Below are positions 1 to 64,000 of a stretch of DNA of 64,000 bases, piece by piece. Position 1 is the first letter of the stretch; each line of letters starts with the position of its first letter. Source of the stretch: Balneolia bacterium (GTDB lineage Bacteria; Bacteroidota; Rhodothermia; Balneolales; Cyclonatronaceae); assembly GCA_022565795.1 (NCBI GenBank), contig JAIUMA010000010.1, forward strand, positions 1-64,000, read 5' to 3'. The translations under genes were made by a program, and so were the position numbers. The notes below the pieces were generated by a model that was not told the origin of the DNA, searched no databases, and saw nothing but the letters and a program-made list of their open reading frames with translations.

Positions 1-2
1 TG

Positions 3-3000
3 CTCGACGCCCGTCTGGATTCCTTCTCTCTTGAGCTAATCGAAGGCCGCCTTCCCGAAGGTATAAGACTGGAAACGTCGGGCGCTATGGCCGGGGAGCG
101 CATCACCCTGGATAAGCTGATGATATCTACGGGTCGGTCGCTGCTTGAGGCCGAAGCTTTGTACGAGCTTGACGGAAGCGAAATTGATGCTACTGTAGAA
201 ATGCCCGAAATCAGCCGAAGCGACCTGGCTGCCTATCTCGACGACCTCCCTGAGTTCGAGCTGGCTTCACTCCGTCTCAAAGCCGACGGAAGCCTGCGCG
301 ACCTGCAGGCGGGTCTCTCCCTGCACGCGCCCGGATTGCTACGCCTGGAGCTAAATACAACGGTCGAATTTGAACCCGAAATGGTGCTAACGAGCCTCCA
401 GCTGGAGCTTGATGAACTCGATCTGCGACGCCTGAGCGGTGATCCTGATCTCGATGCCGAAGCGGGTCGCATAACTCTTTACGTTGACGGTAATATACCC
501 GTTGAGCGCTATGAAGAAGCCCTGGCAGACATTACTTTTGAGCTGAACGGCGCCCGTTTTGAAGAGATCGTTCTCAATGGCCTCACCCTCACTTCAAAAC
601 TTGAAAACGGATCCATCACCGCTGAAAGCCGGCTAAGCTTTCCGGATCAGCACATTGATTTGAAAGCTGCGATCTCGGGCATTTGGGGCGATGAGCCCGA
701 CTGGGACATCAGCGGGGAGCTCTTTGATATTAATCCGGCTTTTTTTGCTCAGGACAGCACGCTTACCGGTAATATTAGCGGAACATTTGCAGCCAAAGGG
801 CGCGGGTTTGAGCCCGGCACTACGCCATGGGAGTATCGCGTAAATCTTAATGACTTGGTGTTTACCGAGTTTAATCAGCTTGGCGATCTCACTCTCGAAG
901 GCACGCTGGATGCCGAAGAATTGATTGCGAAACTCGAGCTCGATTCACCAGGAGGAAGCGTTCTCGCCGATGGTTCTATCACTGATTGGCAGACCGAGCT
1001 GCCGCGCTGGTTTTTTACTTTTGAAACCAGCGAGCTCGACATAGCCGTGCTGGCCAATATGGAAGAATTCCCTACCTTCATAAACGCAAAGGCAGAACTT
1101 GAGGGTGAAGGCACCGGCGAAGACGATTTGAAGCTTACCCTCAAAACGACCCTCGAAAACAGCCGTGTACTCGATGAGCCTTTCAATCAGCTGGACGCCC
1201 ATATTGATATCGAAAACAATATCCTGTTCATCCGGGAAGCTAAAATCGACAGTCGCTTTTTCTCCGGCTTCCTCGAAGGTCGCCAAAATCTGGATAATCT
1301 GACCGACACTTCAAACAGACTGGATTTCGATTTTGAAATTAGCAATCTGGAAACCTTCATCGAGCTGGCCGGAGCTGATACGCTGCACGGAGTCGGCCGC
1401 ATTACGGGTCAGCTGCGGCCAAACGAGGACGGCGTACCCTATTTCGAAAGCAAGCTCGACTTTACCGACATGCTGTATAACGACATCAGCGTTGCGGCTA
1501 TAACCGGAAAACTGTCTGCCCTGCTCACCGAGGAGCCTGAAATTGATGTGGACGTTCTGCTGGAAACCCCAGCATCGGGAGAACTGATGCTCCAGGATAT
1601 TCGCTTCATCAATCAGACAAAAATAACGGAAGACGCCATCACCGGAGATTTGGATATTCGCATTATCCGAACCTCATCATACGGACTATTCCATGAGGGT
1701 CGTTTCAGCATTGCCGACGAAATTGAGCTTCAGACTTCACGACTGGACATTGTTGAGGACGGATTCTCCCTAAATCTGGAGCGTGATTTCGGCATTTATA
1801 TAAGCGGTGAACAGGATGAACAAACCGTTCGCATGGATACCCTTAGTATGGCTTCAGAGACCGGTGCCCGCCTTCAAATGCTTGCCGAAACCGGGCCCGG
1901 CGACTTCCTCAAGGCGTGGATAAAAGCCGACCGACTCGATCTGGGTGCCACGCAGGAAGCCCTGCTCGATGAGCGAATTGCCGAGCTGTTTTTCACTGGT
2001 GAAATAAGTTTGGAAATGCAGGGTGATGAGCTTCTCGCCGATATCGACACCGAACTGACTGATATCAGTTTCAACGGACTGAGTTTCGACCGCTTTTTGC
2101 TTCGAACGCAAATCGCCGACAATCGTATGGAGATAGTAAGCAACCTCACCTATGAGGAGACCGAGCTTATGGATGCTGCATTCTCGCTTCCTTTCCGACT
2201 GGGCGACATCGAGGCATTTCCCGACTCCTTCTATGAAGAGCAGGTTGAAGGTTATCTGACCCTTAACCCCCTCGAGTTGGTCAAATACGAAGAGTTCCTG
2301 GAGTGGGCCGGCCTCGAAGCCCTGGCAGGGACAATCAGCTTTGAGAGTGAGCTGTCAGGCGTAGCCGGAAATCCTGAGCTAAACGGGCGCTTTCAGTTTG
2401 ATGACGGATCTGTATCCGGCGTGCAGGTTGAACGGTTTTTCTTTGAGTTCAACTACCTGAATGAGCTCTCGGAAATTGAGCTCACCTCCGAGCTTCGCTC
2501 AATGGGACAGACGGCGGCAACTTTCGAAGGTACGCTTCCTCTATTCATAGATATGCGCACCCTCACCGTTGAGGAACCTTCCGAAAGCGAGGGCATCAAC
2601 ATAAAAGCGGTCACCAATGATTTTGACATCTCGGCCTTCAACGACTTTCTGGATCGTGATGTGGCCCGAAATCTTCGCGGAAGGTTGAATGCTGACATTT
2701 CAATTACCGGTACGGTCGGGAATCCTGAGCCTGTGGGAAATATCAGGCTGGACGGCGGCCGTATTCAGATTGTTGAAAACAACATCAACATCACTTCGAT
2801 AACGGCTGATATCGACTTTAATCAGGATGAAGTAAACATTAATACTATCAGTGCGGAAAGCTCGGGCAGCTTCAACCTGAGCGGCAAAATACTGCTGGAC
2901 GACTTCATTCCCGACGAATTCGACATAAACGCACGGATGCGGAATTTCCGGGTATTTAACACGCGCGACCTCGATGCCTACATCACCATGAATACCACTG

Positions 3001-3905
3001 TAGACGGCACCCTGGATGAACCGCGCCTTAGTGGTGAGGTAATCGTCGAACGAGGCTACATTTACCTCGACAACTTCGGCGAAAGGCAGGTGGAGCAGGT
3101 AACCCTTGAAGAGGAAGATGATGATCTGGATACATTCTTCGAGGATTTCTTTGATGCGCTGGCTATTGAGCTGAATCTTATCGTAAGCCGTCGCTACTTT
3201 ATCCGAAACAGAAGCAATCCGGAACTGGATCTTGAGCTGGAAGGAAATCTGGACGTGGTAAAAAGCGCAGGAAGCGACCTTGAGCTTTTTGGTGATATTA
3301 CCACCGTACGCGGAACGGCAACCACGCTTGGGCGTCGTTTTGAGCTGGATGAAGGTGTGATTGTATTCAGCGGTCCGGCAGACAATCCCGAATTCGATAT
3401 CCAGCTAAGCTACCGCGTTCGCCGGGAAGACGACATCCGCATCATGTATCGAATTACCGGAAACGCCGAGGAGCCGGAGTTCACATTCGACAGTGAGCCT
3501 GAAATGGAGCTTCAGGATATTATCAGCTATACCCTGTTTGGACGTCCGTTTCACGCGCTTCAGGGCTGGGAACAGGGCGTAAGCGGAAACGCCAGCGCAG
3601 GCGATGTAGTAGCAGACGCCGCGCTTGAACTGCTTCTGGACAGACTACAAAATATCGCAGCCGACCGCCTCGGCGTAGATGTGATAGAAATCGATACCGC
3701 AAGCCAAACCGATGGCGGCACCCGGATTAAAGCCGGCAAATTTCTTTCTGATCGATTGTTCGTCGCACTGGTTCAGGAGCTTGGAAGTGATCCCAACAGT
3801 CAGGTAATTATCGAATATCTGCTCCGCCGGAATCTGGAGCTCATCTTCACTGGAAGCGACGACTTCAGGAGCGGTCTTGACATCCTTTGGCGCCTCGACT
3901 ACTAG
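3..3905 (+). CDS. tamB: TamB-like translocation/assembly module protein (5' partial)
   Basis: This is the C-terminal 1,300 residues of a very long, strand-rich protein. The reading frame is open to the left edge of the window, so the real start lies outside it; the first internal ATG is at 87. The sequence is a monotonous series of short amphipathic beta strands typical of the TamB/DUF490 family. It ends in the conserved TamB C-terminal domain: a GPADNPEFD stretch, then a YTLFGRP stretch, then a closing segment of outer-membrane-type strands. TamB proteins span the periplasm and help with outer-membrane protein assembly or lipid transport, usually with a TamA/BamA partner, which would be expected upstream outside the window. 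Family assignment is strong; the exact role in this phylum is inferred. Confidence 0.9.
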   Translation, partial: LDARLDSFSLELIEGRLPEGIRLETSGAMAGERITLDKLMISTGRSLLEAEALYELDGSEIDATVEMPEISRSDLAAYLDDLPEFELASLRLKADGSLRDLQAGLSLHAPGLLRLELNTTVEFEPEMVLTSLQLELDELDLRRLSGDPDLDAEAGRITLYVDGNIPVERYEEALADITFELNGARFEEIVLNGLTLTSKLENGSITAESRLSFPDQHIDLKAAISGIWGDEPDWDISGELFDINPAFFAQDSTLTGNISGTFAAKGRGFEPGTTPWEYRVNLNDLVFTEFNQLGDLTLEGTLDAEELIAKLELDSPGGSVLADGSITDWQTELPRWFFTFETSELDIAVLANMEEFPTFINAKAELEGEGTGEDDLKLTLKTTLENSRVLDEPFNQLDAHIDIENNILFIREAKIDSRFFSGFLEGRQNLDNLTDTSNRLDFDFEISNLETFIELAGADTLHGVGRITGQLRPNEDGVPYFESKLDFTDMLYNDISVAAITGKLSALLTEEPEIDVDVLLETPASGELMLQDIRFINQTKITEDAITGDLDIRIIRTSSYGLFHEGRFSIADEIELQTSRLDIVEDGFSLNLERDFGIYISGEQDEQTVRMDTLSMASETGARLQMLAETGPGDFLKAWIKADRLDLGATQEALLDERIAELFFTGEISLEMQGDELLADIDTELTDISFNGLSFDRFLLRTQIADNRMEIVSNLTYEETELMDAAFSLPFRLGDIEAFPDSFYEEQVEGYLTLNPLELVKYEEFLEWAGLEALAGTISFESELSGVAGNPELNGRFQFDDGSVSGVQVERFFFEFNYLNELSEIELTSELRSMGQTAATFEGTLPLFIDMRTLTVEEPSESEGINIKAVTNDFDISAFNDFLDRDVARNLRGRLNADISITGTVGNPEPVGNIRLDGGRIQIVENNINITSITADIDFNQDEVNINTISAESSGSFNLSGKILLDDFIPDEFDINARMRNFRVFNTRDLDAYITMNTTVDGTLDEPRLSGEVIVERGYIYLDNFGERQVEQVTLEEEDDDLDTFFEDFFDALAIELNLIVSRRYFIRNRSNPELDLELEGNLDVVKSAGSDLELFGDITTVRGTATTLGRRFELDEGVIVFSGPADNPEFDIQLSYRVRREDDIRIMYRITGNAEEPEFTFDSEPEMELQDIISYTLFGRPFHALQGWEQGVSGNASAGDVVADAALELLLDRLQNIAADRLGVDVIEIDTASQTDGGTRIKAGKFLSDRLFVALVQELGSDPNSQVIIEYLLRRNLELIFTGSDDFRSGLDILWRLDY

Positions 3906-3937
3906 CTGAGACAATTACGTAACGGCTTCTCTCAGCT
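3904..3937. repeat. Dyad spanning two convergent stop codons
   Basis: AGCTGAGA (3904-3911) and TCTCAGCT (3930-3937) form a perfect 8-bp inverted repeat. It overlaps the tamB stop and encloses the stop of the convergent downstream gene. There is no T-run, so a classical terminator is doubtful. It may act as a small bidirectional transcription stop. Confidence 0.4.
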
Positions 3938-4673
3938 GCTCAGAAAAACTCTCAGGTTGATCAGGATGCCAGCTGATGACGCCCGTGTGCTTCAGACCGA
4001 GATGATCCAGTCGGGCAGCACTCTTTTTATGCAGCGGAACAAAGGTGAACTTTGAAGGATCTGCATCCGGAAAAGCCACAAGAAACTGGGTGATGGTTCC
4101 CGGTTCGTGTAGCAGCACATAACCGAAGTCGTCCATCTTTCGGTAGAAATCCAGCCTGCGGTCCTCCAGCTCATCAGGGCTGAACGGTCTTGCTTCATAC
4201 ATTTTGAGGTAGCGTGACTCGTACTTCAGCTCAGCAAGAAACTCTGGAATTTCCTCGGTTTCCGGATCTACGCAGGGCGTAAGCACCGGCCCGGTTCGGT
4301 TGAGACGAAGAAAGTATTCAACCATATCGATTGGCTGCGCTCCCGGCGACTGAAGTACCGGAAAGCCGGCATTGTTCAGCAGCTCGAAGCTTTTTGAATC
4401 CTGCACAAAATGCACCACATTCTTTTTGAGATCAGATTCATTTGTATCATCGACTAGCTCAAGAAACATAGATACGTGCTCAGCTCTGCTGTAGACCATG
4501 TTTTCGATGGCGAATTCGCTTACAGCACCGGCAAGGTCAGCAGGTCCGCTTATTTTGTTAAGCTCCATAATTTCGATCTCAACTGGTTGAAGCCCGGCGT
4601 TTGAAACAGCTTTTTTCAATGCTGCTGTATAGACCAGATTTCCGGTAAAAACGATACGCTTGGAGATACTCAT
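3915..4673 (-). CDS. hemD: Uroporphyrinogen-III synthase-like (HemD) protein
   Basis: The 252-residue protein has the length and two-lobed alternating alpha/beta pattern of uroporphyrinogen-III synthase, which closes the tetrapyrrole ring in haem and cobalamin synthesis. It opens with RIVFTGN, has a MVYSRAEHVSMF helix matching the family's 'F-T-S-x-N-V' region, a YEARP strand matching the usual YxxxP strand, and a last block (HKKSAARLDHLGL) like the conserved C-terminal helix before the final strand. Conservation in this family is low, so the call rests on fold pattern and these weak blocks. No other hem gene is nearby. It is convergent with tamB and separated by nine bases. Alternatively it is a divergent HemD-fold protein without this activity. 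Confidence 0.6.
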   Translation of the reverse strand: MSISKRIVFTGNLVYTAALKKAVSNAGLQPVEIEIMELNKISGPADLAGAVSEFAIENMVYSRAEHVSMFLELVDDTNESDLKKNVVHFVQDSKSFELLNNAGFPVLQSPGAQPIDMVEYFLRLNRTGPVLTPCVDPETEEIPEFLAELKYESRYLKMYEARPFSPDELEDRRLDFYRKMDDFGYVLLHEPGTITQFLVAFPDADPSKFTFVPLHKKSAARLDHLGLKHTGVISWHPDQPESFSEQLREAVT

Positions 4674-4866
4674 GTTGCAATGTAGATTACGTTATCAGAA
4701 ATGGGCCTAAAGATAGAATCTTCCTATATTAGACGTAACCCGAATTTGAATAAAATACCCATAGCCGTGAGATTAAATCCTGATGTTCCAGCCCGGAACA
4801 TTTTCATCTGCTATGAGTACTAATTTCATCCACTTGGCTTCATAACCTGTTTATAAGAACTTTCAT

Positions 4867-7770
4867 ATGTATTCTTATATGATGCGACTTACTGCGCATC
4901 TTTTGCTTCTGAGTCTGTTCGTTTTTACGACTACAGCAAAGGGTCAGGAAGCTCCGGCTCTGTATAATCAGCCTCCGGAATTTTCACTTCAGCCGGGCTT
5001 TTACGATGATGCCATCGAGCTCGAAATACTTCATCCTTTACTGGGAAGCGACTTTACGATTCATTTCACAACAGACGGAAGCGTTCCGAATCGGAACTCA
5101 GCTGTCTACGAGGAAGCCATCACCCTTGAAAACCGAACGTCTGAAGAGAATCATCTGTCTTCGATTCGCACCAATCCCCCGGAAGCCGACAATTTCAACT
5201 ACAGGTGGGAAGAGCCTAACGGACTGGTGGATAAAGCCACTGTTGTACGTGCCGTAGTTTTCAATCCGTTTTCGGAGACCTACTCTCCTGTTTTAACAGG
5301 AACCTACTTTGTGGGAATTGAGACATCCGTACTGCCCATTGTATCCTTCAGTCTGGATGAAGAGCATTTCTTTGATCACGAAACTGGAATTTATATTCCC
5401 GGCCGGGAGTATGAGGAAAACGGATTCGGAAATCCGCCCTGGGGAACCCATGCAAACTATTTCATGCGTGGCGAAGAGTGGGAGCGCCCGGCGCATTTGG
5501 AACTTTTTGAAAATAACGCCAAGGTATATGAAACCGGTTTAGGCCTACGTATTCACGGAGCCGGATCCAGAGCTGCACCTATGAAGTCTTTACGACTTTA
5601 TTTCCGGAGTGATTATGGCGACTCGGGCATGTTTTACCCGATTTTTGGAGAAAATAACGATGCTGACTTCAACAGGCTTATTCTGAGAAGCTCGGGTCAG
5701 GATTTTTACCTGCGCTCTACTATGTTCAGAGATGCTTTCATGCAGCGACTGGCCGAAGGTCTGAATGTTACTACACAGGACTATCGCCCCGCAGTCGTCT
5801 TTATTAACGGGGAATACTGGGGAATTCATAACTTCAGAGAGCGTTTCGACCGGCATTTTTTTGAACGTGTTTTTAGCGTAGCTGAAGGTGAACTGGATTA
5901 CCTTGAGGGCAACAGCGAGATACAGGAGGGCGACAACACCAGCCATATCGAGCTCATGGAGTTCATCAGGCTTAACGATTTGAGCACAGATGAAAATTAT
6001 GCATACGTTATTTCGCAGTTCGATAAGGGTAACCTGCTGGACTATTTCATCACACAAATTTATATCCGAAATACAGACTGGCCGGGTAACAACCTGGACT
6101 ACTGGCGCTTCAGCGGAGAGCCGGATTCTATTGTTCCTGAAAAAGACGGACGCTGGCGTTATCTGCTTTTTGATACCGACTATGGCTTTGGCCATAACAC
6201 CAACGGCGGAACCTATCAGCACAATACACTCGAGTTTGCTACTTTGCCAGACGGTACCGGCTGGCCCAATCCCGAGTGGTCGACGAGAGTCCTCAGAAAG
6301 CTTCTGGAAAACGATGATTTCAAGACAAAGTTTATAGCCCGGTTCTCAGACCTGATGAATACAGCCTTCACGCCGGATCGCGCCATCGGCCTCATTTATG
6401 AAATGAGTGCCGTTATAGCTCCGGAGATACAACGGCATAGTGATCGCTGGCAAAAGCTTGCTTCGGTTGCACAATGGGAGGTTCATCTCGAGGCCATGCG
6501 GGAATTCGCCATACAAAGGCCTGACTTCCAGCGACAGCATTTGCAGGAATTTTTTGAGTTGGGTGAACTGATTGAAGCTGAAGTTAACATCAGCGCCCCT
6601 TTTTCAGGCGTCATAGCACTTAACACCATTCTGCTTGACGAAACGGAAGGGACCACATTCCCGTGGAGCGGGATGTACTTCAGCGGTCAGACTATGGAGC
6701 TTGAGGCAAAATCCATGCCTGGTTACGAATTCAGCCACTGGGTGATAGATAATGAGGAATATGATGAAACCTCGCTCACCATCACCCTTGATGAAGATCT
6801 TACAATTCTTGCTGTATTTGAAGCATCTGAGGATTGGGGCGATGTGTTTCCATTGCCTCACCCTGTTGCGGAAAGCAGCTTTGAGTTCACAAGCTGGGCT
6901 CCGGATTCAGAACCCGGCAGCTTTCCCGAATCTATGGCTTTTGTTTACATGGATCGCAAGGAGCCTCGGGCAGGAGCCGCCATAGCAGGCTACACCAGCG
7001 GCGCATATAATCTTGACAGCCGAACCCGCATTAACGGGCTCGGCCACGAAGGCTTCTCGTTTATCAATACCGGAAATGAGGAAGGCAATCCCGGCTATCC
7101 GGGCGTACGTCTTGGGGGTGCCATTCTGGCAATTGACACTCGTGAAGTCGAAAACCCTGTAGTAACATGGGAGGCCGGCACCATATTGCCGAACTCAAGA
7201 ATCTACAACCTCAGGCTGGAATACAGAATAGGCAACTCAGGAACCTTCAAACCCCTGGAAAATGAAGCCGGGGAGCCGATAATATACAGCGGGAATCAGG
7301 AAGAAGGTCATCTTCAGGTTTTCCCGCAAATATCACTACCGCAAGATATAGCTGGTCGACCATACGTACAATTGCTCTGGAGGTATTACTATTCAGGTAC
7401 CAGACTCAGCGAGGACTCCGGAGACCGTTCTCAGCTACGTGTAGGATCTGTAACTGTTAGCGAGGGGCCACCCCTCAGCGAGCCGCCTGAACCTATTGAT
7501 ATACCTGAGACCATCGAGCTGTTCCAAAACTATCCGAATCCGTTTAACGCGCAGACTGTCATAACTTTTAACCTGCCGGAATCACAGCAGGTAGTTCTCC
7601 GGGTATATGACGTTCAGGGCAGACTGATTTCCACCCTGCTTGATGGTTCCCGAAGTGCAGGAACGCACCGTATAACCTTCGATGCAAACGCTCTTTCAAG
7701 CGGCGTTTATCTCTATACGCTGGAAACTGCTTCAACCCGGCTCACCCGAAAATTACTGTTGTTAAAATAA
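4867..7770 (+). CDS. Secreted CotH-kinase-family protein with T9SS sorting domain
   Basis: This is a 967-residue exported multidomain protein. A hydrophobic signal peptide occupies about residues 1-26; a second possible start (MM) follows four residues in. Residues about 38-150 resemble the chitobiase/beta-hexosaminidase C-terminal-type domain (TTDGSVP). A CotH kinase-like domain follows (about 190-560), with HGAGSRAAPMKSLR, LRSSGQDFYLRS, INGEYWGIHNFRERFD and FDTDYGFG (about residues 437-444), the acidic metal-binding motif. A PGYEFSHW segment near 620 is like a bacterial surface repeat. The last 80 residues (NYPNPFNAQT to the LTRKLLLLK end) are a type-A T9SS sorting domain. CotH proteins are atypical protein kinases in Bacillus spores; the substrate here is unknown. 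The protein is probably secreted or surface attached. Confidence 0.88.
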   Translation: MYSYMMRLTAHLLLLSLFVFTTTAKGQEAPALYNQPPEFSLQPGFYDDAIELEILHPLLGSDFTIHFTTDGSVPNRNSAVYEEAITLENRTSEENHLSSIRTNPPEADNFNYRWEEPNGLVDKATVVRAVVFNPFSETYSPVLTGTYFVGIETSVLPIVSFSLDEEHFFDHETGIYIPGREYEENGFGNPPWGTHANYFMRGEEWERPAHLELFENNAKVYETGLGLRIHGAGSRAAPMKSLRLYFRSDYGDSGMFYPIFGENNDADFNRLILRSSGQDFYLRSTMFRDAFMQRLAEGLNVTTQDYRPAVVFINGEYWGIHNFRERFDRHFFERVFSVAEGELDYLEGNSEIQEGDNTSHIELMEFIRLNDLSTDENYAYVISQFDKGNLLDYFITQIYIRNTDWPGNNLDYWRFSGEPDSIVPEKDGRWRYLLFDTDYGFGHNTNGGTYQHNTLEFATLPDGTGWPNPEWSTRVLRKLLENDDFKTKFIARFSDLMNTAFTPDRAIGLIYEMSAVIAPEIQRHSDRWQKLASVAQWEVHLEAMREFAIQRPDFQRQHLQEFFELGELIEAEVNISAPFSGVIALNTILLDETEGTTFPWSGMYFSGQTMELEAKSMPGYEFSHWVIDNEEYDETSLTITLDEDLTILAVFEASEDWGDVFPLPHPVAESSFEFTSWAPDSEPGSFPESMAFVYMDRKEPRAGAAIAGYTSGAYNLDSRTRINGLGHEGFSFINTGNEEGNPGYPGVRLGGAILAIDTREVENPVVTWEAGTILPNSRIYNLRLEYRIGNSGTFKPLENEAGEPIIYSGNQEEGHLQVFPQISLPQDIAGRPYVQLLWRYYYSGTRLSEDSGDRSQLRVGSVTVSEGPPLSEPPEPIDIPETIELFQNYPNPFNAQTVITFNLPESQQVVLRVYDVQGRLISTLLDGSRSAGTHRITFDANALSSGVYLYTLETASTRLTRKLLLLK

Positions 7771-7879
7771 GTGCGAACCTGCAGGCCATTGTCGCAGTTA
7801 GATACAAAACGCTATATTAATACCCAGAAAAACGATTGTCCACCAAGGCTGAAATGCAGCCTGTCCTTTAATCCCGAAT

Positions 7880-10252
7880 ATGGTTTCATCTTTCGAAAAA
7901 GCAAAAACACATCTGTTTAGACTTACCACACTCCTGCTGTTAATTACAGCAATGTCGGCATCAGCCATTCAGGCACAGTCTATCGGAGAGTGGGAGCCAA
8001 ATACGTCCTTTATTGCCACGAACGAAATCGTGCAGGATCGCAATGGCAACTTCATAATCAGCACAGAAGGTGGCATATATCTCTGGACACCAGGCGGAGC
8101 TGCTGACTTCTTTACAGCTCTGGACGGACTCTATCGCCTCAGCCCAACAGCCATGACCTATGATGCTGATGCGCATAAAGTTTGGCTCGGCTTTAACGAC
8201 GGCACGCTTCAGTCTTTCGACTTGCAACGCTTTACATGGAGATCATACGACGATATAAGACGTAACCAAAGCTTTGCAAATCGCCGGATTAATCAGCTTG
8301 AAATGATCGAAGGCCGGCTTTATGCTGCCACGCAGTTTGGATTGGTACTATTTGATGTCAATCGCGGGCTTGTAGATGACAGTTACGTAAACCTGGGGCG
8401 ATTCAACAGAGGCACTCCGGTTAGCAGCTTTTATTACCAAGAAGGCACACTCTTCGTTTCTACACCATCGGGCGCTGCCATTGGTGACAGAAGTCTTGGT
8501 AGCCTTGCTGTACCGGGAAACTGGGACAATTCCGATGGAGCTGGTAACTGGGGACTACTTAGCGAAAGCCTGCAGTCTATCATAGTTCGTGATGATGAAA
8601 TTTTTGCCGGCGGCCAAAGCGAGAATTATCTGTGGGACGGAAACAGCTGGTCAGCTACAGATCTCTTCAGCGATACAGTCGAGCGGTTTGTCAAGAGCAC
8701 GAGCGGTAATTTTATAATCGGGATTATGGAAAACCGAGTTCAGCTTCTGAACCCAAACAATTCACGGAGTAATCAACAAATTGCCGGTGAGTTTACCCGA
8801 AGTGCTTTTTACGACGACTCTACCGACAGCCCGCTTTTTGTGATGGGTACTCAGAGCCGTGGATTGGCGCTGAAGTCCAGCTTAAACAGTTCCGAGTTTG
8901 ACTTTTTCAGTCCTCCCGGACCTGACTTGAATTTCTTCCGTGGCATCAGCATTCGTAATGGTGAAATCATTTCAGCTTCAACCTCTCTTCCGGGTCAGCG
9001 CTCTGCCCCTATTCGAAACTCAGGCTACTTCATTAAGCGGGATAATCAGTGGGTGAATTTCAATGTTACAAACCAGGAGATTCTGAATCAGTTTAATTAT
9101 AATAGCGTTTATCGCTCGCTGATTACAGATGACTACTACTTTTTTGCCAGCTTTGGCCGAGGCCTTGCAAAGCATAACAAGGAAACCGATGAGATTGAAA
9201 TTTTCAACGTTTCGAACAGCCCTATTTCACCATTTAACCCGGGTGGCTCATTTAATGTAATCGGTGGAATTGATCAGGACTCCCGCGGTCGCCTCTGGCT
9301 GGCCATGTATGTTGGCACCGGCAGCCGTATGCTCGAGTATAACATCGAAGAAAGCACATGGCGTGAGTTCACCCAGCCTTCAGAAGCCGGCAACGGACTG
9401 CTCCGCGATTTATACATCGACCGAAACGACCAGTTTTGGATACCTCTGGAGGGTGCTGCCGGATCGGGTGCCGGTCTTTTGGTAACCCGTTTTGATGAAG
9501 AAGGAAATCAGACCGCAATCCGGCTTACAACAAACCAGAACCAGGGTAACCTGCCCAACGATCAGGTGCAGGTGGTAACGGAAGATCGCCGTGGTGAAGT
9601 CTGGATTGGAACAGGTCGTGGCGTAGCACGCTTCCTGTTCCCGGACCGCGTAATCGACGGTGGCCCACGAGATCGTGAGGCCAGCTTCCTCATTAACGCA
9701 GATCAGGACGCAGATTCTCCCTTCCTTCTTCGCGATATCGATGCAACTTCAATCGCTGTAAACGCGGCTAACCAAAAATGGATTGGCTCCCGCGGAGACG
9801 GACTCTGGCTGATTGACGAAAACGGCCGTAACATTCTGAAGCACTTCACCACAGCTAACAGCCCGCTTTTCTCGAACACTATCGACGACTTGGCCGTGGA
9901 TGATGAAACAGGTATCGTATATATCGCTACCGACGAAGGACTGCTCACCTATACAGATGTCCCCCAGACTTCTCGCCGCCAGATGGACGACTTGTTTGTT
10001 TACCCCAACCCCTACCGGTACAATCACGAAACAGGAAATATCATCATTGAAGGGCTGAGCGATGATACTCTTATTTCAATCATTACCGTAGACGGACGCA
10101 TGATTAACCGAATCGATGCAAGAAGCGGTCGTGCTGAATGGAATGCCCGCGACTTCAACGGGAATAGGGTTGCAAGCGGTGTCTATATGATTATCGCAAA
10201 CGACGCAAACGGAGACGAACGCGGCGTTGGGAAGGTCGCGATTATCCGTTAA
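7880..10252 (+). CDS. PorZ-like beta-propeller protein (T9SS-associated)
   Basis: The 790-residue exported protein has a signal peptide ending near SAIQAQS and then many propeller blades of the two-component-regulator propeller type (WLGFNDG, RLWLAMY, EVWIGTGRG, KWIGSRGDG, IVYIATDEG). The C-terminal domain begins with VYPNPYRYN and ends with GKVAIIR, like a T9SS sorting domain. Length and order (two or more propellers plus a CTD-like domain) match PorZ of Porphyromonas gingivalis, a member of the cell-surface attachment complex that loads anionic LPS onto T9SS cargo. It could instead be ordinary propeller cargo of the T9SS. It follows the CotH gene by 109 bases in the same direction, with no clear terminator between, so they may be co-transcribed. 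Confidence 0.65.
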   Translation: MVSSFEKAKTHLFRLTTLLLLITAMSASAIQAQSIGEWEPNTSFIATNEIVQDRNGNFIISTEGGIYLWTPGGAADFFTALDGLYRLSPTAMTYDADAHKVWLGFNDGTLQSFDLQRFTWRSYDDIRRNQSFANRRINQLEMIEGRLYAATQFGLVLFDVNRGLVDDSYVNLGRFNRGTPVSSFYYQEGTLFVSTPSGAAIGDRSLGSLAVPGNWDNSDGAGNWGLLSESLQSIIVRDDEIFAGGQSENYLWDGNSWSATDLFSDTVERFVKSTSGNFIIGIMENRVQLLNPNNSRSNQQIAGEFTRSAFYDDSTDSPLFVMGTQSRGLALKSSLNSSEFDFFSPPGPDLNFFRGISIRNGEIISASTSLPGQRSAPIRNSGYFIKRDNQWVNFNVTNQEILNQFNYNSVYRSLITDDYYFFASFGRGLAKHNKETDEIEIFNVSNSPISPFNPGGSFNVIGGIDQDSRGRLWLAMYVGTGSRMLEYNIEESTWREFTQPSEAGNGLLRDLYIDRNDQFWIPLEGAAGSGAGLLVTRFDEEGNQTAIRLTTNQNQGNLPNDQVQVVTEDRRGEVWIGTGRGVARFLFPDRVIDGGPRDREASFLINADQDADSPFLLRDIDATSIAVNAANQKWIGSRGDGLWLIDENGRNILKHFTTANSPLFSNTIDDLAVDDETGIVYIATDEGLLTYTDVPQTSRRQMDDLFVYPNPYRYNHETGNIIIEGLSDDTLISIITVDGRMINRIDARSGRAEWNARDFNGNRVASGVYMIIANDANGDERGVGKVAIIR

Positions 10253-10310
10253 TTTTTCCCTTGGGTGAAGTCGCCCGTGGCCTGAGCAGTTTTCTACATT
10301 ACACAAACTA

Positions 10311-10350
10311 AAAGAGGGTGATCCCACAAGGAACCATCCTCTTTTTTTTT
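10311..10350 (+). terminator. Rho-independent terminator after the PorZ-like gene
   Basis: An AGAGGGTGATCC arm pairs with GGAACCATCCTCT across a short CACAA loop and is followed at once by nine T residues. The T-run lies on the plus strand, so it serves the PorZ-like gene. Confidence 0.85.
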
Positions 10351-10370
10351 CCAGCAAAGTATTGTCCGGA

Positions 10371-11423
10371 CTATCTCACCACCCAGGTCTCTGAGCCAGC
10401 CAGCAGCTCATCCAGATTCCCCTTCCCCATTTTCTTCACTGCTGCCTCTACCTGAAGGTTTACCATCTCGTCGTAGGTCGGGCGTTCCACATCATAAAAC
10501 ACGCCAAATGGCCTTGGCAAGCGGTCTTCGTGGCGATTATCTTCAAAGAAACGAGATAGCAGGTACGCTTTGAAGTGGTCTTTTTCGTCATGCACCCAGA
10601 GATCCGACTCGCTGAACTCATCACCCAGCTTCACCACTTCCGGCCTCATGCCGTCAAGGCGAATTCCTTTGTCGGAGTCGTTGCCAAACACCAAAGGCTT
10701 GCCGTGCTCCAGATAAAGCGCGGTTTCACTGCGACGTTGTTTATCGGTATAGACCTCAAAAGCACCATCGTTGAATACTATGCAGTTCTGATAAATCTCA
10801 CACAGCGCTGTTCCTTTGTGCTCATGGGTACGGGCCATTATATCATTCAGGTGCTTCGGGTCGCGATCCATGGCGCGGGCAAAAAAGCCTGCATCTGCTC
10901 CGATTGCAAGCGCAGCAGGATTAAACGGATGATCCAGAGAACCCATGGGCGTAGATTTGGTTACCATCCCCTCCTTGGAAGTTGGGGAGTACTGCCCTTT
11001 CGTAAGACCATAAATCTCGTTATTGAACAACAGAATATTGATATCCACATTACGACGAAGCGCGTGAATAAGATGATTACCCCCAATCGATAGCGAATCT
11101 CCGTCGCCGGTTATTACCCACACGCTCAGCTCGGGCCGCGTAACTTTGAGGCCTGTGGCTATAGCAGGGGCACGTCCGTGAATGGAGTGCATACCAAAAG
11201 TATCCATGTAGTACGGAAAACGGGATGAACAGCCGATTCCTGCTATAAATGCGATGTTCTCCTTTGGCACGCCAAGCTCCGGCATGAGGTTTTGAACCTG
11301 TTTGAGGATGGTGTAGTCACCGCATCCCGGACACCAGCGCACGTCCTGATCAGAAGCGAAGTCTTTACCTTTCAGTTTGGGCTGTCCGTTTGTTCCATTT
11401 TTACTTGTTGTTTTTACTGACAT
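10371..11423 (-). CDS. korB: 2-oxoacid:ferredoxin oxidoreductase, beta subunit
   Basis: The 350-residue protein is the thiamine-diphosphate-binding subunit of a 2-oxoglutarate (or related 2-oxoacid):ferredoxin oxidoreductase, which makes acyl-CoA and reduced ferredoxin. The N-terminal part has WCPGCGD, the iron-sulfur/TPP-region motif, a GIGCSSRFPYY block, and the TPP-magnesium motif GDGDSLSIGGNH followed by NNEIYGLTKGQYSPTS. The C-terminal extension (PTYDEMVNLQVEA) is the usual family tail. It lies 20 bases downstream of the alpha-subunit gene, so the two form an operon. Substrate preference cannot be read with certainty; the AB architecture is usual for the 2-oxoglutarate enzyme. Confidence 0.93.
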   Translation of the reverse strand: MSVKTTSKNGTNGQPKLKGKDFASDQDVRWCPGCGDYTILKQVQNLMPELGVPKENIAFIAGIGCSSRFPYYMDTFGMHSIHGRAPAIATGLKVTRPELSVWVITGDGDSLSIGGNHLIHALRRNVDINILLFNNEIYGLTKGQYSPTSKEGMVTKSTPMGSLDHPFNPAALAIGADAGFFARAMDRDPKHLNDIMARTHEHKGTALCEIYQNCIVFNDGAFEVYTDKQRRSETALYLEHGKPLVFGNDSDKGIRLDGMRPEVVKLGDEFSESDLWVHDEKDHFKAYLLSRFFEDNRHEDRLPRPFGVFYDVERPTYDEMVNLQVEAAVKKMGKGNLDELLAGSETWVVR

Positions 11424-11443
11424 AGCTTAAATCTGCTTACTTA

Positions 11444-13297
11444 TTAAAATTTGCTTGCGCGCTCGATGGCATCACACAGAGAAGAAACTGAAAACGGAAC
11501 GCCCGTAATGCGGTTGTAGCCGTGGAAGGTAAACTCCGGGAACTGATCACGAAGCAGCTTAATTAGCTGACCGTTGTTTATTTCGGGAACGAGAATCACC
11601 TCAAATCTGGAAAAAACAGAGGCAAGGTTTTTGGGAAACGGGCTGATGTACCGTATGTGCGTGTGTGCCGCTGAAAGTCCGCTGCGATTCAGCTCATGCA
11701 CCGCTGCCTTAATTGAGCCAAACGTCGAGCCCCAGCCGACAACCAGAATTTTACCGCTTTCAGGCCCTTCCTCAATCTGCTGCTCCGGAATGAAGTTGGC
11801 AATATTATCGCGCTTTTGCGCCCGGATGAGCGTCATTTTATGATGGTTATCCGGGTCGTAGGAGATGTTACCGGTTTTGTCTTCTTTCTCGAGACCGCCA
11901 ATTCGGTGCTCCAGTCCCTTCGTACCCGGAACGGCCCACTTACGCACGAGGCGCTCGTCGCGCAGATACGGCAGAAAAGCTTCATCATCCGCTTCGCGCG
12001 GTTCCGCAAAGCTAACTTTGATTTCCTTTAGGTCTTCGGCCTTCGGGAATTTCCATGGCTCAGCTCCATTAGCAATGTAGCCATCAGAAAGGAACATCAC
12101 CGGAATCATGTGCTCGAGCGCAATGCGGGATGCTTCAAAAATCATCTCGAAGCAGTCCGCTGGTGATGCCGGAGCGACGACCGCCAGCGGAGACTCACCT
12201 GCTCTGCCATAAACGGCCTGAAGCAAATCGGATTGCTCTGTTTTGGTAGGCATACCGGTAGACGGGCCGGCCCGCTGCACGTTTATGATTACCAGCGGAA
12301 GCTCCAGCATCATCGCCAGAGCTATAGCTTCCGTTTTTAGCGCAATGCCCGGCCCTGAGCTGCTTGTTACGCCCAAACTACCGCCGAAAGCCGCGCCTAT
12401 AGCTGAGGTTACAGCCGCTATCTCATCCTCCGCCTGAAACGTTCTGATGTTATAATTTTTCAGCTTTGAAAGCCCGTGCAGAATATCCGATGCCGGGGTG
12501 ATGGGATACGTGCCAAGAAAAAGATCTCTGCCCGACTTCTCGGTAGCGGCAGCAAGACCAATAACCGCAGCCTCGTTTCCGGTGATGTTACGATAAGTAC
12601 CGGGCTCAATCTGAGCCGCCTGAACAGAGTAGCGCTCGGAAAAAAGCTCCGTGGCTCCGCCGTAGGCGTAACCTGCCTTCAGCGCAGTTACGTTAGCACT
12701 GGCGATTTCGGGCTTCTTGCTGAATTTTTTCTCAACAAAAGTAATCGTGGGCTGCAAGTCCCGGCTGAAAAGCCAGTAAATAACGCCTAAGACGAACATA
12801 TTTTTGCAGCGGTCCACATCTTTAGGCGGAAGTCCCGAGTCCTCCAGACTGGCGCGCGTAAGTTTGGTTACATCCAGACGGATGAGACCAAATCCGGAGG
12901 TTTGAACCTGATCCAGCGGATTATCTTCCGGTCCATATTTGGCCAGATTCAAGTCACGCTTTCCGAATCCATCCTCATTGGCGATGATGATTCCGCCGGC
13001 TTTGAGGTACTTGAGGTTCGCTTTGAGCGCGGCTGCGTTCATCACCACCAGCACATCACAACTGTCACCGGGCGTGTGAATGGCTTTGCTGCCAAAGTGA
13101 ATCTGAAAACCTGAAACACCCGCAACCGTACCCTGGGGGGCGCGAATTTCTGCGGGAAAGTCCGGCAGTGTGCTCAGGTCATTTCCTGCAAGGGCGGTGG
13201 TGTTGGTAAACTGGGAGCCTGTGAGCTGCATCCCGTCGCCGGAGTCGCCGGCAAAACGAATTGTTACGTCTTCTTTTTCCTGAATTCTAACTGACAT
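11444..13297 (-). CDS. korA: 2-oxoacid:ferredoxin oxidoreductase, fused gamma-alpha subunit
   Basis: This 617-residue protein joins the gamma domain (about residues 1-190, beginning with the glycine-rich IRFAGDSGDGMQLTG) to the alpha pyrimidine-binding domain (TYPITPASDILH near residue 265, then QAEDEIAAVTSAIGAAFGG) and a transketolase C-terminal-like domain near 500-610 (LVVGWGSTFGSI). The fusion order gamma-alpha is standard for this two-subunit type. Together with the downstream beta subunit it would carry out oxidative decarboxylation of a 2-oxoacid with ferredoxin as acceptor, consistent with a TCA-cycle role in this phylum. It is the first gene of its operon. Confidence 0.93.
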   Translation of the reverse strand: MSVRIQEKEDVTIRFAGDSGDGMQLTGSQFTNTTALAGNDLSTLPDFPAEIRAPQGTVAGVSGFQIHFGSKAIHTPGDSCDVLVVMNAAALKANLKYLKAGGIIIANEDGFGKRDLNLAKYGPEDNPLDQVQTSGFGLIRLDVTKLTRASLEDSGLPPKDVDRCKNMFVLGVIYWLFSRDLQPTITFVEKKFSKKPEIASANVTALKAGYAYGGATELFSERYSVQAAQIEPGTYRNITGNEAAVIGLAAATEKSGRDLFLGTYPITPASDILHGLSKLKNYNIRTFQAEDEIAAVTSAIGAAFGGSLGVTSSSGPGIALKTEAIALAMMLELPLVIINVQRAGPSTGMPTKTEQSDLLQAVYGRAGESPLAVVAPASPADCFEMIFEASRIALEHMIPVMFLSDGYIANGAEPWKFPKAEDLKEIKVSFAEPREADDEAFLPYLRDERLVRKWAVPGTKGLEHRIGGLEKEDKTGNISYDPDNHHKMTLIRAQKRDNIANFIPEQQIEEGPESGKILVVGWGSTFGSIKAAVHELNRSGLSAAHTHIRYISPFPKNLASVFSRFEVILVPEINNGQLIKLLRDQFPEFTFHGYNRITGVPFSVSSLCDAIERASKF

Positions 13298-13603
13298 AGT
13301 GTATCTTCAAATCTGTATTTAATGCGGGCTTTTACGCTATTCCATTTTATAACTTTGTGCCTTCTATATGGGCTTAATGCCTCCCTGATTGACCATAGCT
13401 AAAGCCTGAATAATTTGTAATTCATTCCTCATATTTTCTTTTTCCTGCACTTTTCTGCCGGCGCTTAATACTTGTAACATAGGGTGATGCCGGCTCATCT
13501 AATCTAACTATATTAAACCAAATTATCCCGTATTGATGAAACAGATATGAAGCCTTCGAAATACCCGGGCATCACCTTAAAATTGATTTAATTTAGTTCT
13601 GCT
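13298..13603. other. Intergenic region between korAB and proC
   Basis: These 306 bases separate two divergent transcripts and should hold both promoters. No reading frame of note was found. GGTGATGCC (13483-13491) and GGCATCACC (13568-13576) form an inverted pair of near-copies of the window's recurrent GCCATCACCC word. The rest is AT-rich and unstructured by eye. Confidence 0.5.
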
Positions 13604-14428
13604 ATGAGTACTTCCTACAATCCCGAACGCGTTGCCATTATCGGCGCAGGCAAAATTGGCGAGGCCATCATCGAGGCCACGCTCGCTACAAAGTTCTATA
13701 AGGCATCTCAGATCACGACCACAGCCCGTTCCCAAAAGCGGTTGAGTTACCTCTCGGAAACTTTTGGAGTCGATACGGCATCTAATATCGATGCGGCAAA
13801 AAATGCTGACGTTGTGATTCTGGCCGTGAAGCCTCAGCTCGCCCGCAAGATTATCACAGAAATTACGCCCGGCCTGAATTCTAATACTCTGTTGATCTCG
13901 GTCATGGCGGGCATCACCCTTGCACAAATCGATAACTGGACGGGCTCAGTCTGCCCCGTCGTGCGGGCGATGCCGAACACACCGCTACGAATCCGAAAGG
14001 GAATGACCGCCATCTGTGGCTCAGTATCGGCTCAGACACATCACACCGGCTTTGCCGAAGCCATGTTCAACACCATGGGTCGAACGCTTGTAATGGACGA
14101 AAAGCTGTTTGATGCCGTAACGGGACTTAGCGCCAGCGGTCCGGCTTTTATTTATATCATGATTGAGGCCCTTGCTGAGGGCGGTGTAAAGGCGGGAATC
14201 CCGCGCCATCTTGCCACCGAACTGGCTGCACAGGCTTGCCTCGGCTCGGCTTCTATGGTTCTGGAAACCGGTAAACATCCTGCAATGCTCAAGGATGAAG
14301 TAACCACCCCGGCCGGCTGTACCATCGACGGTATCCTGAAGCTTGAGGAGGGCGGAATCCGCGTTACGCTCATCAAAGCTGTTGAGGAAGCCGCTATCAA
14401 AGCGAAGGCATTGGGGCAGCCGGATTAG
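13604..14428 (+). CDS. proC: Pyrroline-5-carboxylate reductase
   Basis: The 274-residue protein has the size and motifs of P5C reductase, the last step of proline synthesis (pyrroline-5-carboxylate to L-proline with NAD(P)H). The N-terminal Rossmann motif IGAGKIGEA is at residues 13-21. VILAVKPQ and RAMPNTP, both strongly conserved in the family, follow, then the substrate-site GLSASGPAF. The C-terminal signature region TTPAGCTIDGILKLEEGG matches the usual 'TxPGGTTIxGLxxLE', with alanine replacing the first glycine. The gene is monocistronic and flanked by copies of the GGGTGATG motif. Confidence 0.95.
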   Translation: MSTSYNPERVAIIGAGKIGEAIIEATLATKFYKASQITTTARSQKRLSYLSETFGVDTASNIDAAKNADVVILAVKPQLARKIITEITPGLNSNTLLISVMAGITLAQIDNWTGSVCPVVRAMPNTPLRIRKGMTAICGSVSAQTHHTGFAEAMFNTMGRTLVMDEKLFDAVTGLSASGPAFIYIMIEALAEGGVKAGIPRHLATELAAQACLGSASMVLETGKHPAMLKDEVTTPAGCTIDGILKLEEGGIRVTLIKAVEEAAIKAKALGQPD

Positions 14429-14439
14429 GCTTGGGAAGC

Positions 14440-14473
14440 CATCACCCTGTAATAGATCAGATACAGGGTGATG
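14440..14473. repeat. Perfect inverted repeat built from the GCCATCACCC word
   Basis: CATCACCCTGTA (14440-14451) and TACAGGGTGATG (14462-14473) form a perfect 12-bp dyad with a 10-base spacer, just after the proC stop. No T-run follows. It may be a transcript-stabilising hairpin, a weak terminator or a protein-binding site. Confidence 0.75.
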
Positions 14474-14550
14474 CGTAACATCCGGGCGTAAAGAACGTAG
14501 TGAACCGCAATGCTTTCCTTTATTGATAGAGTTAATTACCCGGATTTGAC

Positions 14551-16344
14551 ATGATGATGCCTCATTTTTTAAAATTAACCGGACTTCTTGTTCTTCTCGC
14601 TTTGCTTTTTGCGACGGAGGTGCCGTTCGCTGAAGGTGCTTCGCGCGAATTCCATATTCGCCAGATTGATATAACCGCTGAAGTCCGCACTGATGGCACC
14701 GTGCATATATCGGAAACCCGCACCTTCGAATTTACCGGGTCGTTTTCCTGGTATCAGCAGGAAATCAACAAAAGAGGGTTTAGTGAGATTCAGAATATCA
14801 CCCTTAGTGAAAACGGACGGGAGCTTGAGTTTTCTGACACCAATGATGCCGGGACCTATTCAATACGGGACCGCAGGAACACAATTGAGATACGCACTAA
14901 CTTTGCAGCCGAGAACGAGCAGAAAGACTTCACATTAAGCTACGTACTACAGGATGCCGTAGCCGCCCGCGACGACTGGGCCGAGTTCAACTGGACATTT
15001 ATCGGCAGCGGATGGGATCGTCCTCATGAAAACATCAGTATCACAATAATCCTGCCCGAAGACGTAACTCCGCAGAATATTTTCGCCTATGAAAATGCCC
15101 GCGCCACAAACAGCCGGCTCCAGACCGGGGAAAACCGAATCCGTTTTACGGCCGAAAGCCTGAGAAGCGGCAGAGCGCTCGAGCTGAGAACTATCTTTCC
15201 AGCTGTGCATATTATAAACACAGTTCCTACCGACGCCACGCTGGACCCTGCCGTAATTCAGCAGCGTATCGACGCCCAGCTTCAGGCGGAAGCTGAGCGG
15301 GAAGCTCTCAGAGAAGAGCGCGCCGAATGGATGATTCCGTTCGGATATTTCCTGATACTCTTGAGTCTCCTGTTTACCATCTACATGGTGTTACGGTTCG
15401 GACGCAGGACGGAGATAAGTTTTCAGGGCTCTTCAATTGCAGATCGTCCTCCTTCTGAGATGCCGCCAGCCCTAGTTGGGTGGTTGTTCAGATATCGTTA
15501 TAGCGGTCATCAGCAGCGATTTGCAGCCAGTATTTTTGACCTTGCAAGAAAAGGCTATTTCAGACTATCCCAGGAAAAAACGCAAAGCTCAATCCTGAAA
15601 ACCGAAAAAAATATCTTCATGCTGGAGCGGACTGATAAACCAGTATCAGATGATTTGAAACCCTGGGAGAAAGACCTGATCAACCTGCTTGAGGATCGTT
15701 TACAGGGTCAGAAAAAGACGTTCGAAGAGCTCTTCAAAGATCAAAAAAGCAAGACCGGTGGTCCTGATCTCACGACCTGGTGGAATGCATGGTTCTCTGA
15801 AATTGGCAAGGAAGCCCGCACTAACAACTGGTATATCGACAACACCAAGCCAATCGCGGCACTTATTGTAGTTCAGTCGCTGTTTTTTGTGATCGCGTTC
15901 GGGTTGGCTATTTATATCGGAAGTATAAATCCAGCTCCGGCCATTGGCCTGATGATTGTTTCCTTAGCCGGAGCTTTTGCCGCATTCATGCTCAACGTAC
16001 GATCTGAAGAGGGAGAAATTTTATACCGTGAATGGACGGCTTACTACAACGCGCTTCGTGAAGGGAAAGTAAGTCTGGCGAATGATTTAAAAGGGCTTCA
16101 CATCATATACGGCATTCTGTTCGGGCTATCCGGAAAGCGGATGAGCAACCTCATAAACAGTATGAATGTGAACGATAACGACATTACATGGATGCTGCTT
16201 ATGCCGGGTACCGTTCCGAATGCAGCCATGTTTGGCCAGGCCGTAAACAGTATGGTGCAATCGACTACTACATCGATTTCTACCGGAAGTATAGGAGCAA
16301 CGGGCGGAGTGGCCGGAGGCGGCGGCGGTGGCTCAGCCGGCTAG
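14551..16344 (+). CDS. DUF2207-family membrane protein
   Basis: The 597-residue protein starts with a signal peptide (to about residue 30) and a beta-rich extracytoplasmic DUF2207 domain (about 31-230, including WYQQEINKRGF and DFTLSYVLQDAV). A transmembrane helix lies near 266-285, then a cytoplasmic alpha/beta region, and two more helices near 430-480. The tail is glycine rich (GGVAGGGGGGSAG), a hallmark of this family. The function of DUF2207 proteins is not known; they are predicted inner-membrane proteins widespread in bacteria. Two ATG codons are adjacent at the start. A strong hairpin ends the transcript. Confidence 0.85.
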   Translation: MMMPHFLKLTGLLVLLALLFATEVPFAEGASREFHIRQIDITAEVRTDGTVHISETRTFEFTGSFSWYQQEINKRGFSEIQNITLSENGRELEFSDTNDAGTYSIRDRRNTIEIRTNFAAENEQKDFTLSYVLQDAVAARDDWAEFNWTFIGSGWDRPHENISITIILPEDVTPQNIFAYENARATNSRLQTGENRIRFTAESLRSGRALELRTIFPAVHIINTVPTDATLDPAVIQQRIDAQLQAEAEREALREERAEWMIPFGYFLILLSLLFTIYMVLRFGRRTEISFQGSSIADRPPSEMPPALVGWLFRYRYSGHQQRFAASIFDLARKGYFRLSQEKTQSSILKTEKNIFMLERTDKPVSDDLKPWEKDLINLLEDRLQGQKKTFEELFKDQKSKTGGPDLTTWWNAWFSEIGKEARTNNWYIDNTKPIAALIVVQSLFFVIAFGLAIYIGSINPAPAIGLMIVSLAGAFAAFMLNVRSEEGEILYREWTAYYNALREGKVSLANDLKGLHIIYGILFGLSGKRMSNLINSMNVNDNDITWMLLMPGTVPNAAMFGQAVNSMVQSTTTSISTGSIGATGGVAGGGGGGSAG

Positions 16345-16360
16345 TATTTGGTTCTGAAAC

Positions 16361-16402
16361 AAAAACAGCCTGTCATATCCTTAGATACGACAGGCTGTCT
16401 TA
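16361..16402. terminator. Bidirectional terminator hairpin
   Basis: ACAGCCTGTC (16365-16374) pairs perfectly with GACAGGCTGT (16389-16398). The minus strand continues into five T residues, the plus strand into CTTAAATT. It sits between two convergent genes. Confidence 0.8.
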
Positions 16403-16422
16403 AATTGTCTTCCAGACTGGTA

Positions 16423-16854
16423 TTAGTCGCAGAATGCGTTAAATACCATTGTAAGATCATCGGCCACTTCCTGAGCAGTACGACCTTCAACGCGATGACG
16501 CGGAATCATAGCTTTAATCTCACCATCCTTAAAAAACGCAAACGACGGCGATGATGGCGGATACTCAGAGAAGTACTCACGCGCACGTGCAGTAGCCTCT
16601 TTATCCTGACCAGCAAATACAGTATACAGATGGTTAGGCTTTTTATCGTTTTCAAGAGCGATTTTTACAGCAGGGCGGGCATTACCGGCGGCACAACCGC
16701 ATACAGAGTTGATAACCAGAAGGAATGTTCCCTCTTTGGTATCTTTCATTAGTTGATCGACTTCATCAGGCGTAGTTACTTCTTTTACGCCCAAATCGGT
16801 AAGCTCTTCCCTCATCCATGAAGTATCGGGACCTATTCCGAATCCAAATTGCAT
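16423..16854 (-). CDS. BrxA/BrxB-family bacilliredoxin
   Basis: The 143-residue protein has the complete length and core of the YphP/YqiW (BrxA/BrxB) thioredoxin-fold family. The active-site motif Cys52-Gly-Cys54 lies in INSVCGCAAGNARP, which is near invariant in the family. TVFAGQDKEATARAREYF and PPSSPSFAFFKDG are the other conserved blocks. In Firmicutes these proteins remove bacillithiol from mixed disulfides; in Bacteroidota-type bacteria, which often make bacillithiol or another low-molecular-weight thiol, a similar de-thiolation role is plausible. Convergent with the DUF2207 gene and expressed alone. Confidence 0.9.
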   Translation of the reverse strand: MQFGFGIGPDTSWMREELTDLGVKEVTTPDEVDQLMKDTKEGTFLLVINSVCGCAAGNARPAVKIALENDKKPNHLYTVFAGQDKEATARAREYFSEYPPSSPSFAFFKDGEIKAMIPRHRVEGRTAQEVADDLTMVFNAFCD

Positions 16855-17043
16855 AATAACGACTCGTTTAAAGAGTTAATAGTAATCTTTACAAAACAGC
16901 ACTGCCAACAACCGAACCGGAGCGCAGTAAAATATTAAGCCGTTTTGTGTCACAGGCATACTCGCCTTATCTTTGTCTGTTAATATAACAATTTCAGCTG
17001 TTAATTAGTGCCTCCACAGCTTCCATTCAGTTTCATTTATAAC

Positions 17044-17913
17044 ATGATTTTTTCAATTTCCAAGCCGGGCCTTTTCTCGCTACTTGCGGCTGCTTTTCTA
17101 TTAATGAGCCTGCAGGCCTGCTCAGGAACCAAAAATATAAACAGCCAGCGTATGGTTAACCCCGTCCAGCCGGACGGAGATTTCGACGAGTGGCCTTCCG
17201 GTTCATTGAACTCCTCACTGGTTGATGAATTCGATGTAGCCGTAGCCAACGACGACGAATACATTTACATAGGCGTCAACTTCCGGAATAACCGGACCTA
17301 CAGAATGGCGCGTGATCACGGCTTCCGGATTTACATAGACAGCGATGCAACCTTCAGGCGCTCGTTCGGCATCGTATTTCCAACTGGTGTTGTTGAAGCT
17401 CTTAGTGATTTCCCAGGTGCGCGGAGAAACTATCTCGAAAATCCGTCATGGCAGAACCTGCCGGATAACCGCCGGATGGTGGAACGAGCCGAAAGTCAGC
17501 TGGGCTCCAGAGTTCAGGTAATTCGACGCACCGACCGAAACGACTCGATTCGTCCGGCGCTGGTTTCCCGGGAGCAGCTTGCAGCGAATGGCATTATAAT
17601 GGGACTTTCAGAGACCGGACGCGCCATGGCTCTGGAGCTTCGCATTCCTATTGATGATGGGTCCGAAGATTACTTTTCCGTTATACCAAACAGCAACGGA
17701 CGCTTCTACATCGATTTTGAGATTGAGCCTATGACCTATGAACAGGTAACGGGCGAGGTGCCCGGACTCGAAACCGTGGATGTGGCCGACAACCGCGATC
17801 CAATGCGCCGAAACACCCGTGCACGCCAGGAACTCAGCGTGTCAAATCCTCAGCTGTATAACGCCCTTGGCTACAAATTTCAGGCGCGTGTTCGCGTTAC
17901 GCTGGACCAATAG
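17044..17913 (+). CDS. Lipoprotein with CBM9/DOMON-like sugar-binding-type domain
   Basis: The protein has about 289 residues from the ATG at 17044; an in-frame GTG at 17008 would add 12 residues before the signal peptide and is less likely. The signal peptide ends in a lipobox-like LQAC, so the protein is probably a lipoprotein. The body begins VQPDGDFDEWPSGS and has an EYIYIGVNF stretch, the hallmark of carbohydrate-binding-module-9-like domains, then a DHGFRIYIDSD strand. The rest (LRIPIDDGS) is a continuation of the beta sandwich. Such domains bind sugars or haem, but the ligand is not readable here. It is convergent with sodA and single. Confidence 0.65.
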   Translation: MIFSISKPGLFSLLAAAFLLMSLQACSGTKNINSQRMVNPVQPDGDFDEWPSGSLNSSLVDEFDVAVANDDEYIYIGVNFRNNRTYRMARDHGFRIYIDSDATFRRSFGIVFPTGVVEALSDFPGARRNYLENPSWQNLPDNRRMVERAESQLGSRVQVIRRTDRNDSIRPALVSREQLAANGIIMGLSETGRAMALELRIPIDDGSEDYFSVIPNSNGRFYIDFEIEPMTYEQVTGEVPGLETVDVADNRDPMRRNTRARQELSVSNPQLYNALGYKFQARVRVTLDQ

Positions 17914-17936
17914 CCAGAGCGGTTTAGCAAAAGGCA

Positions 17937-17981
17937 ATAAAAAAAGGTCGTTTCCGTGAAGAAACAACCTTTTTTTATTTG
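17937..17981. terminator. Bidirectional terminator between lipoprotein gene and sodA
   Basis: AGGTCGTTTC and GAAACAACCT pair across a CGTGAA loop. The stem is flanked by an A-run on the left and seven T residues on the right, so it can work on both strands. Confidence 0.88.
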
Positions 17982-18001
17982 AACCTCAAACAGCAGAAAA
18001 G

Positions 18002-18610
18002 TTACTTAGCTGCTTTGTAAAGCTCGTTAGCTTTGTTCCAGTCTACTACGTTCCAGAAAGCAGAAATGTAGTCCGGACGACGGTTTTGGTAATTCAGGTA
18101 GTAAGCATGCTCCCAAACATCCAGACCGAGAATCGGGGTCAGGCCTTCCATGTATGGGCTGTCCTGATTTGCAGTGGACGTGACATGAAGCTTACCGCTT
18201 CCATCTACTACCAGCCAAGCCCAGCCAGAACCAAAACGTGTGGCTGCTGCATCAGCGAATTTCTCTTTGAAAGCATCGAAGCTTCCGAATGTGCTGTTAA
18301 TAGCTTCACCAAGTTCTCCGGATGGATTTCCGCCACCCTTTGGTGAAAGAATGCTCCAGAAAAGTGAGTGGTTAGCGTGTCCGCCCGCATTATTAATTAC
18401 TGCCTGCTTTTTACCGGCAGGTACTTTATCAATATTCTTAAGCACTTCTTCCACAGGCTTTGATGCAAACTCATGACCCTCAAGGGCAGCGTTCGCTTTT
18501 GTTACGTATCCGTTGTGGTGCTTGGTGTGATGGATTTCCATTGTTCTTGCATCGATGTGCGGCTCGAGTGCATCGTATGCATAACCGAGTTCGGGAAGTG
18601 AAAAAGCCAT
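18002..18610 (-). CDS. sodA: Manganese-type superoxide dismutase
   Basis: The 202-residue protein converts superoxide to oxygen and hydrogen peroxide. Metal ligands are visible as His27 (MEIHHTKHH), His81 ([10 protein letters not shown]), Asp164 and His168 ([11 protein letters not shown]). The Gly-Gly-His before the second ligand and the Gln in NQDSPY (Gln149) are the pattern of Mn rather than Fe enzymes, though cambialistic forms exist. No signal peptide is present, so it is cytoplasmic. An AAGGAG Shine-Dalgarno site lies about nine bases before the start, unusual in this window where most genes lack one, and fits a highly translated gene. Confidence 0.95.
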
Positions 18611-18912
18611 AATTGTTACTCCTTAATATTTTGAGTGTAGATTAGCAGTTTAATGATGAATCAATATTTTTGCAGGGCCTGAGCCACCGGCTAAGCCCGT
18701 GAATAATTAGTTCAATATCGATGTTATCATAAAGCTGTGCAAGCATTTATGCAGTTTATGTCTTCTTAACAATGGCCGGCTGAATATAATTCAAAAGGGT
18801 GTATGTATTCATCAGGAAAAAGCGCTCATGCTTTTGTATCTTAAGGCGAAAGAATTTTATGCAGATATGCGGGTCCCAAATGAGGCCTGAACAACGAATT
18901 AAGAAATAAGTT
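18611..18912. other. Divergent promoter region sodA / sthA
   Basis: These 302 bases carry the promoters of two divergent genes. An imperfect stem GGGCCTGAGCC/GGCTAAGCCC lies at 18675-18698 without a T-run. No open frame and no recognisable regulator box was found by eye. Confidence 0.4.
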
Positions 18913-20355
18913 ATGAATTACGACTATGATTTAATCATTATCGGCAGCGGTCCGGCGGGATTTTCAGCCGCGATGCAGTCAACCAAGTTTGGCAAAAAGG
19001 TACTTTTGGTTGAAGCCGATGAAAAACATCTTGGCGGCGCATGGATCAATGCCGGCACCGTACCAAGTAAAGCGCTCCGTGAAGCGGCAGCATCAATCCA
19101 CAAGTATAACCTTCTTTTTAGCGAAAACGACAACAAGAAAGTCTATCACCGCTACAAAATGTCTGAACTGCTCCGGTTCAAAGACAAAGTGGTAAACTAC
19201 GAGAACAGCGAGGTTAAACGAAACCTCATCAAAAACGAAGTTCATACAGCACGCGGTTTTGGCAAGCTTAGCGATCCGCACACGGTTGAAGTTGCCGACC
19301 ATCTTGGTAAAGTAAAGAAATACTCATCCAGGTATATTTTGGTTGCTACCGGCTCCACTGCCCAAAAGCCAACCACGTTTGAAATCGATAATAAAATCGT
19401 TGTCGATAATCAGAGTTTAGTAACCATGAGTCACGTTCCCCGCAGACTTGTGATTATTGGTGGCGGAGTTAATGCCATTGAATATGCAACTATATTTGCA
19501 GCCCTCGGAACTAAAGTAAATATGCTTAGCTCCCGGGAAGACTATTTACCATTCCTGGACTCTGAGATAAAAACTGAGCTCAACCGTATGCTCGAGCGCC
19601 ACAGACTCATTATTCACACCGGCGTACATGTGGATGGCGTAGCGTTAAACCCTCTCCGCAACTGTACCGAAGTGAAATTTCACGATATTGAGACCAAAGA
19701 GCCTCGAGTAATCGAAACCGAGCAGGTGATTCATTTTGGCATTCGAATGCCAAACAGCACTGGTCTCGGACTTGAAGAGCTGGGAATCAAAACAGATGAG
19801 AAAGGCTATGTTGAGGTCAACGACCATTACCAGACCAGCGTCGAGTCGGTCTATGCAGCGGGTGATATTGTTGGCTTTCCCGGTCTGGCTTCGGCCTCTT
19901 TCACGCAGGGTCGTATTGCCTGTCGCCACATGGTCGGCAAGGACGACATCAAGCTTACAGGTGCCCACCCGTTTGGAATATACTCCATTCCGGAAATTTC
20001 CAGCATCGGTATCACCGAGGATGAAGCGAAAGCGACTGGTGTTAACTACGCCATCGGCCGTGCCTACTACAAAGAGCTCACCAAATCGTCAGTTAGCAAC
20101 ACCGATATCGGCATTCTCAAGCTCATTATTGACCCGGAGAGCATGCTACTTCTTGGTGTACACATCATTGGCGAAAGCGCATGCGATATTATTCATATCG
20201 GCCAGTCTATGATGAAAAATAAAGTGCCCGTAAACTACCTGATAGATAACATTCTGAACTATCCTACCTTCAGTGAAGCCTATCGCGTGGCTGCCTTCAA
20301 CGCTATCAACCGTGTTAATAAGAGCGGTCTGAAGTACAAGCAGGAAAACAGCTAG
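18913..20355 (+). CDS. sthA: SthA-like soluble pyridine nucleotide transhydrogenase
   Basis: The 480-residue flavoprotein belongs to the pyridine nucleotide-disulfide oxidoreductase family. It has an FAD motif IGSGPAG (11-17), an NAD(P) motif IIGGGVNAIEYA near 178, a YAAGDIVGFPGLASAS FAD block and a C-terminal dimerisation domain (GVHIIGESACDIIHIG). The region that carries the redox disulfide in lipoamide dehydrogenase reads GGAWINAGTVPSKALR, so both active-site cysteines are absent. Loss of the disulfide is a feature of Si-specific NAD(P)+ transhydrogenase SthA, which passes hydride between NADPH and NAD+; SthA of E. coli keeps one cysteine here. The transhydrogenase call is therefore likely but not certain. 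Confidence 0.8.
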   Translation: MNYDYDLIIIGSGPAGFSAAMQSTKFGKKVLLVEADEKHLGGAWINAGTVPSKALREAAASIHKYNLLFSENDNKKVYHRYKMSELLRFKDKVVNYENSEVKRNLIKNEVHTARGFGKLSDPHTVEVADHLGKVKKYSSRYILVATGSTAQKPTTFEIDNKIVVDNQSLVTMSHVPRRLVIIGGGVNAIEYATIFAALGTKVNMLSSREDYLPFLDSEIKTELNRMLERHRLIIHTGVHVDGVALNPLRNCTEVKFHDIETKEPRVIETEQVIHFGIRMPNSTGLGLEELGIKTDEKGYVEVNDHYQTSVESVYAAGDIVGFPGLASASFTQGRIACRHMVGKDDIKLTGAHPFGIYSIPEISSIGITEDEAKATGVNYAIGRAYYKELTKSSVSNTDIGILKLIIDPESMLLLGVHIIGESACDIIHIGQSMMKNKVPVNYLIDNILNYPTFSEAYRVAAFNAINRVNKSGLKYKQENS

Positions 20356-20379
20356 TATTGTTTTCTATACCCGGATTCC

Positions 20380-20389
20380 GGGTGATGGC
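20380..20389 (-). repeat. GCCATCACCC word, intergenic copy
   Basis: An exact minus-strand copy of the recurrent 10-base word lies between the sthA stop and its terminator. Confidence 0.7.
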
Positions 20390-20398
20390 ACCATAAAT

Positions 20399-20438
20399 TA
20401 AAACGGGCGTCTGCCTTTAAGCGGACGCCCGTTTTTTT
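20399..20438. terminator. Terminator between sthA and the DUF429 gene
   Basis: ACGGGCGTCTGC pairs with GCGGACGCCCGT (one G-U pair) across CTTTAA. Seven T residues follow on the plus strand and a short T-run occurs on the minus strand, so it can serve both convergent genes. Confidence 0.9.
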
Positions 20439-21159
20439 ATACAAAATGAATGGCCATTGGAATACCCTTTCCGTCGACCTCCGGTGGCAGAGGCAGGGTC
20501 CGAATAGGGCGATGCGGTGTCTGTGCCGACATTATTGCCAGAATGAAAGCATCCAGGATGTCATCATCCTTCACCTCTTTCTTAAGGTATTCCGCTCTGA
20601 TACTGGAATAGAGCGCTTCAACTCGCTTATCGGCTCGCTTTAAAAGAGTGAAGCGCTGTTCAGAGCCTTCATCTGTTTTCTTCTTAGCCAGAGGCTCCCC
20701 GCCCCGGTTCAGCTTTTTAAACAACAACTCAGGATGACTCTCATGCACGCTGGATAGCAGCGAAGGGTTTTCCTGCAGAATATCATCTACCTGCCGTATT
20801 TTCGGCATGATGTTCCAGGCCTGCTTGCTGAATCTTTTTCCGGTTTTTGCCTCGTTTATATCACACGCGGCTTTGTAGTCATTCACAAGAAATGCAGCGC
20901 GAACAGGCGGACCAAAAACCGATGAGCTGTACGAACTGCCCAGCACCCGACGCAGCAGAAAGTCACACATTCGAACCGGCTTGTCCTCACTCAGTCCAAT
21001 CGGTACATCTATAAATGTGCAGTCGTTTTTTGTGAGGTAATCGGTCAGCTCTTGCGAGGTTCTGAGCAAATCGTAAGTAGCGCGGCCCCGGTCGAGTGAA
21101 ATGGCCAGCCAGCCAGCTTTACAGCCGTCAATCCCGGCGGTTTTCAATGTTGAATTCAT
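20437..21159 (-). CDS. DUF429-family protein
   Basis: About 240 residues from the ATG at 21159 (MNSTLKTAGIDGCKAGW); an in-frame start 16 codons upstream would add a charged, poorly conserved tail and is less likely. The family signature is visible: GIDGCKAGWLA at the N-terminus, FIDVPIGL with a conserved Asp, then RMCDFLLRRVLG and a C-terminal DDILDAFILAIMSA helix. DUF429 is an RNase-H-like-fold family often called predicted nuclease, with acidic residues in nuclease-like positions, but no biochemical function is established. It is convergent with sthA and reads in the same direction as aspS, 111 bases further upstream. Confidence 0.85.
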   Translation of the reverse strand: MNSTLKTAGIDGCKAGWLAISLDRGRATYDLLRTSQELTDYLTKNDCTFIDVPIGLSEDKPVRMCDFLLRRVLGSSYSSSVFGPPVRAAFLVNDYKAACDINEAKTGKRFSKQAWNIMPKIRQVDDILQENPSLLSSVHESHPELLFKKLNRGGEPLAKKKTDEGSEQRFTLLKRADKRVEALYSSIRAEYLKKEVKDDDILDAFILAIMSAQTPHRPIRTLPLPPEVDGKGIPMAIHFV

Positions 21160-21270
21160 GGTATCAATATCATAAAAAACGGCTTTGGCATCCGGCTTCC
21201 TTTTCAAAGCTGATACACAAAGCCGTTACGTTCTGTTCAAAAAATGATGAATCCCTGATTTGATTCAGGA

Positions 21271-23046
21271 CTACTTCACAATTGGCTTCAGCTGAATATA
21301 AAGCTCATCGAGCTGGTCTTTATCGACTGAATCCGGGCTGTTGTCCATTGTACTTTGGGCACGCTGGTTTTTCGGGAATGCAATAACATCACGCAGACTT
21401 TTTGCACCGGCGAGCAGCATCACAATACGGTCAAGACCAAAGGCGATACCACCATGTGGCGGAGCTCCGTACTGGAACGCGTCGAGCAGGAATCCGAACT
21501 TCTCACGGGCTTCTGCCTCATCGATACCTAATGACTTAAACATAGTCTTCTGAAGCTCAAAATCGTGGATACGAATAGAACCACCGCCAATCTCGCTGCC
21601 GTTCATTACCAGATCGTATGCTCTGGCGCGAACTTCGCCGGTCGCTGACTCCATCTTGTCTACATCTTCCGGACGGGGCGATGTAAACGGGTGATGCATG
21701 GCGTAGTAACGGCCGTCATCTTCGTTAAACTCAAACAGCGGGAAGTCCGTAACCCAGAGAAAATGCGTTTTGGACTCATCGATCATTTCGTACTCTTTGG
21801 CAAACATCAGTCTCAAATCGCCCAGCTGATGGTAGACCAATGGTGCTTTTCCGGCAAGAATGAGCACAAGATCTCCCGTTTCAGCGCCGGCTGCTTCCAC
21901 CATCTTACTGGTTGTATCTTCGCTCACAAATTTTGAGACCGACGAGTACAGCTCGTCCTCATTGTTTTTGATATATATAAGTCCGCCCGCACCGATTTCC
22001 TGCTGAACGCGCTTAGTGAGGCGATCCATCACCCCGCGACCAAGATTTCCAAAGCCCGGAGCCACGAATCCCACAACTTTACCGCCTTCAGCTACGGTTT
22101 TGGAAAATACGCGGAACTCAGAGTCAGCCACGATTGGCGACAGGTCTTTGAATTTCATATCAAAACGGGTATCCGGTTTGTCGCTGCCGTACGTTTCAAT
22201 AGCCTGTTGGTAGCTCATGCGCGGGAATGGAGCTTCGATCTCTTTACCAGTCGTCTCTCGCAGCATACGGACCATAAGCCCTTCGGCCATTTCGTAGATT
22301 GACTCTTCATCCACGAACGACATCTCTACGTCAATTTGCGTAAACTCCGGCTGACGATCGGCGCGAAGGTCTTCATCGCGGAAACACTTTACAATCTGGA
22401 AGTAGCGATCCATTCCGGAAATCATCAGCGTTTGCTTATAAATCTGAGGGCTCTGCGGTAGCGCATAAAACTTGCCCGGATTCACGCGGCTTGGCACCAG
22501 ATAATCGCGGGCACCTTCCGGCGTGGAGCGCATCAGTACAGGGGTTTCCACCTCGGCAAACTCAAGCTCGTTAAAATAATCACGGGTGCTTTTGTACACT
22601 GCCGAGCGCAGCATCAGATTGTTTTGAAGCGGTTTTCTACGAAGATCCAGATACCTGTTTTTGAGGCGAACCTCTTCGTTTGTCTGGATATCATCCTTAA
22701 TTTCAAACGGAGGTGTCTTCGCTCTGGAATAAATATGAAGGCTTTTTACCCGTACTTCGATTTCGCCCGTTTCCATATTCGGGTTGATGGTCTCTTCATC
22801 ACGTTTCCGAACCAAGCCTTTAATACCGATTACAAACTCAGACCGCAGCTCATCAGCCAGCTTATGTGCTTCAGGTTCATCCTGCGGAGAAAAGACAACT
22901 TGTGTCAGCCCGTAGCGGTCACGCAAATCGATAAAAATTACACCACCCAGGTCTCGTCGTGTGTTCACCCAGCCGTTGAGGACTACTTCTTCATTTTCGT
23001 GATTTTGATTTAGTTCACCACATGTATGCGTGCGCTTTAACAACAT
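21271..23046 (-). CDS. aspS: Aspartyl-tRNA synthetase
   Basis: The 591-residue protein is a bacterial-type class II aspartyl-tRNA synthetase. An OB-fold anticodon-binding domain (about 1-110, with GWVNTRRDLGG) leads into the catalytic core. Motif 2 is FRDEDLRADRQPEFTQ and motif 3 is GIAFGLDRIVMLLAG near the C-terminus. The GAD insertion domain typical of bacterial enzymes occupies about 290-420. The length is normal. Whether it also charges tRNA-Asn cannot be told from the sequence by eye. Confidence 0.97.
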   Translation of the reverse strand: MLLKRTHTCGELNQNHENEEVVLNGWVNTRRDLGGVIFIDLRDRYGLTQVVFSPQDEPEAHKLADELRSEFVIGIKGLVRKRDEETINPNMETGEIEVRVKSLHIYSRAKTPPFEIKDDIQTNEEVRLKNRYLDLRRKPLQNNLMLRSAVYKSTRDYFNELEFAEVETPVLMRSTPEGARDYLVPSRVNPGKFYALPQSPQIYKQTLMISGMDRYFQIVKCFRDEDLRADRQPEFTQIDVEMSFVDEESIYEMAEGLMVRMLRETTGKEIEAPFPRMSYQQAIETYGSDKPDTRFDMKFKDLSPIVADSEFRVFSKTVAEGGKVVGFVAPGFGNLGRGVMDRLTKRVQQEIGAGGLIYIKNNEDELYSSVSKFVSEDTTSKMVEAAGAETGDLVLILAGKAPLVYHQLGDLRLMFAKEYEMIDESKTHFLWVTDFPLFEFNEDDGRYYAMHHPFTSPRPEDVDKMESATGEVRARAYDLVMNGSEIGGGSIRIHDFELQKTMFKSLGIDEAEAREKFGFLLDAFQYGAPPHGGIAFGLDRIVMLLAGAKSLRDVIAFPKNQRAQSTMDNSPDSVDKDQLDELYIQLKPIVK

Positions 23047-23166
23047 AAATTTATTTCTGTCTGAGAATTGCTTGTAAAATATTTTTGTTTACTCCGTAAT
23101 CGGGCAAGCCTCAAAAATAAGAAATTAACAGACTATTTCCTGTAAAGGATAGCTAATTAATAAACT

Positions 23167-23616
23167 ATGACCGATCTCTTCACAATATCTTTGCTGGTCT
23201 CCGTTGCCGCCTGTGGGTATATGACAGGGCTTGTGGTTTTTGTACATCTGGTGCACTACCCAGGCTTTTATTATGTTGATAAATCCCGTGGTCAGGCTTT
23301 TCATAACTTTCATACCACCAATACAGGCTACGCTGTTGGCCTTCCAATGATAGCCGAACTGGCCGCTGCCGTGGGTTTACTTATCTTCGCACCAGATTCA
23401 ACCATGCTCGTTTGGGCAGCCATTGCTGCTTTCTTACTACTGCTCGTTTGGCTTGAAACCGGACTGCGGGTTATCCCTGTTCACAATAGGCTCGCTGGCG
23501 GGGAAATGAAAAATGATGATACCATCTTAAAACTGGTTCAGTCAAACCGAAATCGGACATTTATCTGGAGTTTGCGTTTTCTAATATTGCTCTTTATGAT
23601 AAAATTATTACTTTAG
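23167..23616 (+). CDS. Four-helix membrane protein of unknown function
   Basis: The 149-residue protein has four predicted transmembrane helices (about 6-28, 55-76, 78-98 and 127-148). A conserved-looking polar segment, HLVHYPGFYYVDKSRGQAFHNFH, holds several histidines between helices 1 and 2 and could bind a metal or haem, but this is only inference. The layout resembles small DUF1772-type membrane proteins. It is divergent from aspS and lies 108 bases before the response regulator. No function can be assigned. Confidence 0.75.
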   Translation: MTDLFTISLLVSVAACGYMTGLVVFVHLVHYPGFYYVDKSRGQAFHNFHTTNTGYAVGLPMIAELAAAVGLLIFAPDSTMLVWAAIAAFLLLLVWLETGLRVIPVHNRLAGGEMKNDDTILKLVQSNRNRTFIWSLRFLILLFMIKLLL

Positions 23617-23663
23617 TCCATATAATGATTCAGCAAGAGGTCCGGTTCCTCAATATATGGACT
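23615..23663. repeat. Long dyad before the response regulator
   Basis: AGTCCATATA (23615-23624) and TATATGGACT (23654-23663) are perfect 10-bp arms. The spacer contains a second small stem GAGG/CCTC. The left arm begins inside the stop codon of the membrane-protein gene. It could be a terminator remnant or an operator for the next gene. Confidence 0.6.
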
Positions 23664-23724
23664 GAAATTTTAGATTGAACACGGCTTTTATAGGGGATTA
23701 TCAATACAAAGGAGTTTTAAGCGA

Positions 23725-24363
23725 ATGGAAGACATTCGAATATTAGTTGCAGACGACCACAGTGTTGTTCGGTACGGGTTAACCACTATACTCAATAGTG
23801 TGGCCAACATCACGGTCGTTGCGGAAGCATCAAGCGGGGCGGACGCATTCGAGCTTTATAAAGCACAGCGTCCGGACATTTGCTTTCTGGACATTACTAT
23901 GCCTGATTTAGACGGAATCGAAACCTGTAAATCTATTCTGGAATTTGACCCGAACGCAAAAGTCATAATCATGACCATCCACCTCAGTAAAGATTACCTT
24001 AACAAAGTGCTTGCCGCAGGTGCCCATGGTTATATGCTTAAGAATTCCTCCAAACAGGAGATTTTGGAAAACATCCAAAAGGTGATGGATGGCGAGCGGG
24101 TGTTCAGTAAGGCCGTGTCCGAGCTGATGGCTAAAAGCTTTATGGACACGCACGACTCAGGCAACATCGGCAACCTGCTTACCAAGCGTGAAAAAGAGAT
24201 TCTCAGGTATATTACCGACGGACAAACAAATCAAGCTATAGCCGAGCAGCTTTTCATAAGTCCGAGGACTGTGGAAACGCACCGGGCCAACCTAATGCAG
24301 AAGCTTCAGGTAAAAAATACGGCCGCTTTGGTCCGCAAGGTTTTACGCGAAAACATTTTATAA
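23725..24363 (+). CDS. NarL/FixJ-type response regulator (orphan)
   Basis: The 212-residue protein has a receiver domain (1-120) with acidic pocket Asp10-Asp11, phosphoacceptor Asp56 (FLDITMPDLDG) and a conserved Lys in GYMLKNSS. It ends with a LuxR-type helix-turn-helix (about 148-205: LTKREKEILRYI, IAEQLFISPRTVETHRANLMQKL). It should bind DNA when phosphorylated. No histidine kinase gene is next to it. A strong AAAGGAG Shine-Dalgarno site lies about ten bases upstream of the start, exceptional in this window. The gene is flanked by two unusual dyads, which could be autoregulatory sites. Confidence 0.93.
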   Translation: MEDIRILVADDHSVVRYGLTTILNSVANITVVAEASSGADAFELYKAQRPDICFLDITMPDLDGIETCKSILEFDPNAKVIIMTIHLSKDYLNKVLAAGAHGYMLKNSSKQEILENIQKVMDGERVFSKAVSELMAKSFMDTHDSGNIGNLLTKREKEILRYITDGQTNQAIAEQLFISPRTVETHRANLMQKLQVKNTAALVRKVLRENIL

Positions 24364-24394
24364 ATTTTATACGTATTTATACGTATAAAATTTA
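24361..24394. repeat. AT-rich 15-bp perfect palindrome starting at the stop codon
   Basis: The arms 24361-24375 and 24380-24394 are perfect reverse complements around a TTTA spacer, with TATACGTA-type cores. The left arm begins with the TAA stop of the response regulator. A third partial copy, TTTACGTGTATAAA, overlaps the right end. The low GC makes it a poor terminator; a protein-binding site is possible. Confidence 0.8.
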
Positions 24395-24480
24395 CGTGTA
24401 TAAACTTATTGTTCACAGCATCTATTAGTGATAAATTGAAGTATACAAATGGGGTAATAGCCGTCTGTAGATGATAAATT

Positions 24481-24519
24481 AAACGCCTTGGCCTGAACAG
24501 CTGAGGCGTTTTTTTTTAC
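24481..24519 (+). terminator. Terminator of the response-regulator gene
   Basis: AAACGCCT and AGGCGTTT pair around a 15-base loop and are followed by a run of T residues on the plus strand. Confidence 0.85.
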
Positions 24520-24550
24520 TAAAAATTCAGTGGCATTGCATTACAATTTT

Positions 24551-24592
24551 CGGGCAAAATAAAAGAGCCCGGCATTTCCACACCGGGCTCCT
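24551..24592 (-). terminator. Terminator of nrdJ
   Basis: GAGCCCGG (24565-24572) and CCGGGCTC (24583-24590) pair. On the minus strand the stem is followed by TTTTATTTTG, about 75 bases after the nrdJ stop. Confidence 0.85.
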
Positions 24593-24664
24593 CATGTTCC
24601 AAGCATTAAGGTCAATTAATGAAGGAAGTAGCTTTTTAGCATGCGATCTGCATGATTGGAGCAA

Positions 24665-27600
24665 TCAAGAACAACCACTTGTTGCCCCGCAGGTTTCGCA
24701 TTTCAAACAGGTCCCGTTACGGACCATAGTCATACTGCCGCAGTCACCGCAAATATCTCCGGTATACCCCATGCTGCGGGCACGCTTATATTTCACCATG
24801 AATTTACTTTCACCCTTCACCGTGCTGCCTGCTGAACCTGCATCAACTACAGGTTCGGGAGCGCTAGCTTCTTCTGCACGATTTTCAACAGGTTCTACGT
24901 TTCCGTTTAGCTCGTTATCGGATGGACCACTTTCGCCCTCAGGACGCAGCGTACGGGACAGGATCGCCTCAGGGCCTACATGTGCCAGGTCGTCACGGTC
25001 CATGTAGGTAACCGCAAGCTCACGGAAGATGTAGTCGATCACGGAAGTCGTCATTTTGATATGCGGATTGCCCGTTACCATACCACTCGGCTCGAACTTG
25101 GTGAATACAAAAGCATCAACAAATTCATCCAGCGGCACACCGTGCTGGAGGCCGAGCGAGATTGAAATCGCAAAGCAGTTCAGCAGGCTTCGGAAAGCAG
25201 CCCCTTCCTTATGCATATCGATGAAGATTTCACCAATTTGACCGTTGTCGTATTCGCCGGTACGCAGGTACACGCTTTGTCCGCCAATCTTACACTTCTG
25301 CGTATATCCGCCCCTGCGATTTGGCAAACGCTGACGCCCGGAGACATACTTATGTATGATTCGCTCGGCAGTTTTCACTACGGCGTCCTGCGCCACGTTA
25401 TCGGTTTCACTAACGGTTTCCTCAGCCGGTGTATCATCCTCTTCCAATACCACTTCCAGGACATCTGAAGTAGAGTTTAGCGGCTGGCTTAGTTTCGACC
25501 CGTCACGATAAAGTGCGTTGGCCTTGAGCATCAGCTCCCACGACTCCATGTAAGCTTGCTTCAGCTCGTCAATTTTGGCTTCGTTCGGTAAGTTGATGGT
25601 CTTGGATATCGCCCCGGATATGAAAGGCTGTGCCGCGGCCATCATACGAATATGGCCAAGCGCAGAGATGTAGCGGGTACCAATTTTACCACACTTATTG
25701 GCGCAGTCAAAAACAGGCAGGTGCTCATCCTTAAGATGCGGAGCGCCTTCAACAGTCATCGTACCGCAGACATAGGCGTTGGCCGCATCAATTTCGGATG
25801 ATTTGAAGCCAAGATGCGCAAGCATATCGAAACTCCAGTCGCTGAGCTGCTCTTCTGTTATTCCGAGTACGTCTTTGCAGAAGTCTTCACCGAGGTTCCA
25901 CTGGTTGAAGGCGAACTTAATCTCAAATGCACCCGGAAGTGCTTGTTCAACAGCCGCGATTTTCTCATCGTTAAATCCCAGTGCTTTGAGCTTCTCATGG
26001 TTGATACCCGGGCAACCCTTGAATGTACCGTAGCCTTTGGCATACTTAACGATATCATCGATCTCTGCTGCCGAGTAGCCAAGCTTATCAAGCGCAGCGG
26101 GAACACTCTGGTTAATAATCTTGAAGTATCCGCCGCCGGCTAGCTTCTTGAATTTCACCAGGGCGAAATCAGGCTCAATACCGGTTGTGTCACAGTCCAT
26201 CACCAGACCAATGGTGCCGGTCGGTGCAATCACCGTAACCTGCGCATTGCGATATCCGTGCTCTTCACCCATCTTGAGGGCATTATCGGAATCTTCACGC
26301 GCAGCCTTGAGCAGATACTCCGGGCAAATGTTCGCATCAATACCAAGCGGCTTAATGGTGAGGTCTTCGTACTCATCCGGCGCGGTGTTGTAGGCGGCTC
26401 TACGATGGTTGCGAATTACTTTGAGCATATGCTCTTTATTGCGCTCATAACCTTCGAAAGTGCCAAGTTCAGACGCCATTTCCGCGCTCGTTGCATAAGA
26501 ATGCATATGCATAATGGCGGTGATTGCACCGGTTAACGCAACAGCTTCATCGCTGTCGTAAGGAATACCCTGTATCATCAGCAGAGAACCGATATTGGCA
26601 TAGCCAAGACCGAGCGTTCTGAATTTATACGAAAGCTCCGCAATTTCTTTTGAAGGGAACTGAGCCATCAATACCGAAATCTCAAGGGTGATGGTCCACA
26701 GTCGGGTTGCATAGCGGAAACCCTCTACATCGAAGGTGCCGGTTTTAGCATCGTAGAACTTCACCAGGTTCAGCGAAGCCAGGTTACATGCCGTGTTGTC
26801 CAGAAACATATATTCCGAGCAGGGATTACTCGCGTTGATTGCGCCGTCTTCCGGGCAGGTGTGCCATTCATTTATAGTATCGTGGTACTGCGTTCCCGGA
26901 TCGGCTGAAGCCCATGCTGCGTATGCAATCTGATCCCAAAGCTCGCTTGCTTTTAAGGTTTTGCACGGTTTCGGCTCTCGGTTCTCTTTTGCAGCATTTT
27001 TCTTCTCCGTCCGGTGGTACAGATTCCACTCGCCGTCTTCCTGTACGGCCTTCATAAAGTCATTCGGAACACGCACCGAGTTGTTCGAATTCTGACCACT
27101 CACAGTGGCATACGCCTCGGAGTTCCAGTCGGTATCGTACGTTTCAAATTTGATGTCGGTGTAGCCCTGCTCAGCAAGCTGAATGATGCGCTGCACGTAG
27201 TTCATTGGCACAAACGCCTGATTGGCTTTACGGATAGCCTCAGCCAGCGCTTTGTTTCGCTTAGGGTTTCGGCTAACCTCGCCATTATAGGTACGACCTT
27301 CAATTTCTACCGGAGTGTGGCAAAGTTTGATAATCTTTTTGAGGTGGCGCTCGAGCGTCTTGGATCCGGCCACAATAGAAGCAACCTTCTCTTCTTCTTT
27401 CACCTTCCAGTTAATGTACTCTTCAATATCCGGGTGATCCAGATCGAGCGTGACCATCTTAGCGGCACGCCGGGTTGTTCCGCCAGACTTTATTGCACCG
27501 GCAGCGCGGTCACCAATTTTGAGGAAGCTCATGAGCCCGGATGACTTCCCACCCCCGCTCAGCGGCTCGTTTGCTCCGCGAATGTTGGAGAAGTTTGTTC

Positions 27601-28297
27601 CCGTGCCTGAGCCATATTTAAAAAGGCGGCCTTCACGCACCCAAAGGTCCATAATGCCACCCTCGTTAACCAGATCATCGCTGATGCTCTGAATAAAGCA
27701 TGCATGCGGCTGTGGATGCGAGTACGCATCTTCAGAACGTTTCACCTGACCGGTTTTCGGGTCGGCATAGTAGTGCCCCTGCGCCGGACCATTAACTCCG
27801 TACGCCCAGTAAAGCCCGGTGTTGAACCACTGCGGTGAGTTCGGCGCAACCATCTGCCGCGCCAGCATCAGTCTCATTTCATCGAAATAGCTGCGGGCAT
27901 CTTCCTCACTAGTGAAATAGTTATGCTTCCATCCCCAGTAGGTCCAGCAGCCGGCCAAACGATCAAAAACCTGACGACTATCTGTCTCAAGAGTGTAGCG
28001 ATCCTCTTCAGGAATATCTTTCATTGCCTTCAGGTCGGCTTCCTGTCGCTGCAGCCACTTGGGAACCCCTTTCTCAGCAACTCGTTTTAATTTCACAGGC
28101 ACGCCCGCTTTGCGGAAGTACTTTTGCGCAATGATGTCGGTGGCCACCTGACTCCACGTATTAGGTACCATCACATTTTCCAGGAGGAAAACACTGGAGC
28201 CGTCAGGGTTTTTGATTTCTGACTTTCTTGCTTCGAATGTGAGGGAGTCGTAAGGACTCTTCCAAGAGTCTTTTGTGAAGTGGCGCGTAATCTTCAT
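24665..28297 (-). CDS. nrdJ: Class II (adenosylcobalamin-dependent) ribonucleotide reductase
   Basis: The 1,210-residue protein is a vitamin-B12-dependent ribonucleotide reductase, which makes dNTPs from ribonucleotides without oxygen dependence. Core motifs are [19 protein letters not shown] with an active-site cysteine, [37 protein letters not shown] with the radical-site cysteine, and [21 protein letters not shown]. The C-terminus has a CGDCG / CLKCETCG zinc-ribbon and ends in a redox cysteine region. The length is normal for the long NrdJ type. No NrdAB or activase is nearby. The upstream region holds several DnaA-box-like sites; no cobalamin riboswitch was recognised there. Confidence 0.97.
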
Positions 28298-28402
28298 ATG
28301 CGATGCCTGTGGTTAGATAATTGATGTGTATATATAAAAAATATATGTGGCTTTTAGCCTGATAATCAATTTAGCGCACCTCCAATTATGATTCAAAGCT
28401 AT

Positions 28403-28472
28403 TTATCAACAACTTATTCACAGAAATTGTAAAACACAGCGGTTTAATTCACGCAGGCGCAATTGTGGATAA
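28403..28472. promoter_or_regulatory. DnaA-box-like cluster upstream of nrdJ
   Basis: TTATTCACA (28414-28422) and TGTGGATAA (28464-28472, reverse strand) both fit the DnaA-box consensus TTATNCACA exactly. TTATCAACA (28403-28411) has one mismatch. They lie about 105-175 bases upstream of the nrdJ start in AT-rich DNA. In E. coli DnaA controls nrdAB through boxes at its promoter; a similar link is inferred here. The surrounding gap (28298-28752) holds no gene. Confidence 0.55.
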
Positions 28473-28666
28473 GATGTGCATATAGTGTGACGGCATCACA
28501 GCCTGCAACAGCGGGTCTACAGAACAGCCCCCTCTCAAAATCCACTTTTCATGTAAATAGCACCCAAAATCGCCTAATGTGGCTCGTTACCAGAAGCCTG
28601 CGCTTCGCTTACGCCGCCACAGTCATCAAATTACCCACGTTGATGAATTATCCATTTGCCGTGAAG

Positions 28667-28675
28667 TTATCCACA
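28667..28675 (+). promoter_or_regulatory. Perfect DnaA box
   Basis: TTATCCACA matches the strongest DnaA-box sequence exactly. It lies at the foot of the terminator of the adjacent metalloprotease gene, and a two-mismatch relative, TTATCCATT, is 19 bases to the left. Confidence 0.5.
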
Positions 28676-28717
28676 AAAAAAGGAGCGCTCTGCCTATGCC
28701 GGCAAAACGCTCCTTAA
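28674..28717 (-). terminator. Terminator of the metalloprotease gene
   Basis: AGGAGCG and CGCTCCT form a stem with a loop of about 20 bases. On the minus strand a run of T residues follows directly. Confidence 0.8.
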
Positions 28718-28752
28718 AATGTAGCTTATCCGGATATTACCCGGCGCCGGAA

Positions 28753-31329
28753 TTAAGCTTCCAGCGTTTTTTCGATAATACGAAGCACGTGACGCGTGTG
28801 TGCCTGAGTCTCGGCATTCCCTCTGCTGCGGCCTTCCATCTTGGCCTTGATGTTCTCAAGGCTGCGAAGGGCTGCTGAGCGGGTGAATGCGTCGTAGGGA
28901 TTCGGGCCGTCTCTAAGCACAGATGCCAGGCTGGTTACGTAAGCAATCTGCAGATTCTGACGGAACGTATTTACGTTAGAGCGCAGGTCTGCATCGAAAA
29001 TAGCGCTTGTTAGGTCATCCATCATTTCTGTGAGTGAATACTCATTGCCATACAGACGGGAGTCGGTGATACGCTTGGTAGTATTCGGGTGAAGCAGATG
29101 CGCAAGCACCCCACGCTGCATGTTCAGTACAAGGTCGTGGATTTTCGGGTCTTCACCTGAAAATGGGAAGCTGAAACCGCGACGCTGGCGCTGAAGATGG
29201 TTGTACGCCTCATGAGACTCGTAAAATGCATCCGGGGCAAACAGATTGCGTGCCAAAACATCCATAGCCTGCTTCTGATCAGCAAGGGCTACAGGAGTGT
29301 ACGGTGCAACATCGTCGCCCGGCTGGCCAACAAAGGCACGGTTTACATATACACCACCAACATGGCGTGAAGCAACGCCCATTGCAGTTGACCACTGCCC
29401 CATGCTCGACATGAATGCATTGTACAACTCATGATAGCTCTGGTTCTCACTTGAGTAGCGCTCGAGCAGATTGTCCAGCAGGTTGTGAACAATCTGAACA
29501 CGCTCATCAGCATAAGACACAGGGTCGCTTGTCATATCACCAATCATGATGCGCGGATCAATCGCTTTACCCGGAGAGCGCATGTCATCGGCATCATTAC
29601 CGAAAATAAGCTCCGGCTCGGTTGAGCGCTCAAGAATTGCGCGAAGGCGCTCTTCCTCAGCTTCAGGATCATCAAGACCTACAGAATAACCAAACTCAAT
29701 GGCCCAAATGTCGTACGGTCCGGCAACAGTTGTGTAGAACTGTCCCTGCTGAGAAGGGTCAAGAGCTACGTTAATTGCCGGGTAATCCATCACAGAACCA
29801 GCAAGACCAACTTCTTCAGTCAGGCTTCTGTCATGAACCTGATCAGGGCTGAGCATAGATGAAGCCGCCATATTGTGGTTCAAACCAAAGGTGTGACCAA
29901 GCTCGTGCATAATCAGATACACGAGTGCATCATGCATCAACTGCTCTTCGTCAACTTTATCGAAGTCGAGCGCCTTAAGTGCAGCGAATCCGAACATGTT
30001 GTTCATATGTACAAAGTGTCCGGCTGAGCAATACATACCATGGTGCTCTTCGCCGTCGTGCTCGTGAGTTTCGATTGCGCCAAGGAAGTAGTCGATTACG
30101 TTTTCTGAAAACAGCTTCTCATTGTTCGCAGCGTTACGCAGGAACACAAACTCAAGCATAATATCTGCACCAATGATCTGACCGGTGCGCGGATTGGTGA
30201 AGCTTGGGCCATAGCCACCGAACGGTGGGTTCGGCGAAGATGTCCATCTTAGTACGTTATAGCGAATATCGCCTGCATCCCAGTCAGCGGTATCAGGCTG
30301 AACTTTAACTTCGATTGCATTGCGGAATCCGGCAGCTTCAAAAGCACGGTTCCATGCAAGCGTAGCCTCTTTAATGGCCGGGCGAAGCTCGTAAGGCGTG
30401 GTATTTTCAATCCACCATGTAATTGGCTCGACAGGCTCCGAGATTGCGGCCGTTGGATCCGCTTTTTCCAGGTGCCAGCGATTGATTACATCAGCCCATG
30501 GTGTCGGACCGAAAGCAGTCTGATCATTCACGGTCTGCGTGAAGTAACCTACCCTTGGATCATCGCGGCGTGGCCTGAAGTCGTTATCCGGCATTTCTAT
30601 GAATGAATGCTGGTAAACGATACTGATTGACCGTGCATCGGTTACCGCTGCGCCACCTCTGTTTATTGGAGACGGATTATCATACACATACTCTACAACA
30701 ACCGCCGTGTTTTGCGGATAGCTGCGGATATCGGCAAACTTGGTTTTATCTCTGTTTAGGTTGCCAAGTGTGAGCATCGCTCCCGGAGGCACTCCGGGGA
30801 ACGGACTTGGTTTAACCTGATGGAGACTTTCGCCGAGGAAAAGCGGATCTGAGTTAATTAAAAAACGGCCGTCATCTTCCGTTTCGATTTTCGCGCTGAA
30901 AAGTACCGCACGACTGATGTTAGCCTCAGAAGCACGGCTTAGCGGGTTATCTTCATCAAAGTGGAAACTTGTATTCACTACAACAAACTCCAGGCGGTCG
31001 AAGTAGCGCTCGATAGTGAAAACTTTGTTGTCCCGGTAGTTACCGCGGAAATGACCAACCTGGGTAACGCCATCTACGGTATGACCCCAGTAAATAAATT
31101 CTTTACCAATCTGGTCTTCGGTTATAAGCATTTTGGTGCTTCCGCTGGTGGTATCCTGATATACAGTAAACAGGCCCTCCATAGCGCGGCTGCTTTTTAC
31201 GGCTTCTTCAATCTTGTCGACCTGAGGTCGCTCACTTGCTGTTGGTGCAGCAGCCTGCTGAGACGAGGAGCAAGCCATTAAAAGTGCTGAGATAAACAGC
31301 ACTGCAAACACATGGTTTAGTTGTTTCAT
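28753..31329 (-). CDS. Zinc-dependent metalloprotease lipoprotein (DUF5117/DUF5118 type)
   Basis: The 858-residue protein has a lipoprotein signal peptide with lipobox LLMAC (Cys20). The catalytic motif HELGHTFGLNH at residues 475-485 is the metzincin pattern HExxHxxGxxH, with a likely Met-turn in GSVMDYP near residue 511. The long N-terminal part (about 40-300) matches the DUF5117/5118-type region that precedes this catalytic domain in Bacteroidota proteins. An extra His-rich segment (ETHEHDGEEHHGMYC, about 420-434) lies just before the catalytic helix. The protein is probably anchored in the outer membrane or periplasm. Its substrate is unknown. Confidence 0.9.
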   Translation of the reverse strand: MKQLNHVFAVLFISALLMACSSSQQAAAPTASERPQVDKIEEAVKSSRAMEGLFTVYQDTTSGSTKMLITEDQIGKEFIYWGHTVDGVTQVGHFRGNYRDNKVFTIERYFDRLEFVVVNTSFHFDEDNPLSRASEANISRAVLFSAKIETEDDGRFLINSDPLFLGESLHQVKPSPFPGVPPGAMLTLGNLNRDKTKFADIRSYPQNTAVVVEYVYDNPSPINRGGAAVTDARSISIVYQHSFIEMPDNDFRPRRDDPRVGYFTQTVNDQTAFGPTPWADVINRWHLEKADPTAAISEPVEPITWWIENTTPYELRPAIKEATLAWNRAFEAAGFRNAIEVKVQPDTADWDAGDIRYNVLRWTSSPNPPFGGYGPSFTNPRTGQIIGADIMLEFVFLRNAANNEKLFSENVIDYFLGAIETHEHDGEEHHGMYCSAGHFVHMNNMFGFAALKALDFDKVDEEQLMHDALVYLIMHELGHTFGLNHNMAASSMLSPDQVHDRSLTEEVGLAGSVMDYPAINVALDPSQQGQFYTTVAGPYDIWAIEFGYSVGLDDPEAEEERLRAILERSTEPELIFGNDADDMRSPGKAIDPRIMIGDMTSDPVSYADERVQIVHNLLDNLLERYSSENQSYHELYNAFMSSMGQWSTAMGVASRHVGGVYVNRAFVGQPGDDVAPYTPVALADQKQAMDVLARNLFAPDAFYESHEAYNHLQRQRRGFSFPFSGEDPKIHDLVLNMQRGVLAHLLHPNTTKRITDSRLYGNEYSLTEMMDDLTSAIFDADLRSNVNTFRQNLQIAYVTSLASVLRDGPNPYDAFTRSAALRSLENIKAKMEGRSRGNAETQAHTRHVLRIIEKTLEA

Positions 31330-31489
31330 AGAGTAGAATTTGGCCGCCGGATTGTTGAAAAACCGGCCGCTGGTGATGTTTGTTTTACGAGTAAGTTGCC
31401 AATGTACGTAGAATTATTTCACTTGTTTGAAAAAATACATTAATGCACACACGTGCTTAGTTGTGTTTTACTGCGGTAAAGCTTTTTAA

Positions 31490-32725
31490 CTAAATGCCTA
31501 TTTCGATCTGAAAGCGCAGATACAGCAAATCGGAATTTGAAATATCCGTAAGGACGCGTGTTTCGTAGGTTAGCTCGCCCTGTACCTTCAGGGCGTGTTC
31601 CCACACGTAACGGGTGAGACCAACGGTGTACTGCTGCCGCTCGGGCTCAAAAGCACGAATTTCACTATCGGGCAGCTGATTCGAAAACCGCCCGATTATC
31701 TCATAATTGGATGGAAACAGATAGCTGGCCTGTAAATCGTAGCCCTGCCCCGCAAACACAACCCGTTCGCCGGGCTCACCGGTCAGCGGTCTGGTAATGG
31801 GGTCGTCTGCTGACCTCATCATATAAGCAGCCATAAACGCCCAGCCCTGGTATTTCAGCATGGCATCCAGGTGAAGCACGCGCAAATCTCTCTCTTCAAA
31901 AAGCACTGAACCCAGCTGCCCCCGTGATCGCTGTGCCGAAGCATTATAATGATACGAGCCGCCGAGCAGCAGCTTTGGCGTTTCTTCCCTTATCAGGTCG
32001 CCCTCAAACAAGGTGCCATTGTTGAGAAAGGAGCCGAATGGCATCAGCTCTACACGCCCGGTAATCGCCGAAAGCCCGTTTGATTGCGATGTGTTCCGTC
32101 CGTCGCCATCGCTGATTGCAGCCCTCAGGCTGTATGAAAACCGGCCCGGGTTTTCATTAGAGTAGTTTGCAAAAAGGCCAAAATCCCTGTCGATCGTAAA
32201 GACCGCATTGTTTATGGAGCGATCCGTAAGCTGTAAAGCACCGGAAGAATTTACCCGCTGCCTGTTTCCCGGAAGCTTGGTCTGCCCGAAGCCAAGATTA
32301 AGCCTGGGATTGGCTCTGTACAGGAATACAGCGTCTCTGATTACGTTCAGGTTTTGCCCTTCCTGAAGCGTGCCGGTATCACCGGGCGAAAAGGAGAGCT
32401 GTATGGCATATAAAAAGCGCGGATCACCTACGAAGCCGTCGAATCTGAGGCGAAGCCTTCTCACTTCACCAATAACTGATGAATCGTTATCCAGATTATC
32501 TGTATAAGTAACCCTGTTTTGCATCCGGAAGCGGATATTGAGCTGATACGTGCTGTCCGGAGTTGTAAGACCAAGCCCGCGGCCATAGCTGTAGTACGGC
32601 AGCATAGGAAACCGATTGTCGTCGTCAGGTAAATCACGGCTTACAGTTTGCGCCTGGATGGATTCACCACCGAGAAAAAGCATTAGAACTGCGAGAGCAA
32701 AATATCGATAGTAGCTTTTCATCAT
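31490..32725 (-). CDS. OprO/OprP-type porin
   Basis: From the likely start at 32725 (MMKSYYRYF, the beginning of a good signal peptide ending at IQAQ) the protein has about 411 residues; an in-frame ATG at 32770 would give an awkward polar N-terminus. The mature protein is made of alternating beta strands ending in an aromatic-type strand (LLYLRFQIEIGI), as in outer-membrane barrels. Motifs RRLRLRFDGFVGDPRFLYAIQLSF and the DFGLFANYS strand match the phosphate-selective porin O/P family. It probably passes anions such as phosphate or polyphosphate, but selectivity is unproven. Confidence 0.82.
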   Translation of the reverse strand: MMKSYYRYFALAVLMLFLGGESIQAQTVSRDLPDDDNRFPMLPYYSYGRGLGLTTPDSTYQLNIRFRMQNRVTYTDNLDNDSSVIGEVRRLRLRFDGFVGDPRFLYAIQLSFSPGDTGTLQEGQNLNVIRDAVFLYRANPRLNLGFGQTKLPGNRQRVNSSGALQLTDRSINNAVFTIDRDFGLFANYSNENPGRFSYSLRAAISDGDGRNTSQSNGLSAITGRVELMPFGSFLNNGTLFEGDLIREETPKLLLGGSYHYNASAQRSRGQLGSVLFEERDLRVLHLDAMLKYQGWAFMAAYMMRSADDPITRPLTGEPGERVVFAGQGYDLQASYLFPSNYEIIGRFSNQLPDSEIRAFEPERQQYTVGLTRYVWEHALKVQGELTYETRVLTDISNSDLLYLRFQIEIGI

Positions 32726-32772
32726 GAATGGTTCCTGTGTTATTGGCAACGTATGGTTTTGTTTAAGCACAC

Positions 32773-33471
32773 TTACTCCCCGAAAGGTAATGACTTCCAG
32801 GGTTCTTCCTTCGGCATGGACGCTTTAAAAGAAAGACGCTCTTTTTGTGTAGGGTGATCAAACCCGAGCCCGAACGACAACAGCGCCAGGTCTCGATTCT
32901 GGGGCTGATTTCCGTCTCCGTATTTATAGTCACCCCATAGCGGGAACCCGGCATGGCTACACTGCACCCGAATCTGATGCGACCGGCCGGTAATCAATTC
33001 GATCTCAATAAGGGCGAGACCATTGCTTCTGGAGAGTGTTTTCAGGCGGAGCTCGGAACGCTTGCCTTCTTTATTTGATGGCGGAACTACGCTAACTACA
33101 TTCTTTGAGCTGTCTTTCCAGAGATGATCTACCAGATGCGTTTGATCCGGAGGATTACCAACGACCACCGCCCGGTATGTTTTTTCGACCGCTTTTCGCC
33201 TGAACTGATCCGATAGCCTCGAAGCCGCTTTTGATGTTCGGGCAAAGACCATTAGTCCCGATGCCGGCCGGTCCAGGCGGTGAACCAAACCCAGAAAGAC
33301 GTTGCCGGGCTTGTCGTACTTCACCTTAATATACTCTTTGAGAACGTTGAGGAGATCCGGATCACCGCTGGCATCCTCCTGCACCGGCACATTGGGTCTC
33401 TTTTCAATCACCAGTAAATGATTATCCTCATAAACCGGACTGAAATACGATTCACTTTCGTTATTTTCCAT
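32773..33471 (-). CDS. RluA-family RNA pseudouridine synthase
   Basis: About 232 residues from the ATG at 33471 (MENNESES); an in-frame upstream ATG at 33522 is also possible. The catalytic motif HRLDRPASG, with the invariant Asp, and the later ITGRSHQIRVQ motif identify the RluA family, which isomerises uridine to pseudouridine in rRNA or tRNA. There is no S4 domain, so it resembles the short RluA/TruC-like members. It lies just upstream of the porin gene and is divergent from uvrC. The target position cannot be told. Confidence 0.92.
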   Translation of the reverse strand: MENNESESYFSPVYEDNHLLVIEKRPNVPVQEDASGDPDLLNVLKEYIKVKYDKPGNVFLGLVHRLDRPASGLMVFARTSKAASRLSDQFRRKAVEKTYRAVVVGNPPDQTHLVDHLWKDSSKNVVSVVPPSNKEGKRSELRLKTLSRSNGLALIEIELITGRSHQIRVQCSHAGFPLWGDYKYGDGNQPQNRDLALLSFGLGFDHPTQKERLSFKASMPKEEPWKSLPFGE

Positions 33472-33604
33472 AGGCTCAATGATAGCAGTTTTCCGTAAAA
33501 AAGACACGGCTTCTTCAGCCAATTCGTCTTGGTGTCTATTGAACCGAAACTGATTTCATCACCAGTAGCAATAGCCTTAAATCCCGATTCTTCTTTAAGC
33601 TTCT

Positions 33605-35458
33605 ATGTCTGTAACCAAGTACGAGCAGCTCAATAACAAGCTGGAACACCTTCCGTTTAACCCCGGGGTGTATCAGTTCAAGGATGATGCGGGCAAAATC
33701 ATCTATGTGGGCAAGGCGAAGAAGCTTAGAAACCGGGTTCGTTCATATTTCCAGGAGTCGCGCCACCATACCGGCAAGCTACGGATGCTGGTGAGCAGGA
33801 TACGCGATGTAGAGACCATCATTACCGACTCCGAGGCTGAGGCTCTGATTCTTGAGAATAATCTCATCAAAAAGCATCAGCCACGTTACAATATTGCCCT
33901 TAAAGATGACAAGAGCTATCCGTATATATGTCTAACTCAGGACGAGCGACCCAGAGTTTTTCCCACCCGAACCGTAATCAAAGACGGCAGTAAGTATTAC
34001 GGCCCGTACGATCATGTAGGCAAAATGAAGCATATGCTGGAGACCATTCGAAAAGTCTTCAACCTGTGCACCTGCGCCTGTAATCCACGGAATGTTGATC
34101 TCAATCGGGGGGTGCCCAAATGGGGCAGCTGCTTCGACGACTATTTTGAACAATGTTCCGGCGAGCTGCCTTTAGACGTGTATCAGGATAAGATGCAGAA
34201 AGTGATTCGGCTGCTAAACGGGAACACGGCTTCACTCATTCGCGAGCTGAAAGAAGAGATGCAGATTGCGGCAGAAGCCCTCGATTTTGAGGAGGCCGCT
34301 CAGCTGCGGGACGGTATCGACGCGCTTCAGAAGTACAGCGAAAAGATGAAGATGGTGACCAACGATGAAATTAACCGGGATGTCTTTGCCATACATGCCG
34401 ATCGGGAAAATGCTGTTGCCTGCGGTGTGCTGTTCAAAATTCGCGAAGGCAAGCTGATTGGCCGCCACAACAAAGTGATCAAAAATATTGAAGGCACCGC
34501 CGATGAAGAGCTGCTTCAGGCGTTTGTGGAGGACTACTACACCGGAGAAACGGCCGGGATAGAACCCGATGAAGTACACGTGAGTCACGATTTCGATGAT
34601 TCTGAACCACTAATGGAATATTTAAGCAGTCAAGTCGGGCGCAAGGTAAAACTGATTGAACCCAAGATTGGTGAAAAAGCGCAGCTTGTGAAAATGGCAG
34701 AATCCAACGCCAAGCTTTTGACCGGGGAATATGTGCTACAAAAACAAAAGGCCGAAAAGGACTTCATACCAAACTCTGTGAAATCGCTAAAGCGTGATCT
34801 TTTCCTGGATCGCCTCCCGCGCCGGATCGAATGTTTCGACAACTCAAACCTTATGGGAACAGACCCGGTGGCATCAATGGTTTGCTTTGTTGATGCTCAG
34901 CCCCGAAAGTCCGAATACAAACGCTACAATATAAAGACCGTAGAGGGGCCCGACGACTTTGCCTCCATGAAGGAAGTCCTCACCCGCCGCTATTCAAGAG
35001 TTATGAAAGAAAAGAATCATATACCCGACCTGATTGTGGTCGACGGTGGAAAAGGCCAGCTCTCCAGCTCGGTCGAGGCGCTCAAGGAAATTGGTTTTTT
35101 CGGGCAGGTACCCATTATTGGACTGGCAAAGCGACTGGAAGAGGTGTTTCTGCCCGGCAAGTCTGACCCTATTATGATACCCAAGACCTCCTCAGCCCTT
35201 CAGTTACTGCAGAGGGTGAGGGATGAAGCCCACCGGTTCGCCATCACATTTCACAGAGATAAGCGCTCTAAGCGCACATTCAGCTCTGAGTTGGAGTCAA
35301 TTCCAGGTATTGGTGCCAAAACGGCGCAAAAGCTTATCCGACTCTTTGGCAGTGTTAAGAAAATACGGGAAGCCGAAAAGAAAGCACTCATCAAAAACGC
35401 AGGTCAGAAGACAGGCATGCTCCTATACAACCATTTCCACCCCGGAAGTGAAGACTGA
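33605..35458 (+). CDS. uvrC: UvrABC excinuclease subunit C
   Basis: The 617-residue protein makes both incisions in nucleotide excision repair. The N-terminal GIY-YIG nuclease domain is visible as GVYQFKDDAGKIIYVGKAKKLRNRVRSYF with catalytic residues in place. A UVR (UvrB-binding) motif lies near residue 220-245 (AEALDFEEAAQLRDGI). The RNase-H-like C-terminal nuclease domain has ECFDNSN and DLIVVDGGKGQL. Tandem helix-hairpin-helix motifs (SIPGIGAKTAQKLIRLFGSVKKI) end the protein. The length is normal. Confidence 0.97.
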   Translation: MSVTKYEQLNNKLEHLPFNPGVYQFKDDAGKIIYVGKAKKLRNRVRSYFQESRHHTGKLRMLVSRIRDVETIITDSEAEALILENNLIKKHQPRYNIALKDDKSYPYICLTQDERPRVFPTRTVIKDGSKYYGPYDHVGKMKHMLETIRKVFNLCTCACNPRNVDLNRGVPKWGSCFDDYFEQCSGELPLDVYQDKMQKVIRLLNGNTASLIRELKEEMQIAAEALDFEEAAQLRDGIDALQKYSEKMKMVTNDEINRDVFAIHADRENAVACGVLFKIREGKLIGRHNKVIKNIEGTADEELLQAFVEDYYTGETAGIEPDEVHVSHDFDDSEPLMEYLSSQVGRKVKLIEPKIGEKAQLVKMAESNAKLLTGEYVLQKQKAEKDFIPNSVKSLKRDLFLDRLPRRIECFDNSNLMGTDPVASMVCFVDAQPRKSEYKRYNIKTVEGPDDFASMKEVLTRRYSRVMKEKNHIPDLIVVDGGKGQLSSSVEALKEIGFFGQVPIIGLAKRLEEVFLPGKSDPIMIPKTSSALQLLQRVRDEAHRFAITFHRDKRSKRTFSSELESIPGIGAKTAQKLIRLFGSVKKIREAEKKALIKNAGQKTGMLLYNHFHPGSED

Positions 35459-35783
35459 CCTAATTTAGATTCAGTTTATTGTGTGTTTTTTTGGACACTT
35501 CAACCCTTTAATGTGTACAAATAGCAGCAATTCGCCCTGTGTTGTGCCATTTTTGTCCTTGGTATAGTTTTTGCCACACTCTATACAGATTCCGTAGCAA
35601 CAGGGTTCTAAAGCCTTCAGCGGCAGTTTAGAACGGACCAACACACAGTTTCGTTAGTAATTAAACAGACTTGTGAGACAATCCGAACTAACAGACAAGG
35701 CGGCAAGGAGCCACAAACGGCGGAATGCAGGCAAATAAGTTTCCTGCGGAGCAATATCAAAATTCATTTAACGTTTTCGTACT
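35459..35783. other. Leader/promoter region of the ECF sigma gene
   Basis: No gene is seen in these 325 bases. GTTCTAAA (35605-35612) and TTTAGAAC (35627-35634) form a dyad whose spacer holds a GCC/GGC inner stem. A TATAGT hexamer lies near 35565. The region probably contains the sigma-factor promoter and a structured leader. Confidence 0.4.
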
Positions 35784-36419
35784 ATGTTGTCAGTAACTAA
35801 CATATCAGACCCTAAATACTCCGGGATGGACGACCAGGATTTGGTTCGTGCTTTCCGTAAAGATGGAGATCAACTGGCATTCAGCGAGCTTCTGAACCGC
35901 CACCAGAACAAGATATATTCGTATATCTACAGCATGGTTGGTAATCAGGAGACCGCAAACGATATTTTCCAGGAGACATTCACTAAGGTCATCACTAAAA
36001 TGGATGACACCTACAATGAGCAGGGAAAGTGGATTGCCTGGGTAATGCGTATTGCACACAACGCTACGATTGACCACATCAGAAAGCGCAAGCGTTTTGT
36101 AGATGTGAACTCTTCGGATGACAGCGATTATGACTTCTACGACAGGCTGGAAGACGAGTCCACACCAAGCGCTCAGGATAATCTTGAGTTCGGTGAGGCA
36201 AAGTCAAGCCTGATGAAGCATATTGCCGGCCTGCCGAAAGAGCAGCGTGAAGTTGTAATGCTTCGCCATTACTACGAAATGTCGTTCAAGGAGATTGCTG
36301 AACTCACAGGAGTTTCCATTAATACTGCTCTGGGTCGTATGCGCTACGCGCTTATCAACCTGAGAAAAATGTTCGACAAACAAAATGGAAAAGAATACGA
36401 ATATGCACAACGCGGATGA
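35784..36419 (+). CDS. ECF-type RNA polymerase sigma factor
   Basis: The 211-residue protein has region 2 (about 17-95: AFSELLNRHQNKIYSYIY, ANDIFQETFTKVI, WIAWVMRIAHNATIDHIRKRKR) and region 4 (about 148-200: LPKEQREVVMLRHYYEMSFKEIAELTGVSINTALGRMRYAL). Region 3 is absent, as in ECF factors. An acidic linker of about 30 residues separates the two. It directs transcription of a subset of genes and is probably held by the membrane protein encoded next. The downstream gene overlaps its 3' end, so the two are translationally coupled. Confidence 0.94.
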   Translation: MLSVTNISDPKYSGMDDQDLVRAFRKDGDQLAFSELLNRHQNKIYSYIYSMVGNQETANDIFQETFTKVITKMDDTYNEQGKWIAWVMRIAHNATIDHIRKRKRFVDVNSSDDSDYDFYDRLEDESTPSAQDNLEFGEAKSSLMKHIAGLPKEQREVVMLRHYYEMSFKEIAELTGVSINTALGRMRYALINLRKMFDKQNGKEYEYAQRG

Positions 36420-37059
36420 ACTTTGCCTAAAATACATTCTCAATGAGCTCGATCCGTCTGAAGTACTCCTTGTAGAACAAGCGATGAAAGAAGACGAGAA
36501 CGTGCTCATTGAGATTGAAAGTCTCCGGGCAACGCTCCGCAAACTCGACAAGCTTCCTGAGGTATCACCCTCAGAAGACGTGCGGCAAAAAATCCTTCAG
36601 CAGGCCAGCGAATACGCAGCCAACCAGACTTCATCCGGCTTTTTCGGTACTACCCCGGCTGGTGCAACCTATATTGCTGTTGCTGCTTTATTAATTGTAA
36701 CTATTAGTATCGGGCTATACAGCTATAATTCGCAACCAGGAGTTGCCGACCACACAGCTGAACCAGCTTCTGAAACCGTGACTACGCTCTCAGTACCAGT
36801 CACCGGCTCAGCGGCTGCCACTATTTCCGGCAGATCCACTCTTCCGGCACTTAACAGACCATCACAGGGCGTACAGCCGTGGGTAGATAATAATAATGTG
36901 CTCAGAATTGGCGTATCCAATAGCTCTTCCGGCTTAACAATCGTTTCTCCTGATGCCGGTTCAACACATCCTTCCTCACGCCTTGTTCCAATAGAACGTG
37001 AGCCTGACCATTTTGGATCAGGGCTCCGAGAACTTCAGCTAACAAGAACACAGTATTAG
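36385..37059 (+). CDS. Probable anti-sigma factor, single-pass membrane protein
   Basis: The 224-residue protein begins inside the last codons of the sigma gene: overlap 35 bases from the first ATG, 17 from a second ATG at 36403. Its N-terminal 60 residues (LKYILNELDPSEVLLVEQAMKED) resemble the zinc-less anti-sigma helical domain. One transmembrane helix lies at about 91-112. The rest is a low-complexity Ser/Thr/Pro-rich extracytoplasmic tail of about 110 residues. The position and topology fit an anti-sigma factor that senses an envelope signal; the sequence identity to known families is weak. Confidence 0.7.
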   Translation: MEKNTNMHNADELCLKYILNELDPSEVLLVEQAMKEDENVLIEIESLRATLRKLDKLPEVSPSEDVRQKILQQASEYAANQTSSGFFGTTPAGATYIAVAALLIVTISIGLYSYNSQPGVADHTAEPASETVTTLSVPVTGSAAATISGRSTLPALNRPSQGVQPWVDNNNVLRIGVSNSSSGLTIVSPDAGSTHPSSRLVPIEREPDHFGSGLRELQLTRTQY

Positions 37060-37092
37060 GCATAGTTTACTTTAGCTGCGTCTTCCTGATTT

Positions 37093-37142
37093 TGAGCCCG
37101 CTGCCCCGATGGAGTCCCCATTTAAGGCAAACGGGCTTTTTT
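37093..37142 (+). terminator. Terminator after the sigma/anti-sigma pair
   Basis: AGCCCGCTGCC pairs with AGGCAAACGGGCT (with two bulged bases) around a loop of about 20 bases and is followed by six T residues. Confidence 0.7.
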
Positions 37143-37278
37143 AATTTCACTATATTTACATACTTTCGATTCACATTACACAGCCTGTCTGAACCAGCTC
37201 CACAAGGCGGTATCCGTGTTTAAATTATTGTATCGGGATGTTTCGAACAGGCACAATCATTTTTAAATAACCTTTATT

Positions 37279-38109
37279 ATGGGCAAAGTGATTTCCATTG
37301 CCAACCAAAAAGGCGGCGTTGGAAAAACCACAACATCAATCAATCTGGCAGCCAGCCTCGCGGCTATAGAGCACAGCACGCTGCTTATTGATATTGATCC
37401 GCAGAATAACTCTACTAGCGGTCTTGGCATCGAATCCAAGTCTGTTCAGGGCTCTGTATACGAGCTTCTTGTAGATGATATGCCGGTAGATGATGTAATT
37501 ATGAAGACCGAACTTCCCCATCTGGACGTTGTTCCCAGCCATATCAATCTGGTGGGTGCGGAAATAGAAATTATTGACCGGGCAAATCGCGAGCGCATAC
37601 TCGAAAAAGCTATCACAAAAATACGCGACAAGTATGACTTCGTGATTATCGACTGCCCCCCTTCCCTTGGCCTGCTCACCATCAACGCACTTACGGCTTC
37701 CGATTCCGTGCTGATTCCCGTTCAGTGCGAGTACTTTGCGCTGGAGGGTCTTGGTCAGCTGCTCAACACGATCAAAATTGTACGTCAGCACCTCAATCGC
37801 GAGCTTGAAATCGAAGGTGTAGCCCTTACCATGTACGATATACGTACCAGACTCTCCGCTCAGGTGGCTGAAGAGGTGAAACGCTACTTCGGAGACAAAG
37901 TCTTTGAATCTCTTATCGCACGAAATGTAAGACTGGCGGAATCCCCGAGCTTTGGCAAGCCCGCCCTGCTTTATGACTCCATGAGTACAGGCTCACAGAA
38001 TTATCTGTCTCTGGCACGGGAAATCATCATACGAAACAAAGAACTTTATAAGCATAGTCCGATTTTCGAATCTGATGCCGAAGGCGTAAGCCCGTCTTCG
38101 AACGACTAA
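37279..38109 (+). CDS. parA: Chromosome-partitioning ATPase ParA/Soj
   Basis: The 276-residue protein has the deviant Walker A motif KGGVGKTT at residues 11-18 and a Walker B strand DFVIIDCPPSLG. It is of chromosomal Soj length, without an N-terminal DNA-binding extension. ParA moves ParB-bound origins along the nucleoid. The parB gene follows 15 bases later in the same transcript, so this is a normal parAB operon. No parS site was recognised by eye in the window. Confidence 0.96.
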   Translation: MGKVISIANQKGGVGKTTTSINLAASLAAIEHSTLLIDIDPQNNSTSGLGIESKSVQGSVYELLVDDMPVDDVIMKTELPHLDVVPSHINLVGAEIEIIDRANRERILEKAITKIRDKYDFVIIDCPPSLGLLTINALTASDSVLIPVQCEYFALEGLGQLLNTIKIVRQHLNRELEIEGVALTMYDIRTRLSAQVAEEVKRYFGDKVFESLIARNVRLAESPSFGKPALLYDSMSTGSQNYLSLAREIIIRNKELYKHSPIFESDAEGVSPSSND

Positions 38110-38124
38110 ACCTTTCCCATTTCC

Positions 38125-39054
38125 ATGGCAAAAAAAGTATTAGGAAGAGGCCTTGGCGCCTACTTCCCGAATCTCGACGAAGACTCCGATAAAGAACAAA
38201 AAGAATCCGGCAAATCCGCTGATGGCGACGCAACAGGTACCGTTCGCGACAGAGTGAACGTAATCCTGCACGTGCCGGTCGAGTCGATTCGCATGAATCC
38301 GCATCAGCCGCGTACTGAGTTCGATACCTTTCGTCTTCAGGAGCTTTCAGACTCTATTAAGCAACACGGGCTCATACAACCAATTACGGTTCGCCATCTT
38401 GGCCAGGAGCGCTATGAGCTGATTTCCGGCGAGCGCCGCCTTCGCGCTACTCGTATGGCTGGCATCAAGACCATCCCGGCTTTTATACGTGAAGCCAATG
38501 ATGAGCAAATGATTACCTTCGCCATCATTGAAAACATACAGCGCGAGCAGCTAAACCCTATTGAGGTAGCGCTCGGTTATCAGCGCCTGATCGACGAATG
38601 TAACCTCAAACAGGAAGAAGTCGCTCAAAAAGTAGGACGTAACAGGACCACGGTTACAAACTCCCTGAGGCTTCTCAACCTTCCGGCTGCTATTCAGCAA
38701 GGGCTGAAGACCGGCAAAATCAGTGCCGGCCATGCCCGAACGCTGGTAAGCGTGGAAGATGAAGAAAAGCAGGAAGAGCTCTATAACAAGACTATCGAAA
38801 ATGAGTTATCGGTCCGCCAGCTTGAGGATTTGGTCCGCCTGATTGGCAAGCCAAAGAAAGGCAAAGCTAAGAAGTCCTCAGCTGCTACGCCTCAGGGTAT
38901 AGAGTATCGAGAAATTACAAACAGGCTGCGCCGCACGCTGGCAACTAAGGTGAATATTCGCAAGAAAGCCAAAGGAGGCGAAATCAAAATCGAGTACTAT
39001 TCTGATGATGAACTCGAGCGGCTGCTTTCCCTTTTCGACGGCATCAGGCAGTAA
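38125..39054 (+). CDS. parB: Chromosome-partitioning protein ParB/Spo0J
   Basis: The 309-residue protein has the N-terminal ParB/Srx domain with NPHQPRTEFD and the CTP-site motif GERRLRATRMAG, then IENIQREQLNPIE and a helix-turn-helix (QEEVAQKVGRNRTTVTNSLRLL). The C-terminal dimerisation domain follows a basic linker (KPKKGKAKK). It binds parS and slides on DNA as a CTP-dependent clamp. The start at 38125 follows the parA stop closely. Confidence 0.96.
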   Translation: MAKKVLGRGLGAYFPNLDEDSDKEQKESGKSADGDATGTVRDRVNVILHVPVESIRMNPHQPRTEFDTFRLQELSDSIKQHGLIQPITVRHLGQERYELISGERRLRATRMAGIKTIPAFIREANDEQMITFAIIENIQREQLNPIEVALGYQRLIDECNLKQEEVAQKVGRNRTTVTNSLRLLNLPAAIQQGLKTGKISAGHARTLVSVEDEEKQEELYNKTIENELSVRQLEDLVRLIGKPKKGKAKKSSAATPQGIEYREITNRLRRTLATKVNIRKKAKGGEIKIEYYSDDELERLLSLFDGIRQ

Positions 39055-39074
39055 CGGCTTAAAGCCCACCGTTT

Positions 39075-39836
39075 ATGGAATCCAACTCTTTCGGGCATAG
39101 CATCCGCATTTTTCATCCGCTGTTTTTTTCGGTAATGCTGGTGCTGTGCTTCTCCGGATTGAATGCTTCAGCGCAGGCAAATTCGGGGAACGGATTTCAT
39201 TTACAGCAGCTAAAGGCACACGATTACCAATTCAGTTTTAACGCTGGCAGCGAAATAAGGACTGACTTCAGACCTGTATCAAAGCCACTGCATGAGAGCC
39301 GTACAGACGTTACCTTTGCGCTTAAAGCCGATGCGCTGGAGTCCGCTGAACGAGATACGGTTCCGCTTCCCCGCGACGTGATGTTCCGCTCCCTTATCCT
39401 GCCAGGCTGGGGCCAGTACACTAATCGTCAGTCGTGGAAAATTCCACTCGTTTATGCTCTGATAGGCGGCGTAGCTTATTATTCCTATTATGCCGATACC
39501 CGATACAGAGGCTACAGGGCTGCATTTTACAACTCAAATCCGGAAAATACCGACTTTCGCTTTGGCGGTACGCCTTCATGGATCGATCCGAACGCCTCGC
39601 CAGATTTTCTGCGTGAATCACGCAATTTCTTCCGGAACCGCCGGGACTTCCTCATCATAGCAACTGTGCTATCCTACGGGCTGAACGTGCTCGATGCCTA
39701 TGTCTTTGCCCATATGCGCGATTTCGATGTTAGCGACGATCTCTCGAGCCGTAGTTTTGAAATCGGTTCTTCAGCGTTTACCGCTTCGGCCGGCAGCGCT
39801 CCTGTTCCACTTGTATCCCTCAATCTCCGTTTCTGA
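39075..39836 (+). CDS. DUF5683 protein
   Basis: The 253-residue protein follows parB by 20 bases and belongs to the same operon. An N-terminal hydrophobic segment is a signal peptide ending near NASAQA. The middle has the DUF5683 signature FRSLILPGWGQYTNRQSWKIPLVYALIGGVAYYSYY, with two hydrophobic stretches. A ParB-DUF5683 neighbourhood is common in Bacteroidota-like genomes. The role is unknown; a cell-envelope or outer-membrane location is likely. Confidence 0.85.
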   Translation: MESNSFGHSIRIFHPLFFSVMLVLCFSGLNASAQANSGNGFHLQQLKAHDYQFSFNAGSEIRTDFRPVSKPLHESRTDVTFALKADALESAERDTVPLPRDVMFRSLILPGWGQYTNRQSWKIPLVYALIGGVAYYSYYADTRYRGYRAAFYNSNPENTDFRFGGTPSWIDPNASPDFLRESRNFFRNRRDFLIIATVLSYGLNVLDAYVFAHMRDFDVSDDLSSRSFEIGSSAFTASAGSAPVPLVSLNLRF

Positions 39837-39854
39837 TTTTTTGCAGGTCCGGAT

Positions 39855-39864
39855 GCCATCACCC
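39855..39864 (+). repeat. GCCATCACCC word, intergenic copy
   Basis: An exact copy lies in the 50-base gap between the DUF5683 gene and the LOG-family gene. Confidence 0.7.
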
Positions 39865-39886
39865 TATACAACCTTTTCCGACAAAT

Positions 39887-40582
39887 ATGACTCCAAAAGA
39901 TAACGCACCGATTCCCGACAAATATTCAACTAACCTCAGAAACGACGTCTGGAGTATCTTCAAGGTGATGGGTGAATTTGTTGAGGGCTACGAAAAGATG
40001 TTTGAAATCGGGCCCTGCGTTTCCGTTTTCGGATCCGCCCGTATAGATGAAAACAGCCCCTACTACAAAATGACTGTCGAAATGTCTCAGCGGCTGACCG
40101 ATGTCGGTTTTGGCGTTATTACAGGTGGCGGACCCGGCCTTATGGAAGCGGCCAATCGAGGTGCTCAACAAGGAAACGGCAAATCGGTAGGACTCACGAT
40201 TCGGTTGCCGTTTGAAGCCGGTGCCAACGAATTTGTTGATAAGCAGCATCATATTGACTTCAACTACTTCTTCGCCCGTAAGGTGATGTTTGTGAAGTAC
40301 GCTCAGGGCTTCGTGGTTTTTCCCGGCGGTTTTGGCACCCTCGATGAGTTCTTCGAAAGCCTCACGCTTATGCAAACCGAAAAAATTGACCGGTTTCCGG
40401 TTGTGCTTATGGGCACAGAATACTGGCAGGGACTGGTCGACTGGATTCGGGACACGATGCTTGCATCAGGGGCCATCAGCGATAAAGATATGGACCTTTT
40501 CCTGCTTACAGACAGCATAGACGACGCTATCAATTATCTCACTGATTTTTACAAAGTTCACAAAATCGCCCCCAATTTTTGA
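39887..40582 (+). CDS. LOG-family (TIGR00730) Rossmann-fold protein
   Basis: The 231-residue protein has VFGSARI, the motif ITGGGPGLMEAANRGA and the family signature PGGFGTLDEFFE. LOG-family enzymes release free cytokinin from cytokinin riboside monophosphate, and bacterial relatives hydrolyse AMP or related nucleotides to ribose phosphate and base. The two conserved glycine-rich motifs are intact, so the enzyme is probably active. A short polar N-terminal extension precedes the core. Confidence 0.92.
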   Translation: MTPKDNAPIPDKYSTNLRNDVWSIFKVMGEFVEGYEKMFEIGPCVSVFGSARIDENSPYYKMTVEMSQRLTDVGFGVITGGGPGLMEAANRGAQQGNGKSVGLTIRLPFEAGANEFVDKQHHIDFNYFFARKVMFVKYAQGFVVFPGGFGTLDEFFESLTLMQTEKIDRFPVVLMGTEYWQGLVDWIRDTMLASGAISDKDMDLFLLTDSIDDAINYLTDFYKVHKIAPNF

Positions 40583-40702
40583 TATCGACTTCAAATTAAA
40601 TTATATTCGCAACGCTTCAGTTTTCGTCAGATATACTATCTGAAACAATCTGCTCGTTAAACTTCTGAATACTTTTACACACCGTAACCAACCAAGCTAC
40701 TT

Positions 40703-41686
40703 ATGTCTCAGGTTAAATTTTTTCTCTCTTCGCTGTTTGTTGCAGCGCTGCTCTTTTCGAGCCTTGATTATGCTGAGGCTCAATCCAGAGCCGAAGCCGT
40801 AGACTCCTTTAATGAAGCCCAGGACCTTCTGCGTGCAAACAACTTTGCAGAAGCTCTCGTTAAGTTCCAGGAGACCCGCTCTATCGCGCAGGCCGCCGGC
40901 GAAGATGCCGATGACATTCGCGAGCGTGCAGAAAACCAAATCCCCGGCGTGCAGGTACAGATTGCCCGTGCTGCCTACCAGGCACGTGAATTCGAGAGAG
41001 CTATAGATGAGTTCGACAAAGCCGCTGAACTGGCCGATGAACTTGGAAACTCTCAGGTGGCCCAGCAGGTACGTAATAACACGCTGGTTGTGTTATTACA
41101 GTGGGGTAACACAGAGTACAACAATAATAATAATGACAGAGCCGAGCAGATTTATCGTATGGCTCTGGAAAGAAACGAGAACTATCCGAATCCGTACTAC
41201 CAGCTCGGCCTTATTGAGCGTCGCCGCGGTAATTTGGACCAGGCGCTTGAGTACTTTGATACAGCCATCAATTTGGCACTTTCACAAAATCGCCAAAACG
41301 TTGCAGAGAGTGCAGAAGGTGCGGCTCGCGACTTCCTTACTTTCCAAGGTGCATCACAAATTGAAGAAGGGAATTATCGCCGTGCCATCCAGCTGCTTAC
41401 ACGTTCGCTGGAGTATGATACAAATCACGCCGAAACTTACTACCGTCTTTCCGAGGCGCATAACCTGCTCGGCAACTGGTCTGATGCTGTAAGTAACGCT
41501 AACAGGGCTCTTGAGCTTGAGCAGGGCGGACAGTCAGCACGTGCAAAAATCTACTTCGAGCTTGGCACGGCCTACATGAATCAAAACAACGAATCACAGG
41601 CTTGCAGCGCGTTCAGAAGCGCATCGGTTGGTAACTTCCGAGCAGCGGCAGAACACCATCTCGAACACGACCTGAACTGCCCGTAA
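40703..41686 (+). CDS. Exported tetratricopeptide-repeat protein
   Basis: The 327-residue protein has a signal peptide to about residue 27 (DYAEAQS), then tandem TPR motifs: AVDSFNEAQDLLRANNFAEAL, ... NPYYQLGLIERRRGNLDQALEYFD, ... AETYYRLSEAHNLLGNWSDAVSNANRALEL and a last repeat near 285-310. TPRs bind partner proteins; the periplasmic partner is unknown. A perfect terminator follows, so the gene is monocistronic or last in its unit. Confidence 0.85.
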   Translation: MSQVKFFLSSLFVAALLFSSLDYAEAQSRAEAVDSFNEAQDLLRANNFAEALVKFQETRSIAQAAGEDADDIRERAENQIPGVQVQIARAAYQAREFERAIDEFDKAAELADELGNSQVAQQVRNNTLVVLLQWGNTEYNNNNNDRAEQIYRMALERNENYPNPYYQLGLIERRRGNLDQALEYFDTAINLALSQNRQNVAESAEGAARDFLTFQGASQIEEGNYRRAIQLLTRSLEYDTNHAETYYRLSEAHNLLGNWSDAVSNANRALELEQGGQSARAKIYFELGTAYMNQNNESQACSAFRSASVGNFRAAAEHHLEHDLNCP

Positions 41687-41709
41687 TCTTACGATTGTAC
41701 AGTTTTTAT

Positions 41710-41747
41710 AAAGGCTTCCCGTCATAGCGACGGGAAGCCTTTTTTTG
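41710..41747 (+). terminator. Terminator after the TPR gene
   Basis: AAAGGCTTCCCGTC and GACGGGAAGCCTTT are perfect 14-bp arms around ATAGC, followed by T residues. Confidence 0.95.
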
Positions 41748-41751
41748 TTTG

Positions 41752-41761
41752 GGGTGATGGC
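41752..41761 (-). repeat. GCCATCACCC word, intergenic copy
   Basis: An exact minus-strand copy lies directly after the T-run of the terminator and before transketolase. Confidence 0.7.
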
Positions 41762-41878
41762 TTCCAAAGGTAATGAAAGACGGGGATTCGTTAAGCCCTT
41801 CATCAGATTTTTAAGTATCTTTGCCACAGTTCTAAACAGCCCGGATTAAATCATATTATTAACAAAAAAACCGACCTA

Positions 41879-43876
41879 ATGTCATTATCACTTGAACAGC
41901 GTTGTGTGCATACCATCCGTACACTTTCGATGGATGCGGTTCAAAAAGCGAACTCAGGACACCCCGGCATGCCTATGGGTATGGCCGATGTTGCTTATGT
42001 ATTATGGACAGAATTTCTGAAGCACAATCCAAAGAACCCGAAATGGGACAACCGTGATCGCTTTGTGCTTTCCGCAGGTCACGGCTCCATGCTGTTGTAT
42101 AGCCTTCTACACCTAACGGGCTACGACCTGAGCATGGAGGAAATCAAAAACTTCCGTCAGTGGGGCAGCATCACTCCCGGTCACCCGGAAGTGGGAATCA
42201 CTCCTGGCGTAGAAACCACAACCGGTCCCCTAGGTCAAGGATTTGCTAATGGAATCGGCATGGCGCTCGCTGAGGCACACCTTGGTGCGCGCTTTAACAA
42301 AGGCGATCAGAATATCATCGACCACTACACCTACGCAATTGTAAGTGACGGCGACCTGATGGAAGGCGTTACCCAGGAGGCCGCATCACTTGCCGGCCAC
42401 CTGAAGCTCGGCAAGCTCATCTATTATTATGATGACAACAAGATAACCATTGACGGCTCCACTGATCTTGCGTTCACGGAAGACGTGCAAAAACGCTTTG
42501 AAGCCTATGGCTGGCACTGTATTCCTATCGACGGTCACGACCGCGATGCCATCAGAAAAGCGACTAAAGAGGCGCAGTCAGTAACCGATAAGCCATCGCT
42601 TATACTTTGCCGCACCCACATCGGTTTCGGAAGCCCGAACAAGCAGGATACCGCGGGCAGCCACGGCTCTCCGCTGGGCGATGATGAAATCAACCTTACC
42701 AAAAAGGAATACGGCGTTGACCCGGAGAAGACCTTCCACATTGATGATGATGTCCTCGATTTCTACCGCAAGGCTGTAGACAAAGGCGCTGAAGCCGAAG
42801 CAGCCTGGAACAAAAAGCTTGATGCTTACAAGAGCTCAAACGCCGATCTGGCCGAGGAGTATACCTCAATAATGAGCGGCGGCATTCCCAAGAGCTGGAA
42901 TGAAGTGCTTCCAGTATTCGACGCTGATGCAAAAGGCATGGCTACGCGCAAAGCTTCCGGACTCGTGCTGGATGCCATCACCGAAAAAATCCCTGCACTT
43001 CTCGGCGGATCGGCTGACCTGACCGGCAGTAACCTGACTAAGGCGCAATCGGCTTCCATTCTGCAGGCCGACAACTATGGCGGAACCTATATCCACTACG
43101 GTATTCGCGAGCACGCCATGGGCGCTATGATGAACGGTATGGCGCTGCACGGCGGAGTGATTCCGTTTGGCGGCACCTTCCTGGTATTTTCCGACTATTG
43201 CCGTCCGACCATTCGTCTGGCCGGCCTTTCGCACATCCCGTCTGTTTTCGTATTTACCCACGACAGCATCGGACTGGGTGAAGACGGACCTACGCACCAG
43301 CCCGTAGAGCATCTGGCCGCGCTTCGCTCCATGATCAACGTGAAGGTACTTCGTCCGGCTGATGCCAACGAAACCGCTTACGCATGGCGTGCAGCCATCG
43401 AAAACAACAAAGGTCCAAGCTGCCTGGTGCTCACCCGTCAGAATCTACCAACGCTGGACCGTACAAAATATGCTTCTGCTGAAGGCACGCTCAAAGGAGC
43501 CTACACCCTCAACCCAAACGACAAGGACCCGAAGGCGATCATTATGTCGACCGGATCCGAGGTTGAGATTGCCCTGAAAGCGCACGAAATGCTGAAAACC
43601 GAGGGAATCACAACCCGCGTGGTAAGTATGCCGAGTTTTGAGCTGTTCGAAGCCCAGGATGAAGCCTACCGCAACGAGGTGATGCCCAAAGCCATCAAAA
43701 CCCGCGTTGCCGTTGAGGCCGCCGTTCCTATGGGATGGGAGCACTACACCGGAAGCCGCGAGAACGTGGTAGGCATGACCTCCTACGGCGCCTCAGCACC
43801 GTTTGAGACCCTGTACGAGAACTTTGGCATCACCGCAGAAGCCGTTGCCAAAAAGGTGAAGGCGCAACTGGCCTGA
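41879..43876 (+). CDS. tkt: Transketolase
   Basis: The 665-residue protein moves two-carbon ketol units in the pentose phosphate pathway. TPP-binding residues are in the N-terminal domain ([62 protein letters not shown]). The pyrimidine domain has [17 protein letters not shown] with the catalytic Glu, and [16 protein letters not shown]. The length is typical. The transcript ends in a hairpin containing the GGGTGATGG word. Confidence 0.97.
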
Positions 43877-43914
43877 TCCGAAGCTCCGTTCAGAAAATAA
43901 CGTTTAGTATATTT

Positions 43915-43958
43915 ATGGTGGGTGATGGCTTTAGGGTCGTCATCCACCATTTTTTTTG
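43915..43958 (+). terminator. Terminator of transketolase containing the recurrent word
   Basis: ATGGTGGGTGATGG pairs with CGTCATCCACCAT (with G-U pairs) and is followed by eight T residues. The left arm holds an exact reverse copy of GCCATCACCC (43920-43929). Confidence 0.85.
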
Positions 43959-43972
43959 ATTCGAATTGTGAA

Positions 43973-44053
43973 GGGAAACACTAAAGCACGAAAAATTAAA
44001 ACCACTAAATTTTCCTTTTTAGTGGTGATTGGTGCTTTATTTTTTAGTGTTTC
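43973..44053. repeat. Nested inverted-repeat element (AAACACTAAA type), copy 1
   Basis: Outer arms GAAACACTAAA (43975-43985) and TTTAGTGTTTC (44043-44053) are perfect complements. Inside lie AAAGCAC/GTGCTTT and CCACTAAA/TTTAGTGG. The left 13 bases, GGGAAACACTAAA, recur exactly at 48137-48149. It looks like a small intergenic hairpin element without coding capacity. Confidence 0.75.
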
Positions 44054-44096
44054 TTTTTAATGCTTGAATTCCACCACAGCAACAAATCAGCCACGC

Positions 44097-44387
44097 ATGG
44101 ACGACGACTATTTCGACAACGACGAAGCCCACGAGCTTCCCATAAACGGGATTCTGGATCTGCACTTTTTTAAGCCCAAAGAGGTGAAGGATCTGGTGCC
44201 CGACTACATTGAGGCGTGCCTGGAGAAGGAAATCTATCAGCTTAGAATAATCCACGGCAAGGGAACCGGCACGCTGCGGCGGCTTGTGCACTCCATACTC
44301 GAAAAACACCCCGATGTGGAAGCCTACTACCTCGGCACCGGAACCGGCAACTGGGGCGCTACGTCGGTGGATTTACGAAAAAGGTAA
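44097..44387 (+). CDS. Small Smr-domain protein
   Basis: About 96 residues from the ATG at 44097; a TTG start 33 bases upstream would fall next to the hairpin element and is unlikely. It is a stand-alone Smr domain: LDLHFFKPKEV (the conserved L-D-L-H/R motif) near residue 24 and HGKGTGTLRRLV near 55, the motif needed for nuclease activity in MutS2-type Smr domains. The N-terminus is very acidic. Such small proteins may nick or cut DNA or RNA, but the role is unknown. Confidence 0.85.
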   Translation: MDDDYFDNDEAHELPINGILDLHFFKPKEVKDLVPDYIEACLEKEIYQLRIIHGKGTGTLRRLVHSILEKHPDVEAYYLGTGTGNWGATSVDLRKR

Positions 44388-44407
44388 CGAAGCTCATTAC
44401 CCTTGAA

Positions 44408-44677
44408 CTAATGGTTGATCACAGCCAGGTTAGCCACGGCCAGGATCAGCCAGCCTACCGTAATGGTTGCCATCATCTGTTCGGTAGTCAGGGGTTTGCC
44501 GATAATCCGGTACACCAGCCAGGGAATTAAGGCCACGCCAATGGCAAAAAGCAGATGTCCGGCAATGCTCTCAAACATCCCGGAGAAGGTGATTTCAAAC
44601 GCAGTTACAGCCGACACTACGGCCGTCGCCACGATCAGCAAAATCCACCAGATGATGTGATTGGTGATGAGTTTCAT
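44408..44677 (-). CDS. Small three-helix membrane protein, unknown
   Basis: The 89-residue protein has three predicted transmembrane helices (about 6-27, 37-57 and 66-86) with short loops. Coding on this strand is supported by hydrophobic composition; the opposite frame looks like its shadow. No family was recognised. It is convergent with the Smr gene, 20 bases apart. Confidence 0.6.
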   Translation of the reverse strand: MKLITNHIIWWILLIVATAVVSAVTAFEITFSGMFESIAGHLLFAIGVALIPWLVYRIIGKPLTTEQMMATITVGWLILAVANLAVINH

Positions 44678-44966
44678 AAGCTATCTCCCAAAATTGGATT
44701 ATGATTTTCGCGTTGTTCCGGGACTATCTGTGATATACGGAGTGCAGGGGAGGAAGTTGGGATTGGCGAATTGCTAAGATCCGCGATATAACCTCATCTT
44801 TTTTACTAAAATGTACCGCATCTTAATTTACTCTACTTTGCAACTTGAGGATGTCAACAACTTTCATTGTGAACTAATATTACTTAATTTGAGGATATTC
44901 GAACAGAGCTAAAAGCCTTTCCAAAATCCGAAAAGTGCTAGTTCTCAGAACAAACCATTTTGAGTT
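44678..44966. other. Non-coding stretch before the toxin-antitoxin pair
   Basis: This AT-rich gap of 289 bases shows no frame or hairpin of note. It should contain the promoter of the toxin-antitoxin operon. Confidence 0.4.
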
Positions 44967-45176
44967 ATGAAAGAAGTAACCCTGAAAATACCCGATAAAA
45001 AGTTAGGTTTCTTCATGGAGCTCATCAATCAATTGGGCTTTGAAGTTATCGATGAAGTGGAGATACCCGAAGAGCATAAAGACATCGTCCGAAATCGCAT
45101 CTTAACTGCTAAACCCGAAGATGCTGTTACATGGGAAGAAGCCCGGGAGAAGCTCGTATTTGAAGAAAAAGCATGA
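44967..45176 (+). CDS. Putative antitoxin of a type II toxin-antitoxin pair
   Basis: The 69-residue protein (MKEVTLKIPDKKLGFFMELINQLG...) is short, acidic in its second half and starts with a beta strand and helix like small DNA-binding antitoxins. It precedes the toxin gene, whose start overlaps its stop (ATGA). Identity rests mainly on position and size. It should neutralise the toxin and repress the operon. Confidence 0.75.
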   Translation: MKEVTLKIPDKKLGFFMELINQLGFEVIDEVEIPEEHKDIVRNRILTAKPEDAVTWEEAREKLVFEEKA

Positions 45177-45478
45177 TAATGGCTTTTAGGATAGTTGTTG
45201 ATCCAAGGGCAATTGATGATATCCAGCAGGCGATTGCTTTCCTGGATGAAAAACAACCAGGACTCGGTAAACGATTTGATGCTGAACTCAACAAGTTCGT
45301 GCTAAGGCTTGGAAAAAATCCGTTTTTCCGTATCAGATACGACAGCGTCCGCTGTTTACCCCTACAGAAGTTTCCTTACATGATTCACTTTACTGTTGAT
45401 GAAACTAAAAAACTTGTTACTATTCAAGCGATATTCCACACATCAAGAGATCCTGAAAACTTGAAAAAGAGGTCTTAA
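45173..45478 (+). CDS. RelE/ParE-family toxin
   Basis: The 101-residue protein has the RelE/ParE fold pattern: IVVDPRAIDDIQQAIAFLDEKQPGLGKRFDAEL, then FRIRYDSVRCLPLQKFPYMIHFTVDE and a last strand TIQAIFHTSRDPENL. The spacing and the final HTSRDP motif are typical of the ParE/RelE group; residues do not settle whether it cuts mRNA or poisons gyrase. A second in-frame ATG at 45179 is possible. The gene is complete. Confidence 0.88.
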   Translation: MIMAFRIVVDPRAIDDIQQAIAFLDEKQPGLGKRFDAELNKFVLRLGKNPFFRIRYDSVRCLPLQKFPYMIHFTVDETKKLVTIQAIFHTSRDPENLKKRS

Positions 45479-45858
45479 TTAGACTTTCTAATTAGTTTTT
45501 AATAGCATTCGAATGACAATTCATGCATCCAGATGGTTAGATATTTCGGGTACCTGAATTAGGATTTTGTGGATTTAAGGATTGAAAGGATTCCTTGTTC
45601 ATACGCAGGAAAAAGCTGGTTATCCAATATTTCAATTCCACCCCGGCCATCCTTGATGGTATTTACAATCTGGGTATCCTAATTCACGGACTATGCCCAA
45701 AACCCTGTATCCCACTCCCTCATCCATCAATTTCACCAATCTTTACATCATGAGTGATTCCCGCGCTTGAAAATTCGGACCGGAGCGGTTATTCTGTTTA
45801 ACCAAACATATGGCGATTCATTTCGCTAAACCCAACGCTAACAAGCTCCGACCGATCT
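45479..45858. other. Non-coding stretch after the toxin with a dyad element
   Basis: No gene is seen in these 380 bases. TGAATTAGGAT (45555-45565) and ATCCTAATTCA (45676-45686) are perfect 11-bp inverted arms about 110 bases apart. Between them are AGGATT-type short direct repeats (AGGATTTT, AAGGATTG, AAGGATTCC). This may be a decayed intergenic mobile or repeat element. Confidence 0.5.
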
Positions 45859-48060
45859 ATGGCATCAACTTTACGCTATGCAGCCTCCGTGCTGACTTTG
45901 TTAATTTTCTTCAACGGCTGCGCTACTGCAGCTGCTACTAAAAACGCCACAAGCACATCTTCCGGCGACTCGTCTGACTTTGTCCGGACGTCCGATCTTA
46001 CGAAAATCAATCAGCTGGGTCAGCTTGCGATTTCGCCCGACGGGTCGAAGGCCGTGTATGTGCTTCAGACCACCGAGCGCAATAAGGATGATGACGGCTA
46101 TCGCTACATGAATCAACTCTGGATGGTGAATCTCGAGTCCGGTGATGCCCCCTACCAGCTTACCCGCCACGAGAGCGGCGCATCCCAGCCGGCCTGGCAT
46201 CCCGACAGCCAGCACATTGCCTTCACCAGAAGCGTGGACGGCACCTCTCAGATTTTTGTACTGAACACCACCGGCGGGGAAGCCCGTCAGTTTACCGACC
46301 AAAAGAACGGCGCCTCCTCACCCGCATGGAGCCCGGACGGTGACCGCATTCTGTTTGCATCATCCTATTCCCACAGCGATCTGCTGGGGATGGAAGATTT
46401 TAAAGACGGTCCGCAGTGGCCGCACGAAAAGCCGGGAATCGATCCGCTTCCGCTTAATCATGACGTTACACCGGATCCCGATGGCTCTATCGAAGAGGTT
46501 CGCGCGTGGCTGGCCAAAAATGAGGGCAACCGGAATCCGGCCGTTCTCAACCGAATCGATTTCCAGGGCGAGTTCAACCTCAATCCCGCCCGCAGCTACA
46601 CCCACTGGTACGTGATGGCCAACGAGCCCAAAGCAACTCCGGAAGCCATCACCCTGCACACCGGATTTTATTCCTTTTCAGGCGGCGCCTGGCTTCAGGA
46701 CGGCAGCGGCATCATCCTGTCGGGCAGCATGGACAACAGCATGCACCCCGACCGCAACGCGGAGCAGGATCTGTACCGCTTTAGTGCAAGCGACGGATCC
46801 TACGAGCAGATTGCATCTCGCGAGCACTATACCTACACCGGTCCGGTGGTTTCACCAAACGGCCGCTACGTAGCTTTTCGCGCATTTGATACCCGCGAGC
46901 GGGGCTACAATCAGGCCGAAATCGGCATCCTGGATCTGCAGAATGGTGATGTGCAGCATTTGGGAAGCAATCTGGACCGGAGCCTGGGCAACACAAGCTG
47001 GAGTCATGATAACCGCCACGTGTACGCCACGGCGCCAAAAAACGGCGGATTTCCGCTTTTCCGTTTTGATGTCCGCAATGGCTCCTACGAGCGCCTTACC
47101 GGTCATGAAACCGGCATCCGCGATTATGCCGTCAGCCGGAACGCGCTGCTGTTTGTGCAGACCGACTACCGCAATCCGTTCGAGCTTTACCGCGCCCGCA
47201 CCGATGCTTCGCGGGCCGAACGCATCAGCGATCACAACCACAGCTGGATAAGCGAACGCACCATTTCCGAGCCGATAAAATACTCCTATACCACCGACGA
47301 TAATTTCGAAGTTGAATACTGGGTGATGAAACCCGCCGGCTACACCGAAGGCGAAACCTACCCTACCCTGCTGCAGATCCACGGCGGACCCAGCGCGATG
47401 TGGGGCACGGGTGAAGCCTCCATGTGGCACGAATTTCAGCTGTTTGCAGCTCATGGCTTCGGCGTGGTCTTTTCCAATCCGCGCGGCTCCGGTGGCTATG
47501 GCTACGATTTCCAGAGCGGCAACCGAAGCGACTGGGGCACCTCGCCCATGAACGACGTGCTTGGCGCGCTTGACGCCGCTGCGGCCAACTACAGCTGGAT
47601 CGACGAGGATCAGCTTACCATTACGGGCGGCTCGTACGGCGGATATCTGGTGGCTTTCACCGTGGCCAAGGATCACCGCTTTAAAGCGGCGGCGGCCCAG
47701 CGCGGCGTATACGATTTACCGGCCTTTTTAGGTGAAGGAAACGCCTACCGCCTCGTGAACGATCAATTTGGCGGCTATCCGTGGGATGAAGACGTCCGGG
47801 AAAATATCCTGTTCAACTCCCCATTCACGCACGTGAATCTGATTGAAACGCCGCTGCTTATACTGCACGGCGACAACGACCTCCGCACCGGCGTGAGTCA
47901 GAGCGAGATGATGTACCGCGCCCTCAAATTACAGGAAAAGGAAGTAGAGTACATCCGCTATCCCGGAGCGGGTCACGATCTTTCCCGCACGGGTGATGTG
48001 CATCAGCGTAAGGACAGGCTCCTGCGGATGATTGAGTTTATGAAGCGATATGTAGATTAA
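45859..48060 (+). CDS. S9-family peptidase, lipoprotein
   Basis: The 733-residue protein is a prolyl-oligopeptidase-fold serine peptidase. A signal peptide with lipobox-like FFNGC indicates a lipoprotein. The N-terminal half is a TolB/WD-like propeller (LAISPDGSKAVYVLQ, PAWSPDGDRILFASS, PVVSPNGRYVAFRA). The C-terminal hydrolase domain has the nucleophile in TGGSYGGYLVAF (Ser592), an Asp in LHGDNDLRTG and a His in YPGAGHDL. The pattern is nearest to acylaminoacyl-peptidase / dipeptidyl-peptidase-V type enzymes, which release N-terminal dipeptides or acyl residues. It probably takes part in peptide use in the periplasm. Confidence 0.92.
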   Translation: MASTLRYAASVLTLLIFFNGCATAAATKNATSTSSGDSSDFVRTSDLTKINQLGQLAISPDGSKAVYVLQTTERNKDDDGYRYMNQLWMVNLESGDAPYQLTRHESGASQPAWHPDSQHIAFTRSVDGTSQIFVLNTTGGEARQFTDQKNGASSPAWSPDGDRILFASSYSHSDLLGMEDFKDGPQWPHEKPGIDPLPLNHDVTPDPDGSIEEVRAWLAKNEGNRNPAVLNRIDFQGEFNLNPARSYTHWYVMANEPKATPEAITLHTGFYSFSGGAWLQDGSGIILSGSMDNSMHPDRNAEQDLYRFSASDGSYEQIASREHYTYTGPVVSPNGRYVAFRAFDTRERGYNQAEIGILDLQNGDVQHLGSNLDRSLGNTSWSHDNRHVYATAPKNGGFPLFRFDVRNGSYERLTGHETGIRDYAVSRNALLFVQTDYRNPFELYRARTDASRAERISDHNHSWISERTISEPIKYSYTTDDNFEVEYWVMKPAGYTEGETYPTLLQIHGGPSAMWGTGEASMWHEFQLFAAHGFGVVFSNPRGSGGYGYDFQSGNRSDWGTSPMNDVLGALDAAAANYSWIDEDQLTITGGSYGGYLVAFTVAKDHRFKAAAAQRGVYDLPAFLGEGNAYRLVNDQFGGYPWDEDVRENILFNSPFTHVNLIETPLLILHGDNDLRTGVSQSEMMYRALKLQEKEVEYIRYPGAGHDLSRTGDVHQRKDRLLRMIEFMKRYVD

Positions 48061-48136
48061 AATTGTGAATTTTGAATGGTGAATGGTGAATTCTTTGCCG
48101 GGGAATTTCTAAATATCTGCCCCAATTTCATCTTAG

Positions 48137-48198
48137 GGGAAACACTAAATAGAAAGAATTGGTGGTTTTTACTTTTTTCGCGTTTTAGTGTTTAGCCC
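48137..48198. repeat. Nested inverted-repeat element (AAACACTAAA type), copy 2
   Basis: GGGAAACACTAAA (48137-48149) is identical to the left end of the element at 43973 and pairs with TTTAGTGTTT (48184-48193) and a following AGCCC. The interior differs from copy 1. It lies between the two S9 peptidase genes, next to short direct repeats GAATGGTGAATGGTGAAT. Confidence 0.7.
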
Positions 48199-48270
48199 TC
48201 ATTTATTATTGCTTATTGATAATTGCTTATTTTCCAACATAATCACATCAACGAACAAAAATACCGAACT

Positions 48271-50727
48271 ATGAATAAAATTCTTACCGTATTGATTGCA
48301 GCAGTTCTGCTGCCTTTTGCCGTGTCGGCTCAGTCGGGGGTGCAAAATCTGGAGTATCAGATGCCGCCCGAAGAGGTTGCCGCCATTGTGGATGCGCCCG
48401 CGACTCCGGGCGTAAGCCTGAGCCCTACCCGCGAATGGATGATGCTCACTGAGCGTGCGAGCCTTCCGGGAATAATCGATTTAGCCCAACCAGAGCTTCG
48501 TCTGGCTGGTATCCGAATCAACCCGGCTACTAATGGCCCAAGCAGATCAGCTTCCGCTATCGGTCTGCGTCTGGTAAATATGGAAAGTGGTCAGGAGTTT
48601 GAAGTTAGCGGTCTTCCGGAGGACGCCTCAATCAGCAACCTGAGCTGGTCGCCAAACGGCAACTATTTTGCTTTCGCTCATACCAAGCTTAGCGGAATCG
48701 AGCTTTGGCTTGGATCCGTATCTGACCGCAGCGTAGAAAAAGTTGACGGCGTACAAATTAATGATACTTATTATGGTGGAAGCATCAGCTGGCACCCGTC
48801 TTCTGACAAACTTTTCGTACGCACAGTACCTGCCAATCGCGGTGATGTACCCGTTGCCGATTTGGCTCCGCGAGGTCCTAACGTGCAGGAAAATATCGGA
48901 CGTGCCGCACCTGCCAGAACGTATCAGGACATGCTTGCCAGCTCGCATGATGAAGATCTTTTCGAGTATTACTTCACATCCCAAATTGCCGTTGTTACCC
49001 GTGCAGATCACAGCGTTCGTGAGATCGGGGAAGCGGGAATACTTCGTGGCGTTTCTCCATCACCTAACGGAGAATTCATAATGGTGGCCTTCACCGACCG
49101 GCCGTTCTCCTACACGGTACCGGCATCCCGTTTCCCGCTTCGTACCGAAATCTGGAACAACGACGGGCAGGTAGTTGAAACCGTTGCCGAAATTCCATTA
49201 CAGGATGAGATTCCAATTGGATTCAGCTCGACAACAACCGGTCCCAGAAGTATTACATGGCGTAATGATGCACCAGCCACCGTAGTGTGGGTGGAGGCTC
49301 AGGATGAAGGCGATCAGCGTGTTCAGGTCGATACACGAGATATCGTTTTCATGCAACCTGTTCCGTTCACAGGTGCTCCGAATGTATTGGCACGTCTGGA
49401 AAACCGCTACTCAGGAATTCGCTGGGGGCACGACGATCTGGCTTTGATTACAGAACGTTGGTATGATACCCGTAATGAACGTATGTGGCGTGTTTCACCA
49501 GAGAACATTCGCGGCAGCCAGACACTTGTCTGGGATCGCAGCTATGAAGACATTTACGCTGATCCGGGCTCTCCCGAAATGCGCACCAACGAAAGCGGCT
49601 ATTCCGTGCTCGTAACTGATGAAAGCGGCTTTGGAATTTACCTTACGGGTCAGGGCGCATCGGATGAAGGAAATCGCCCCTTCCTCGATCATTTTGATGT
49701 GAGAAGCGGCGAAAGCGAGCGCCTCTGGAGATCCGACTCTCCGTATTACGAGTTTGTAGTTACCCTGCTTGATAATGAGGCAGACCGCATCATCACCCGC
49801 AGAGAATCCGTAACGGAACCTCCGAACTACTTCCTGCGCAGCATGAGTGCCGGGAGCGAAGTAGCCATCACCCGTTTTGAACACCCGAACCCGGATCTCC
49901 GTGATGTGTATCGTGAAGTTGTGAGCTACGAGCGCGAAGATGGCGTTCCTCTCACCGGTACGCTGCTGCTGCCACCGGGCTACGATAAAGACCGCGACGG
50001 ACGTCTGCCGCTTGTGGTTTGGGCCTATCCGCGCGAATTCAGAAGCGCTGATGCAGCCGGACAGCGCTCCGACTCGCCCTACCGTTTCAACAACATAGGA
50101 TACTGGGGGCCACAGTGGCTCATCACACAGGGTTATGCCGTGCTGGATGCAGCTACCATGCCAATCGTGGGTGAAGGCGACAAAGAGCCAAACGACACCT
50201 TCATAGAGCAGCTGATTATGAACAGCGAAGCTGCCATCAATGCAGTAGCCGATATTGGCATAGCCGATCCGGAACGTACAGCAATAGGTGGCCACAGCTA
50301 CGGAGCATTTATGGTGGCTCACATTCTGGGCAACTCAGATCTATTCCGTGCAGGTATAGCTCGTTCAGGAGCATACAACCGCAGCCTTACCCCTTTCGGA
50401 TTTCAGCGCGAGCAGCGCACAATCTGGGATGATACCGACCTGTACATCACGATGTCGCCTTTCTTCAACGCGCATAATATCAACAATCCGATTCTGATTA
50501 TTCATGGTGAAGAGGATAATAACTCTGGTACCTTCCCCATGCAGAGCGAACGCTTGTATCAGGCGCTTCAAGGGCTTGGCGGGACAGCTCGTCTTGTGAT
50601 GCTGCCGCATGAAAGCCACGGCTATCGCGCTCGTGAATCTGTGATGCACATGCTTTGGGAAACGCTCACCTGGCTCGATACATACGTAAAACACGCTGAG
50701 GCACAAACTGCAGCATCCGGTATGTGA
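48271..50727 (+). CDS. S9-family prolyl oligopeptidase-type peptidase
   Basis: The 818-residue protein begins at the ATG at 48271, which opens a clean signal peptide (MNKILTVLIAAVLLPFAVSAQ); a longer in-frame start 16 codons upstream would spoil it. A propeller domain (LSWSPNGNYFAFAH, SWHPSSDKLFVRT, GVSPSPNGEFIMVAF) precedes the hydrolase domain, with nucleophile motif GGHSYGAFMVAH (Ser near 675), Asp region IHGEEDNNSG and His in PHESHGY. The GHSYGAF form, rather than GxSYGG, resembles the S9D glutamyl-endopeptidase-like branch. It differs from the S9 gene just upstream, so the two are not a recent duplication. Confidence 0.9.
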   Translation: MNKILTVLIAAVLLPFAVSAQSGVQNLEYQMPPEEVAAIVDAPATPGVSLSPTREWMMLTERASLPGIIDLAQPELRLAGIRINPATNGPSRSASAIGLRLVNMESGQEFEVSGLPEDASISNLSWSPNGNYFAFAHTKLSGIELWLGSVSDRSVEKVDGVQINDTYYGGSISWHPSSDKLFVRTVPANRGDVPVADLAPRGPNVQENIGRAAPARTYQDMLASSHDEDLFEYYFTSQIAVVTRADHSVREIGEAGILRGVSPSPNGEFIMVAFTDRPFSYTVPASRFPLRTEIWNNDGQVVETVAEIPLQDEIPIGFSSTTTGPRSITWRNDAPATVVWVEAQDEGDQRVQVDTRDIVFMQPVPFTGAPNVLARLENRYSGIRWGHDDLALITERWYDTRNERMWRVSPENIRGSQTLVWDRSYEDIYADPGSPEMRTNESGYSVLVTDESGFGIYLTGQGASDEGNRPFLDHFDVRSGESERLWRSDSPYYEFVVTLLDNEADRIITRRESVTEPPNYFLRSMSAGSEVAITRFEHPNPDLRDVYREVVSYEREDGVPLTGTLLLPPGYDKDRDGRLPLVVWAYPREFRSADAAGQRSDSPYRFNNIGYWGPQWLITQGYAVLDAATMPIVGEGDKEPNDTFIEQLIMNSEAAINAVADIGIADPERTAIGGHSYGAFMVAHILGNSDLFRAGIARSGAYNRSLTPFGFQREQRTIWDDTDLYITMSPFFNAHNINNPILIIHGEEDNNSGTFPMQSERLYQALQGLGGTARLVMLPHESHGYRARESVMHMLWETLTWLDTYVKHAEAQTAASGM

Positions 50728-50752
50728 TCTGCAGCTGAGCCTTATTCGCCAC

Positions 50753-50796
50753 TAAAAAAAGCTGACCTTATCATAAGATGGGGTCAGCTTTTTTAT
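50753..50796. terminator. Bidirectional terminator after the S9 peptidase
   Basis: AAAAAAGCTGACC and GGTCAGCTTTTTT pair around a loop of about 14 bases. A-run and T-run flank the stem, so it can stop both convergent transcripts. Confidence 0.88.
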
Positions 50797-50913
50797 TTTC
50801 AGACGCGCTGGTATTTGATGGATGTCGCTACCATCTGGCTTAATAAGCTATGAGATTATCTAATAAGGAATCGACATCAACTCATCCTTCACAATCACTT
50901 TTGTATGATGATG

Positions 50914-51339
50914 CTACATGGAGCCCAGGCGGAAAATAACGGGCTGAATAAGCTCTCCATAGACTGGTTCTCCGTTTAGAATCCCCGGATTATACTCAAC
51001 TTGATAAAAAGCCGTTTTGGCCGCTTTATCTAGCGCATCATTACCCGAACTCCGCTCGATGCCCATCCAACGAATTTCGCCCGCAGGGTCAACCACTACT
51101 TTTACCAATACGCGTCCTTCAATTCCGCTGCGCCTTGCCTGGTCCGGATAGCGCAAGTTTGCATACATAGCCATTAACCCGCCTATCATTTCGGGGCCAC
51201 TGTCTAAATCTGCAGATGTATAAACGACGAGGTCATCAGGAAGGGGTTCAAAAAACAACTCTGGTGTTTGGGAAGTTGATGAGCAGCCTGCTAGAATAAG
51301 CAAGACTAAAAGAGCCGTTCCGATGGTACTTGTGCGCAT
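50914..51339 (-). CDS. TonB C-terminal-domain lipoprotein
   Basis: About 141 residues from the ATG at 51339 (MRTSTIG), which places a lipobox LILAGC correctly; a start ten codons upstream is less likely. The mature part has the TonB C-terminal pattern YPDQARRSGIEGRVLVKVVVDPAGEIRWMGIERSSGNDALDKAAKTAF. There is no N-terminal transmembrane anchor and no proline-rich linker, so it is not a classical TonB but a lipoprotein with a TonB-type domain. It is the last gene of the minus-strand block that contains the glycosyltransferase. Its role is unknown. Confidence 0.82.
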   Translation of the reverse strand: MRTSTIGTALLVLLILAGCSSTSQTPELFFEPLPDDLVVYTSADLDSGPEMIGGLMAMYANLRYPDQARRSGIEGRVLVKVVVDPAGEIRWMGIERSSGNDALDKAAKTAFYQVEYNPGILNGEPVYGELIQPVIFRLGSM

Positions 51340-51404
51340 AAAAAGATTGGTTATGTGGGTGTTGGCCACCTAATATAATCAATACTTTCAGAAGATAGGA
51401 TTGC

Positions 51405-52820
51405 TCAGGCAGCTTTTTCCTTAGCGATGCCTTCACGCTTCATTTCACCCCACTCCTTATCTCCCTTGAGGTAGGCAATAATTCCCCGTAGTCGCCACCA
51501 CACGTGTAGCTGACGATATCCGAGATTTTCAAGCAGTGCGTAGAGTGCCAGCTTCAAAACATCTCGTCCTTTGGAGTAACGACGCACCGTCAACTCTTCC
51601 AGAAGCACGGCGCTTAGCGAAAGAATCATTCCAAGCACAACAGCAACAAAGAAAAAGACGAGCGCAAAAGTTGTGTTCACAATGCCAAACATCCACGAAA
51701 CAATTACCAGGATATAGCCGCTAAGCTCAATAATCGGTGCAAGCAACTCGCCCACAATGAAAAACGGCATCGCGACTGTTCCAAGTTTGCCATACTTTGG
51801 ATTAAGCGTCATATGCTTGTATCGCCACAGTGAATCGGCCAAGCCACGCTGCCAGCGATTTCTCTGTCGGGCGAGGGTTTTGTAGTCTTCAGGCACTTCC
51901 GTCCAGCATACCGGATCGGAGATAAATCGTATCTTGTAAGGAATATTCTCTTTGATGTAATGGTCATGAAGCCGCAGTACGAGCTCCATGTCTTCACCTA
52001 CTGTGTCGTGTACATAGCCACCTACACGAATTACCGCACGGCGGTCGAATACGCCAAAAGCTCCGGAGATAATCAGAAGTGCGTTCAGGTAATCCCATCC
52101 TACACGGCCGAAAAGAAACGCCCTCAGATATTCCACGGCCTGAATTCTTCCGAAATATGATTTCGGAAGTCCCACTTCAGCTAGCTGCCTGTTTTTGAAG
52201 GTACAGCCATTGGCCACTCGAACTACTCCACCTACCGCGATGGTATTTTCATCCTCCATGAAAACACGAAGCATCTTCAGAATCACATCCGTTTCCAGAA
52301 CCGAGTCGGCATCTACGGAACAGATGAGTTCATTCTTTGCCATATTAATTCCCGCATTCAGGGCATCAGCCTTCCCGCCGTTTTCTTTATCAACAACAAG
52401 AAGCTTCGGATAACGCTCTGACGAGAAAACGGCCTTAATGGGCTTATTTTCGACAAATTTCGGCCTGTGGCGATCATCGGGAACAAGTTTGAAGTAATCG
52501 ATCAGGCGCTGTAAAGTTTCATCCTTACTGCCATCATTCACTACGATTACTTCGAAATTTGCGTATTTAAGGTTCAGCAGCGAATTAACAGAATTGATTA
52601 CCGACTCTTCTTCATTATATGCAGGGGCTATAATACTAACCGGCTTATAAAGTTTCGTCGAGTAAACGCCGGTCATCTGGAAAATCCGATCGATATTCCG
52701 ATACCTGCGAATATGGAAAAACGAGGAAATAACCAGAAACAAATACATTCCATTAATCAACACGAAGTAAATTATTACAAGGATGTTGATAATGACAATA
52801 ATGCTAATAAAGACCGACAT
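51405..52820 (-). CDS. Membrane-bound processive family-2 glycosyltransferase
   Basis: The 471-residue protein has an N-terminal membrane segment (about 1-35), a cytosolic GT-A domain and several C-terminal helices (about 346-435). The GT2 motifs are present: NDGS (95-98), DAD (170-172), GED (275-277) and RQRNRW (318-323), matching the D, D, D, Q(Q/R)xRW series of processive synthases such as cellulose, hyaluronan or poly-N-acetylglucosamine synthase. No PilZ domain is visible, so cyclic-di-GMP control by that route is unlikely. The start overlaps the HEAT-protein gene by 17 bases. The product is probably a beta-linked polysaccharide extruded through the membrane; the sugar is unknown. Confidence 0.9.
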   Translation of the reverse strand: MSVFISIIVIINILVIIYFVLINGMYLFLVISSFFHIRRYRNIDRIFQMTGVYSTKLYKPVSIIAPAYNEEESVINSVNSLLNLKYANFEVIVVNDGSKDETLQRLIDYFKLVPDDRHRPKFVENKPIKAVFSSERYPKLLVVDKENGGKADALNAGINMAKNELICSVDADSVLETDVILKMLRVFMEDENTIAVGGVVRVANGCTFKNRQLAEVGLPKSYFGRIQAVEYLRAFLFGRVGWDYLNALLIISGAFGVFDRRAVIRVGGYVHDTVGEDMELVLRLHDHYIKENIPYKIRFISDPVCWTEVPEDYKTLARQRNRWQRGLADSLWRYKHMTLNPKYGKLGTVAMPFFIVGELLAPIIELSGYILVIVSWMFGIVNTTFALVFFFVAVVLGMILSLSAVLLEELTVRRYSKGRDVLKLALYALLENLGYRQLHVWWRLRGIIAYLKGDKEWGEMKREGIAKEKAA

Positions 52821-53916
52821 CAGCTGCTCCGCTTCGTTTGATTTCTACCCATTCGTTTTTTAACTCATCCGAAAAAGCTTGTACTATTTTATCTGCATCG
52901 GAGGATTTACACAGAGCTTTTTGTGCAAATATTCTTACTTCAAGATCTGAATCCTGGCTAAGTATCTCTAAAATATGCTCCAGCCCTGGTTCATACTGAT
53001 TCAGCGCCCATTTCGCTACAGCCAAACGGACCAGGGTATTGGGTGATTTCCATAGCTCATTAGCCATGATGTATTTTTTTGCTCCCGGGTCGTTCAGCTC
53101 ATTCAAAACCTCAATAAGAGTAGCTCGGTAAACCCCCTGGTTATCCTGCGGGTGGCCGGTATTTAAAGATTCTAAAAGAATATCTCTCAGCTGAAAATAA
53201 CCGAGCTCCGGAATAATTCTGATTAGCGATGCAGCCGTATTTACCGGAATCCTGGGGTTTTGAATACATATTCCCAGTATGGCGGCCGCTGTATTGCTGT
53301 TCTCGTGTTTACCACAATACTTAAAGACAATATCGTTTACCGCCATTGAGGCATTTTGGCTGCGCTCAAGAAAGGTTTTGAACGCCTCATCTCGGGTTTT
53401 CTCATTAGGAGAATTAATAAGCGCCAGTGTTGAAGAATAGTTCAGAACATTATAAGGGTGCTTCTGCAGCTCTTTTAGCTTATCCAGAATTGAGGCGTTG
53501 GCAATATTTTTCTGAGCAAAATACCGGCAGGCCTGCGCTACATCCGTTGGCTGGTTTGAATCCAGGCGGCTTGCAAAATATCTGTGAAACTTCTGGATCC
53601 CAAGCAGCTGACGCAGCTTTTCTCTTTCTTCACCCCTCATGTTATCAATGAGAAGGTTCAGCGTACGGAATGCCGTTACAACGTGCTGAGCAGTAACCAA
53701 ACTGTTTGAGAACTCATTTTCCGAAAGTTTACCGTCCAGGTACTCGTATATAAGAGGCTGCACTTCCTGCTCAGCAATATTATATCTCTTTTTGTCGCGA
53801 TTTAGCTTTACGCGGTGCAGACTAGTGTAAAGAATCAAAATAATGAACAGCACTATTAAGACTGCAAGAATAACAGTCATTACCGTAGCAGCTATGGAAT
53901 CGTTTGGAATCAGCAT
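52804..53916 (-). CDS. Membrane-anchored HEAT-repeat protein
   Basis: The 370-residue protein has one N-terminal transmembrane helix (about 9-31) and then a cytoplasmic all-helical solenoid with HEAT-like repeats (RYFAQKNIANASILDKLKEL, ... GDPQDNQ-type helices, ... NTLVRLAVAKWALNQYEPGLEHILEIL, SDLEVRIFAQKALCKSS). HEAT repeats are protein-binding scaffolds. The gene starts at the base after the response-regulator stop and overlaps the glycosyltransferase gene, so all are translationally coupled. A role as adaptor between the phosphorylated regulator and the synthase is inferred from this position. Confidence 0.8.
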   Translation of the reverse strand: MLIPNDSIAATVMTVILAVLIVLFIILILYTSLHRVKLNRDKKRYNIAEQEVQPLIYEYLDGKLSENEFSNSLVTAQHVVTAFRTLNLLIDNMRGEEREKLRQLLGIQKFHRYFASRLDSNQPTDVAQACRYFAQKNIANASILDKLKELQKHPYNVLNYSSTLALINSPNEKTRDEAFKTFLERSQNASMAVNDIVFKYCGKHENSNTAAAILGICIQNPRIPVNTAASLIRIIPELGYFQLRDILLESLNTGHPQDNQGVYRATLIEVLNELNDPGAKKYIMANELWKSPNTLVRLAVAKWALNQYEPGLEHILEILSQDSDLEVRIFAQKALCKSSDADKIVQAFSDELKNEWVEIKRSGAADVGLY

Positions 53917-54294
53917 TTATGACTCCGTTATATCTAACGCCCGCTCAATTCGCATCAGCAGGCTATCCATATTGAAGGGCTTCTGAAGGTAGTCGTGAAT
54001 TCCCAGATCAAATAAAGCTTTAACCTCGTCAGTAACCTCTTTTCCGGAAAGAACTAATATTTTGCCCATGTCCATGAGCTTCTCTTCACGAATTCGCTCA
54101 GCTACCTCACGGCCGTCCAGGCCGGGCATCATCATATCGAGAATAAGCAAATCCGGCTTTTCTTTTCGCACCAGATCGAGCCCGTCGAACCCGTTATCTA
54201 CGTGCTTCACCTCATATCCTTGCTTCGAGAGCTTGAATCCGATGAAACGCGCTACGTAAGTATCGTCATCGATTAATAGTATTGTCTTACCCAT
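53917..54294 (-). CDS. Single-domain response regulator (CheY-like)
   Basis: The 125-residue protein is only a receiver domain. Acidic pocket residues are Asp9-Asp11, the phosphoacceptor is Asp53 (ILDMMMPG), the switch Ser is in LVLSGKE (Ser83) and the conserved Lys is Lys105 (LQKPF). There is no output domain, so it must act by protein-protein contact. It lies between the histidine kinase and the HEAT protein, with zero spacing to the latter. Confidence 0.95.
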   Translation of the reverse strand: MGKTILLIDDDTYVARFIGFKLSKQGYEVKHVDNGFDGLDLVRKEKPDLLILDMMMPGLDGREVAERIREEKLMDMGKILVLSGKEVTDEVKALFDLGIHDYLQKPFNMDSLLMRIERALDITES

Positions 54295-54309
54295 AGGTAA
54301 TCAAGTGAG

Positions 54310-55527
54310 TCAGTTTGGAATCGAAATATGAATCATGGTTCCCTTCCCGGGGGCTGAATCTACAGCAATATTTCCTAAATGCAGTTTAACATATTTTTGG
54401 ATAGTAGTCATCCCTATTCCTGTGGAAGGTTCACCCTCTGTTCCAGGCCTTCGGATTTCGCCACCTCCGCCAAAAAGCCGCCCCTGAAGCTCCGAATCCA
54501 TACCAATTCCGGTATCAGATACTTTAAGAACAAGCATGCTCCCGTCGTCGGAAGTTGACATGGTTAAAAAAACATTCCCTCCCGACGGAGTGAATTTACA
54601 GGCATTATTTAAAAGATTCCCAATTATTTGTTTCCACTTTTCGCCGTCTACTTTCCACATCAGGCTATCGGGGAGATCTGACGTGAAATTTTGATTTTTG
54701 AGCATCATAAAAGGCTGCATCAATGTAATAACTTCTTTGGTTAGAGCAGCAACATCCGTTTGTCGTCTGTTTATGGTAAAAGCCTCATTTTTAACATATT
54801 CGGAGCTTAAGAGCACATTTACTATCCCCAGAATAGCTTCGCCCGAGTCTTCGATAATACCCAGAATCTCCCTGTGTTCATCATTATCTGTCTCCTGTTT
54901 CAAGACTTCAGAAAATCCGATAATACCCATTAGGGGATTGCGCATGTCATGACTCACAATTTTTATGAGCTCATCTTTCTCGCGGTTGTTTTGCTGGAGT
55001 CGATTACGGGTATAGTTCAACTCAAATTGTGAAATAATTTCATCAGCAAGAATCTTAATTGCCCTACGCTCTCTCTTCGTTAGCTTATTAGGCTTATGGT
55101 CTATAAGGCACAAGCTCCCTATGTTATAACCATCGGGCGTTTTTAGCGGAATACCAATATAATACACTATCTTGAGACCACTATTCACGTTTGGATTATA
55201 CTTGAAATACGGGTGCTCGCGGGCATCTTCAACTTCAAGTATTTCGTCCTTCGCTATTGTAAACTGGCAAAAGCTGGCGTTTTTTGGGGTAGTTTTACCA
55301 TCATAACCATAACAGGCTTTCTTAAACTCTTTATCTTCAGTGAGCAGATTAATGAAACCAATCGGCAGATCACAAATCTCGGCTGCCAGCTGTGCCAGCC
55401 TGTTAAAGGATTCTTCCTGCTCCGGCTCGGAGTCCAGCCTCTCGTATCTTTTAAGCGCTTCTACCCTTTCCTTTTCGTGCTCCAATACCGGAAAAGGGGC
55501 AAAATCAAGCCATTCATCTCTGTTCAT
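54310..55527 (-). CDS. GAF-domain sensor histidine kinase
   Basis: The 405-residue protein has an N-terminal GAF domain (about 35-165, with FCQFTIAKDE and IGSLCLID), no transmembrane helix, then a HisKA domain with phosphoacceptor His193 (IVSHDMRNPLMGIIGF) and an HATPase domain: N box GNLLNNACKF (303-312), G1 SDTGIGM (337-343) and a G2 region STGIGMTTIQKYV (368-380). It should sense a cytoplasmic ligand or redox state and phosphorylate the next-encoded response regulator. It is the first gene of the minus-strand unit and divergent from the YaiO-like gene. Confidence 0.93.
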   Translation of the reverse strand: MNRDEWLDFAPFPVLEHEKERVEALKRYERLDSEPEQEESFNRLAQLAAEICDLPIGFINLLTEDKEFKKACYGYDGKTTPKNASFCQFTIAKDEILEVEDAREHPYFKYNPNVNSGLKIVYYIGIPLKTPDGYNIGSLCLIDHKPNKLTKRERRAIKILADEIISQFELNYTRNRLQQNNREKDELIKIVSHDMRNPLMGIIGFSEVLKQETDNDEHREILGIIEDSGEAILGIVNVLLSSEYVKNEAFTINRRQTDVAALTKEVITLMQPFMMLKNQNFTSDLPDSLMWKVDGEKWKQIIGNLLNNACKFTPSGGNVFLTMSTSDDGSMLVLKVSDTGIGMDSELQGRLFGGGGEIRRPGTEGEPSTGIGMTTIQKYVKLHLGNIAVDSAPGKGTMIHISIPN

Positions 55528-55669
55528 AATCTGTTTAAATGCTTAGCGGAAAGTCCATAAGCAACTTCCAAAACCCAACGGCTCCCATTAGCCGACAACC
55601 TTATTTATTCGTATAATATAACAAAACTTTTTTGTTAATTGATTCTAATTCTTCTGTCTAAAGAGACCT

Positions 55670-56524
55670 ATGTCTATGAATGATAATAGCTTTGATGCGC
55701 ATAGCCATTCCATGCACATTCTGCCTGCATTTTTTCTGCTCACTTTTCTGATTAGCCTGTTTTCATTTCCGGCTTATTCACAATCCGAAAGTTTTCCAAA
55801 ATGGACAGCAGGCATTTCTCAGCAGGTAGACTTTTTCTCCGATTTTTATGATGAGCAGTACATCACTCAGTTTTCGCTCATTTCAGAGTTTTCACGCTCA
55901 ACATGGATCGCACACGTAAACCAAGGCTATCGTTTCGAGCAATGGGGAACTCAGCTCGAGCTTGAAGCCTATCCGCAGCTTGGCGATGGCATTTATGCGC
56001 TTATTAATTACGCATATTCCCCCGATGATATCTTCCCTGAACACAGAGCAGGATTTGAGCTTTTTGCATCTGTGCCTCCCCGTAGTGAAGTTTCTTTGGG
56101 TTTCAGGTATCTGGACTTCCGTGGCAATGCTCAAAGCCTGATTTTCACCGGAGCGCTTACGCACTACTGGAACAGCTATATGTTTACTCTGAGGCCCTAT
56201 TATACCATGACAGACCTGGGCGACGGACAGACACTAACCCTCTTGGCGCGCCGTTTCTTCAATCTCGAGCGCAGCTACATCCAGCTTTTCGGGGGCTTTG
56301 GTACCACAACTGAAGACATCATCCTTCAACTTGTTGATGGTGCTTTCCAAGAAGATGTGCTTCTTCTCAAGTCTCAACAGCTATTACTATCCGGTCGTTT
56401 TCACCTGAGCAACCGTTGGTATCTTACGGCTGAAACCGGACTTATTCGCCAGGAACTGGGCTTCGATCCTGATAACTACGTAAATAACTACCGCGTAAAA
56501 GCCGGCTTCTACTTCCGGTTCTGA
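55670..56524 (+). CDS. YaiO-like outer-membrane beta-barrel protein
   Basis: The 284-residue protein has a signal peptide ending near FPAYSQS (a charged N-terminal tail precedes it; an inner ATG at 55712, MHILPAFF, is an alternative start). The mature part has about twelve amphipathic strands with aromatic ends and closes with the strand YRVKAGFYFRF, whose terminal Phe is the BAM recognition residue. Its size and pattern (WIAHVNQGYRFEQWGTQLELEAYPQLGDGIYALINYAYS) fit the YaiO family. It is divergent from the histidine kinase and probably exports or anchors the polysaccharide of that locus; this is inference. Confidence 0.82.
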   Translation: MSMNDNSFDAHSHSMHILPAFFLLTFLISLFSFPAYSQSESFPKWTAGISQQVDFFSDFYDEQYITQFSLISEFSRSTWIAHVNQGYRFEQWGTQLELEAYPQLGDGIYALINYAYSPDDIFPEHRAGFELFASVPPRSEVSLGFRYLDFRGNAQSLIFTGALTHYWNSYMFTLRPYYTMTDLGDGQTLTLLARRFFNLERSYIQLFGGFGTTTEDIILQLVDGAFQEDVLLLKSQQLLLSGRFHLSNRWYLTAETGLIRQELGFDPDNYVNNYRVKAGFYFRF

Positions 56525-56980
56525 TTACAATCCCATCTCTTCGAGGATATCATTCCCGGGCCCAACCTCAATATCCATGCCCGATTGCGCATAAACAGCT
56601 ACACCGTTTAGCATCCCCGGTGTGAACCTCATGTTGTATACATTTTCCATGATGACTAAATCAACCTGCTCATCACCGGAGCTCTCTGTTACGACAATAT
56701 TTTTTGGTTTCCCCTCCGGAGTTATCACATATTCGACACTTGAGGTGCCGGAAAACCCTACTCGTGCCAGCCTTCTGTTATTCTCGCGCATTTCTTCTAA
56801 ACCAAATTCATTGTAGTTCACGCGAGGAGGTTCGTCCAGCTCTTCAGATGAAAAAACATAGACATCAGGGGGCAAAACGGGAAAATCTTCAGGTTGCATA
56901 GTCGAACTACTCATGCATGAAGTTAAAACAAAACATAGCACCAACAGGGCTAACAGTCGTCTGAAATACGGGTAAATCAT
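56525..56980 (-). CDS. Second TonB C-terminal-domain lipoprotein
   Basis: The 151-residue protein has a lipobox-like VLTSC at the end of its signal peptide. The body has a degenerate TonB-type domain (FSGTSSVEYVITPEGKPKNIVVTESSGDEQVDLVIMENVYNMRFTPGMLNGVAVY). It shares block order with the lipoprotein at 50914-51339 (a V-Y/V-F-x-S strand, TonB domain, NPGILNG versus TPGMLNG), so the two are paralogues. It stops immediately next to the YaiO-like gene and follows the esterase gene at 57018 in the same direction (37 bases), so it could belong to either neighbour unit. Confidence 0.75.
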   Translation of the reverse strand: MIYPYFRRLLALLVLCFVLTSCMSSSTMQPEDFPVLPPDVYVFSSEELDEPPRVNYNEFGLEEMRENNRRLARVGFSGTSSVEYVITPEGKPKNIVVTESSGDEQVDLVIMENVYNMRFTPGMLNGVAVYAQSGMDIEVGPGNDILEEMGL

Positions 56981-57017
56981 GATAAATTTATAAGGTTGAT
57001 GAATCTAATTTCGGACT

Positions 57018-57959
57018 TTAGCTTCCGAATACGTTAAGTAAAAACAATTTCAAAAAACGGTCGTTCCAGTGCCAGTTATGAGCCGCCTCCGGGTGAAGCG
57101 GTACTCTGTTAAATCCAGCTATAATTGATTTTTCTCTTAGCAGCGCTGTAAAATACTTGCAGCGGTCCAGATTTCCTGAGTCGCCGTCGGTAGCTGCGCT
57201 TCGGATCCAGAACATAGTCTCCTGCATCTCTTCAAGTGCGATTGGGTCGGCATAAGTTATCAACTCGGCAGGATTCCAGTGTGAAAGCTGTTCCGGTGAG
57301 CGGTCTTCAGATTCACCAAGGGCTGCGTTAAGGTAAGGTGACGCCATCCATGTCGAATCGTACTCTCCGGTACGTGTATCGGTCTGGCTGTCGAACATGA
57401 AGAGTCCGTCGTATATACCCGCATGGTCGAGGTAGCCCGGAAATGCTGTGGCCAGTAGCGCTGCCGTATATCCACCAGCCGAGAACCCTGATGCAAGCCG
57501 GAGCCCGGTTTCAAGCTTTTTCTTGTAGCGCGCTTCGATGTAAGGGATCAGGTCATCAATCAAAAAATCCCAGAATAGCCCGCTTCCCATTCCGTCTCTT
57601 GGGTCTCCGGTGGCGCCCATCATGTTAATTCCAAAGCTGTGTAGCTTTCCGTCAAGCGATGTAAGCCCGGGCATCACGGCCATTAGGGGTGGAATCTGCC
57701 CGCTGGTAATAAGCTCGTCGAGGTCTTCGATACTGGTAGAATTCCGGGTATCATCCTCGTCGATATAAACAAATTCACGCTCGTGTCCGCGAAAGAGATA
57801 GAGCAGATGCAGCTCCCTTACGTTTCGGATACCCGGAGGTTCGTAGATAAAAACTGTACGGGAAATTCCGAGAGCCTTCGAACGGAACGGAAGCAGACGT
57901 AGTGCGCCCCTCAGGGAGCTTTTATGCCTCGAAAGAATGTTCCTGTACAGAGGGTTCAT
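57018..57959 (-). CDS. Putative esterase, D-type alpha/beta hydrolase (cluster)
   Basis: The 313-residue protein is an alpha/beta hydrolase of the putative-esterase (esterase D / Fes-like) group. The nucleophile is Ser160 in GFSAGGYTAALLA, in the G-x-S-x-G position; a His294 in AAHNWHWND matches the 'GHSWxxW' catalytic His region. No signal peptide is seen, so it is cytoplasmic. It starts 22 bases after the amidotransferase-like gene and is the last of five tightly spaced genes. It probably hydrolyses or transfers an ester; the substrate is unknown. Confidence 0.85.
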   Translation of the reverse strand: MNPLYRNILSRHKSSLRGALRLLPFRSKALGISRTVFIYEPPGIRNVRELHLLYLFRGHEREFVYIDEDDTRNSTSIEDLDELITSGQIPPLMAVMPGLTSLDGKLHSFGINMMGATGDPRDGMGSGLFWDFLIDDLIPYIEARYKKKLETGLRLASGFSAGGYTAALLATAFPGYLDHAGIYDGLFMFDSQTDTRTGEYDSTWMASPYLNAALGESEDRSPEQLSHWNPAELITYADPIALEEMQETMFWIRSAATDGDSGNLDRCKYFTALLREKSIIAGFNRVPLHPEAAHNWHWNDRFLKLFLLNVFGS

Positions 57960-57981
57960 AGCGATTCAGATGTCGCGGCTG

Positions 57982-58848
57982 TTATCCTGCTACGTTTTCC
58001 TGAACAGCATTTACAAGTTCAGGACGATTGTTTTCCACGGCACGGCGAAGAAATCCGGGAATTACAGATGCGTGAGTCCGTGCGATATAGTTCGGGTCTT
58101 TGAGACCTGTTATGATTTCATCATATTTAGCCACACCAAACTCATCTACAATTTTTGCTTTCTGCTCGGGGGTTGAGAAGTGGTACAACATCCCCTCCGG
58201 ATCTGCCTCCGGATGAAACTGGAGCGCCACCATCTCTTTCAGCAGCCTGATGCCCATCACAGCGCGCTCCAGATCTACATGAGGACGCTCTTTTTCCAGA
58301 CACAGGATTTCAGCTCCCATCTCTTCCATCAATTCTTTCTTTGGCTGGAGCACCTGCCATTCGCGAAAATCAGCGGCATAGAACGGATCACCTAATGTTT
58401 TGAACATGGGATCGCGTTTTCCGGCATCAGTAAGGTGCACAGGATACACGCCAAAAGACTGACTCTTGCGTTCGGTCACTTCAGCAAAACCAAAATGCCG
58501 CGCTACCATCTGGTAGGAGTGACAGATAAACATGGCGTATTTCGGCGGGGTGCGCTTCGCGGCGTTGTAGCTCCAAAGATCATCCAGGAAGTTGAAATAG
58601 TTCTTTTCCCAAGTTTTTCCCGCGCTGTCAAACGGGCTTCCGGGTCCGCCGGTCGATATGTAAATATCGAAATTAAGATCAGGTATTTCACCTTTGGCCC
58701 GGGCGTCGAATACGGTGTATTCTATGGGCACACCGAAGTTAGCTCCCGAGGCGTCTTTCACCAGATTTTTAATACAGCGCATGCCCTGGTTTGGCACGTT
58801 ATCATACAGATCAATGATGGCTGCACGAAGTGGTTTTGCTTGAATCAT
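57982..58848 (-). CDS. Class-I glutamine amidotransferase-like protein
   Basis: The 288-residue protein is a stand-alone class-I GATase domain. The oxyanion region is STGGPGS (65-71), the nucleophile Cys109 sits in MFICHSYQ and the partner His212-x-Glu214 in LQFHPEAD, so the full triad is present. Such domains hydrolyse glutamine to ammonia for a partner ligase, or cleave gamma-glutamyl bonds as in PuuD-type hydrolases. An extra C-terminal helical extension (about 225-288) is unusual. It is 33 bases downstream of the circularly permuted ATP-grasp gene, which suggests that it either feeds ammonia to it or trims its product. Confidence 0.9.
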   Translation of the reverse strand: MIQAKPLRAAIIDLYDNVPNQGMRCIKNLVKDASGANFGVPIEYTVFDARAKGEIPDLNFDIYISTGGPGSPFDSAGKTWEKNYFNFLDDLWSYNAAKRTPPKYAMFICHSYQMVARHFGFAEVTERKSQSFGVYPVHLTDAGKRDPMFKTLGDPFYAADFREWQVLQPKKELMEEMGAEILCLEKERPHVDLERAVMGIRLLKEMVALQFHPEADPEGMLYHFSTPEQKAKIVDEFGVAKYDEIITGLKDPNYIARTHASVIPGFLRRAVENNRPELVNAVQENVAG

Positions 58849-58881
58849 AACAATTGAATAGTAAAAAGGAATATCGGCTCA

Positions 58882-60255
58882 TCACAGATAACGCGCGATA
58901 AACAGGGGAATACTGCCTCCACCGGCTGTAACATTTGCCAGATTTGTTGGCGATGTGCGGGTGAGGCATCCCCCCATCATAGGTCCGTTAAGATACGGAT
59001 CAAAATCGATAACTGTGCTTACCGATTCCCATTTTCCGTTAACGGGCAATAGAAAAGGCTCGCGGCCGATCTCAATTGCTTCCTGCACAACGTAGTCGAG
59101 CTGAAGCGCATGATTAATAGCGGTCTCCCAGGTATCCTGCGACTCCTGAAACCCAAGCACTACTCCATGGCCGCCGTAGTCGTCGTTGGGCTTCATGATG
59201 AAACGATTTTTGTTTCTTCGAATGAGCTCCAGCAGGTCCACATTGGCGCCTCTGTAGCGTGCTTTGGCAGGACGCAATTTCCTGGTCCAGGGAATGTGGT
59301 CCCGAATCGCTTTGAGCTCTGTCTGATTTAATACACGATTGTAGTCGGGATCGGTAAGCAGAGAGAAAATCATTTTCTTATGAACCAGCTTCGAGCGGAA
59401 TGAATTCAAATAACAGGTTTTCTGAGCCCGGTAGCCCTCCAGATACGCCTGGCAATCATACTGAATCTCAAAAAACTCATTCATAAGCAGGCGGCGGTAG
59501 AGAATATCAATCTTTTTGCCGTTTGCGTAAATCCAGCCATCGCGACACTCCAGCTCGCGAGGATCACAGATTTCGGCGTCATATCCGAGTCTGCGTAGAT
59601 AGTCGCGTATAATCACAAATTCCGGATAGGTCGGAACGTCGAGATGGTCTACGATTGCAAAACTTGGTTTTTCAACTTCTCCGCCAAATTCTTCGTGATA
59701 AAGCCTGATCAACCCCTGAAACGTATGCTCCATTGGCGATACAAATCGTACCGGAAACCGCTCCGTGAATTTCTGAAAAACGGGGAGCTGCTGGTATATT
59801 TTGGCCATTTCATGCATATAGCCCACACCGGCCGGCACTTCCGCATTTAGTTCGACGAATCTGAATGAATTATCCGTAAGAAAAGCATCAAGTCTGGCCG
59901 TAGCCGACATCCTGATGATATTCGTTGGAATGGCACAAAGCTCAATCTCGAGTTCGGTTAGCCCCAGCTCGTTCAGCGTCTCGCGGTTATTAAAAAATCG
60001 AGCCGCGATTTTAAGAATAGCCTGCCGAATGACATACACCGTATCCTGAATGTACTGATAGGTCGCTTCACCCATCACCATCGGGCGGAGCGACTCCGTG
60101 AGCGGACGGCCTCCGAAGTTCACACCGTGCTTTTTCTGGAGTTCGAGCAGCATCTGATGCTGCTCGGTAGCTGCAGAAAAGTCTGAGGCTATGAGATGGT
60201 TGTAGTAATCTACAGCCGGTTTACTTGGATTTAGCATTTGGCTCAAGAACTCCAT
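58882..60255 (-). CDS. Circularly permuted ATP-grasp ligase
   Basis: The 457-residue protein has ATP-grasp motifs in permuted order: the magnesium-binding FVELNAE (133-139) comes before the ATP-binding FIMKPNDDYGGHG (352-364) and VVQEAIEI (389-396). In classical ATP-grasp proteins the lysine/glycine loop comes first. This arrangement matches circularly permuted ATP-grasp enzymes related to the synthetase domain of glutathionylspermidine synthase, which join a carboxylate to an amine. The start overlaps the end of the upstream classical ATP-grasp gene by 35 bases (or 17 from the second Met), so translation is coupled. The substrate is unknown. Confidence 0.88.
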   Translation of the reverse strand: MEFLSQMLNPSKPAVDYYNHLIASDFSAATEQHQMLLELQKKHGVNFGGRPLTESLRPMVMGEATYQYIQDTVYVIRQAILKIAARFFNNRETLNELGLTELEIELCAIPTNIIRMSATARLDAFLTDNSFRFVELNAEVPAGVGYMHEMAKIYQQLPVFQKFTERFPVRFVSPMEHTFQGLIRLYHEEFGGEVEKPSFAIVDHLDVPTYPEFVIIRDYLRRLGYDAEICDPRELECRDGWIYANGKKIDILYRRLLMNEFFEIQYDCQAYLEGYRAQKTCYLNSFRSKLVHKKMIFSLLTDPDYNRVLNQTELKAIRDHIPWTRKLRPAKARYRGANVDLLELIRRNKNRFIMKPNDDYGGHGVVLGFQESQDTWETAINHALQLDYVVQEAIEIGREPFLLPVNGKWESVSTVIDFDPYLNGPMMGGCLTRTSPTNLANVTAGGGSIPLFIARYL

Positions 60256-61171
60256 TTGCGGTGAATTGCGGCTTTTTCTTCTTTTCGAGCGCTTTTTCTA
60301 CTGCAAACTGGCTCATATGCTTAACAATCCACTCGAAGTTTTCCACTCCTACCGAATAGTAGTCGGCATCGGGAGCGGGATTCATAAAATCAATGGCATA
60401 CGGGATTCCGTCGCGCACGGCAAACTCAACGGTATTCATATCGTAGCCCAGCGCTTTGCAAAGAGCAAGGACATCACGCTCCATTTTCTTAAATAGCTTT
60501 GCCGGAATCGGATCTTTCGAAACGTCGTAATAGCGGCGATGCGGCTCAGCATCAGGGTTGTACCGCATGATTTGCGTGTATTTCTGACCAATACCATAGC
60601 AGCGGTAGTAATCCTCGAACTCAATACCTTCCTGCAGCATCATGCAGTCGGTTCCGGATTCGTTGTACGCTTCAAAAAACTCATGCTTATTGCGACACTT
60701 GGTAACTGCGCGCCAGCCACCACCGTCAAATGGCTTCAAAAAGGATGGGAATCCTACGTAATCGAAGGTTTTCTCCCAGTCGATTGGAAACTTCAGATTA
60801 CGGAAAGAGTTAGATTCTGTATTTGGCGGATGCTGATTATGTGGCAGAATCGCCGTCTTGGGCACCGCAACGCCCGCCTGCTCAGCTATGATGTTATCTA
60901 TGAATTTGTCGTCGGCACTCCACCAGAATGGATTGTTGATGACGTAGGTGCCTTTAAGCGAAGCCCATTTGAGATACGAGCGGTAAAATGGCACCTCATG
61001 GGAAATCCGGTCGATGATTACATCATAGCCGGGATCTTCATCCATGTTGATGGTTTCGAGCTGCAGAAATTCTGCTTTAATATTCTTAGAACCATATTCC
61101 TTGTTGATGTTGTGCACAAGAGCATCGGGGAATGTTGTTTCCATGCCCCTTAATACGCCAATTTTTTTCAT
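60221..61171 (-). CDS. Classical ATP-grasp ligase (RimK/Ddl-like)
   Basis: The 316-residue protein has the normal ATP-grasp order: an N-terminal preATP-grasp domain (DVIIDRISHEVPFYRSYLKWA), a DKF motif at 88-90, the ATP lysine and glycine loop FLKPFDGGGWRAV (144-156), the hinge MMLQEGIEFEDY (177-188) and the metal-binding IDFMNPAPDAD (260-270). It resembles RimK / D-Ala-D-Ala-ligase-type carboxylate-amine ligases. It makes a pair with the permuted ATP-grasp protein encoded next, overlapping by 35 bases. A possible product is a two-step amide-linked metabolite or peptide tag. Confidence 0.88.
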   Translation of the reverse strand: MKKIGVLRGMETTFPDALVHNINKEYGSKNIKAEFLQLETINMDEDPGYDVIIDRISHEVPFYRSYLKWASLKGTYVINNPFWWSADDKFIDNIIAEQAGVAVPKTAILPHNQHPPNTESNSFRNLKFPIDWEKTFDYVGFPSFLKPFDGGGWRAVTKCRNKHEFFEAYNESGTDCMMLQEGIEFEDYYRCYGIGQKYTQIMRYNPDAEPHRRYYDVSKDPIPAKLFKKMERDVLALCKALGYDMNTVEFAVRDGIPYAIDFMNPAPDADYYSVGVENFEWIVKHMSQFAVEKALEKKKKPQFTANGVLEPNAKSK

Positions 61172-61235
61172 AGGTGATTTTCCGTTTAATGATGTTCAGT
61201 TTCGCCCAAAAGGCTGTCTTTTTTTGATGATAATC

Positions 61236-61949
61236 TCAGAGCAGGTGTTTTGCCAACATACCGCGCCATGCCGGCCAGTCGTGAATCACGCCCGGACCCC
61301 AGACGTCAAGGTCATACCAGATTCCTTTTTGGTACAGAATGTGGCAGAATTCACGGGTTGCGTCAAGGCAGATGTCGTGGTCTCCCACAGCAAAGCGCAG
61401 GTCGTTTCTTCGTATTTGCTCCAAATGATTATGATCTTCCATATTGGGCATATAATCGATGGGATTGTTGAAGTAGACGTTGTCGTCGTAATGGCCATCG
61501 GTGAAAGAGCGGATATCGTACTTACCGCTCATGGCAATGATTTTCCGAAACGTCCACGGGTGTTTTAAAGCAAAGTTCACAGCGTGATACGCCCCGAAGC
61601 TGGCACCGGCCGCGATGATATAGCGGTTCGCATTCGCATTGTGGATATACGGTACAACTTCATCGGTGATATACTTTTCATACTGTGCATAACGGGCAAA
61701 ACGTACCCCCGGACCAACGCCTCGGTTATAAAAACTCTCGGCATCAACCGAGTCCACACAGAAGAACTGATTCTGCCCGTTCTGAATCTGATGACCCACT
61801 GTGTGAATCATGTTGAAATCTTCCCATTCAAAAAAACGGCCATTACTCGATGGGAAAACCAGCACGGGCGTACCGGAATGACCAAACACAAGCATTTCCA
61901 TTTCGCGGCCCAGGCTAGGACTCCACCATTTCACATAATTTCTCTGCAT
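61236..61949 (-). CDS. Small esterase-type alpha/beta hydrolase (cluster, first gene)
   Basis: The 237-residue protein is an alpha/beta hydrolase of the putative-esterase group, with nucleophile Ser117 in AAGASFGAYHAVNFAL and His223 in GVIHDWPAW, plus an acidic residue in AVGDHDICLD. It lacks a signal peptide. It differs from the other esterase of the cluster but shares its C-terminal His-Asn/Asp-Trp-x-x-W pattern. It is the first of the five genes, 64 bases before the ATP-grasp gene. An activating or releasing ester hydrolysis is plausible. Confidence 0.86.
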   Translation of the reverse strand: MQRNYVKWWSPSLGREMEMLVFGHSGTPVLVFPSSNGRFFEWEDFNMIHTVGHQIQNGQNQFFCVDSVDAESFYNRGVGPGVRFARYAQYEKYITDEVVPYIHNANANRYIIAAGASFGAYHAVNFALKHPWTFRKIIAMSGKYDIRSFTDGHYDDNVYFNNPIDYMPNMEDHNHLEQIRRNDLRFAVGDHDICLDATREFCHILYQKGIWYDLDVWGPGVIHDWPAWRGMLAKHLL

Positions 61950-62103
61950 CTGCTATTAGCGACTTAATATTAATGAGGTTCAGGATAACACGAACTAATC
62001 TTCATTATAACTACTTTCTGAGTGAATAATAAATCTAAATTCACTGACTGCGCATTTTTTGGGCTTTGTGAGGCGGTGTACTCTTGCGCTAACTCTGATA
62101 TAC

Positions 62104-62886
62104 CTAAAAGTCCTTTTTACGGTAGACTCCGTACAACAGGCCCATGAATGCGCCGATCCAAATTAAAGAAACCAGCACATGCTGTACTTCGGGCGTCGCT
62201 GAAAGCGAGCCGCCGCCAACAAGAGCACTTACGGGGTTTGGAATCAGGCGGTTGAAGTTATATACAGGCAGGTAGTGACTTAAGGTCGTTGGGTCAACCC
62301 AGCGCACAATGCCTTCAACAAAAAGACTCCAGAAAAATATGCCCAAAAAGGACAACGTTGTGCTGTTTACGATTGCATTCAGCAAAAGTGCCATCATCAT
62401 AAAGCCAAACAGATAGAGTCCGAAGCCGGCAAAAAATGCCTGTAACTCCCAAAGCGACGAAACAATGCCGCTGTATTCTTTTTGTGCGATCGTATAGACT
62501 CCCATCACAAACAGAAGAAACATTGCCAGAAGGCTAACAGCCGCCCCGATAATAATTCTTCCGCCGACAAGCTGGTTTCTGCTAACTCCTTCAATGATGT
62601 ACTGTCGCCAGATCCCGTTTATGAGGTCCCGGTTCGTATAGCTCAGCAGAAATAAAATGAGAATGTAAACGCCATAACTGGCCACAAAAATCAGGTATTG
62701 CCAAAGGCTTGAGGCGTTTGGAGCAAGAAATTGGAGTAAATCCATTTGCTGATCTTCGATCTGAAAATCAGCTCGGAGGAAAAAGCCAAACAGCAGCGGA
62801 ATAAAGCCCGCAAAAAGCACCATTGAAATCCAGAACAGCGGATAGGTTTTAAGCTTTAAAAGTTCGGCGTGCATCAATTTTATCAT
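62104..62886 (-). CDS. ABC-2-type transporter permease
   Basis: The 260-residue protein has six predicted transmembrane helices and starts MIKLMHAELLKLKTYPLFW, the typical cytoplasmic lead of ABC-2 permeases. Its start overlaps the end of the ATPase gene by four bases (ATGA), so the two form one transporter. The substrate is unknown. It lies 154 bases upstream of the esterase/ATP-grasp cluster in the same direction, so export of that cluster's product is possible but unproven. Confidence 0.9.
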   Translation of the reverse strand: MIKLMHAELLKLKTYPLFWISMVLFAGFIPLLFGFFLRADFQIEDQQMDLLQFLAPNASSLWQYLIFVASYGVYILILFLLSYTNRDLINGIWRQYIIEGVSRNQLVGGRIIIGAAVSLLAMFLLFVMGVYTIAQKEYSGIVSSLWELQAFFAGFGLYLFGFMMMALLLNAIVNSTTLSFLGIFFWSLFVEGIVRWVDPTTLSHYLPVYNFNRLIPNPVSALVGGGSLSATPEVQHVLVSLIWIGAFMGLLYGVYRKKDF

Positions 62887-63803
62887 GACTTTTCCTCCAC
62901 AGCCTTAAGAAAAGATGACTCCAGCGAGGCCCGGTGTGGATGAATTTCACTCAGGTACAAGCCCCGCTCGCTCAGGTAGCGATTTACACCCGATGCGCCC
63001 CCGGCTTCAGCTGTAAAGGAGGCGATTGCATAACCATCCTTTATTTTCACATCTAAACAAACCGCCCAGTTTTCCAGCTTTTTGGTGATGTCGTCAGCTG
63101 GGCGATTTTCAACGCCAAGCCGTAACACAACGCCGGCTGACTCCTTTTTGTCCTTTCGGATTTCTTCGGTTTTGATCAGCTCTCCTTTTTTGAGAATAGC
63201 GGCGTGGGTGCACACCTTTTCAATTTCATCAAGCATGTGGCTAGCCAGAATGATGGTCCGCCCTTGTGAAGCCAGATTCAAAATCAGATTCCGGATATCG
63301 ATTATGCCCTGCGGATCCAGCCCGTTTGTAGGCTCATCGAGAACAAGTATGGGAGGATTCGAAAGCAGTACCGATGCAATACCGAGGCGCTGCTTCATAC
63401 CCAGAGAAAGCGATCTGAACGGACGATGAGCAGCATCGGCAATCCCGGTCTGCTGAAGAACCTCCTCCACCCTTTTGGCCCGCTCTGTTGAAGGAATCCC
63501 GCGTAAAACCGCCATCATTTCGAGCTGGGCCTTTACTTTTGTTTTGGGCAGGAAATTCGGCTTTTCAAGCAGTGCGCCAACGTTTGCAGAGGTTTCGTTT
63601 GTTTGTTCGCCATCCCAAAGGAAGGTCCCGGCTGCCGGTCTCACCACTCCCAGAATTATAGAGAGCAGCGTTGTTTTTCCGCTTCCGTTTGGGCCAAGCA
63701 GTCCGTAGACCGAGCCCTCCGGAATCGAAAGGCTGACATCGCTTAGCGCCTGAACCCGGCCATAGTTTTTACTCAGGCCGGAAAGAGTTAAAATGGATTG
63801 CAT
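62883..63803 (-). CDS. ABC transporter ATP-binding protein
   Basis: The 306-residue protein has Walker A GPNGSGKTT (37-45), a signature LSLGMKQRLG, Walker B ILVLDEPTNGLDPQG and the switch histidine in ILASHMLDE. A C-terminal extension of about 90 residues after the core is like the accessory domain of ABC-2 drug- or bacteriocin-type exporters. Together with the permease it would export a substrate or act in resistance. It opens the transporter operon; the 197 bases beyond it, up to the window edge, hold no gene I can support. Confidence 0.93.
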   Translation of the reverse strand: MQSILTLSGLSKNYGRVQALSDVSLSIPEGSVYGLLGPNGSGKTTLLSIILGVVRPAAGTFLWDGEQTNETSANVGALLEKPNFLPKTKVKAQLEMMAVLRGIPSTERAKRVEEVLQQTGIADAAHRPFRSLSLGMKQRLGIASVLLSNPPILVLDEPTNGLDPQGIIDIRNLILNLASQGRTIILASHMLDEIEKVCTHAAILKKGELIKTEEIRKDKKESAGVVLRLGVENRPADDITKKLENWAVCLDVKIKDGYAIASFTAEAGGASGVNRYLSERGLYLSEIHPHRASLESSFLKAVEEKS

Positions 63804-64000
63804 AACAGGATTGATATCAAAAAGGATAGCTAATAAGATAGATAAAACGCGCGGGCTATCAGAACATCGATTGCTTTTGCGTTGTATGCATACGGGTCTC
63901 CGTCCCTGCGGTTTCGGTCATAATCAAACGATTCCGGCCCAAACCTTTGTTATATGTATATTAAAATTAGAATTGAGAAACGTTACCACAACTTAACCGA

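Follow-up and report, generated by a model that had tools for sequence, protein, structure and literature searches.

What might five closely packed genes, two of them encoding ATP-grasp ligases of different build, make or break down in a member of the Balneolia? The question is raised by a block in the window, the 64,000-nucleotide stretch of contig JAIUMA010000010.1 analyzed here, for which a preliminary description had proposed a pathway making or recycling an amide- or peptide-like metabolite. The order is E1-GRA-CPG-GAT-E2 (Table 1), and an open reading frame listing reproduced five minus-strand genes separated by 64 bases, an overlap between GRA and CPG, 33 bases, and 22 bases. With the annotated CPG start the overlap amounts to 35 bases, but the start conserved in the family lies near Met7, and the true overlap is therefore about 17 bases. 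Searches of the five proteins against Pfam and NCBIfam returned general labels alone (PF00756 for both esterases and PF00117 for GAT), and no equivalog of primary metabolism reached its cutoff for any of them, so that the match to a known primary-metabolism enzyme named as refuting in the preliminary description did not appear.

Table 1. Genes of the block and the adjoining upstream gap, in window coordinates
Feature	Coordinates	Strand	Description
E1	61236..61949	minus	237 aa; small alpha/beta-hydrolase esterase, PF00756, S117/D192/H223; opens the block
GRA	60221..61171	minus	316 aa; classical ATP-grasp carboxylate-amine ligase, a family of its own
CPG	58882..60255	minus	457 aa; circularly permuted ATP-grasp ligase, glutathione-synthetase-like fold
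GAT	57982..58848	minus	288 aa; free-standing class-I glutamine-amidotransferase-fold enzyme
E2	57018..57959	minus	313 aa; second esterase, PF00756
Upstream gap	61950..62103		154 bp between the ABC-2 permease gene and E1

The genes are neighbors in related genomes, as the preliminary description had supposed. The E1-GRA-CPG-GAT order recurs at 14 loci in Balneolia and Rhodothermia, the window counted, with E2 present or absent, and two further loci of these groups carry GRA-CPG-GAT without a detected E1 (16 in all). Because catalytic residues and many family columns are kept, we regard the block as real and under selection. A scan of genome contigs found relatives of GRA on at least 591 stretches; profiles built for each family were used to compare the best 80 of these, another 47 loci, and the window. 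GRA is present in 71 of 198 Bacteroidota genomes that are at least 90% complete, and the operon also occurs in Acidobacteriota and Ignavibacteriota. Its partners there include GCS2, a carboxylate-amine ligase, CPB, a distant homologue of CPG, and AP, a Peptidase_M29 aminopeptidase. The arrangement E1-GRA-GCS2-AP-CPB is found at 22 loci in Acidobacteriota and E1-GRA-GCS2-GAT-CPB at 18 loci in Cytophagales-type Bacteroidota and some Ignavibacteriota, making 40 loci with either hydrolase, and 10 more lack a detected E1. GRA-CPG-GCS2 is seen at 2 loci, and there are reduced forms as well. GRA stands alone at 17 loci, some of them on short contigs, and it may therefore be functional without the other genes. 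In Balneolia and Rhodothermia, a far more widespread GRA-centered operon takes the form of the five-gene block, and the object needing explanation is the whole operon family rather than these five genes alone.

Since two or more peptide ligases of different build cluster with a hydrolase in conserved fashion across genomes, this is a multi-ligase amidoligase operon. Gene neighborhoods of this general kind were reportedly predicted by Iyer et al. in 2009 (Mol Biosyst; cited in PMC8939145), with unrelated peptide ligases (ATP-grasp and GCS2) clustered with hydrolases or peptidases; in the window, by comparison, CPG replaces GCS2 and CPB together and is accompanied by E1, E2, and GAT. A literature search whose reach excluded that article returned no published description of this gene cluster. 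The earlier impression of an undescribed pathway thus holds for its function but not for the operon type. Likewise, the conserved operon fits the amide- or peptide-like metabolite proposed from the ATP-grasp pair, the GATase, and the esterases, but what was described as a five-gene pathway is one form of a multi-phylum operon that elsewhere uses GCS2, AP, and CPB.

On balance, we lean toward an operon in which two or three ligases, acting in sequence, assemble a small peptide-like amide by a non-ribosomal route, and GAT and the esterases trim or recycle it. Gene order, conservation, exchanges between gene families, and predicted folds form the basis of this proposal, from which we infer the order of steps, the substrates, and the direction in which GAT and the esterases act. 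GRA and CPG would work in succession, a carboxylate being converted with ATP to an acyl-phosphate and then joined to an amine, and CPG would behave in the manner of glutathione synthetase, adding an amino acid or amine to the end of a dipeptide-like acid. The initial bond, of gamma-glutamyl type, would come from GCS2 in other phyla and perhaps, in Balneolales, from an unlinked GCS2. GAT would hydrolyze one of the product's amide linkages, in turnover or trimming, and the esterases would cleave an ester of the precursor or product. Since GRA is found in about one-third of the sampled Bacteroidota and, with its partners, in many Acidobacteriota and Ignavibacteriota, the operon probably yields a metabolite that is common among bacteria.

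Structure prediction, which had been suggested for both ATP-grasp enzymes, gave confident models that place GRA near Ddl, LysX, and RimK and CPG near glutathione synthetase, and the motif positions given earlier for the two proteins are all as described. In GRA, the Lys/Gly loop FLKPFDGGGWRAV lies at 144-156 and the D-x-x-N-P metal motif, IDFMNP, at 260-265, and an alignment with 43 relatives contains 60-odd invariant columns. No Pfam family scored above its cutoff for GRA, and a score of 31.8 bits against TIGR00768 (RimK), for which the curated cutoff is 143.4, leaves it outside the RimK family. The nearest PDB folds to the AlphaFold2 model (pLDDT 89) in Foldseek are Ddl, ArgX/LysX, and RimK, with TM scores of 0.62 to 0.68. 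GRA shares with these enzymes the ATP-grasp fold, the Lys/Gly-rich loop, and the D-x-x-N-P motif but is 15 to 20% identical to them and has its own invariant NNPFWW and GGGW motifs. It is best modeled as a putative RimK/LysX/Ddl-type ligase, although fold matches at the identities seen for GRA and CPG (12 to 20%) do not fix substrates.

The likeness to RimK also raises the idea that the operon modifies or tags a protein or a ribosomal peptide, in the way of RimK or of graspetide systems, and ATP-grasp ligases do work in such systems (PMC8939145). We consider this very unlikely for the present operon, as the gaps of 22 to 64 bp have no space for a precursor gene and the sole open reading frame in the 154 bp upstream of E1 encodes 24 aa on the minus (operon) strand, a conceivable precursor peptide. 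A ribosomal precursor peptide gene was rejected within the block, which does not have the adjacent precursor gene of a graspetide cluster. The glutathione-synthetase fold, combined with an M29 or GAT hydrolase, better suits small molecules.

The second ligase, CPG, has its motifs in permuted order, with ELNAE at 135-139 followed by KPNDDYGGHG at 355-364. About 90 columns are invariant in an alignment of 20 relatives; E135-x-N137, K355, D/E359-Y-G-G, R433, and a Gly/Ala loop at 441-447 are conserved, with G361, G362, and G445 to G447 kept in the family alignment and A444 nearly so. The E-x-N, KPxx(D/E)xGG, R433, and NVTAGGG loop elements appear to correspond to the Mg/ATP and Ala/Gly-loop pattern of glutathione synthetase, as located in the human enzyme. 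The circular permutation recognized in the preliminary description is borne out by matches to CP_ATPgrasp_2/_1, which for the window protein fall below the curated Pfam cutoff, and by the predicted fold (AlphaFold2; pLDDT 87), which is matched over its full length by the top 19 PDB entries at TM scores of about 0.6 to 0.71. At the head of the Foldseek matches are glutathione synthetases of human, plant, and yeast origin (best E value, 1e-17; TM score, up to 0.71), followed by 3n6x, Cp1B, YjfC/YgiC, GspSA, and trypanothione synthetase. Eukaryotic-type glutathione synthetases (human 8fbz, potato 5oes, yeast 1m0w, and soybean 3kal) cover the whole length of CPG at TM scores of 0.67 to 0.71 and share the permuted ATP-grasp order and, apparently, the E-x-N and K-P-x-x-(D/E)-x-G-G motifs and the Arg preceding the Gly/Ala loop; however, CPG is 12 to 14% identical to them, and its hosts carry bshA for bacillithiol. 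We therefore find CPG best modeled, at a TM score of about 0.7, as a putative eukaryotic-type glutathione synthetase-like ligase.

The predicted fold is thus closer to that enzyme type than to glutathionylspermidine synthase, the permuted ATP-grasp enzyme named in the preliminary description. Membership of the latter family was rejected, as the window protein has no match to PF03738 (GSP_synth), to which 2 of 20 relatives match weakly, and no amidase domain. PF03917 (GSH_synth_ATP) likewise does not match the window CPG, and 3 of 20 relatives match it weakly (best E value, 5e-4). The only significant sequence-level relative of CPG in the PDB is Mfla_0391 (3n6x; profile E value, 7e-9), whose annotation as a glutathionylspermidine synthase is itself putative; with scores below the Pfam cutoffs, CPG forms a subfamily separate from CP_ATPgrasp_1/_2 and 3n6x. 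A functional analogue with the same fold is Cp1B (9cjn), a glutathione-synthetase-like ATP-grasp enzyme in the stand-alone two-ligase pseudopeptide pathway to E-64, although that system is fungal, pairs Cp1B with an ANL amide bond synthetase, and has neither a GATase nor an esterase pair (PMC12568646).

Two exchanges occur within the operon family. The first involves CPG and the 396-aa CPB of other phyla, which align as homologues across 273 columns (hhalign probability, 86%; E value, 5e-6) and are co-linear, including their E-x-N/E-x-Q and Lys/Gly stretches. None of the 105 loci holds both, and CPG therefore probably fills the CPB slot. A search of the window's own genome for CPB elsewhere found none at E values up to 10.

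The second exchange concerns GAT, which passes the PF00117 cutoff (26.1 versus 22.8 bits) and whose C109/H212/E214 triad is invariant in 43 of 43 relatives. Class-I GATases commonly feed ATP-grasp synthases, as CarA supplies ammonia to the ATP-grasp enzyme CarB, and given its fold and intact triad GAT could be a glutaminase subunit passing ammonia to GRA or CPG, with a primary amide or carbamoyl-like group as the operon product. This we hold to be unlikely, though deserving of consideration. Across 105 loci, AP is found without GAT at 37 and GAT without AP at 37, and the two are never together (Fisher p, 9e-10, a value weakened by relatedness among the loci, since phyletic and exclusion counts depend on phylogeny). 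At least three switches between AP and GAT are needed on the GRA tree, several operons carry neither (for example, an otherwise complete E1-GRA-GCS2-CPB), and no GAT-ligase fusion was seen. A subunit supplying ammonia should not be exchanged for a metallo-aminopeptidase or missing, which disfavors that role, and GAT is probably an amide hydrolase. Of the two activities left open in the preliminary description, ammonia production and amide cleavage, the exchange favors the latter. Its simplest account would be that AP and GAT cut the same kind of amide bond in the product, although the two enzymes could instead differ in function and their distribution follow the history of the lineages. In the window's own genome, the search for a close operon-type M29 aminopeptidase gave only a distant match (32% identity over half the length). 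Together, the CPB/CPG and aminopeptidase/GATase exchanges allow a definite function to be predicted for each gene and tested in culturable relatives such as Salinibacteraceae or Cytophagales.

The third ligase of the wider operon, GCS2, is a YbdK-type carboxylate-amine ligase that passes the NF010039 cutoff but not those for glutamate-cysteine ligase. While it is an operon partner in other phyla, it is absent from the window and unlinked in Balneolales, where it adjoins bshA. The genome studied here has two GCS2-type genes, of which the 374-aa copy belongs to the same equivalog, NF010039, as the operon GCS2. Among 60 relatives, 16 of the 18 that carry GRA also have the unlinked gene, against 0 of the 42 that lack GRA (Fisher p, 1e-12, kinship ignored), the two exceptions being drafts that are 88 to 89% complete. 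This match is not merely that of one clade, because family f3 includes one genome with both genes and many with neither. Elsewhere in the class, eleven GRA genomes gave no GCS2 match at E values up to 1e-40, and since Rhodothermales have the operon but no close GCS2, an obligatory role was rejected; GCS2 is likely a partner in Balneolales and not a requirement. A weakly rooted tree of GCS2 sequences unites the Balneolales genes in a single clade (SH-aLRT, 100) that adjoins the GCS2 of one GRA-CPG-GCS2 locus (L009) and falls outside the remaining GCS2s of the operon.

The presence of a glutamate-cysteine-ligase-like GCS2, and a CPG fold resembling glutathione synthetase and then GspSA, YgiC/YjfC, and trypanothione synthetase, could be read as a thiol-polyamine pathway similar to those for glutathionylspermidine or trypanothione. 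GCS2 would then make gamma-glutamylcysteine, CPG or CPB would add an amine or amino acid, and E1 would be an S-acyl thiol esterase, PF00756 being a family that includes S-formylglutathione hydrolases. This seems to us distinctly improbable given the family assignment of GCS2 and its absence from Rhodothermales, and given that bshA, which belongs to a different thiol, bacillithiol, is carried by 58 of 60 relatives whether or not they have the operon. The same distribution makes the bshA profile uninformative, and bshA was rejected as a co-inherited partner. Extremely unlikely, in our estimation, is a product in which bacillithiol, or its precursor glucosaminyl-malate, bears a peptidyl (e.g., gamma-glutamyl) group, formed by the Balneolales operon with the bshA-adjacent GCS2 and recycled by GAT and the esterases; if true, it would be a new class of low-molecular-weight thiol.

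Upstream of E1, the 154-bp gap is a probable regulatory region, in which a search for sigma-70-type promoters found no match. The ABC-2 permease beyond it had been suggested to move the product. It adjoins the block in this genus only, at distances of 154, about 600, and about 930 bp, and a profile search did not find it beside the block in other genera. The ABC-2 pair was thus rejected as a conserved operon partner, and the transporter is probably unrelated to the block. Both esterases retain the intact GxSxG serine noted earlier. E1, the most widely shared partner of GRA (64 of 105 loci), has G115-x-S117-x-G119 with D192 and H223, and its triad is invariant or nearly so (78 to 80 of 80 relatives). 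In E2, G158-x-S160-x-G162 is invariant in 8 of 8 relatives; the gene is distributed in this genus, this family, and some Rhodothermales, and its nearest solved relatives are feruloyl esterases.

Linkage of GCS2, the YbdK-type carboxylate-amine ligase, to the bacillithiol gene bshA is common among the relatives compared, with bshA followed by GCS2 on the same strand within less than 2 kb in 12 of the 16 GCS2-positive genomes; bshA itself is carried by 58 of the 60.

In Cytophagales, an additional PF00756 esterase gene lies divergently and immediately upstream of E1, the esterase gene that opens the block. At two of the loci where the ATP-grasp ligase gene GRA stands alone, the gene directly after it appears to resemble an aromatic amino acid ammonia-lyase.

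The consecutive genes at 51405-56524, accompanied by a divergent gene for a YaiO outer-membrane barrel, look like an exopolysaccharide or envelope cluster, and a TonB C-terminal protein gene flanks them on either side.

Loci and window features
Feature	Location	Remark
bshA/GCS2, own genome	L104 (contig C51) 5657-8036	outside window
Divergent PF00756 esterase by E1	L040, L050, L051, L058, L070, L078, L079, L143	Cytophagales
Stand-alone GRA, ammonia-lyase-like gene	L152 9747-12231; L175 8703-11185	read from sequence only
Glycosyltransferase-2-like, HEAT-repeat-like, response regulator, GAF-type histidine kinase	window 51405-56524	consecutive; read from sequence
Two lipoprotein-like TonB C-terminal proteins	window 50914-51369; 56525-56980	151 aa each; mutually similar
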